Assembly (NCBI GenBank): GCA_007125955.1
Contig: SLCF01000086.1
Span: 1 to 36,613 of the forward strand
Source of the DNA: Bacteroidales bacterium
GTDB taxonomy: Bacteria; Bacteroidota; Bacteroidia; Bacteroidales; PUMT01
Direction: 5' to 3'
Length of the DNA: 36,613 bases
This document shows, piece by piece, positions 1-36,613 of the stretch (the stretch's first letter is position 1; the number at the start of each line of letters is the position of its first letter). Under the pieces are notes generated by a model. The model worked only from the letters and a program-made list of their open reading frames with translations, was not told where the DNA came from and did no database searches. A program made the position numbers and the translations under genes.

Positions 1-50
1 ACAATTGGCTTTACAACCATTCCTGCACCCAGTATCAGCACTTTCTTCAT
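1..50 (-). CDS. Partial: N-terminus of a probable saccharopine dehydrogenase-like NAD(P)-binding protein
   Basis: The gene reads off the left edge; only about 16 residues are visible, beginning MKKVLILGAGMVVKPI. This is a short positive start followed by a beta strand and a GxGxx-type dinucleotide-binding turn, as at the start of Rossmann-fold proteins. The wording GAGMVVKP resembles the saccharopine dehydrogenase / lysine-ketoglutarate reductase family of Bacteroidota. The ATG is at 50-48. The gene is transcribed away from its right-hand neighbour. The assignment rests on few residues, so another Rossmann dehydrogenase is possible. Confidence 0.5.
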   Translation of the reverse strand, partial: MKKVLILGAGMVVKPI

Positions 51-184
51 AATATTCAGTTTTTTAATTGATTATGTATGTTTCTCTTAAAACACCCTTC
101 TACGAAAATAATTAAAATTTATCCAATTACAGAAAAGAGTTGAAAATTACGCCCGGTTAAACGTTTATTAAGCTCGATATTCAA

Positions 185-192
185 TAAATTTG
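185..192 (+). promoter_or_regulatory. Candidate -7 box (TAAATTTG) for the TIGR02757 gene
   Basis: The sequence matches the Bacteroidota sigma-ABfr -7 consensus TAnnTTTG. It lies 19 bases before the TTG start at 212, which would leave a very short leader. No good -33 TTG is present at the usual 19-21 base spacing, only a TTTA at 164-167. Confidence 0.4.
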
Positions 193-211
193 TGGTTTAA
201 AATATGATAAT

Positions 212-982
212 TTGATTATCCCGGATACCAATATAAAAGAATTTCTTGAAGAGAGGGTAGAAAAATACAATCATCCCCGGTTCATTGAGTCAGACCCTAT
301 CTGCATACCACATAAATACAGGCAGAAAGAGGATATAGAAATTTCAGGTTTTCTGACATCGGTTATTGCATGGGGTAACAGGAGAATGATCATCAGGAAT
401 GCAGTGTGCATGATGGAGATTATGGGTAACAGCCCTTATGATTTTGTCATGAACCACAATATATTTCAACTGGAAAGGTTTAATGGTTTTGTCCACCGCA
501 CTTTTAACGGAACAGATGCAAAATATTTCATCACTGCTCTGAAAAATTTATATGTAAACCATGAAGGGCCTGAAAAGATATTTTCCCGTTATTCAACAGA
601 ATATTCAACACAACCCGCTATTCACGAGTTCAGAAGAATTTTCTTCTCTTCCGGTCACCCTCCCCGGACAACAAGGCATTTACCCGACCCGCTCAAAAAA
701 TCCGCGGCTAAAAGGATAAATATGTTTTTGAGGTGGATGGTAAGAAGGGATAGCCGGGGTGTGGATTTCGGATTGTGGAGATCGATATCTCCCTCTGTTC
801 TTTCCTGCCCCCTGGATGTTCATACAGGCAACACGGCCAGGAAACTTGGCCTTATAAGGCGAAAACAGAACGATTCCATAGCTGTTTCGGAACTGGACAG
901 TATCCTGCGAAAATTTGACAATAACGATCCTGTTAAATATGACTTTGCACTTTTCGGGTTAGGGGCAATTGAAAAAATGTGA
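212..982 (+). CDS. TIGR02757 (DUF2400) family protein, HhH-glycosylase-like
   Basis: This 256-residue protein matches the TIGR02757/DUF2400 family in length and in its conserved blocks: an early DPI.IPH segment (residues 28-34), IAWGNR (52-57), NSPYDF (73-78), and a C-terminal DPVKYDFALFGLG (239-251). The family has no assigned function. The segment PLDVHTGNTARKLGL (200-214) strongly recalls the VDTHxxRVxxRL block of the endonuclease III/MutY HhH-GPD fold, with Asp202 at the catalytic-aspartate position; that link is my inference. The start is unusual: the only usable in-frame start is TTG at 212, while an ATG at 204 runs into a stop after three codons in another frame. It converges with the LolD-like gene, ending 39 bases before it, and no terminator is visible between them. 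Confidence 0.8.
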   Translation: MIIPDTNIKEFLEERVEKYNHPRFIESDPICIPHKYRQKEDIEISGFLTSVIAWGNRRMIIRNAVCMMEIMGNSPYDFVMNHNIFQLERFNGFVHRTFNGTDAKYFITALKNLYVNHEGPEKIFSRYSTEYSTQPAIHEFRRIFFSSGHPPRTTRHLPDPLKKSAAKRINMFLRWMVRRDSRGVDFGLWRSISPSVLSCPLDVHTGNTARKLGLIRRKQNDSIAVSELDSILRKFDNNDPVKYDFALFGLGAIEKM

Positions 983-1021
983 TACCGGATAAAAGTTCTT
1001 AATCAATAACCGTTGGCGCCG

Positions 1022-1693
1022 TTACTGTAACTTTTCTTCATTTATTATCAGTCCGTCATGCATAGTCAGCTGCCTGTCAGCCATACGTGCAAGAAGATTG
1101 TCGTGTGTTACAATAATAACTGTCTGGTTGAATTTTTCCCTCAATGAGAAAAAGAGGCTGTGAAGCTCCTTTTTGTTTTTAGAGTCGAGGTTGCCGGAAG
1201 GTTCGTCAGCCAGAATTACTGCAGGATCGTTAATAATTGCCCGGGCAACGGCAATTCTCTGAAGTTCGCCGCCTGAAAGCTCCTTTGGCTTGTGATCCAG
1301 TCTGTCCTGCATATTCAGGAAGGTGAGTATTTCAATTGCTTTTGACTCTGCCTTTGCTTTCGGTGTTCTGGCAATGAAAGCCGGAATGCAGACATTTTCC
1401 AGGGCTGTGAATTCGGGCAGCAGGTGGTGGAACTGAAACACGAAACCGATGTTACGGTTCCTGAAAACGGCAAGCTCTTTATCATTTAGCCCTGAAAACT
1501 CCACCCCGTTAACAGTAACTTTACCCGTATCAGGTTTGCCGAGTGTTCCGATAATCTGAAGCAGGGTGGTTTTACCGGCACCGCTTGCTCCTACTATTGA
1601 TACAACTTCACTCTTTTTAATGTCAAGGTCAATCCCTTTTAGAACCATCAGACTGCCAAACGACTTTGTGATATTTCCGGCTTTTATCATCAT
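1022..1693 (-). CDS. lolD: ABC transporter ATP-binding protein, LolD/MacB-ATPase type
   Basis: This 223-residue nucleotide-binding subunit is complete: Walker [10 protein letters not shown] (35-43), Q-loop Gln87 in [12 protein letters not shown], signature LSGGELQR (139-146), Walker [13 protein letters not shown] (159-170) and switch His197. The [15 protein letters not shown] stretch is typical of LolD, which powers release of lipoproteins from the inner membrane through LolC/E permeases. No LolC/E gene is adjacent. It lies 126 bases downstream of the exchanger gene on the same strand and may be read through from tatA. It could instead power another FtsX/MacB-type permease, such as the ATPase-less one at 7954-9306. 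The family call is firm; the exact partner is not. Confidence 0.85.
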
Positions 1694-1819
1694 AATAATT
1701 TAATGTTAGCAATTGATTCCTGTTACTCCGGAAGGTAAATATATAAAAATATGAGGTCTGTTTTATATCCCGGTCAGGAAGTCTGAAATGTTAAATATAT
1801 AAAAGGAGTATAAACTGTT

Positions 1820-2767
1820 TCATACTTTCCCCTGCATTGAAAAAACTATGAAAATATAAGCTGCATAGGAGAGAAGGAGGAAGACTCCCCGTTTCCTGTT
1901 AAGCTTACTGTTTTTAAACGGGATCATCAAAAGAAAAAGAAGAAGCGATATTCCAAGCATATAATGAATGTCAAACAAAATTTCACCGCTTACCGTGATC
2001 CTTTTTAATATTCCGGTTATTCCGGGTATTGCAAGTATATTGAATATGTTTGAACCTATTATATTTCCGATTGTGATGCTCATCTCTTTCTTTACAGCTG
2101 CGGCTAATGAAGTGGCGAGCTCAGGGACACTTGTTCCGAAAGCTATCAGTGTAACAGCTATTACCCTTTCACTGACACCCAGGTTGGTTGCTATTTTCTC
2201 CGCACTGCTTACGAGCCAGCCGGCTCCGAAATAGAGTCCTGCCGAAGAGATTACCACCATAATTATCGCCAAAAAAATACTGTAATCTGCTTTTTCAAAC
2301 CGATGCCCTGTTACGAGCATTTCTCTTCTTGAACTGCGGAAAGTGAGATACAGGTAACCTGTGAGAAGTGACAGAAGAACGATCCCTTCAATCCACGATA
2401 TAATACCGTTGAATGCAAACAGGTAAAATATGAGGGAAGAGAGCATCATAAAAGGCCAGTCGCGGTTTATTGAGCTTAAACCGACAGGGAGGGGGAGTAT
2501 CAGCACTGTTAGACCGAGCACAAGGCCAATATTTGAAATATTCGATCCTATAACATTTCCAAGTGCTATATCGGGCAGATCTTTAAATACCGCACTTATG
2601 CTTACCACCATTTCGGGGGCCGATGTGCCTAGCGAGACGATGGTAACACCAATTGCAAGTGTTGAAACCCGGAGATGTGTTGCAAGTGAAACTCCTGCCC
2701 TGACGAGCATGTTGCCGCTGATAAGGAGTATTGCAAAGCCAAGGAGAAGAAAAATATATTCCATCAT
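1820..2767 (-). CDS. Na+/Ca2+ exchanger (CaCA) family antiporter, YrbG-like
   Basis: This is a 315-residue, almost entirely hydrophobic membrane protein with about ten transmembrane helices. It shows the two inverted alpha repeats that form the ion-binding site of the CaCA family: GTSAPE (47-52) with GNVIGSNISNIG (70-81), and GTSVPE (211-216) with GNIIGSNIFNI (234-244). A short positive loop near residues 144-157 separates the halves. Family members exchange Ca2+ (sometimes with K+) for Na+ or H+ across the inner membrane; the ion specificity cannot be read here. It begins 30 bases after the tatA stop, so the two are probably co-transcribed. Confidence 0.9.
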   Translation of the reverse strand: MMEYIFLLLGFAILLISGNMLVRAGVSLATHLRVSTLAIGVTIVSLGTSAPEMVVSISAVFKDLPDIALGNVIGSNISNIGLVLGLTVLILPLPVGLSSINRDWPFMMLSSLIFYLFAFNGIISWIEGIVLLSLLTGYLYLTFRSSRREMLVTGHRFEKADYSIFLAIIMVVISSAGLYFGAGWLVSSAEKIATNLGVSERVIAVTLIAFGTSVPELATSLAAAVKKEMSITIGNIIGSNIFNILAIPGITGILKRITVSGEILFDIHYMLGISLLLFLLMIPFKNSKLNRKRGVFLLLSYAAYIFIVFSMQGKV

Positions 2768-2797
2768 GAAAGCTCTCTTTCAATGACCGTGTGGTAA

Positions 2798-3016
2798 CTA
2801 TTCCACATTTTTTTTGATGTCGTCAATATCTTTCGAAATTTCTGATGAACTTTCATTGATCTCCTTCTTGATATCATCAGTGGCCTTCTTGAATTCATGC
2901 ATGCCTTTTCCGAGGCCCCTTGCCAGTTCAGGTATCCTTTTAGATCCGAAGAGGAGAAGTATGACAAGCAGGATTATGAAAACCTCTGCCCCGCTAATGA
3001 ATAATATATTGTTCAT
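2798..3016 (-). CDS. tatA: Twin-arginine translocase subunit TatA/TatE family
   Basis: This 72-residue protein has the complete TatA architecture: a short N-terminal membrane helix (residues 8-22, [15 protein letters not shown]), the [16 protein letters not shown] hinge and start of the amphipathic helix (23-38), and a charged Lys/Glu-rich tail. TatA oligomers form the pore that exports folded proteins carrying twin-arginine signals. It could equally be TatB, but the length and the [16 protein letters not shown] pattern favour TatA/E. TatC is not in the window. A terminator lies between it and the upstream secDF gene, so it needs its own promoter, and the exchanger gene follows closely. Confidence 0.93.
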
Positions 3017-3031
3017 TGCATTTGTTTTTTA

Positions 3032-3039
3032 CAAAAATA
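3032..3039 (-). promoter_or_regulatory. Candidate -7 box (TATTTTTG) for tatA
   Basis: Read on the minus strand the bases fit TAnnTTTG and sit 15 bases before the tatA ATG, which would give a very short leader. The upstream secDF terminator makes a promoter in this gap necessary. No -33 element is visible at proper spacing. Confidence 0.35.
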
Positions 3040-3092
3040 TAAAGATAAACCAAAGAGCGGGAAAAAAATACTCTTTTGTTCATGGTGTAAAC

Positions 3093-3130
3093 AAAAAACC
3101 GCTCCGTAAATATTAAACGAAGCGGTTTTT
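3093..3130 (-). terminator. Hairpin terminator after secDF (possibly bidirectional)
   Basis: Ten-base arms AAAAACCGCT (3094-3103) and AGCGGTTTTT (3121-3130) enclose a 17-base loop, with two further pairs possible beyond a mismatch. The A and T tracts on both flanks would act in either direction. It lies 17 bases beyond the secDF stop and before tatA. Confidence 0.8.
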
Positions 3131-3147
3131 CAATTATTTGTCGTATG

Positions 3148-6100
3148 TCACTGTTTTTTCTTCTTTTCCTTTCCTTTACCAATTGTCCTTCCAAAAGTGT
3201 CGAATACAACAGGTGTGGAAATAAACAGGGAGGAATATGTACCGACGATCACACCCATTAGCAGGGCAAAGATAAATCCTCTTATCACTTCCCCTCCGAA
3301 AAGGAATATTGCAAAAAGCACGAACAGTGTACTGAGTGATGTGCTGAAAGTACGGCTGAGCGTGCTGTTAAGTGCAAGGTTGTAAACATCTGTGCGTTCC
3401 CGTTTAGGGTATAATTTGAAATACTCCCTTATCCTGTCGAATACCACAACCGTGTCGTTTATTGAGTAACCCACCACGGTTAGTATGGCAGCTATGAATG
3501 CCTGGTCAATTTCCATTGAGAAGGGCAATATCCCGTAGAAGAGGGAGAAAATACCCAGTACAACAAGAACGTCGTGAACAACAGCCGATACCGCCCCTAT
3601 GCCAAATCGCCAGTTCTTGAAGCGCAGGAATATATACAGGAACATTATTATGAGTGCAAGTGAAACAGCCCAGACTGCCTGTACTTTAATATCGTGGGCT
3701 ATTGCCGGACCAACCCTTTCCGATCTCTGCCTGTAATCTTCTATGAACTCCTCAAATGTTACATCCTCGCCAATAATGGGCAAAAGGCTCTGGTAGATAA
3801 CCTGTTCTATCTCCTGGTCAACCTCCGGTCCGGTATCGTCTATCCGGAAATTGGTTGCTACTCTTACCTGGTTGTCCGCTCCGAAAGTTATAACTTCGGG
3901 CAGGTCGTCAAAATTTTCAAAAAGAAGTGACTGGACATCTGCAGTATTTACAGGTTCCTCGAAACGTATAATATAATTCCTCCCGCCTGTGAAATCTATT
4001 CCCTGGTTGAGCCCGCGGGTGAACAGTGAGAAAACGGCTATCAGAATTATAGATCCTGATATGATATAGCCAACCTTCCGCTTCTCAATAAACCTGATAT
4101 TCAATCCCTTAAAAGCGTTTTCAGTAATTTTGGTTGAAAATGAAAGTTTCCTGTTTTTATCCAGGAACCAGGTGAAAATAAGTCTTGTAATAAATATCGC
4201 CGAGAAAAGGGATGTACATATCCCTATTATCAGAGTAGTGGCAAAACCTTTTATCGGGCCTGTACCAAATATGTAAAGGATGATACCGGTGAGCAGTGTT
4301 GTCACGTTTGCATCAACTATAGCCGAATAGGCGTTTTTGTAACCGTCGGCTACAGCCAGACGAACCCCTTTGCCGGCTTTCAGCTCCTCCTTTATCCTTT
4401 CATATATAAGCACATTTGCGTCAACTGACATACCTATAATGAGGACTATGCCCGCAATGCCGGGAAGGGTGAGTACAGCTCCCAGTGAAGCAAGCACCCC
4501 CAGAATGAAGAACATATTGATAAGCAGTGCAATATCCGCAACCAGACCTGCTTTTCTGCTGTAGTAAAAAATCATGTAGAGCAGTACCACAAAGAATGCA
4601 AGAAGAAAGGATGTAAGACCTGCATTTATCGCTTCCTGGCCGAGAGACGGACCCACAATTGCCTCCTGGATAATTCTTGCCGGTGCGGGCAGCCTTCCTG
4701 AACGGAGGATGTTGGCAAGGTCCTGCGCCTCTGCAATTGAAAAGTCACCCGTTATCTGAGACCTTCCGCCTGTTATCTCTTCGTTAACCCTCGGGGCTGA
4801 ATAGACATAATTATCAAGAACAATTGCAATGCTTCTTCCGATGTTGTCGCTTGTAAGACGTGCCCATATTCTTGCACCTTCGGCGTTTTTATTCATTGTG
4901 ACCTGGGCTACCGCCTGGTGCTCACCGAAATCCGCCCGTGCGTTGGTTATGACATCTCCGTCAAGAGGAGCCCTTCCGTCCCTGCTGGTTACCCTTATAG
5001 CGTAAAGCTCATGGTAGCTTTCACTTTCATCGTACCTGGGAGGTTTCACTCCCCAGTAAAACCTCACATCCCGTGGAAGAATCTGCCTTATCCTTTCCAT
5101 GTTCAGAATCTGGTTAACCCTTGCCGTGTCACGGTAGTGCGATAAGCCCACAGTCGGACCCGGCATTAGCTGACCGTCTGGAGTAGTGTTTGGGTTCAAT
5201 ATCCTGAAAAGGGGGTAATCAGCCAGTAGTTCATCCGGGTCTTCAGTCTCTGCAACGGCAGTATCCCTTTCCAGAAGATCAAGCAGTGTCTCTTCACGCT
5301 CCTCCTGTTCTTCGGCTGTTAGTTCTCTTTGCTCTTCAGGTTCTTCAATTTCTTCTTCCTGCCTTAAATCCTCTTCCAGTTCGCTGAGAAGATTGTTAGC
5401 TTCCAGCAGATGAGGGTATATATCGCTGTTATCATAAGTTTCCCAAAATTCAAGGTTTGCCGTTCCCTGTAGAAGGTTTCTGACGCGATCGTGGTCTTTT
5501 ACCCCCGGCAGTTCTATAAGAATGCGGCCGTGTGTTTCCAGTCGCTGAATATTGGGCTGTGTTACCCCGAACCGGTCAATCCTTGTGCGGAGTATATTGA
5601 AAGAGTTATCTATTGCTCTCTCAGTTTCATTTCTCAATACTTCAATTACTTCCTGGTTGGTTGAATTGAAGGTGATCCTGTCTCGCATTTCAGGTGTACT
5701 GAAAATTGCAGCCAACTGTGCATTCGGATCAATTTCCCCGAACGCTCTCCTGAAAGATGTAATATAATCATCCCCGGTGGTTTGCTGGTATTCTGCTGCA
5801 CGGTCAAGAGCTTCCCTGAAAGTGGGATCTTCGCTGTAATTTGACAGTGCATCAATAATCTCCCTGGAAGATACTTCAAGTGTTACGTTCATTCCGCCCC
5901 TCAGATCGAGTCCGAGATTAATTTCCCTTGCCTTGCATTCCCTGAAGGTGTATTGGCGCAACCCCAGCATGTTATAAACAACCTCCGATGAGATAGAATC
6001 AAGATAATTGTTCATAACCTGCAGGTCTCCCCGGGCATATTCTTCAGCCTCTCTTTCAACTTTCATTGTTACATAAGTAAAACTCAACTGATAAAGGCTT

Positions 6101-6150
6101 ACCAATGCAAGTGCAATGGCCAGTAGTTTGATCAATCCTTTGTTTTGCAT
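3148..6150 (-). CDS. secDF: Protein translocase SecDF fusion
   Basis: This is a 1000-residue fusion of SecD and SecF, the proton-driven helpers that pull exported proteins through SecYEG. The SecD half has an N-terminal membrane helix (7-28), the INLGLDLRGGMNVTLEV block (77-93), the periplasmic P1 domain and the GMSVDANVLIYERIKEE motif (573-589). The SecF half has GIDFTGGRNYIIRF (717-730) and VGYSINDTVVVFDRIRE (893-909). Twelve membrane spans are expected. A strongly acidic stretch at about 256-310 interrupts the SecD periplasmic domain. The C-terminus ends in a lysine-rich tail (GKGKEKKKKQ). Single-chain SecDF is usual in Bacteroidota. The gene has a candidate promoter upstream and a terminator downstream, so it appears monocistronic. 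Confidence 0.97.
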   Translation of the reverse strand: MQNKGLIKLLAIALALVSLYQLSFTYVTMKVEREAEEYARGDLQVMNNYLDSISSEVVYNMLGLRQYTFRECKAREINLGLDLRGGMNVTLEVSSREIIDALSNYSEDPTFREALDRAAEYQQTTGDDYITSFRRAFGEIDPNAQLAAIFSTPEMRDRITFNSTNQEVIEVLRNETERAIDNSFNILRTRIDRFGVTQPNIQRLETHGRILIELPGVKDHDRVRNLLQGTANLEFWETYDNSDIYPHLLEANNLLSELEEDLRQEEEIEEPEEQRELTAEEQEEREETLLDLLERDTAVAETEDPDELLADYPLFRILNPNTTPDGQLMPGPTVGLSHYRDTARVNQILNMERIRQILPRDVRFYWGVKPPRYDESESYHELYAIRVTSRDGRAPLDGDVITNARADFGEHQAVAQVTMNKNAEGARIWARLTSDNIGRSIAIVLDNYVYSAPRVNEEITGGRSQITGDFSIAEAQDLANILRSGRLPAPARIIQEAIVGPSLGQEAINAGLTSFLLAFFVVLLYMIFYYSRKAGLVADIALLINMFFILGVLASLGAVLTLPGIAGIVLIIGMSVDANVLIYERIKEELKAGKGVRLAVADGYKNAYSAIVDANVTTLLTGIILYIFGTGPIKGFATTLIIGICTSLFSAIFITRLIFTWFLDKNRKLSFSTKITENAFKGLNIRFIEKRKVGYIISGSIILIAVFSLFTRGLNQGIDFTGGRNYIIRFEEPVNTADVQSLLFENFDDLPEVITFGADNQVRVATNFRIDDTGPEVDQEIEQVIYQSLLPIIGEDVTFEEFIEDYRQRSERVGPAIAHDIKVQAVWAVSLALIIMFLYIFLRFKNWRFGIGAVSAVVHDVLVVLGIFSLFYGILPFSMEIDQAFIAAILTVVGYSINDTVVVFDRIREYFKLYPKRERTDVYNLALNSTLSRTFSTSLSTLFVLFAIFLFGGEVIRGFIFALLMGVIVGTYSSLFISTPVVFDTFGRTIGKGKEKKKKQ

Positions 6151-6207
6151 TTCTCTGGTTTTATTTTGTCAGTTTCCTGTATGGCTTCCGTTTCCGGTTT
6201 TAACGTG

Positions 6208-6215
6208 CAAAGATA
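6208..6215 (-). promoter_or_regulatory. Candidate -7 box (TATCTTTG) for secDF
   Basis: This fits TAnnTTTG on the minus strand, 57 bases before the secDF ATG and just after the terminator of the upstream efflux operon. The -33 region is AT-rich without a clear TTG. Confidence 0.45.
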
Positions 6216-6270
6216 TTAAAAATTTTAAATTATCGGTTTAATGATGAAGTAAGTCTGGTTATTTATATAT

Positions 6271-6300
6271 AAAAAATCCCGCACAATTTGATGCGGGATT
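6271..6300 (-). terminator. Hairpin terminator after the tolC-like gene
   Basis: Nine-base perfect arms AATCCCGCA (6275-6283) and TGCGGGATT (6292-6300) enclose an 8-base loop. On the minus strand the hairpin is followed by a run of six T. It begins 16 bases after the stop of the TolC-like gene and closes the macA-macB-tolC unit. Confidence 0.85.
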
Positions 6301-6316
6301 AATTGGGGAGGAATAT

Positions 6317-7798
6317 CTATAGCAGCAGTTCGTCGAAATCTTCTTCAAGCGGTTCATCATTTAAGAAATCGTAAAGTGTCAGCCTTCTTACGTTGTAAAA
6401 AAGATTCCAGTAATTCCTGAGAGCACTTACAAAACCTCTTCTGGCTACGTCCCTTTGTGTTTGTGCATCATTAAGATCGAGTACATCAATCCTTCCAATC
6501 AGGAACCTTTCCCTTGTGACATCATAACGGAGCTGAGCAATTGTATCGGCTTTGGATGCTATCTCCAGCTGGTCTGTCTGCATATTGAACCTCATTATCT
6601 GAAGAAAGACATTCTGTTCAAAGTCTATTCTTGATTGTTCGACCTGGGTTCTGACCACTTCCTGGCTTGATTGTGCCATGCGGTAACGCCCGCGTCCCAG
6701 TCCCCAATCCAGTATAGGTATCTCTATTCCTACCTGAAGTCTTTGCGATATCTGATGGTCTTGGTAGGCGTCACCAAAATCTGCAGCCGAGCTGGTCAGA
6801 CCGTAAACTGCAAACAGGTCTGCCTGGAAACCCCTCTGCGATCTTGCTCTTGCCACTTCTCTTTCCGATTCGATCAATTGCCTCTCAAAAGAGATCATCT
6901 CGGGGTTGTTCTCTGCTGCAAGCATAACAGCTTTTTCAACATTTACGGCAAGATCAGGAATATCCGGTGTGATTGTAAGTTCCAGGTCAACTGTTTCGTT
7001 GTACCCCAGAAATGATCTTAACTGGAATTTACGCAGTTCAAGGTCGAGAATTGCCTCATTAAGAGCTGTCCCGGCATTCAGGTGGCTTAATTCCATCTGG
7101 AGCAGCTGATTCTCTGCTATAGTTCCGATATTGTAACGCCCCCTTGCTATCTGGTAAAGTGTATCGGTGTTGGCATGGTTGAATTTTGCTATCTCCATGT
7201 TGATCTGTGCCAGTGCCAGGTCGAAAAAGAGGTTAACTGCACGTGAAGCAACTCTTTCCATTGCTTCAACGTAGTTTTTCTTTGCTTCTTCATACCGCAG
7301 GGGTTCAATCATTCTTTGCCACTTATATGGGTTGAAACCGAAAAGCGGTTGCCTGAAACCGATATTTACAGGTGTAGTCCTGTAAGAAGCACTGTCCAGT
7401 TCCAGGTTGTCTATGCGTTGCAATTCAGATGACATAAAAATCTGCCCCCCGGTGAGACCTACATTTTGCCTGACTGACAAACTGGCAAGAGTATTGACAA
7501 TGTTCCGTTCAATGAATCTTTCTGTGCCATCGGGCAGGGTATAGGGAGTTATAGAACGGTTCAGGTCGGGCAGTGTTCCGCTTAGTGAAAGGCCCGGCAG
7601 GAATTCGGCCCTGTAGGTTCTGTGTTGCCAGTAGCTTCCCCTGTAACGGTGTCTGGCAAGTATCGCATCAGGCGATTGTCTTTTAGCAATTTCAATTACC
7701 TCTTCCAGTTTCAGGTTGATAGTTCTGGTCTGTGAGTGAGCAAATACAGCTGTGAAAAATGAGAACAGAAATAACAGCAATAGTCGGTATTGTTTCAT
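6317..7798 (-). CDS. TolC family outer-membrane efflux protein
   Basis: I chose the ATG at 7798 because the protein then begins MKQYRLLLLFLFSFFTAVFA followed by HSQ, a clean signal peptide; an upstream in-frame ATG at 7855 would add 19 residues ahead of it. The mature part has the duplicated pattern of the family: long amphipathic helices (VEEVIEIA-like start, 'EAKKNYVEAMERVASRAVNLFFDLALA') and beta strands, repeated in the second half, as in a trimeric channel-tunnel. TolC proteins form the outer-membrane exit of tripartite exporters. It is the last gene after the MacA-like adaptor and MacB-like permease, 155 bases downstream, and ends at a strong terminator. The substrate cannot be read. 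Confidence 0.9.
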   Translation of the reverse strand: MKQYRLLLLFLFSFFTAVFAHSQTRTINLKLEEVIEIAKRQSPDAILARHRYRGSYWQHRTYRAEFLPGLSLSGTLPDLNRSITPYTLPDGTERFIERNIVNTLASLSVRQNVGLTGGQIFMSSELQRIDNLELDSASYRTTPVNIGFRQPLFGFNPYKWQRMIEPLRYEEAKKNYVEAMERVASRAVNLFFDLALAQINMEIAKFNHANTDTLYQIARGRYNIGTIAENQLLQMELSHLNAGTALNEAILDLELRKFQLRSFLGYNETVDLELTITPDIPDLAVNVEKAVMLAAENNPEMISFERQLIESEREVARARSQRGFQADLFAVYGLTSSAADFGDAYQDHQISQRLQVGIEIPILDWGLGRGRYRMAQSSQEVVRTQVEQSRIDFEQNVFLQIMRFNMQTDQLEIASKADTIAQLRYDVTRERFLIGRIDVLDLNDAQTQRDVARRGFVSALRNYWNLFYNVRRLTLYDFLNDEPLEEDFDELLL

Positions 7799-7953
7799 TT
7801 TTTGCAAATTATGATTTAAAAAATTAATATCTGATTCTGTGAAAAACATAAACAACTTTTCCGGGAGGACAACAAACCTGTTTTATGTGCCTGCAAAACT
7901 GTAAAAAAGCTGCAGGGTATTTTCAGGAAGCTTAACAAATCCGTATTTGCACA

Positions 7954-9306
7954 TTATTCGTGTCTTAAGGATTCAATAGGATCTTTTCTGGATGCACGTT
8001 TTGCAGGAGAATAACCGAAGATCACTCCAACAGATGCAGATACAAAGAAGGCGATAATTACTGATGAAAGTGTTACAATTGTCAGTATATCAGCAAAGTG
8101 AGATATCATTCTCGACATTACTATACCAAGAACCACACCTATCAGTCCGCCTGTTACACTTATAAGTACAGCCTCAGAAAGGAACTGGACAACAATATCC
8201 ACTTTGGTTGCCCCTATAGCCTGCCTTGTGCCAATTTCCTTTATCCGCTCCATAACTGAAGCGAACATAATATTCATTATTCCGATTCCCCCAACAATAA
8301 GAGCTATTCCGGCAATCGATCCCAACACTATATTGAAAATATCTGTTGTTCTTTGCTGCTGCTTCAGAAGGAGCTCAGGTATTGTCACCTCAAAATCCTT
8401 CACCTCCGAATGTCTTCTTAAAAGCATACGGCCAATTATTTCGGCGGTAGGAGAGAGGTTTTCTGTATCATCTACCTGTACCACCATTTTATCAAGCTGG
8501 TGGTAGTTGCTTGTAACATTTTGACGGGGTATTGAACTTATTATCCTGACACCCATTCTGCCTCCCATTGCCATTGACATTCTGCCGGGATTGGGATTGT
8601 TTATCACAGCCCTGTTCTGGAACCTGAGCAGCATTGTTTGCACGGGAACATAAATATTGTCGTTGTAAACATTTATACCCACATTTTCGAAAGCTGTAAC
8701 TGACACGTCGGTTCTTTCAAGGACACCGATAATCTGCAGCCACACATTACCGAACTTAATATATTTACCTACCGGATTTACATCAGGGAAAAACCTTGAT
8801 TTTATATTTGCTCCGATTACACAAACTGCAAGGCCGTGTTCCTCCTGGTGATCGTTGAAATATGACCCTGATTCAAAGCCAAGGTTGAAAAGCTGGAAAT
8901 AATCGGAAGAGACTCCAATTATCTTAGCTGCCTCCCTTTTGCCACCGTAAACCGCGTGGGAGTTAAGGGCTATTTCCGGACTTATCCTTATTACGGACGG
9001 GATGGTACTGCGGATAGCTTCCGCATCAAGCAGGGTGAGTCCGCGGGAAAACTTCCTCCTTTCACCTTGACCATTTTCCTCCTCGTTATCACCCTCCTCC
9101 TGAACAATTGGTGTAATCATGATGTTATTGACTCCCACCATTTCAATCTGGTCAAGTATCTCCTTCTGAGCGCCGTTTCCTATTGCCAGCATGCTAATTA
9201 CAGAAGCAACACCAAATATTATACCCAGGGCGGTAAGTATTGATTTCAGCTTGTTTGCCATGATCGATTCCATGGCTATTACAATGTCGTGAAAATATTT
9301 TCGCAT
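7954..9306 (-). CDS. MacB-like ABC transporter permease (FtsX/MacB type, no ATPase domain)
   Basis: The protein has 450 residues. It has the permease layout of MacB: an N-terminal amphipathic stretch and membrane helix (ALGIIFGVASVISMLAIGNGA, about 26-46), a periplasmic MacB_PCD core to about residue 325, then three membrane helices in the C-terminal FtsX domain, ending with the conserved YSPAKRASRKDPIESLR (about 431-447). E. coli MacB carries its ATPase in the same chain; here that domain is absent and no ATPase lies in the operon. A short acidic insertion (EEGDNEEENGQGERR) follows the first helix. The gene starts 14 bases after the MacA-like gene. Together with MacA and TolC homologues it should form a tripartite pump expelling a drug, peptide, lipid or lipoprotein. 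Confidence 0.9.
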   Translation of the reverse strand: MRKYFHDIVIAMESIMANKLKSILTALGIIFGVASVISMLAIGNGAQKEILDQIEMVGVNNIMITPIVQEEGDNEEENGQGERRKFSRGLTLLDAEAIRSTIPSVIRISPEIALNSHAVYGGKREAAKIIGVSSDYFQLFNLGFESGSYFNDHQEEHGLAVCVIGANIKSRFFPDVNPVGKYIKFGNVWLQIIGVLERTDVSVTAFENVGINVYNDNIYVPVQTMLLRFQNRAVINNPNPGRMSMAMGGRMGVRIISSIPRQNVTSNYHQLDKMVVQVDDTENLSPTAEIIGRMLLRRHSEVKDFEVTIPELLLKQQQRTTDIFNIVLGSIAGIALIVGGIGIMNIMFASVMERIKEIGTRQAIGATKVDIVVQFLSEAVLISVTGGLIGVVLGIVMSRMISHFADILTIVTLSSVIIAFFVSASVGVIFGYSPAKRASRKDPIESLRHE

Positions 9307-9320
9307 TGTTCAGGGAAGTT

Positions 9321-10721
9321 TTATCTGTTTACGGGGCCCTCGTCAGTTCTCTCCATCTGAATCCGCATTTGCCTCATTCTTTCTTCACGTTGTTCCTGCC
9401 TCGTTCTTTCTTCCTCACGCCTTTCCCTCTCTTCAAGCCTTCTCTCTTCACGCCTTTCAGCAATTATGTCTATAAGGTCTTCACCCGCAAGACGAAACCT
9501 TTCAGGATCGGAGGGCATGGAAAGATAAACTCTGTCCCCGGCCTCTATTCCATGTTCAATTATCACGTTATTATCGTTCGACTCGCCCAGAACAACAACC
9601 TGTTTTGTTCCGTCACTTTTGTATACATAAGGGATGCTGTCAGTAATACGTATTGTCTCAAGCGGCAGATATGTAACATCATCAAAGCTCCGGGTTACGA
9701 TAACATTGCTGGTTGTCATGGCCGGCCTTAATATCTCATCATTTTCGTTGATGCGTATAGTTACCTCAAATACCCTTGCATCGGTATTGGGCAGTTGCTG
9801 TCCCACATTTGCTACCTGGATAACCTCCCCCGTATAGCTTTTATCAGGGAAAGCATCCACACCGATTCTCACTTTCTGACCGACATTAACCTTGCTTATA
9901 TCAATTTCATTTACATACGTCTTCGATATCATTGTACTCAGATCCGGCAGTGTTGCAACCGTAAGGTCTCTTGAACTGATTCGTGACCCGACTGTTCTTT
10001 TCTGTCCGCCCCACTCGCGGTGGTATATAACCATCCCGTCACTGGGTGCTGTAATGGTGAACTTTTCCAGCACGTCACTCAGTTCTTCGTACCGCCTTTT
10101 TTGTCTTTGAAGACTCAGTCTGGCTTCAGTCATATTTTCCATAGCCTGTTGCCGTCTGAGTTCATAGTTTTGTATTGCTTGTTCAAGAGAACGTTCAGCC
10201 CTTTCAAGGTTTATTTCTGCCTGTCTTATGGTTGCGGGCGGTTCGAATTTTGACTGCTCAAGTGTAAGCCTTCTCTCCTCAAGGGTAAACTCGAGGTTTA
10301 TCAGGTCATCTCTCAAGCTGCTGAGTGTAAGTGTCGTGTCAAGCTGTGTCTGGACAAATTGTGCCTCTTCTCTTTCAACGGCATCCTCCATATCTTTCAG
10401 GGTATTGTCTGCTTCAGACCTGTCAAGTGTTGCTACCCAGTCGCCTTTTTCAACTACGGTTCCTTCCGGAACAAGATTCTGTATTTCAACATTGTTGATT
10501 CTTATGTTCCTGCTTCTTAATTCAACCGGCCCCTGTATCAGTTCAGAATTCTCAGCCTGGAGCTCTCCTGTTGTATTAACAAGAATTTCAAACCTGCCGT
10601 TTCGTGCTTCCACCTCCAAAAGGCCGGATTGTTCGGTTTCACCGGCTACGGCATAGATCACGATTGCCAGTACGACAAGTGAAAGAATACTCAATGTGAT
10701 AATGTTACTTTTCTTTTTCAT
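9321..10721 (-). CDS. HlyD/MacA-like periplasmic adaptor (membrane fusion protein)
   Basis: This 466-residue protein is anchored by an N-terminal helix (about residues 6-25). A biotinyl-lipoyl-like half, a long coiled-coil hairpin (about 95-215, rich in Glu, Arg, Gln, Leu), the second lipoyl half (TITAPSDGMVIYHREWGG) and a beta-barrel domain follow, as in MacA. Adaptors of this class join the inner-membrane permease to the TolC exit duct. An unusual tail of roughly 50 residues at the C-terminus is almost all Arg and Glu (RREERRLEERERREEERTR) and is predicted to be a charged helix. It is the first gene of the three-gene operon, with the permease 14 bases downstream. Confidence 0.9.
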   Translation of the reverse strand: MKKKSNIITLSILSLVVLAIVIYAVAGETEQSGLLEVEARNGRFEILVNTTGELQAENSELIQGPVELRSRNIRINNVEIQNLVPEGTVVEKGDWVATLDRSEADNTLKDMEDAVEREEAQFVQTQLDTTLTLSSLRDDLINLEFTLEERRLTLEQSKFEPPATIRQAEINLERAERSLEQAIQNYELRRQQAMENMTEARLSLQRQKRRYEELSDVLEKFTITAPSDGMVIYHREWGGQKRTVGSRISSRDLTVATLPDLSTMISKTYVNEIDISKVNVGQKVRIGVDAFPDKSYTGEVIQVANVGQQLPNTDARVFEVTIRINENDEILRPAMTTSNVIVTRSFDDVTYLPLETIRITDSIPYVYKSDGTKQVVVLGESNDNNVIIEHGIEAGDRVYLSMPSDPERFRLAGEDLIDIIAERREERRLEERERREEERTRQEQREERMRQMRIQMERTDEGPVNR

Positions 10722-10756
10722 TTTGTAAATTCTATATCCAGATTAAACTTTATTGA

Positions 10757-10764
10757 CAAAAATA
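10757..10764 (-). promoter_or_regulatory. Candidate -7 box (TATTTTTG) for the macA-like operon
   Basis: This is a minus-strand match to TAnnTTTG, 35 bases before the first ATG of the operon. The region upstream is AT-rich and no convincing -33 element is visible, so the call is moderate. Confidence 0.4.
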
Positions 10765-10924
10765 TGCTGCTTTCTAAAGAACGTTTAAAGAAAACAAAAA
10801 ATATTTATAAAATCTGACACATCCTTTTATCTTAACTTTTTTTAACAGTCTGTAAGCAAAACATGACTGGTTAACCCGTGCTGTTCATATGTAATGAAAC
10901 AAGCTCATTATATATAGACATTAC

Positions 10925-10942
10925 TTAAACTTAAAAGTTTAA
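10925..10942. repeat. Perfect palindrome TTAAACTT-AA-AAGTTTAA
   Basis: Eight-base arms separated by two bases lie in the 270-base gap between the GlmM-like gene and the macA-like operon, 50 bases after the glmM stop. The stem is almost all A/T and lacks a following T-run, so a terminator role is weak; an operator site is possible. Nothing else clear was seen in this gap apart from the -7 box at 10757-10764. Confidence 0.4.
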
Positions 10943-10991
10943 TATTGTAATTTTAAAAAGTGGGTGCGGGTATTTTAATTTTCGATTATTT

Positions 10992-12386
10992 TCAGGTTTT
11001 TTTTACCATTTTGTTTATCAGGGTTATCACCTTTCTTGCAAGATCGTCCGCCGCTTCTTTACTGCTGCTCTCAGTGTAGATCCTTATTACAGGTTCAGTG
11101 TTGGATTTTCTCAGGTGGACCCAGCCGTTGTCAAAATCTATCCGTATCCCGTCAGAATCGTTTATCGCAAAGTCCTTATACTCATTTTTTATACTTGAAA
11201 ACAACTGGTCTGTATTCACGTGGGGTTTGAGAAGTATCTTGTTTTTTGACATAAAGTAATCCGGGTAGCTCGACCTGAGGTGTGAGGATGATTTTCCGGT
11301 TTTTGCGAGATGAGACAAAAAGAGGGCTATTCCAACCAGGGCATCTCTTCCGTAGTGAAGTTCAGGATAAATAACCCCTCCGTTTCCTTCGCCACCGATA
11401 ACCGCACCGGTATTTTTCATGGTTTCCACGACATTTACTTCGCCCACTGCCGATGCGGTGTGTTTGCCACCCCGCTTTAGTGTCACATCTTTCAGGGCAC
11501 GTGTTGATGAAAGGTTTGATACGGTATTCCCTTTTTTGTGTTTCAATACGTAGTCAGCTACAGCAACCAGTGTATACTCTTCTCCGAACATGGTACCGTC
11601 TTCGTTAATTATGGCAAGCCTGTCAACGTCCGGATCAACTGCAAATCCAAGATCGGCTTTTTCCTTTACAACGGTTTCTGACAACTTCTCAAGATGCTCG
11701 GGCAGAGGTTCCGGATTGTGGGGGAAACGCCCCGTCGGGTCGCAGTGGAGCCTTATTACTTTTGCAACACCCAGTTCGTTCAGCAGGTCAGGGATTATCA
11801 AACCTCCTACTGAATTTACACAATCCACTGCAATGCGGAATTTTGCTTTTTTTATTGCTTTTGTATTGACAAGGGGAAGATCAAGGATTGAATTTATATG
11901 AATTTTATTGTAAGAGCTGTCAGTTTTATATTTCCCCAGGCCGGAAGCGGTTGCATATTCAAACATCCCTTTTTCCGCAACATCAAGGAGTCGTTTTCCT
12001 TCATCGTCTGAGATAAATTCCCCGCTTCTGTTCAGTAGCTTAAGTGCATTCCATTTACCAGGATTGTGGCTGGCTGTAATAATTATCCCTCCGTCAGCCT
12101 TTTCTCCTTTAACAGCAATCTCTACGGTAGGAGTGGCTGCCATGCCAAGGTCGGTAACATTTATACCCATCCCCAATAAAGTCCCGCATACCAGTTTATT
12201 GACCATTGTTCCGGATATTCTGGCATCACGACCAACGACTGCACGGGGATTTTTTTGCCCGCTGTTTTCGTTAAGCCAGACAGAGTAAGCTGAAACAAAT
12301 TTCACAATATCAACCGGGGTAAGCCCCTCTCCGGGGAAAGACCCTATTGTGCCACGGATACCGGATATCGATTTAATCAGAGTCAT
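10992..12386 (-). CDS. glmM: Phosphoglucosamine mutase-like phosphohexomutase
   Basis: This 464-residue member of the alpha-D-phosphohexomutase superfamily shows all four domain signatures: the catalytic phosphoserine loop TASHNP (104-109, Ser106), the Mg2+ loop DPDVDR (251-256), the sugar-binding loop GEGNGG (333-338) and the C-terminal phosphate-binding RKSNTEPVIRIYTES. GlmM interconverts glucosamine-6-phosphate and glucosamine-1-phosphate on the way to UDP-GlcNAc, the precursor of peptidoglycan and LPS. The sugar loop GEGNGG fits GlmM better than plain phosphomannomutase, but dual activity is possible. It is divergent from the pseudouridine synthase gene, with 162 bases between the starts. 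No neighbouring amino-sugar genes are present. Confidence 0.85.
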   Translation of the reverse strand: MTLIKSISGIRGTIGSFPGEGLTPVDIVKFVSAYSVWLNENSGQKNPRAVVGRDARISGTMVNKLVCGTLLGMGINVTDLGMAATPTVEIAVKGEKADGGIIITASHNPGKWNALKLLNRSGEFISDDEGKRLLDVAEKGMFEYATASGLGKYKTDSSYNKIHINSILDLPLVNTKAIKKAKFRIAVDCVNSVGGLIIPDLLNELGVAKVIRLHCDPTGRFPHNPEPLPEHLEKLSETVVKEKADLGFAVDPDVDRLAIINEDGTMFGEEYTLVAVADYVLKHKKGNTVSNLSSTRALKDVTLKRGGKHTASAVGEVNVVETMKNTGAVIGGEGNGGVIYPELHYGRDALVGIALFLSHLAKTGKSSSHLRSSYPDYFMSKNKILLKPHVNTDQLFSSIKNEYKDFAINDSDGIRIDFDNGWVHLRKSNTEPVIRIYTESSSKEAADDLARKVITLINKMVKKT

Positions 12387-12488
12387 GATTTTTTGTAAAT
12401 TTGAATAAAAAAAGTAGAAATCACAAACTGCCTTCTGTTTTTCGGATCTTTAATCTGACTTTGCATGATTTTTGATGGAAAATTCATG

Positions 12489-12496
12489 TATATTTG
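12489..12496 (+). promoter_or_regulatory. -7 box (TATATTTG) for the plus-strand rluB block
   Basis: This is an exact TAnnTTTG, extended to TATATTTGCAGG, 52 bases before the pseudouridine synthase ATG in the divergent region. TTTG trinucleotide runs occur upstream at 12460 and 12471, but not at the 19-21 base spacing. The same 12 bases occur twice upstream of the surface-protein operon. Confidence 0.55.
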
Positions 12497-12548
12497 CAGG
12501 TTATCAGGTATTCTGCCGGATGTCAGGGAGAAATAATTCAATAGAGTG

Positions 12549-13385
12549 ATGGAAAGTTCAGAGCATAAAAGGCGTGGCGGCAAATCCTCCGTATCCGCTC
12601 AAAAAAAAAAGGAAGGAAAGAGAAAAGCCGGAGACATTTCCCGTAAAAAGACCATAAAACGTGAAGTTGAGCCTGTCAGACTTAACAGGTTCATTGCCAA
12701 TGCGGGTGTTTGTTCCCGCAGGGAGGCCGACCATTACATTGAAGCCGGCTTTATTACAGTTAACGGCGAGATTATTAAAAAGCTGGGCACAAAAGTATTA
12801 CCCACTGACGAAGTCCGTTTCAAAGGCCGGAAACTAAACCCTGAAAAAAAAGTTTACCTCCTGCTCAACAAACCCAAAGATTCAATTGCTACTGTGGATG
12901 ATCCACATGCGAAATTAACCGTATTGGATCTTGTAAGAGGAGCCTGCAGTGAAAGAGTATATCCTGTTGGCCGTCTTGACAGGCAGACAACCGGAGTGCT
13001 TCTTTTGACAAACGACGGTGATCTGGCGAAAAAGCTGACACACCCGTCGCATAAAGTTGCAAAAATATATCATGCACAGCTTGATAAACCACTTACCAAA
13101 AATGATATGCACGATATTGTAAAAGGAGTGACATTGAAGGACGGGAAAGTTGAAGTTGACGAGATTGTTTATACCGACCAGTCTGATCTCTCAATGATCG
13201 GCTTGCAGATCCACTCGGGCCAGAACAGGGTAGTTCGCCGGATTTTTGAAAATTTCGGGTATAAGGTAAAAAAACTCGACCGGGTTAGTTTTGCCGGACT
13301 TACCAGGAAAAATGTTCCGAGAGGGAGGTGGAGGCATTTAACCGAGAAAGAAGTTAGTATGCTGAAAATGAAAATATTCAAATAG
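12549..13385 (+). CDS. rluB: 23S rRNA pseudouridine synthase, RsuA/RluB family
   Basis: The 278-residue protein (ATG at 12549; a GTG sits one codon earlier) starts with a lysine/arginine-rich disordered tail of about 40 residues. An S4 RNA-binding domain follows (VRLNRFIANAGVCSRREADHYI), then the RsuA/RluB catalytic domain with PVGRLDRQTTGVLLLTNDGD, whose Asp (about residue 144) is the nucleophile. RluB-type enzymes convert a uridine in helix 80 of 23S rRNA to pseudouridine; RsuA, acting on 16S rRNA, is a less likely alternative. The basic tail contains a run of ten A (12601-12610). It leads a plus-strand block and the DUF5686 gene starts 28 bases downstream. Confidence 0.88.
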   Translation: MESSEHKRRGGKSSVSAQKKKEGKRKAGDISRKKTIKREVEPVRLNRFIANAGVCSRREADHYIEAGFITVNGEIIKKLGTKVLPTDEVRFKGRKLNPEKKVYLLLNKPKDSIATVDDPHAKLTVLDLVRGACSERVYPVGRLDRQTTGVLLLTNDGDLAKKLTHPSHKVAKIYHAQLDKPLTKNDMHDIVKGVTLKDGKVEVDEIVYTDQSDLSMIGLQIHSGQNRVVRRIFENFGYKVKKLDRVSFAGLTRKNVPRGRWRHLTEKEVSMLKMKIFK

Positions 13386-13413
13386 GCCGGGTGTTCCGGG
13401 AATACTATTTCTG

Positions 13414-16029
13414 ATGAAGATATTATTAACTTATCCGGTATTCTTCTTTTTTATCATGATAACAACAACCTTTTCCGCATCGGGACAAATGGTTGTTGAA
13501 GGTCGTGTAGTTGATGAGGACACGGGAGAACCGCTTGTTTTTGTAAATATAGTTTACAATGAAAGGGGAACCGGAACAACTACAGGTATTGACGGAACTT
13601 TCTCATTCAGGGTAAGTGAGCTTCCCGCTTTTCTCAAATTAAGCTATATCGGTTATGAGCCTGTTACATTATACCCTGAAAACATCGATTTTGCCACTCC
13701 TCTTCATCTTGAAATGAAAAAGACTGCCTATGAGTTTGAAGAACTGAAAGTGGTGCCGGGCTATAATCCGGCTCACAGGATAATAGAGCTGGCTTTCAGG
13801 AACAGGCGTCAAAACAATCCCGAAATGCTTCCTTCTTTTTCCTATACATCCTATAACAAGCTTTTTTTTACTCTTGTTCCTGACAGTCTGTTATCAGACA
13901 AAAATACGCCGGATTCCCCTGAAATCTCAATCAGGTTTTCCTTTTCCCGTGAAGGTGAGGAGACTGATACCATAACTTCCAAAGCTGCTGATGAAACCTT
14001 ACCTGATACAGTCAAAACAACCGATTCCCTTTCAGTCGACACTCTCCTCAAGGCTGAACCTGATACTGTCACTTCCGCAGAAACCGAGAGAGCAGACTCC
14101 GGCGGGATAGAGATGAGGGAATTCCTTGAAAAGCAGCACCTTTTCCTTATGGAATCTGTAAGCGAAAGGGCTTATATGGGACCCGGAAGGAATAATGAGA
14201 GGGTGATCGCATCCCGGGTAAGTGGTTTTAGTGACCCTTCATTCACTTTGCTGGCAACCCAGATACAGTCCTTTTCCTTTTACGAGGACTTCATTTCCAT
14301 TTTCGACAAAAAATATCTGAATCCCATAAGCAGGGGAAGCACATCGAGATACTCCTTTATTCTTGAGGACAGTATGTTCACTGAACGGGATGACACACTG
14401 TTCATTATTTCTTTCAGCCCTTATCCGGACCGCAATTTTGAAGGGCTGCAGGGGGTACTCTATATAAATTCGAACGGTTATGCAGTTCAGAATGTAATTG
14501 CGGAACCATATAAACCGGCCCGCATATTCACTATCCGCATCCACCAGAATTACAGGTTTGCAGATAACAGGCAGTGGTTCCCCTACCAGCTGAATACAGA
14601 TATAATACTTGGGCAGGATAATGTTTCAACAGATGGTTCTGACAGGTACACGCTTGTTGGTTTGGGCAACAGTTATCTTTCAGATGTTGAAATAGAACCG
14701 GAGCTCAGAAGGAGGGATTTCAACCACGTAGATCTGGCAATTTCCCCCGATGCACACAAGCAAACAGAAGAGCTCTGGGATAAATACCGTTATCAGCCTC
14801 TGTCAGAAAAAGACCGGGAGACGTACCGGTTTATTGACAGTATTGGAGAAGAGGCCGGTTTCGACCGTACTTTAAGGATTCTGGAAACCCTTGTAAGCGG
14901 TTATATTCCATGGGGTGTTGTGAATATTGATTACAGGGGGCTTCTGGACTTCAATTATTATGAAGGATTGAGACCGGGATTCCGCTTTGTTACCAATGAA
15001 CACCTCTCTGAAAGGTTCTCAGCAGGTGGTTATGTGGCATGGGGAACAAAAGACAGAGAGTTTAAATTCGGCGGACAGGCTGATCTTCTTGTTTACAGGC
15101 CGGCTGATCTGAAGATAGGGTTCATCTGGAGCAAGGACCTTGAGGAGAGGGGCGGGTATGATTTTCTGCATTCAGGCCACGGTTTTTCTTCCGAAAGCTA
15201 CAGGCGGTTCATGGTTGGCAGGATGGATCGTGTTGAAAAACATCAATCCTTCATTGATTTCAGGATGATGAGACATTTGAAGAACAGGGTCTATCTTTCT
15301 TCATCCGATGTTCTTTCAACAGACGATTATATCTATTATGCGGCAGGAACTGAAAAAAGTTCGTTTCACTTTACAGAAGCCGGGATAAGGATCAGGCTTG
15401 CATGGCGCGAAAGATTTACGCAGACCCCCCGCGGAACATTGATATCCATGGGAACAGATTATCCGGTTTTATTGTTTAATTACGCAAGGGGAATTGATCT
15501 GCTTAATGGGGAATATGGCTATTCCAGGATGGAGGGACGGCTGGAGCATACTTTTCATACAACAAGGCTGGGGAAGACTTCAATTGTTGCGGAAGCCGGG
15601 GTGGTTGACGGGGATGTTCCCCTTCAGAAGCTGTACACCGGAAAGAGCAACTTCAGGGATTTTTCCCTTGAAGCTGCAAATTCCTTTGCAACCATGAGAA
15701 TGGGAGAGTTCGTATCAAATGAGTTTATCTCTCTCTTTTTCCGGCAGGATTTTGAAAGCCTTCTTTTCAGAAAAGGCAATTTCCGTCCGGAGATTATTTT
15801 TGTTACCAGTATCGGATACGGAAGATTACCGGATAATTCACGGCATCTTAATGTTCATGCCGTTGCACCTGAGAAAGGGTTTTTTGAATCGGGAGTTGTA
15901 ATCAATAATCTGTACCGGCAGCTATTTGTTGGGTACGGTCTTGGGATATATTACAGGTACGGCAGTTACTCCTTTCCGGAGGTTTTTGATAATTTTGCCT
16001 TCAAGCTCGCTTTTTCAGTCAACTTATGA
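13414..16029 (+). CDS. DUF5686 / carboxypeptidase-regulatory-like domain outer-membrane protein
   Basis: The protein has 871 residues. A signal peptide (1-24, ending near SASGQ) precedes a CarboxypepD_reg-like beta-sandwich (about 27-112: VEGRVVDEDTGEPL, the GTTTGIDGTFSF turn, KLSYIGYEP). The DUF5686 region then begins at NPAHRIIELAFRNRRQNNP and ends in many amphipathic strands suggestive of a beta-barrel closing with FAFKLAFSVNL. The arrangement resembles TonB-dependent transporter relatives without a plug. The function is unknown; family members are general outer-membrane proteins of Bacteroidota. A Ser/Thr/Asp/Glu-rich linker (about residues 180-235) has biased composition. It is probably co-transcribed with rluB. 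Confidence 0.85.
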   Translation: MKILLTYPVFFFFIMITTTFSASGQMVVEGRVVDEDTGEPLVFVNIVYNERGTGTTTGIDGTFSFRVSELPAFLKLSYIGYEPVTLYPENIDFATPLHLEMKKTAYEFEELKVVPGYNPAHRIIELAFRNRRQNNPEMLPSFSYTSYNKLFFTLVPDSLLSDKNTPDSPEISIRFSFSREGEETDTITSKAADETLPDTVKTTDSLSVDTLLKAEPDTVTSAETERADSGGIEMREFLEKQHLFLMESVSERAYMGPGRNNERVIASRVSGFSDPSFTLLATQIQSFSFYEDFISIFDKKYLNPISRGSTSRYSFILEDSMFTERDDTLFIISFSPYPDRNFEGLQGVLYINSNGYAVQNVIAEPYKPARIFTIRIHQNYRFADNRQWFPYQLNTDIILGQDNVSTDGSDRYTLVGLGNSYLSDVEIEPELRRRDFNHVDLAISPDAHKQTEELWDKYRYQPLSEKDRETYRFIDSIGEEAGFDRTLRILETLVSGYIPWGVVNIDYRGLLDFNYYEGLRPGFRFVTNEHLSERFSAGGYVAWGTKDREFKFGGQADLLVYRPADLKIGFIWSKDLEERGGYDFLHSGHGFSSESYRRFMVGRMDRVEKHQSFIDFRMMRHLKNRVYLSSSDVLSTDDYIYYAAGTEKSSFHFTEAGIRIRLAWRERFTQTPRGTLISMGTDYPVLLFNYARGIDLLNGEYGYSRMEGRLEHTFHTTRLGKTSIVAEAGVVDGDVPLQKLYTGKSNFRDFSLEAANSFATMRMGEFVSNEFISLFFRQDFESLLFRKGNFRPEIIFVTSIGYGRLPDNSRHLNVHAVAPEKGFFESGVVINNLYRQLFVGYGLGIYYRYGSYSFPEVFDNFAFKLAFSVNL

Positions 16030-16169
16030 GAGTTTTTTAATCCCCCTCACCCTGCGGCAGACAAAACGATATGAACAAATTGCGGGGGAGCCATGCGGGA
16101 AAAAGATTGAGCTTAATTCTTGTTATAAGTTAACTTGCAGAGATTAATTTAATAGACTAATTTATAAGA

Positions 16170-17048
16170 ATGGAACATAAAGCAGGTTTTGTAAACATCC
16201 TTGGGAGACCGAATGTCGGCAAGTCAACGCTGATGAATGGGCTGGTCGGGACAAACCTCTCAATAATAACATCAAGGGCGCAAACTACACGTCACCGGAT
16301 TATGGGGATTGTTAACGGGGATGATTTTCAGATTGTCTATTCGGATACTCCCGGTATAATAAGCCCGAATTACAAGCTGCATGAAAAAATGATGAAGCAG
16401 GTAAAAAGAGCTGTTTCTGATGCCGATATACTGCTTTATGTAACAGAGGTGGATGAGGAGCCGGAAAGCAACCGGGAGTACATTGACAGGATAAAAAAAC
16501 TTCAGGTTCCGGTAATTGTGATTATCAACAAGATAGATCTCGGAACCCAGGAAAAGGTCGGCGAACTCTTTGAAAAATGGAGTGAGGAGCTGCCGGAGGC
16601 TACTGTAATGCCTGTTTCCGCAAGGGAGGGATATAACCTGGATGTGGTTTTTGAAAAAATCCTGGGACTTTTGCCTCCGTCACCGCCATTTTATCCAAAG
16701 GATACTCTTACTGACAAGCCCGAAAGGTTTTTTGCATCAGAGATAATCCGCGAAAAAGTTTTTCTGAATTACCGTAAAGAGATACCCTATTCGGTCGAGG
16801 TAGAGATTGAAGAGTTCAGTGATAGCGAGACTATTTTACGGATAAGGGCTGTAATTCATGTCCTTCGCGAAACACAAAAGATTATTATAATTGGAAACAA
16901 GGGGGAAGCTTTGAAAAAGACCGCCACAAGTGCAAGGATTGATATGGAGAAGTTTTTTGACAAGAAGGTTTTCCTGGAAGTTTTTGTAAAGGTGTCAAAA
17001 GACTGGCGTGACAAGGAACAAAAGCTGAAAGGATTCGGATATAAATAA
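16170..17048 (+). CDS. era: GTPase Era
   Basis: This 292-residue protein has the GTPase motifs G1 GRPNVGKS (12-19), G3 DTPG (59-62) and G4 NKID (about 120-123), followed by a C-terminal KH RNA-binding domain (IIIIGNKGEALKKTATSAR). Era binds the 3' end of 16S rRNA and helps the small ribosomal subunit mature. The length and domain order are standard. It is separated by 140 bases from the DUF5686 gene, with no clear promoter or terminator seen, and is followed within a few bases by der, so the two are co-transcribed. Confidence 0.97.
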   Translation: MEHKAGFVNILGRPNVGKSTLMNGLVGTNLSIITSRAQTTRHRIMGIVNGDDFQIVYSDTPGIISPNYKLHEKMMKQVKRAVSDADILLYVTEVDEEPESNREYIDRIKKLQVPVIVIINKIDLGTQEKVGELFEKWSEELPEATVMPVSAREGYNLDVVFEKILGLLPPSPPFYPKDTLTDKPERFFASEIIREKVFLNYRKEIPYSVEVEIEEFSDSETILRIRAVIHVLRETQKIIIIGNKGEALKKTATSARIDMEKFFDKKVFLEVFVKVSKDWRDKEQKLKGFGYK

Positions 17049-17057
17049 AATTTGATA

Positions 17058-18368
17058 ATGATGGGAAATATAGTTGCCATTGTGGGAAGGCCCAATGTAG
17101 GCAAATCTACTCTTTTCAACCGTCTGACCGGGAGGCGCAAGGCTATAGTAGACAGCGAGTCCGGTGTAACAAGAGACAGGCATTACGGCAAAGCGGAATG
17201 GAACGGAAGGGAATTCCCGGTTGTCGATACCGGGGGTTATATAACCGACTCGGGTGATCTTTTTGAAGAGGAGATCAGAAAGCAGATATCAATTGCAATT
17301 GATGAGGCGGATGTTATAATTTTTGTGCTTGATGTTTTAAGCGGGATAACGGATATTGATGAATATTTTGCCGGCATTCTCAGAAAAACCGATAAAAAGG
17401 TCATTCCGGCAGTGAACAAGGTTGATAATTCCGAAAGGTATTATGATTCAAGTTTGTTCTACCGGCTTGGACTTGGTGAGATATACCCGGTATCAGCAAT
17501 TAACGGCAGCGGTACCGGAGAGTTGCTGGATGCAGTTGTAAAAGAGTTACCCGAAAAAGAGGCGCCTGAAGAGGAGGATGATCTTCCCCGCTTTGCTATA
17601 GTTGGAAGGCCCAATGTTGGCAAATCGTCTCTTCTGAACTCCCTTCTGGGAGAGGAGAGAAATATTGTTACCCCTCAGTCTGGGACTACACGCGATTCAA
17701 TATACTCAAGGTTCAATAAATTCAAATACGATTTCTACCTGGTCGATACTGCTGGACTGAGGAAGAAAACAAGGGTAAGGGAGAATATCGAGTTTTATTC
17801 TGTTCTGAGATCGATCAGGGTGATTGAAAATTCCGATGTATGCCTTCTTATGATTGATGCCTTACAGGGTATTGAATCACAGGATGTGAACATATTCAAC
17901 CTTGTTAAACGGAACAATAAAGCTGTAGTCATCCTTGTGAATAAATGGGACATGGTGGAAAAATCTTCTAATACTGCAAGAGACTATACAAAGGCTTTGA
18001 AAGAACGGATAACACCATTTGATGATGTGCCTGTACTTTTTATTTCGGCTGTTAACCGCCAGCGTATTTTCAGGGTACTGGAAACTGCCGTCAAGGTTTA
18101 TGACAATTACCGCAGACGTATTCCTACTCACGCACTCAACAAGCTTGTGCAGGAGGCAGTGGAGAACTTTCATCCTCCTTCCGCAAGAGGAAGGTATATC
18201 AGGATAAAGTATGCAACGCAGCTGCCTTCGCGTTCACCTGCATTTGTTTTTTTCTGTAATTACCCTGAGTATGTAAAAGACCCCTATAAACGTTACCTGG
18301 AGCACAGAATAAGGGAAAATTTCGATTTTTGCGGAGTTCCCCTGCAGATGTATTTCAGGAAAAAATAA
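17058..18368 (+). CDS. der: GTPase Der (EngA)
   Basis: The protein has tandem GTPase domains, each with GRPNVGKS (near the N-terminus and again about residue 180), DTGG and DTAG G3 motifs, and NKVD/NKWD G4 motifs. A C-terminal KH-like domain ends in the basic PLQMYFRKK. Der acts in assembly of the 50S subunit. I prefer the ATG at 17058 (another ATG follows at once at 17061); an upstream TTG would add two residues. It starts nine bases after era. The 70-base gap to the next gene holds no clear terminator. Confidence 0.97.
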
Positions 18369-18438
18369 CCGTGCTACATTAATTAAACAGAGAAAACTTT
18401 TTCATTTTTGTTTTGTTTGAATCAGTTAAACAGATTAT

Positions 18439-19167
18439 ATGATTTTTACAGCAGATACCAAGATGGCAGACCTGGTGCATGCCAATCACCAGCTGCTTTA
18501 TGTTATGAACAGGTTCGGCATAAGCCTGGGATTCGGGGATAAGAGTGTTGAACATGTGTGTGAAGAGAGCGGAATTGAATCTGGTTTTTTCCTGGAGATA
18601 GCCAATGCCTTTCATGATGAGGAGTATTTTCCTCAAAAACAGCTTCAAAACTACTCTGTTTCACAAATAGTCGACTACCTTAAAAAGACCCACCATTTTT
18701 ATCTTATGGAGAGAGTTCCCGAAATTGAAGGGCTTATACAAATCATGATCAGCAAAGAAACCTCCCATAAAAAAAGCCTGGAGCTTGTAAGGAGTTTTTT
18801 CGGTGAGTACAGTGATGAGTTGTCTGCCCACATAAAACATGAAGACGAGATAGTTTTTCCCTATGCACTTGAGCTGGAAGATTTTTGTAAGAGATTGGAA
18901 AAAGCCGGAAAACCTCCTTCAATTATCAGGGGATACTCAATGGAAAAATTCATAGAGGAGCACGGAGATTTGGTGGAGAAGCTTTATGACCTGAAAAATA
19001 TTATAATCAAGTATATGCCTCCTGTTGATAACCATAATCTTGCCAATCACGTTTTGTTTGATCTCTTCAGCTTAGAAAAGGATGTCCGGGATCATTCCAG
19101 GATTGAGGAAAAGATTATGGTGCCAAAGGTAATTGAGATGGAGAAGTTGATATCCGGCATTAAATAA
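18439..19167 (+). CDS. Hemerythrin-domain (RIC/ScdA-like) di-iron protein
   Basis: This 242-residue, mainly helical protein has an N-terminal region (about 1-60) like the DUF542/ScdA_N part of iron-centre repair proteins, but the usual Cys-Cys is replaced (GISLGFGDKSVEHVCEE). A hemerythrin-like four-helix bundle with a plausible di-iron ligand set follows: His85/86, His131-xxx-Glu135 in HIKHEDE, His175, and His219-xxx-Glu223. Relatives sense or carry oxygen or nitric oxide, or repair damaged Fe-S clusters. It stops 12 bases before a LuxR-type regulator, and pairing suggests a shared role in redox or NO response; this is inference. Confidence 0.85.
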   Translation: MIFTADTKMADLVHANHQLLYVMNRFGISLGFGDKSVEHVCEESGIESGFFLEIANAFHDEEYFPQKQLQNYSVSQIVDYLKKTHHFYLMERVPEIEGLIQIMISKETSHKKSLELVRSFFGEYSDELSAHIKHEDEIVFPYALELEDFCKRLEKAGKPPSIIRGYSMEKFIEEHGDLVEKLYDLKNIIIKYMPPVDNHNLANHVLFDLFSLEKDVRDHSRIEEKIMVPKVIEMEKLISGIK

Positions 19168-19179
19168 AAGGTTCCCGTT

Positions 19180-19776
19180 ATGCCCCAATTTTCGGTATTA
19201 ATATGTGAAGGTTCCTATATTGTCAGGAAAGGTTTGGTGAAATTGCTTAAGGAAACAAATAAAACCCTCACGGTCAGAGAGGCTGCTGATGTTGAATCAT
19301 TTATGTCTGTTCTCGGGTATTATGAGCCGGATATTATAATAATCAATCCTGATCTGTTCGGGTCAGGCAATAAACTGATTCGGGAGTTGCCTGAAAAATT
19401 CCGGGGAAGGGCAATTGCGTTAAGCAGTGAAGAGAAACGGGAAAATATCTCACTTTTCCCCCAAACTCTTTTGTACAGTGACTCAAAAAGTACCATACTT
19501 GAAAAAGTAAGGAAAGTATACGGAACAGTTAAAGGCTGCAGGGGGGCGAATAAGATGCGCGGAACTGTGATTACCGAACGGGAGAAGTTGATTGTGAGGT
19601 ATATAGCATTAGGGTTAACCAACAGGGAAATTGCAGAAAAGTTATTTATCAGCACTCATACCGTTGTCACGCACAGGAAAAACATAACCCGCAAACTGGG
19701 TATCAAAACGGTATCCGGACTAACAGTATATGCTATCCTCAATAACCTGATCAATATTGAAGATATAAATAAATGA
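19180..19776 (+). CDS. LuxR/NarL-type transcriptional regulator with degenerate receiver
   Basis: This 198-residue protein has the response-regulator layout: a receiver-like domain (about 4-118) and a LuxR-type helix-turn-helix (about 128-190, with TEREKLIVRYIALGLTNREI and STHTVVTHRKNITRKLG). The receiver has lost its chemistry. The acidic pair at the end of strand 1 is Glu10-Gly11, the phospho-acceptor position at the end of strand 3 is Asn56 (IIIINPD), and the conserved Lys is absent (LLYSDS). It probably works without phosphorylation. It is co-transcribed with the hemerythrin gene 12 bases upstream, which makes that protein a candidate signal source. Confidence 0.88.
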   Translation: MPQFSVLICEGSYIVRKGLVKLLKETNKTLTVREAADVESFMSVLGYYEPDIIIINPDLFGSGNKLIRELPEKFRGRAIALSSEEKRENISLFPQTLLYSDSKSTILEKVRKVYGTVKGCRGANKMRGTVITEREKLIVRYIALGLTNREIAEKLFISTHTVVTHRKNITRKLGIKTVSGLTVYAILNNLINIEDINK

Positions 19777-19864
19777 TTATCCTGAAGATCCTTTAAATCT
19801 CCGGAATGATTAACACCTTCCTTTGTCCCGTCTGCCCGCAATCTGTTTATACAAATTAAACCGG

Positions 19865-22800
19865 TTAAACTTTTATCCCCATGAAAAGCACGTCATCCAC
19901 CTGTTCGTGATCTCCCTTCCACAGGTAAAAATTGTTCTTAATGAACTTGTACTGGTCTTCCATCTGTTTATCGCATATATCGGAGATGAGATTCTTAAGT
20001 TTTACCATTTTGAATTTTTTTCCGTGGGGACCTCCGAACTGGTCAGGGAAGCCATCAGAGAACATATAGACAATATCGCCGGGGTTGAGCTGGAATGATT
20101 GATTATCAAAAGTTTTGTTTTCCATTACAAAACCGCCGATAGAGTTTCTGCTGCCTCTAAGGTAAATTAGTTCAGAGTTTTGCAATATTATTATCGGGCG
20201 CATTGCAGACGCAAAGCGCATGAATTTTGTTTTGACATCTATCTCACAAACCGTTATATCCATCCCGTCAACTGAGTTGAGGTTTTTGTCGATGTTCTGG
20301 TTAAGTGTACTGGTTATCTCCATGTCAAGTGTTTTAAGAACATCAGCAGGAGAATTAACGTCTTTACGCATGCAGATATCTTTTATGAGCGTTGTTCCTA
20401 TCATTGACATGAAAGCCCCAGGAACACCGTGTCCGGTAGAGTCGGCACACACCACAACGAATTTTTCCTTATTAACCATATCGAACCAGTAGAAGTCCCC
20501 ACTCACTATATCTCTTGGCTGGTAAAAAATGAATGATGATGAAAAATTCTCCTGCAGTTTATCAAAGGAGGGTAATATGCTTGCCTGGATCCGCTGCGCA
20601 TAGTTAATACTGTCGGTTATATCCCGGTTTTTGGTTTCTATTTCATCCCTCTGCTTCACTACCTCCTTCGTCCTTATAGCCAGCTCATTTTCAATATGCT
20701 CCTTCTCTTTCCTGAGCTTGTGTTCTCTTATTTTTACGTACAAACGCAATGATATGCCAATAATTAATGCAATACCCAGGTAGAAATACCATTTTTTCCA
20801 TAAAGGTTTACCTATGGTGATATTGAGTGTGAAAGGCTCTTCATTGTACATCCCTTCCGAATTGTATGCCCTGAGCAAAAAAGTATATTCACCGTCGTCT
20901 ATCCTGGGATAATAGGCAAACTGCATATCTGTCGGCGAAGACCAGTCGAAATCGTATCCCTCCAGCTTATAGCGGTATTTAACCTGTTCCGGATTTGTAT
21001 AGTCAAGCCCTATAAAATCTATTCTCAGCCTGTAACTGCCATAGGGAAGTATCACCTCCTCATGGATACTTTTTTCATCATCCGAAACCTGTATGGAAGT
21101 TATATTAATAATGGGAGGATTATCAGGTGCATTCTCCCTGCTTCCGTCGAATATTACCAGCCCCTTAGTTGTTCCGAAAAGCAGCTTTCCGTCCCTGTCC
21201 CTGAAAAAACTGTTGTAATTTGAACTTCCTTCAATACCGTTTTCATTTCCAAAAACCCTTATAAAATCATTCCGCGTATTTATCCGGCTTATTCCATGCC
21301 TGTGGCCAATCCATACATAACCGTGATGATCTGTTATAAGACTGTAGCAGTAATTGCTTGCAAGTCCTTCATCAATGGTGAAATGTTTTATTGTATCTGA
21401 GTAAATCTTAATCGCTCCGTTACCGTCTGTTGCAGCCCAGATGTCACCGTTTTTATCCTCTGCAACTGCAGTAAAGTTAAGGTCAATATTAGAAAGAAAC
21501 AGATCCCTCCTGGTAGTGAGATTAATAGGACCTTTGCTGCGTGTAGCCGCCCAGATGTATCCTTTGCTGTCCTGGTGAAGGTCCCTTATAAAATTGTAGG
21601 GCAGTCCCTGATCAGTACCCAACCTTTCCGTCTCTCCTGTATTAAGATTGAAGCGGAATACGCCCCCGTTGGTTGCCATCCATAGTTCATTTCTAATGCT
21701 GTCAGTAAGCAGGTAATTGACTGAATTTTCCGATGAGTTGCGTGACGAAAAGTAGAGGGCTGCCTCGCCGGTTTGCGTGTCAAACCTGTACAATCCGCTC
21801 TGATGCGTTCCTGCCCATAAAGTACCTTCCTCCCCCGCGGCAAGTGCCGTAAATTCATCCCGTGGCAGGCCCTTTCCCGGAGGGAAAAACCCGGTCTCCG
21901 TCGGATCTTCCGGATTCATTTTAAGTATCCCCTGTTCACCACCCAGCCAATAATATCCTTCATGATATGCAACAGCAAGCACATTTTCCCCGAAATCCGC
22001 ATGAGGTTCCGGATATATTGAAATTGCCTCATCGTTCAGAAGTGATATACCGTTTCCGTAAGTAGCAAACCAGTATATTCCTTCATTATCCTGAAAGACC
22101 TGTTTTATCATATTACCCGGCAGTCCGTTATCAGATGAATACTGTATTACCCTGTCATCTTCTTCGGCACCTTTTACAATCCTGTAAGCCCCGTTACCGA
22201 AAGTGCTTAACCAGACATCTTCCTTATTGTCAATAAAAATATGCTCAACATCTATTCCCGTTAGCCCCCATTTATCACCTGCGTTCACTGCGCTGAAAGA
22301 ACCGGATTCCCAATCTTCAGCATACAGTTTGAAAACGCCTCTGTTAGTACCTGTCAGAAATGCTTCTTGATTATCCAGGTATTTTATAGCCTTTATGCTG
22401 ACCGCGGGAATTTCCTCAATTTGCCCTGTTATGGCAGGTGCACGGTCACTGTCGTATTCATAAAGGAAAAGACCTTCGGATGTTCCCGCAAGAAGCCTTT
22501 CTCCGGATATCAGATAAACAGAATTGAGCATCATTTCGGAAAACTCCTCACTGAAGATCTCAACTGTCATATCTTTGCTTATACGGATAAGACCGTCTCT
22601 CTGACTTGCAACAATAATATTTCCCAGCGGGTCTTCATGAAAGCCTGTTATTGTAGTCCTAACCTGTTCATTTTCAATAAGGGTGAAGTTTCTCCCGTCA
22701 TAAACAGTGATTTGTCCGTTGTTAAACCCGAACCACATCCTGTTGTCACTGGCGGTATAAGTTGATGTAGCCAGATCTGCCGGAATATTTTCTTGTCCTC

Positions 22801-23026
22801 CATTAGCCAAAAAGGTGAGTCCGTTAAAACGGCAAAGTCCGGGACCCGCCCCAAACCACATAAAACCGGCTGGGTCCTGGTTTATTGTGTATACAAATGA
22901 GTTGCAAATTCCACTCTCCACTCCGTAGTTCCTGAAGTTCAGCAGTTGTGGGTGTGAGTTGAAGATTACCGAGAAGCCAAGAATTATAGAAAGTATAATT
23001 GATTTGTAATTACTGTCTGTTAGCAT
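19865..23026 (-). CDS. Propeller sensor with SpoIIE/PP2C phosphatase output
   Basis: The protein has 1053 residues. A signal anchor or signal peptide (about 8-24) is followed by roughly 600 residues of repeated beta-propeller blades of the two-component-regulator propeller type (recurring D..G..W.G/AT..G...). A Y_Y_Y domain (about 640-738), one membrane helix (about 747-764), a coiled coil (765-805) and a cytoplasmic SpoIIE-type PP2C phosphatase come next. The phosphatase metal-binding motifs are GDFYWFD (844-850), CADSTGHGVPGAF (860-872), FSDGFPDQ (991-998) and Asp1044-Asp1045. The sensor half is the one found in hybrid histidine kinases, but the output is a Ser/Thr phosphatase, which elsewhere acts on anti-sigma antagonists. 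It is the last gene of the surface-protein cluster, 20 bases after its neighbour. No anti-sigma partner is in the window. Confidence 0.9.
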   Translation of the reverse strand: MLTDSNYKSIILSIILGFSVIFNSHPQLLNFRNYGVESGICNSFVYTINQDPAGFMWFGAGPGLCRFNGLTFLANGGQENIPADLATSTYTASDNRMWFGFNNGQITVYDGRNFTLIENEQVRTTITGFHEDPLGNIIVASQRDGLIRISKDMTVEIFSEEFSEMMLNSVYLISGERLLAGTSEGLFLYEYDSDRAPAITGQIEEIPAVSIKAIKYLDNQEAFLTGTNRGVFKLYAEDWESGSFSAVNAGDKWGLTGIDVEHIFIDNKEDVWLSTFGNGAYRIVKGAEEDDRVIQYSSDNGLPGNMIKQVFQDNEGIYWFATYGNGISLLNDEAISIYPEPHADFGENVLAVAYHEGYYWLGGEQGILKMNPEDPTETGFFPPGKGLPRDEFTALAAGEEGTLWAGTHQSGLYRFDTQTGEAALYFSSRNSSENSVNYLLTDSIRNELWMATNGGVFRFNLNTGETERLGTDQGLPYNFIRDLHQDSKGYIWAATRSKGPINLTTRRDLFLSNIDLNFTAVAEDKNGDIWAATDGNGAIKIYSDTIKHFTIDEGLASNYCYSLITDHHGYVWIGHRHGISRINTRNDFIRVFGNENGIEGSSNYNSFFRDRDGKLLFGTTKGLVIFDGSRENAPDNPPIINITSIQVSDDEKSIHEEVILPYGSYRLRIDFIGLDYTNPEQVKYRYKLEGYDFDWSSPTDMQFAYYPRIDDGEYTFLLRAYNSEGMYNEEPFTLNITIGKPLWKKWYFYLGIALIIGISLRLYVKIREHKLRKEKEHIENELAIRTKEVVKQRDEIETKNRDITDSINYAQRIQASILPSFDKLQENFSSSFIFYQPRDIVSGDFYWFDMVNKEKFVVVCADSTGHGVPGAFMSMIGTTLIKDICMRKDVNSPADVLKTLDMEITSTLNQNIDKNLNSVDGMDITVCEIDVKTKFMRFASAMRPIIILQNSELIYLRGSRNSIGGFVMENKTFDNQSFQLNPGDIVYMFSDGFPDQFGGPHGKKFKMVKLKNLISDICDKQMEDQYKFIKNNFYLWKGDHEQVDDVLFMGIKV

Positions 23027-23046
23027 TTTTTAAATATTAATAACAT

Positions 23047-24018
23047 TTACTCCCTTCTTCTTACACCAATGCTGTACTTGTACTGGGGAATTCCGCCGAT
23101 AGGTACAACGAAAAAGGGTTGCAGCTCGCCATACTGGTTCCTTATATTTATTACCACGTTGTTATTCCTGATAACTGGTGCTTTAAGCTTGTGGAACTGG
23201 ATATCAAGTGTTGACCCCCTCTCTTCGGGAAAGATATCAAATTCATCCACAACCCATTCGTCATCGCCAGAGACGTTGAGGTGCTTTCCCTGCCGCTCTG
23301 TTGAGACAACCCGTATTTCCCCGTCGTAATCCCAGTCGAAATTGGATACTTTAAGCGAAACGGTTTCTTCATCTATAAAAGGGAATATCCGGGAAAGCTG
23401 CTCCGGATCGTTCCAGAGTCTGAAAGTGTAGCTGTATGCAAAAGCATTTCCACCTTCCACCGGCACATTCCGGTCCGTTTCAGTTGACATATAATATCTG
23501 TAAAGGTTTCCGTCATCACCTTCAATTCCCTGGGCAATTACCTTCAGAATGTATCCGCCGAATTTTTCCACGTATTCACCCTCCATAGGATTGAAAGGCC
23601 CGAAAGTGTACCATTTTTCAAGGTATTCGGGTTCGCTGCCGAATGTCCTGGAGACAAGCAGGTTGCCGCTCCTGTAATTCCCGACCGGCTCGGTTTCCTG
23701 TGCATCCGGATTCGACCACGCCTGATCTCCGCCGTATATTGAGAAGTTTACCCTGGTGTCCCAGTAGCCGTTTATCTCATCTATTGACGGGGAACCTGTG
23801 CCCGGGTTATAGACTCTTATATAGACAGGTTCATTGTGTTCTTCAGGTATAAGGAAAAAAAATGTTTGTGTGAAGTTGTCATCGCCCCAGGAGGGACATG
23901 CATCTCCACCAAAAGTGACAAGGTAGGGGATGTTCTCATCTTCTGTGGGTACAGGCTGTGCCTGGGTGGAGCCTGCAAGGCTGATAAGCAGCAGGGCCGG
24001 CAGAATAACTTTTTTCAT
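23047..24018 (-). CDS. Unrecognised secreted beta-rich protein
   Basis: The ATG at 24018 gives MKKVILPALLLISLAGSTQAQ, a clean signal peptide; the upstream in-frame start at 24039 would overlap the previous gene and place seven residues before it. The mature protein of about 300 residues is rich in aromatic and acidic residues and Gly/Pro turns, looks all-beta, and has no family I recognise. There is no C-terminal T9SS sorting domain; it ends SIGVRRRE. It contains at most one cysteine pair candidate (Cys near GGDACPSW). The gene sits between the PD40/PKD gene (17 bases) and the propeller-phosphatase gene (20 bases), so it is part of the operon and likely faces the periplasm or cell surface. 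Confidence 0.8.
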   Translation of the reverse strand: MKKVILPALLLISLAGSTQAQPVPTEDENIPYLVTFGGDACPSWGDDNFTQTFFFLIPEEHNEPVYIRVYNPGTGSPSIDEINGYWDTRVNFSIYGGDQAWSNPDAQETEPVGNYRSGNLLVSRTFGSEPEYLEKWYTFGPFNPMEGEYVEKFGGYILKVIAQGIEGDDGNLYRYYMSTETDRNVPVEGGNAFAYSYTFRLWNDPEQLSRIFPFIDEETVSLKVSNFDWDYDGEIRVVSTERQGKHLNVSGDDEWVVDEFDIFPEERGSTLDIQFHKLKAPVIRNNNVVINIRNQYGELQPFFVVPIGGIPQYKYSIGVRRRE

Positions 24019-24035
24019 ATTAATTGTTTCTGTTA

Positions 24036-25439
24036 TCATTCTTCTTCAAGTATAACAATAGTTTTATAAACACAAGCTTTTCTTTCGCCAAAAGGCGAAT
24101 CAGGAGAAGAGGTAACACCGAGCGTTACGATATATTCACCGGGATGTTCGTAAGCATGTTCAGCAATATTTCCCGAATACTTTGTTCCGTCACCCATATC
24201 CCAGTAAAATTCTTCAATCTGGAAGTTCTTTAAAAATGTATATCTGCTGTCGAAGGTTACGCTTTCATCCACAAAAGCCGTGTCCGGAGATGTAATATAA
24301 GGTTGCTCGATATTTTCAAGCAGAAACTCATAAGAGGCCATTTCTGTCATCACCTCCCCGGTTATTTTATCCATTACGTTCAGGGTTATTATGTATGTGC
24401 CGGTTGTATCGAAGCAGTGTTCAGCTTCCAGTCCGTGAATAATCGTTCCGTCGCCCATATCCCATTCGAAATAAAAACCGGTTGTGTCCACATTCTCCCC
24501 TCTTTTTTCATAGAATATAAAGCAGTAGTCGTTTTCCTTCAGGCTGTCACACTGCGTGAAAAGAGGAAAGGTTGAATGAAAGTGATAAAGGTTGTCGCTG
24601 CCTTCCCTGTTAGAGGAAAAGTAACCCTCATCCAGGTTTTCTCCGGCAATATAACCGAAATCGTCGTAGTCAGAATTGAACGGCTCGGGGAGGGGGACAG
24701 GCGGCATCCACTCCCCGTTCCTGTAATCCGAGTAATATATATCCAGACTCTTTTTCTCGTTATGATCCGATGAAAAGTAGAGTCTTCCATTAGGATGTAT
24801 AAAGGGAAATTTTTCGTTACCGGGTGAATTTATGGTACTGCCGATGTTCATGGGAGGCCCCCAGGCATCCCCTTCAATTGTACAGGTATATATATCCAGT
24901 CCGCCATATCCTCCGGGCATGTCACTTGTAAAATAGAGTGTTTTCCCGTCCCGGCTTATGACCGGATGACCTACGTTGTAATCAATGCTGTTGTAAGGGA
25001 AGGGGGTTATATCTCTCCAGCTGCCGTTAATATAGCTGGCAATGAATATCCCCAGCCTGGGCTCATCTCTTCCCCTGGCTGGAATGTTGCGGGTGAAATA
25101 TACGGTGTTTCCGTCAGCGGAGAAACTTGCAGGTCCGTCATGAAAATTGCTTGAGAGCTCTCTTGATAGCATTGAAGGGGATTTCCATCCCTTTTCATCT
25201 TCTTTTTCGGTGTAAAAAATATTGAAAAAGTTTTCCCCCTCCTCAGTAAGCCTTGCTATCAAAAAGCTGGTTGTACGGTTGGATGTAAAGGCTATTCCAT
25301 TCCTGTAGAATGCCGGCGAAAAATCATCAAAACTTTCACTGCTTACGGGCACGCGCTCAATGCTGTAAAACTCCTGACCGCCGGATAACCGGCAGGCAAG
25401 TATTAAAATAAGCCCTGCTGTTATTATCTTTTTACACAT
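24036..25439 (-). CDS. PD40-propeller protein with two PKD domains
   Basis: The 467-residue exported protein begins MCKKIITAGLILILACRLSG; Cys16 might be a lipidated residue, though the lipobox (ILAC) is not ideal. Residues 30-290 carry WD40-like PD40 repeats (PAFYRNGIAFTSNR, PASFSADGNTVYFTR, PVISRDGKTLYFTSD, PFIHPNGRLYFSSD). Two PKD domains follow (about 300-376 and 380-462), each with the hallmark WDMGDGT. PorE-like T9SS proteins pair PD40 repeats with an OmpA domain; here PKD domains stand in its place and there is no peptidoglycan-binding OmpA motif. It lies three bases after the PorP/SprF-like gene. A scaffold or carbohydrate/protein-binding role at the envelope is inferred. Confidence 0.85.
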   Translation of the reverse strand: MCKKIITAGLILILACRLSGGQEFYSIERVPVSSESFDDFSPAFYRNGIAFTSNRTTSFLIARLTEEGENFFNIFYTEKEDEKGWKSPSMLSRELSSNFHDGPASFSADGNTVYFTRNIPARGRDEPRLGIFIASYINGSWRDITPFPYNSIDYNVGHPVISRDGKTLYFTSDMPGGYGGLDIYTCTIEGDAWGPPMNIGSTINSPGNEKFPFIHPNGRLYFSSDHNEKKSLDIYYSDYRNGEWMPPVPLPEPFNSDYDDFGYIAGENLDEGYFSSNREGSDNLYHFHSTFPLFTQCDSLKENDYCFIFYEKRGENVDTTGFYFEWDMGDGTIIHGLEAEHCFDTTGTYIITLNVMDKITGEVMTEMASYEFLLENIEQPYITSPDTAFVDESVTFDSRYTFLKNFQIEEFYWDMGDGTKYSGNIAEHAYEHPGEYIVTLGVTSSPDSPFGERKACVYKTIVILEEE

Positions 25440-25442
25440 TTC

Positions 25443-26354
25443 TTAAAAATATCTCGGATTTACCGCCCTTCCCCGGTAAATAAAATCGTATATCAGCATT
25501 ATTTCGTGTGATCCGTTGTTATATTTATTTAGTGTTCCGAGTGAATGGTCGTATGTATATCCTATTCTTAACTGGTCGTTGATCTGGAACTTTACAAGTC
25601 CAACCACCACATCCTCTATCCTGTATGATCCTCCCACCCAAAGGAAATTCCCGAAAATGAAGGAAAGGTTGGCGTCAACCTGGAGGGGATTTTCCCTGTC
25701 GTATTTTATAAGGAGTGAGGGTTTGATCCTGAATCCCTGATTGCCAAGCACAATGCCTGAAGTGAAAAGGTAGTTGTAGTTTTTCGGGTCGTGGTAAACG
25801 GATACCTTCCCGTTGCTGAGACTGTCGCTCAGGAACATCGGTATGGAAGCGCCGGCAAAGAAATGATTTGTATGGTAATAAATTCCAAAACCGAAATTAG
25901 GGATTATATCCTGAGAAGACTCTGTAAAGGAGATGTCTCCGGGGTCATGGACGTTTAATTCATTCCAGTTGGCATTTCTTATAGTAAGCCCGCCCTTTAA
26001 TCCGAATGCCAGTCTTCCCCTTCCGGCATTGAATCTCCAGGCATAGTTTGTGAATATACTCAAATTGTTGCGGACATCGATCTTTTCGTTGAATACCAGC
26101 AAGCCAAGTGCAATATTCCGGTTTCTGAGCGGTGTGTGTGTGCTGAAGGTCTGGCTCACCGGTGCTCCTTCAAATCCCACCCATTGATTGCGGTATCCGG
26201 CAGATATATTAAGAGCATCACGGCTTCCTGCATATGCCGGGTTCAGAGCCAGTCCGTTTAGCATATACTGGCTGTAAACCGGGAACAGGTGCTGCGCAAT
26301 ATTATTGCAGTTAATTAAAAACAGTCCGGCTAATATGATTATAACTTTCTTCAC
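25443..26354 (-). CDS. PorP/SprF family T9SS outer-membrane protein
   Basis: This 303-residue protein has a signal peptide (about 1-20) and the family's opening FPVYSQYMLNGLALNPAYAG, then NISAGYRNQWVGFEGAP, followed by alternating strands of a beta-barrel ending YDFIYRGRAVNPRYF. SprF of Flavobacterium johnsoniae is required to place the adhesin SprB on the surface, and PorP belongs to the type IX secretion machinery of Porphyromonas. Genes of this family commonly follow genes for proteins with type B sorting domains, exactly as here (16 bases after the large surface-protein gene). It most likely serves that protein rather than the core secretion machine. Confidence 0.93.
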   Translation of the reverse strand: MKKVIIILAGLFLINCNNIAQHLFPVYSQYMLNGLALNPAYAGSRDALNISAGYRNQWVGFEGAPVSQTFSTHTPLRNRNIALGLLVFNEKIDVRNNLSIFTNYAWRFNAGRGRLAFGLKGGLTIRNANWNELNVHDPGDISFTESSQDIIPNFGFGIYYHTNHFFAGASIPMFLSDSLSNGKVSVYHDPKNYNYLFTSGIVLGNQGFRIKPSLLIKYDRENPLQVDANLSFIFGNFLWVGGSYRIEDVVVGLVKFQINDQLRIGYTYDHSLGTLNKYNNGSHEIMLIYDFIYRGRAVNPRYF

Positions 26355-26370
26355 TTTTTCACTCTTCGGA

Positions 26371-29300
26371 TTATCTTCTGATAACTATAAATCCCTTGTA
26401 TGTATATTTGTCATCAACCTCAAGTATATAGTAATACGTATCATTCGGAAGGATATTTCCGTTACGGTTCCTTCCGTCCCAGTCGTTCTGGTAGTTAAAT
26501 GCCCGGTAAACCTCGTTTCCCTGTCTGTTGAAAACAACAAGACGGTTACTGGAAGAGTTTTCCAGCCCCTTTATCACAAAAAAGTCGTTTAACCCGCTAT
26601 TGTTGGGAGAGAAACCTGTAGGAGCATCCAGGTCGCTTACATGTATGCTTACCAGGTCGGTACTGACGGGGCATACGCCATTTATTACACTCCATTCGAA
26701 AATATTTTCACCCATCTCAAGACCGGTTACTTCAGTCAGAGGGTCGTTTTCTGAAATTATATTGCCGCTTCCCGATACAATACCCCAAATACCTGTTCCA
26801 ACCGCGGGCATCTCTGCATCCATAAATGTTCGGAAATCGAACTGCAGTGACTGATCTGGGCCTGCATTTGCCTGAGACGGTTCTTCGTAGAATGTTACAT
26901 ATATTATGTCTGATGCGGAACAGAGCCAGTTCACTTCAGTCCATACAAACTGATGGGTTCCGTATTCGGTTACAGTTCCATCAGCACCGGGATCGGAGGG
27001 ATCAGGGTTAAATTCTGCTGATGTGTAAGGTGTGCTCCATGTACCGTTGCCGAAACTGGGCAATGCATCCAGTTCAGTTGTGAGTCCGCATGCCTCTGAA
27101 TCTTCCCCGGCATTCGCATCAGGATAACCGTAAACAGTGACAGATGCAGTACCGGTAAGGTCCTCGTCCCTTGCCAGGCATCCGTAGGAGTCGGTTACAG
27201 AATAGATTGTGTATTCGAGTGTATTAGACTGGACATTAGTTTCCGGGGTAACTGCAACTTCAAATGTTTCGTCGGATATATCATTTATTTCTACAATAGT
27301 TGTTCCTTCAGTAAAACTTAGGTCCCACGGCCCGTCTCCGGAAAGACTGAATGTAAGAGTCGATTCATCGCCACTGCATATTTCGTCGAAGGTTTCGCTG
27401 ATATGTGCGGTTGAGAAAGGGAAGAAGTCTACAAAAACCGTGTTGCTGGTATCCCTGCATGCATCACCCTCACCTGATCTGACAATACGCCTGAAATAGG
27501 CCGGATTTTTTATTGCAGGAGCTTCATGGTTTATGTCACTGTTAACGGTTCCCGATGCGGTCCAGGTCTCCTCGTCAGTGCTTGATTCCCAACGGTAGCT
27601 GTAAAGAGGCTCATCGCCTCCCTGTGGCTGAGACCCGTGAAACTCTTCAGGCTGGGTGTCATAGCAAATCGTTTGAGGGTTGCCTATTATATTATTCGTT
27701 ATTGAAGGGAGAACGATTATCTCAATATGCTGAGATGTATCGGTGCACATTCCCGAATTGATAATCCTTCTGAAGAAGGTTGTTTCCGGCAGTACGCCGG
27801 GTGACAAAGATTCCGTGTCAGCAGGGTCGTCTGCATCTGTCCAGTCCGAAAGATCCGTACTCTGTTCCCAAAGGTAATTGTATGTGCCTGTGCCTCCTTC
27901 CGCCGGTGTGGCTGATTGCAGCTCGTCCGGAGCTATACCCTCACATACGGTCTGATCAGCCTCAATAATATTGTTATTAATAAGCGGGTGAACGTACACG
28001 GGCAGAACATCGGAAGTATCTGCACACATTCCTGAAGTTACGATCCGGCGGTATTGGGTTGTGTCTGTGAGTGCTCCGGGGGCATAGTCAATGCCGGTGT
28101 TGTCGCCTTCCCCCTCATACCAGTCCGATCCTCCCGATGCCTGTTCCCACTGGTATTCAAAAACACCTGTTCCGCCCTGTGCAGGTTCAGCACCGGTAAA
28201 AGGAGCAGGTGTATCACCTTCACAAATTGTTTGTTCTTCGCTTATCAGGTTTCCGAGAATTTTTGGCTGAACTGTTATTTCCATAACGTTGCTGGAATCA
28301 ATAACCTGGTCGGGGTCATTGTCTTTCACAACCCTTCTGTACAGTGTTGTTTCAGTCAGAGCCTCCGGCTGGTAATTCTTTTCAACAGCCCCGGGTATTT
28401 GCTCCCATTCTTCCTGGGCGGGGGTTTTCCTGAACCATTCGTAGTAGTAGCCGTCAACCGGATGAGGAGCGCCTCCTTTCGGCATTGTCCCCTCTATCAA
28501 TACCGGAGTTTGTTCTTCGCATATCACCTGTTCTTCCTTTATGCCGTTAAACAGGAAACCGTTCAAAGTCATTTCAACCCCTGTAAGGTTCCCGCCCGGA
28601 TTTCCGTCACTTGCTCCGTGTGACATACCGCTTGAACCTGAACCAGGTTCATAATATTTGCCCGAAACCCCGCCTCCAAGATTGAGTGTTACTTCCCCTG
28701 GCAGATTGTGGATAGAAAGGATGGTCCCTCCGCCTCCTCCTCCGCCGGGACCGGACATTAAATCGTTCTGAACATTACCGCCGTTTCCGCCTCTGGCCCG
28801 GAGAGTGAGCTGGTTTTCAAAGTTGTCAACTGCCGCTATAATTGAACCTCCGCCTCCTCCTCCTCCGGCTCCTCCGTTTTCAGCATACTCTGTAACTGAA
28901 CCGCCGTTTGAGATAATATAATGTCCGTTGCCAACAATCCTGTCTGCTATTATTATAACCATTCCTCCCCCGTTTCCTCCTGCGGAAGCCACTTCACCAT
29001 TGCCTGATGTGGAGCCTCCTCCGCCACCGGCCATAAAGAAACGGCTCCCTATATACTCCTCGGTGAAAAAGTCATCCATCCTCTCCCCCGGAACCCCTCT
29101 CATCCTTTGGTCAATTTCACATGTTTCCTGTTCAAAACCACCGAGTCCGCCCTGTCCGGAATTAGCACCACCTCCTCCTCCTGCAAAATGGCCGTTTCCT
29201 CCGCCTCCGCCACCTGAGATCCTCCCCCTGCCATGGACAAAGTCATCTCCTATGGGTATCTGATCATCGCCCGTCCAGTAATATGTAACGGCGCCTTCTC

Positions 29301-29991
29301 CTTTTCTTCCGGCCATCTGGGAGCCTTCCGGGTAATGAAATTCCAGGTAGGCTTCGGGATTTTCTGAAGAACACTCATCTATTGTGCGCAATGTCGGAGT
29401 TCCGCCTGAAAAACCCTTTCCTGTGGCATTTATATCGGCCTCAAGGGTAAGAGTGTTGGTTACTATCAGTGCTATTACACCGCCCTTGTCTCCGTCCCAT
29501 TCATCTGCTGTTAACTCTCCCGTTACAGTTGCATTTTCAAACCCCCTTACTCTCACAAGCTGTACTGTTTCAGAGGCGTTATAGGATTTCATCAGATCGC
29601 GGGTGAATATAATGCTGTTTCCGGTTATTTCACTGATGACAAGAAACTCGTAGTTTCCTGAATTGTTGAAGAATTGCTTTTTCCCCCAGTTGAGTCCTCC
29701 ATCACTTTCATCAAGAGTGATCCCTATACCTTTCATTTGTATGATCAGAACGGTATCTCCGGGAGAGAAGAGATCCGGATCGTCAACTGTTACAGAGTTG
29801 TCTGAAGTTACGTCTGTGACTTTTGCGTAACTGTTTATGCTTCCGGAGATATTCGCCTGGGAATAAGATTCACAGAACGATATGCTAAGCATTAGCAAAG
29901 TGAAAAAAATATATATTCCGGAAGATTTCAGGTACAAAATAACAATTTTTGGTTTTAAAAAACAGCCCAGTATTTTTTGAATACAAAACAT
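26371..29991 (-). CDS. Large surface protein with T9SS type B (gliding-motility C-terminal) sorting domain
   Basis: The protein has 1206 residues. The N-terminus has an unusually long lead (about 26 residues) before a hydrophobic stretch ending near SFCESYSQA. A beta-rich region to about residue 256 is followed by a glycine-rich block (258-470) with runs of up to seven Gly. Four repeats of about 90 residues come next (roughly 485-858), each with a Q-V/T-I/V-C-E opening, a Y.Y.W(E) strand and a (F/Y)RR(I/V) ending. Two further Ig/PKD-like modules follow. The C-terminal about 85 residues (FSPNNSGLNDFF to YTYKGFIVIRR) are the CHU_C/type B sorting domain that routes proteins through T9SS. It leads the five-gene cluster and is probably a surface adhesin. 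Confidence 0.92.
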   Translation of the reverse strand: MFCIQKILGCFLKPKIVILYLKSSGIYIFFTLLMLSISFCESYSQANISGSINSYAKVTDVTSDNSVTVDDPDLFSPGDTVLIIQMKGIGITLDESDGGLNWGKKQFFNNSGNYEFLVISEITGNSIIFTRDLMKSYNASETVQLVRVRGFENATVTGELTADEWDGDKGGVIALIVTNTLTLEADINATGKGFSGGTPTLRTIDECSSENPEAYLEFHYPEGSQMAGRKGEGAVTYYWTGDDQIPIGDDFVHGRGRISGGGGGGNGHFAGGGGGANSGQGGLGGFEQETCEIDQRMRGVPGERMDDFFTEEYIGSRFFMAGGGGGSTSGNGEVASAGGNGGGMVIIIADRIVGNGHYIISNGGSVTEYAENGGAGGGGGGGSIIAAVDNFENQLTLRARGGNGGNVQNDLMSGPGGGGGGGTILSIHNLPGEVTLNLGGGVSGKYYEPGSGSSGMSHGASDGNPGGNLTGVEMTLNGFLFNGIKEEQVICEEQTPVLIEGTMPKGGAPHPVDGYYYEWFRKTPAQEEWEQIPGAVEKNYQPEALTETTLYRRVVKDNDPDQVIDSSNVMEITVQPKILGNLISEEQTICEGDTPAPFTGAEPAQGGTGVFEYQWEQASGGSDWYEGEGDNTGIDYAPGALTDTTQYRRIVTSGMCADTSDVLPVYVHPLINNNIIEADQTVCEGIAPDELQSATPAEGGTGTYNYLWEQSTDLSDWTDADDPADTESLSPGVLPETTFFRRIINSGMCTDTSQHIEIIVLPSITNNIIGNPQTICYDTQPEEFHGSQPQGGDEPLYSYRWESSTDEETWTASGTVNSDINHEAPAIKNPAYFRRIVRSGEGDACRDTSNTVFVDFFPFSTAHISETFDEICSGDESTLTFSLSGDGPWDLSFTEGTTIVEINDISDETFEVAVTPETNVQSNTLEYTIYSVTDSYGCLARDEDLTGTASVTVYGYPDANAGEDSEACGLTTELDALPSFGNGTWSTPYTSAEFNPDPSDPGADGTVTEYGTHQFVWTEVNWLCSASDIIYVTFYEEPSQANAGPDQSLQFDFRTFMDAEMPAVGTGIWGIVSGSGNIISENDPLTEVTGLEMGENIFEWSVINGVCPVSTDLVSIHVSDLDAPTGFSPNNSGLNDFFVIKGLENSSSNRLVVFNRQGNEVYRAFNYQNDWDGRNRNGNILPNDTYYYILEVDDKYTYKGFIVIRR

Positions 29992-30010
29992 TCCGGGGTT
30001 ACTGCCTTTG

Positions 30011-30020
30011 CCCCCCCCCC
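30011..30020 (-). repeat. Homopolymer run of ten G (minus strand) in the promoter/leader of the surface-protein operon
   Basis: Ten consecutive C on the plus strand (G on the coding strand) lie 19 bases before the ATG of the large surface protein and two bases after the -7 box TATATTTG. A mononucleotide run this long is prone to slipped-strand change. The tract is in no reading frame with an upstream start codon, so any effect would be on transcription start or leader rather than on the protein frame. Confidence 0.9.
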
Positions 30021-30022
30021 TG

Positions 30023-30030
30023 CAAATATA
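30023..30030 (-). promoter_or_regulatory. -7 box (TATATTTG) of the surface-protein operon
   Basis: This is an exact TAnnTTTG on the minus strand, 31 bases before the ATG at 29991. The expected transcription start falls inside the adjacent run of ten G. No TTG is seen at the -33 position. Confidence 0.55.
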
Positions 30031-30128
30031 GAAACAATTTAACCGTTGATGCTGTGATGGTTAAAAGATCTTTCCGCACAACTTCAATTTATGTTACTTA
30101 CGAATAAGAGGCCAATAATGTTTCAATT

Positions 30129-30148
30129 GGTTGCAGTACCCTGTAACC
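30129..30148. repeat. Inverted repeat GGTTGCAG-TACC-CTGTAACC
   Basis: Eight-base arms with one G-T pair and a four-base loop lie directly downstream (minus strand) of a second -7-like box at 30151-30158. A transcript from that box would begin within this hairpin and give a leader of about 150 bases ahead of the surface-protein gene. It could also be a protein-binding site. Confidence 0.45.
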
Positions 30149-30150
30149 TG

Positions 30151-30158
30151 CAAATATA
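30151..30158 (-). promoter_or_regulatory. Second candidate -7 box (TATATTTG) upstream of the surface-protein operon
   Basis: This repeats the same 12 bases (TATATTTGCAGG on the minus strand) as the proximal box at 30019-30030. It lies about 160 bases before the ATG, in the 247-base gap after the histidine kinase gene. Confidence 0.4.
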
Positions 30159-30238
30159 TTAACGGCTTATGAGGAATATCTGTTTATGGGTTTTTTAAAC
30201 CCCTGCCTGTTAAACCGGGTTCTTTCCTGCAGTGAAAT

Positions 30239-33200
30239 TCACTCCTCTTTGAATACAGGCAGTCTGAAACAGAAAGTACTTCCTTTTCCGGTTTCGGTTT
30301 CAAACCAGATTTCCCCGCCTGAATTTTCAATTATATTTTTTGTTATTGCAAGCCCCAGTCCCATTCCACCCGATTTTGTGGTAAAATTGGGACGAAACAT
30401 TTTATCTTTCATTTGTTCAGGAACTCCCTGTCCGGTGTCGGTTATCTTAACTGTGACTTTATCATTATCTGTATCAGTTTCAATTTTTATTTCACCCTTT
30501 TCGTTTTTCGGGATGGATTGAATAGCGTTTTTTATCAGGTTCAGGAAAGCACGGTTAAGCTGCTTTTTGTCCATGTAAACCGGAATATTGCTGTGATCCC
30601 TGAAATCAGTTACAAACTCAATATTATCATAATTCACAAACAACTCAAGTGCATTTTTTAACTGCTTGACAATATCTGTCTTTTGAGGGCTTGCTTTAGG
30701 CATTGTGGCAAAGTTTGAGAACTCTGTTGCTATTGCAGACAGGTTTTCTATTTGTTCAATAAGCGATTTGCAAGTGCGGTCGAAAACTTCTTCCCACCTG
30801 GGAGTCTTGTCCTCCTTAGCCCTTTGCAAGTGCTGAACACTAAGTTTCATTGGAGTAAGAGGATTTTTTATTTCGTGTGCTATCTGTCTTGCCATTTCCC
30901 TCCAGGCACCTTCACGTTCTGATTTGGCGAGGAGTTCAGCGCTTGTCTCCAGTTCGGTGACCATTCTGTTATAATCCTTTACAAGGTTTCCTATCTCGTC
31001 ATCCCCCCTGTAGTTTATCTGTTCGTTGCTTTGTTCAAGTTTTATTTTCCGCAGTTTGTCCTGTAGAAGTTTGAGGGGTTTTGTTATCTGGTTTGATATA
31101 AATATTGCAATAACAATTGTTATGAGTATAAGAAGTGCATAAATGTTGACAACTGCAACCACAAGAGTGTATATTTCCTTCTGCAGGTCGCTTTGCCTTG
31201 TAAAATAGGGAAGGTTAAGGTAAGCCAGCACCTTATTGTCAACATTCGTGAATGGAACATATGCTGACAGGTAGGACAATTTGCCTATTGCTTCTTTGTG
31301 AACAAACCTTGGATTTTTTTCAATAACCATACTGGAATAAGCGTAGGGGTCCATTATTTCGCCGGTTAGCTCAAGCTCAAAAATTTCCGGACGTGAAGAA
31401 GCATAAAGTTTCCCTTCAAGGTTATACAGGTTGATATCAGTATAAAAAACATTTGAAAGGTCGATCAGCATTCCGGTAATATAATCGCTCATTTCAGGAG
31501 GAAGCTCCTTTTCCATCCCAAACTCGGTTTCAAGTTCAACCGTTACGGATTGTATTTTTTCAGTGATATTTTCATACTGTTTGTTTTCAAATTGCCTTAT
31601 ATTGTAATAGATTGTTCCTGCCCCGACAATTACCAGTGAAAGCAAAAGAATTGATATCATCGACAATTGAATGCGGCTTTTAAGGCTGAGCCTGAATTGA
31701 CTTCTCTTGAGGGGCAGGTTGTATATCAGAATTGATATGCCGAGCAGTGTAAAGAAGAATATGAAATTATATGAAAAGGAGGTAAGTATATTGATTGTTT
31801 TGGTTTCCGGCTTGCTCAGTATTATTGAGTTATCTTCATCTAACCTGTAAATCAGATGGCAGTACCCGTCACTTTCCATGAATGTGAAAGCTTTCTCTTC
31901 ATCTGTATGGTATTTTGACTCGAGTGCATATGGGAAATCGCCATGACGGGTGATCAAATTGTTTTTGTGATATTTTGCATATGAATAGTTCCTTATTGCA
32001 GGGTGGCGTGTTAGCTCCCCTTCAATGAGAAGTTCCGGGTATCCCAGATGTTCGGTTATAAGCCTCGAATCAAGCGAAACATAGACAGTTTTTTCATAGG
32101 GGTAGTGATCATACTGGAAAGATATTGAACCAAGGTAGCTTATTTGGTTGTTAAAATTGTCCAGGAAGAAGAAGTCAGATTCCGGATTGATCCTGATACC
32201 GTAATTGTAAATCATGTCTTCGAAAAATTCGTAACAATCGACCAGTTCATGAGTGCTTTCGAGATAAAGGTCGAAATCGGGAGCGCATGCCGCTACTTGC
32301 ATGTCGTATTTTCTGAAGAAACTGTTGAAATAATTAACATCAAGGTAGTCGAAAAGCTCAAACTCATCATAATCCATGCTCCCGAGCATATCCTCAAGCA
32401 ATGTATCGGATGCAAGTCTTTGTTCAACATCTTCAAGCAGAAATTCAGCTATCTGGTCACGTTCATTGGCAAGGTTTACCACCAGCACTTTACGTATGTT
32501 GTTCTCCTTTTCCCTGCTTTTATCGGTTACAAAGTAAAGTGTGAACAGTGATACAATAAAAACAATCAGCACCAGGTTGGGGTAGCTGAACCGCGATTTG
32601 TAGTACCTGATATAAAAAATGTAGCCCAGCACGGCAAGGTAGAAAAATGCTGAGAAAATGCTGAGGGTATATCCGGATGCATAATAGATCAAGACTCCGC
32701 ACGCAGAAATTATGAGTGAAATAAAAACAAAATCTCTCAGTCCTGCAAGCTTAGATGCAATGCAGACAATCCGGTCTGCAAACATCAGGAATGAAGCAAA
32801 AAGGAATGCTATTGCCAGGTATGCCAGAAAACTGTAAAGGTTGAGGTAGAAAAAATTGTGTACTTCCAGTTGTATACTTGAATTGATTATCAGTCCGGTA
32901 AAAAGATAGTGAAAGTAAAGAAATATCAATATAAGGAAAGATTTCAGCAGTATAATAACCACAAGATTCCTGAAGTAAGGCGGATTTGTGCCGCCTGTTG
33001 TGGACACAAAAAAATATTTTGAAAAAAGAAGTGAAATATAGAAAAGCAGGACAGCATTTATAAGCAGATCACCCAGCGAAGGGAAAGCAAATGATTTTGC
33101 ATAATGGTGGGGGGCAAACAGGGTAAAAGCCGAAAATATTTCAGGGAATCCGTACTTGAGCATCATCCAGCGAAGCAGGATCAAAAAGGCTACAACTATT

Positions 33201-33937
33201 GCAAACCATGTATTTATTCCTGTTTGAGAGCGGATATTCAAAATTTTGAAGCTTTTATAGATAAGCAACAGTATAAAGGCAAAAGAGATAAAATACAAAA
33301 CGGCGCAAAGTCTGGTGAATGATTTGCCTGAAACCGGAGGATCCGGAGGCATAAGTGAGAAGAGATATTCTCCCTTTCTGTTTCTAACAGGGAATCCCTT
33401 TTCTGAATCGAGTCCGAGTTTCACTTCCTGTCCGGGCCTGAAGTCGTCATTGTAAGAATTTAACAAAAACTGATTTTCAAACAGATAGTCGTTTTTTACC
33501 AGAATAAGGCCGGCAAGTGTTATGTCGGCTGACTTTTTTCTTATAGTCGCATAAACAGCGTTACCGGTAAGAAGCAAAGGCTCTTTTTGCTCTGTTATTC
33601 TTTCAAGTGATTGTTCAGGGACAACGTTGCTGTTCCAATATTTAAGCGAGTCATCTTTATAGACAAGAATAACAATTTTCTCTTTTTCAAATATTTCGAA
33701 ATAATCTCTGCCAGAATTTTCTATGAAGTGAAACAATCCTGATTTATTTATTTCATGAGATATTTCCTCTAACAGGGTTTCGGTTTTCTTCTCTTTTCTG
33801 TGGAGTGTTTCTGTAAAATTATCTTTGTTAACAGGACTGAACTCGAGATAATCGAGTTTTGCCTCGATCAGCAAGGCGGTTATCATGGCAAGAGCTGACG
33901 CTGCAAGCGGCCAGTATTTATATATTATTGAACTCAT
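30239..33937 (-). CDS. Large NtrY-like sensor histidine kinase
   Basis: The protein has 1232 residues. A membrane helix near 10-24, an extracytoplasmic domain (about 25-205), a bundle of roughly eight helices (about 207-470), a second extracytoplasmic domain (about 475-710), two further helices (about 720-740 and 757-778), a third sensory domain (about 780-920) and a last helix (925-948) lead to a HAMP linker (949-1000). The kinase core has the H-box His1021 in ARQIAHEIKNPLTPMKLSV, N-box Asn1137, G1 DTGQGVP (1167-1173) and G2 GMGLGLAI. The H-box wording is NtrY-like. No response-regulator gene is adjacent. It starts 60 bases after rlmH and is probably co-transcribed with it. Confidence 0.92.
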   Translation of the reverse strand: MSSIIYKYWPLAASALAMITALLIEAKLDYLEFSPVNKDNFTETLHRKEKKTETLLEEISHEINKSGLFHFIENSGRDYFEIFEKEKIVILVYKDDSLKYWNSNVVPEQSLERITEQKEPLLLTGNAVYATIRKKSADITLAGLILVKNDYLFENQFLLNSYNDDFRPGQEVKLGLDSEKGFPVRNRKGEYLFSLMPPDPPVSGKSFTRLCAVLYFISFAFILLLIYKSFKILNIRSQTGINTWFAIVVAFLILLRWMMLKYGFPEIFSAFTLFAPHHYAKSFAFPSLGDLLINAVLLFYISLLFSKYFFVSTTGGTNPPYFRNLVVIILLKSFLILIFLYFHYLFTGLIINSSIQLEVHNFFYLNLYSFLAYLAIAFLFASFLMFADRIVCIASKLAGLRDFVFISLIISACGVLIYYASGYTLSIFSAFFYLAVLGYIFYIRYYKSRFSYPNLVLIVFIVSLFTLYFVTDKSREKENNIRKVLVVNLANERDQIAEFLLEDVEQRLASDTLLEDMLGSMDYDEFELFDYLDVNYFNSFFRKYDMQVAACAPDFDLYLESTHELVDCYEFFEDMIYNYGIRINPESDFFFLDNFNNQISYLGSISFQYDHYPYEKTVYVSLDSRLITEHLGYPELLIEGELTRHPAIRNYSYAKYHKNNLITRHGDFPYALESKYHTDEEKAFTFMESDGYCHLIYRLDEDNSIILSKPETKTINILTSFSYNFIFFFTLLGISILIYNLPLKRSQFRLSLKSRIQLSMISILLLSLVIVGAGTIYYNIRQFENKQYENITEKIQSVTVELETEFGMEKELPPEMSDYITGMLIDLSNVFYTDINLYNLEGKLYASSRPEIFELELTGEIMDPYAYSSMVIEKNPRFVHKEAIGKLSYLSAYVPFTNVDNKVLAYLNLPYFTRQSDLQKEIYTLVVAVVNIYALLILITIVIAIFISNQITKPLKLLQDKLRKIKLEQSNEQINYRGDDEIGNLVKDYNRMVTELETSAELLAKSEREGAWREMARQIAHEIKNPLTPMKLSVQHLQRAKEDKTPRWEEVFDRTCKSLIEQIENLSAIATEFSNFATMPKASPQKTDIVKQLKNALELFVNYDNIEFVTDFRDHSNIPVYMDKKQLNRAFLNLIKNAIQSIPKNEKGEIKIETDTDNDKVTVKITDTGQGVPEQMKDKMFRPNFTTKSGGMGLGLAITKNIIENSGGEIWFETETGKGSTFCFRLPVFKEE

Positions 33938-33997
33938 CTTTTCCGGTCATTAATTTGTTTGCCAAGTAACTGAATAACGCTGACTGTTTTTGTTTCA

Positions 33998-34471
33998 TTA
34001 TTCATGATGGTACGGTTCTCCCTTCATTATGGTAAAAGCTCTGTAAAGTTGTTCAAGGAATATAATCCTTACTATCTGATGTGAAAAGGTCATTTTTGAA
34101 AGAGAAAGGGTTAACTGTGCCCTTTGGCGAACTTTACCATGAAACCCGTATGCTCCGCCAATAATGAAAACCATGTTTTTTACACCTTCGTTCATCTTTT
34201 TACTTATAAACTCAGAAAATTGCACTGAACTGAGTTGTTTTCCCTTTTCATCAAGTAATATTACAAAATCATTTTCATTGATCTCCCGCAGAGCCAGGTC
34301 ACCCTCTTTTTCTTTAACCGATTCAACCGGCATTTTCCCTGTTTTTTTAAGTCCGGGCAGGGTTTTTAACTGAAAAGAAATATATCTTGATATTCTTCCG
34401 GCATACAATTCTTCTCCGTCTTTTACGAATATTTTGTCGGTTTTCCCGGTTAACAAAAGTTTAATAGCCAT
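33998..34471 (-). CDS. rlmH: 23S rRNA (pseudouridine1915-N3)-methyltransferase RlmH
   Basis: The ATG at 34471 gives MAIKLLLTGKTDKIFVKDG and 157 residues, the normal RlmH length. The frame stays open a further 360 bases upstream, but that part is not family-like and runs over the start of the divergent DUF4783 gene, so I reject it. The SPOUT knot is clear: FVILLDEKGKQLSS, then FIIGGAYGFHG, and SLSKMTFSHQIVRIIFLEQLYRAFTI close to the C-terminus, which ends GEPYHHE. RlmH methylates pseudouridine 1915 in helix 69 of 23S rRNA using S-adenosylmethionine. The linkage to DUF4783-nadC is common in Bacteroidota. Confidence 0.96.
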   Translation of the reverse strand: MAIKLLLTGKTDKIFVKDGEELYAGRISRYISFQLKTLPGLKKTGKMPVESVKEKEGDLALREINENDFVILLDEKGKQLSSVQFSEFISKKMNEGVKNMVFIIGGAYGFHGKVRQRAQLTLSLSKMTFSHQIVRIIFLEQLYRAFTIMKGEPYHHE

Positions 34472-34655
34472 CTGGTTTTTAAATAATTTTTTCAGGGGTT
34501 CAAATATTCTTAACGCGACTGGTTGTTGGCTTGATTTTTGTGGTATTTTTAGGATGTATAAATTTCTTTCAAAACGGATTTTGCAGGGTCTGTTTGGTTT
34601 ATTTAATTGTTTTTGACCTTCATTAAATTTATTCAATTTTAAAACCTTAAATGTA

Positions 34656-35063
34656 ATGGAAACAAGATTTATTTCAACATTTTTGATTATTTCATTATTG
34701 TTTTTGACCCCGGTTTTTTCCTCAAATCCTACAGGCATTCCCGAAGGGATATCAAAATCCATAAATGAAGGTGACTGCAAGGAGCTGGCCAGGTTTTTCA
34801 ACAACAATATCGAACTTATGATATTGGACAACGAAGATGTTTACAGCAAATCTCAGGCCGAACTTATAATGAAAGATTTTTTCAGCAAATATCCTCCGGC
34901 CGAATTTGTTATTGTCCATGAGGGCGGCAGGGAAGCTTCCAGATATGCTATTGGCAGACTTGTTACTGAAAAGACTGTGTTCCGTTTATATTTTTTGTTA
35001 CAGAAACTGGAAGATAACTTCTTTATTCACCAGATGAGAATTGAGCCTGATGATAAGGAATGA
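34656..35063 (+). CDS. DUF4783 family exported protein
   Basis: This is a 135-residue protein with a signal peptide (METRFISTFLIISLLFLTPVFSS, 1-23) and a small alpha/beta domain of the NTF2-like kind (ISKSINEGDCKELARFF, YSKSQAELIMKDFF, FIHQMRIE). The function is not known; DUF4783 proteins regularly lie beside nadC in Bacteroidota. The stop codon lies 14 bases inside the following nadC gene, so translation is probably coupled. The divergent gap to rlmH is 184 bases and very AT-rich; no convincing promoter box was found in it. Confidence 0.85.
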   Translation: METRFISTFLIISLLFLTPVFSSNPTGIPEGISKSINEGDCKELARFFNNNIELMILDNEDVYSKSQAELIMKDFFSKYPPAEFVIVHEGGREASRYAIGRLVTEKTVFRLYFLLQKLEDNFFIHQMRIEPDDKE

Positions 35064-35898
35064 CATTTTAAAAAAGTTTATTGATAATGCTATTAAAGAG
35101 GATGTGGGGGATGGAGACCATTCTTCGCTTTCATGTCTTTCCCCCGAACTTGAAGGGGCAGCCAGTCTTAAAGTAAAGGAGGATGCAATTCTGGCCGGTG
35201 TTAATATTGCATTGATGGTTTTTCATGTAATAGATGACCGGCTGGAGATGGATATAAAGATAGAGGACGGTGAAAAGGTGTATGAGCGAGATGAGGCGTT
35301 TGAAGTGAAAGGAAGTGTTCATTCCATACTTAAGGCTGAGCGGCTTGTATTGAATATAATGCAACGGATGAGCGGCATAGCCACGCAGACCCGCAGGTAT
35401 GCAGATGAACTTAAAGGTTTAAAAACAAAAGTCCTTGATACCCGTAAAACCACACCAGGTATGAGACTTCTTGAGAAAGAGGCTGTGCGTCTGGGAGGTG
35501 GAGCAAATCACAGGATGGGGCTTTACGACATGATCCTCTTAAAGGACAATCACATCGATTTTGCCGGGGGGATCAACAATGCCGTGACAAGAGCCGTTGA
35601 TTACCTCCGAAAAACCGGAAGAGACCTCCGTATAGAAGTGGAGGCAAGGAACCTGGATGATGTAAGACTGGTTGCAGGGAATGGTATGGTTCACCGGGTG
35701 ATGTTTGATAATTTTTCAGTGGATATGACCAGGGAGGCTGTTGAAATTGCCGGAGGCAGGCTGGAAACTGAGTCTTCCGGAGGAATTACACTTGAAACTG
35801 TTCGTTCATATGCTGAATGTGGTGTTGATTTTGTTTCGGTCGGCGCACTTACGCATAATGTGAAAGGTATTGATTTAAGTTTAAAGGCAACATTTTAG
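35050..35898 (+). CDS. nadC: Nicotinate-nucleotide pyrophosphorylase (carboxylating), quinolinate phosphoribosyltransferase
   Basis: I take the ATG at 35050 (282 residues); a TTG three codons earlier is less likely. It overlaps the DUF4783 gene by 14 bases. The enzyme makes nicotinate mononucleotide from quinolinate and phosphoribosyl pyrophosphate in de novo NAD synthesis. Motifs are LVLNIMQRMSGIATQT (99-114), DTRKTTPGMR (130-139), GGGANHRMGL (149-158), LLKDNHI (163-169), EVEARNLDD and the C-terminal VDFVSVGALTHNVKGID. NadA and NadB are not in the window. A hairpin terminator lies about 80 bases downstream. Confidence 0.96.
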   Translation: MIRNDILKKFIDNAIKEDVGDGDHSSLSCLSPELEGAASLKVKEDAILAGVNIALMVFHVIDDRLEMDIKIEDGEKVYERDEAFEVKGSVHSILKAERLVLNIMQRMSGIATQTRRYADELKGLKTKVLDTRKTTPGMRLLEKEAVRLGGGANHRMGLYDMILLKDNHIDFAGGINNAVTRAVDYLRKTGRDLRIEVEARNLDDVRLVAGNGMVHRVMFDNFSVDMTREAVEIAGGRLETESSGGITLETVRSYAECGVDFVSVGALTHNVKGIDLSLKATF

Positions 35899-35979
35899 GT
35901 TAACCTGTGGATCAATTCAATTCCTTACTTTAAGCAATATCTGCCTTGGCTTTTCCAGGAAGTGGCATGTTCATAATAT

Positions 35980-36011
35980 AAAAAAGGCTGCCACATATGA
36001 CAGCCTTTTTT
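35980..36011. terminator. Bidirectional hairpin terminator between nadC and the sigma factor gene
   Basis: AAAAAAGGCTG (35980-35990) pairs with CAGCCTTTTTT (36001-36011) around a ten-base loop that can add two more pairs. T-runs follow the stem on both strands, fitting the convergent genes on either side (nadC ends 81 bases to the left, the sigma gene 25 bases to the right). Confidence 0.85.
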
Positions 36012-36035
36012 GCATCTCATAAAATAATATTCACT

Positions 36036-36548
36036 TTAATTATCCGGGTTGTAATCTTTTAAAGTTTTCATCAGTTTTTTCCTGCAAAAGAAAATTCTGC
36101 TCTTTACTGTTCCAATGTTCAGGTTCAATGCATCGGCAATTTCTTTATATTTGTATCCTGAAGTGTGCATTTTGAAAGGAATTTTAAAATCATCAGGAAT
36201 GGATTCTATCCCTCTTTTTATTTCCTTCATAGAGATCACCATATCTGGTTTGCTTTTATCTGAATCATTTCCCTTGTTAAGAAAATAGAGATCCTTTGTG
36301 TTATCAAAAGTTGTATTTCTTTTTATGTTTTTTCTGTAATTGTTAATAAATGTGTTTTTAAGGATTGTAAATGTCCAGGCTTTCAGGTTTGAGTTGTCTT
36401 CAAACTGATCCCTGTAGCTTAATGCTTTCAGGAAAGTTTCCTGTACAAGATCATGTGCATCTTCATGATTTGAAGTAAGGCTAAAGGCAAATCTTTCCAG
36501 TTTATCCTCCAGTCCTGTTAACTTATGATTGAATTCTACTGCAGTCAT
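36036..36548 (-). CDS. ECF-type RNA polymerase sigma factor
   Basis: Using the ATG at 36548 the protein is 170 residues and begins MTAVEFNHKL; a GTG eight codons earlier (36572) is possible but less typical. Region 2 has FAFSLTSNHEDAHDLVQETFLKALSY and KAWTFTILKNTFINNYRKN; region 4 has PFKMHTSGYKYKEIADALNLNIGTVKSRIFFCRKKL. ECF sigmas direct RNA polymerase to small regulons in response to envelope or stress signals. No anti-sigma gene follows; the gene ends at a terminator. The promoter box upstream may give a leader reaching the GTG. Confidence 0.93.
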   Translation of the reverse strand: MTAVEFNHKLTGLEDKLERFAFSLTSNHEDAHDLVQETFLKALSYRDQFEDNSNLKAWTFTILKNTFINNYRKNIKRNTTFDNTKDLYFLNKGNDSDKSKPDMVISMKEIKRGIESIPDDFKIPFKMHTSGYKYKEIADALNLNIGTVKSRIFFCRKKLMKTLKDYNPDN

Positions 36549-36589
36549 AACATTAATATTTTGTGATTGCACCTTCTTTAATTGTATAA

Positions 36590-36597
36590 CAAATATA
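36590..36597 (-). promoter_or_regulatory. -7 box (TATATTTG) of the ECF sigma gene
   Basis: This is an exact TAnnTTTG, 41 bases before the ATG at 36548. The -33 position falls beyond the right edge of the window, so the promoter is only partly visible. Confidence 0.55.
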
Positions 36598-36613
36598 ATA
36601 ACAAATTAAACAA

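Follow-up and report, generated by a model that had tools for sequence, protein, structure and literature searches.

The window analysed here is a stretch of 36,613 nucleotides of Bacteroidales DNA, and its source genome consists of 2.41 Mb in 165 contigs with 91% completeness. By direct reading, the minus strand carries, in this order, AAATTGTTTC, TATATTTG, CA, GGGGGGGGGG, CAAAGGCAGTAACCCCGGA and ATG. The box TATATTTG occupies positions 30023-30030 and the G10 homopolymer (C10 on the plus strand) positions 30011-30020, from which the 19 nt of CAAAGGCAGTAACCCCGGA lead to the ATG at 29991. This layout had been described in an earlier note, together with the remark that no second G or C run of such length had been noticed in the window, and both were confirmed, no other run of at least 10 being detected there. 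A second copy of TATATTTG, followed by CAGG, lies 128 nt upstream on the same strand (30151-30158) as part of a direct repeat (D1, 88% over 17 nt). Both boxes are flanked by an inverted repeat, GGTTTTAAAAAAC (29951-29963) and GTTTTTTAAACCC (30190-30202).

The open frame beginning at the ATG (26371-29991, minus strand) encodes a T9SS type B-sorted surface protein of 1206 amino acids, of which the N-terminal half is glycine-rich and the C-terminus carries the CHU_C/Bac_Flav_CTERM sorting domain (PF13585, 3.5e-23; TIGR04131, 9.9e-15), in agreement with the surface protein that had been placed downstream of the run. Its orthologs share 75 and 66% identity within the genus and about 50% within the family. 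Residues 50-429 (window 28705-29844) resemble the NCBIfam model AgmC_N with 182 bits, under the curated cut-off of 275; AgmC is a gliding motility protein. Downstream on the same strand is the gene for a PorP/SprF family T9SS outer-membrane protein (25443-26354; PF11751, 1.3e-71; TIGR03519, 2.3e-73), and the combination of a T9SS type B cargo protein with an adjacent PorP/SprF partner is thus present. Two further genes of the neighbourhood encode a Reg_prop/SpoIIE-phosphatase sensor (19865-23026) and, directly upstream of the promoter, a large HAMP-domain histidine kinase of the membrane (30239-33937).

The ATG at 29991 is the earliest start codon of the open frame and stands 19 nt past the run, as the earlier note stated, but it may not be the codon that is used. 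In the two relatives of the same genus, stop codons are located just upstream, no ATG is present, and the earliest usable codon is a TTG at about the matching place. The corresponding TTG (29935-29937, minus strand) would give a shorter protein with the conventional signal peptide MYLKSSGIYIFFTLLMLSISFCESYSQA, and on this comparison it may be the true start. With the ATG as start, the N-terminal extension would be longer; similar extensions, beginning at GTG, occur in the other genus of the family. Since the ATG is missing in the relatives of the genus, the leader of 19 nt may in fact be about 80 nt. Four orthologs (L003, L005, L008 and L011) lack an in-frame ATG near the expected start of the signal peptide, and the gene family apparently relies on GTG, TTG or rarer start codons.

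The box next to the run very probably represents a real sigma-A promoter element, as judged from its conservation and from the consensus of the genome itself. Upstream of the orthologous gene, TATATTTG was found in 10 of the 14 relatives of the family and TATATTTA in two more, so that a TATATTT[G/A] box exists in 12 of the 14 and is missing in the other two; in these related loci the box stands about 85-170 nt ahead of the onset of protein similarity. The promoter consensus derived from the same genome is TAnnTTTG-C-A, to which the CA after TATATTTG conforms. In the intergenic sample of this genome TAnnTTTG was counted 131 times against 70 for the reversed motif, an excess of about twofold, and the base that follows it is most often C and then A. 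The sequence at 30030-30023 matches the TAnnTTTG -7 box known for Bacteroidota sigma-A promoters (PMC7366714, PMC9723704), with which it agrees in sequence and in distance to the run, but the known consensus includes no G run, and in the present genome the box is mostly followed by A/T. By inspection, neither TTTG nor TTG was found at the usual distance upstream for a -33 element; this element was treated as non-defining because it is likewise not identifiable in F. johnsoniae (PMC7366714). The claim of a -7 box adjacent to the run is thus supported.

In F. psychrophilum, the sigma-A box spans positions -12 to -5 relative to the transcription start (PMC9723704). With the same geometry, transcription would start at about position 30018, the third G, and the published spacing therefore supports the view that the start lies within the run. 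The run is situated downstream of the -7 box, so changes in its length would leave the -33/-7 spacing of the promoter unaltered; slippage would act on the sequence that is transcribed first and on leader length. A structured leader or a known RNA family was rejected as an explanation, as the predicted folding of the leader was not better than that of shuffled sequences (z 0.89) and an Rfam search gave no match.

Conservation of the box does not extend to the run. Among the same 14 relatives, including the two of the same genus, none carries a G run after the box. The closest relative (G001, 75% protein identity) reads TATATTTACTGAGCC at the site, most of the others read TATATTTGTT, and one (L012) carries T7 directly after the box. 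The named relatives are Bacteroidetes/Bacteroidales MAGs, and the isolate names of the closest ones point to sediments. Copies of the same species were found neither in genome contigs nor in viral contigs, two collections that may omit near-identical records, nor among 198 genomes of the class.

The length of the run was compared with chance expectation using Markov models of orders 1-5 trained on 380 kb of this genome, the background statistics being taken from about 400 kb of sampled stretches and from genome-wide pattern counts. The whole genome contains 87 G/C runs of at least 7, ten of at least 9 and two of at least 10, the second run of 10 being inside a 2.4-kb open frame (C98:6126-6135). 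Across the family, the number of runs of at least 9 ranges from 0 to 12 per genome. Expected numbers of runs of at least 10 were 0.7-1.4 per genome with orders 2-5 and 4.1 with order 1, corresponding to 0.011-0.06 per window. Two runs observed against 0.7-4 expected indicate that the length of G10 is not exceptional on a genome-wide scale. For intergenic DNA alone, the G+C content of which (35%) is lower than that of the genome, only 0.09-0.11 runs of at least 10 were expected per genome. Intergenic runs are thus rarer than coding ones, and the placement of G10 between genes and next to a promoter is mildly unusual, though chosen post hoc.

A search of 393 genomes of the order looked for TANNTTTG followed, at a distance of 0-6 nt, by eight or more Gs. 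It yielded 18 raw matches representing 14 distinct sites in 12 genomes, compared with 15 distinct sites in 15 genomes for the C-run version of the pattern and 26 raw matches for the reversed-motif control. A recurrent promoter design within the order was rejected on these counts, and the lack of enrichment over both controls gives no sign of selection for G runs at start sites; chance is sufficient to explain the 14 sites. Some of them are promoter-like, and the closest match in architecture is a G9 directly after TATATTTGA (TATATTTGAG9; L171 1501-1509, genome G242), some 60 nt ahead of a gene whose product, on sequence inspection, resembles an outer-membrane SusC-type protein. Two other homopolymers came to light in other genomes. 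One is a G14 over the start of an open reading frame resembling an exopolysaccharide sugar transferase (L170 1510-1523, genome G354), which makes a stronger case for slipped-strand switching than does the present G10; the other is a C17 run close to a contig end (L205 164-180, genome G012).

The earlier note had interpreted the run as part of a candidate phase-variable promoter, with on/off or graded expression through slipped-strand mispairing. In such a promoter, the number of Gs at the beginning of the transcript would set initiation or promoter escape. The position of G10 directly at the predicted start of an operon for a surface-exposed T9SS protein is in line with this proposal, its length is within the range of slip-prone homopolymers (about 8 or more G/C in a promoter region), and poly-G tracts at or near transcription start sites have precedents. 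In Treponema pallidum, G tracts of similar length are likewise located near the starts of the outer-membrane protein genes tprE/G/J and tprL; transcription of tprL starts 4 nt downstream of a tract of 7-11 G, for which length variation was measured within isolates (PMC7864442). There, however, the start is just downstream of the tract, whereas the present run follows the -7 box and spans the predicted start. Neisseria meningitidis porA and opc and T. pallidum tp0126, as far as the cited account describes them, also carry G/C homopolymers in the promoters of surface-protein genes, but these tracts are placed between the boxes of the promoter or overlap them and, for porA and tp0126, act through spacing (PMC7864442), with respect to which the present run is neutral. 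Against phase variation stand the absence of the run from all 14 relatives, the fact that the order shows no excess of this architecture, and the solitary nature of the tract in its genome: no series of long G/C tracts at promoters or starts of surface genes was detected, coding starts being covered in part, and in this genome (G000) no other TAnnTTTG box is followed within 10 nt by eight or more Gs. No sign of variation of the run was obtained. Phase variation in Bacteroidota is mostly brought about by DNA inversion, and the titles and abstracts listed in literature searches contained no direct precedent for homopolymer phase variation in this phylum or of T9SS genes. Phase variation at this promoter is thus unproven and, on the comparative evidence, is not favoured; we regard it as doubtful. 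A narrower version, in which a recently evolved poly-G switch at the start rather than in the promoter spacer tunes the T9SS operon of an environmental Bacteroidota, either through stuttering or through the number of Gs at the 5' end, is judged unlikely.

The same run might affect transcription with the DNA unchanged, if RNA polymerase stutters on the Gs and output follows the GTP and CTP pools. The predicted start within a G run, with C as the first different base, resembles the pyrG-type start of B. subtilis and S. agalactiae, which gains extra Gs when pyrimidines are scarce, and stuttering of this kind was observed at 15% of the mapped start sites of Streptococcus agalactiae (PMC4448216); the T7 directly after the box in L012 might be read in the same direction. 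Here, however, the run is much longer than in the pyrG-type case, is not conserved and precedes a gene outside nucleotide metabolism, and no attenuator-like element was found, the sole terminator-like site of the scanned region being on the other strand. Such reiterative transcription is considered quite improbable as the role of the run. Use of the second TATATTTGCAGG box, 128 nt upstream, as an alternative promoter is possible and would place the run inside the 5' leader, where it could act post-transcriptionally as the target of an sRNA or as a length-dependent frame link. Upstream GTG and TTG codons would be in frame with the gene if the run had 9 or 12 Gs and out of frame with 7, 8, 10, 11 or 13, and the leader of Helicobacter pylori tlpB-hp0102 likewise contains a G repeat of about 6-16, which is the target of the C/U-rich sRNA RepG and with which RepG works best at 9-12 G (PMC8295292). 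Nevertheless, the closest relative (L002) has no box at the upstream position, whereas conservation does extend to the proximal one, the upstream start codons include no ATG, and no sRNA is known for the present run, which would be at the extreme 5' end unless transcription began at the upstream box. A leader function of this kind appears very unlikely. Length-dependent initiation, reiterative initiation and a leader effect are each possible, and none has positive evidence here. Inversion of the promoter between the flanking copies GGTTTTAAAAAAC and GTTTTTTAAACCC, with the G run incidental, would follow the mechanism usual in Bacteroidota, but this inverted repeat is A/T-rich, its score is not significant, since 16 sequences matched it when the region was randomised 100 times with a first-order Markov model, and no recombinase was recognised among the listed open reading frames of the window. 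An invertible promoter was rejected as extremely improbable.

The reading that we favour, with somewhat better than even confidence, is a species-specific expansion to G10 at a conserved sigma-A promoter of the T9SS surface-protein operon, for which a role as phase switch is possible but unproven. An ordinary promoter conserved in the family would have gained G10 at its transcription start region in one species, and the mRNA, starting at about the third G, would begin with about eight Gs. The run would probably have arisen as a by-product of neutral expansion by slippage, not as a switch under selection; its length may occasionally change and RNA polymerase may stutter on it to some extent, while the promoter spacing would be unaffected. 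In favour of neutral expansion are the retention of the box in 12 of 14 relatives with the run in none, two runs of at least 10 against 0.7-1.4 expected, 14 G sites against 15 C sites in the order, the lack of a promoter-associated set of tracts and the unremarkable folding of the leader (z 0.89). Counted against it are the rarity of intergenic runs of 10 relative to coding ones (about 0.1 expected) in combination with a location exactly at the start site of a surface gene, and the fact that G8-10 falls within the range in which tracts of other bacteria vary in length (tprL, 7-11 G; PMC7864442). As the closest relative shows only 75% amino-acid identity, both a recent gain of the run and its active use within the species would be compatible with the comparison.

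Should variation in the length of the run prove true, this promoter would add a poly-G switch to a phylum that varies phase mostly by DNA inversion, and the tract would be unusually placed with respect to the -7 box. For now, the case mainly illustrates that even a conspicuous homopolymer beside a promoter can belong to a single species and fall within what chance would produce.
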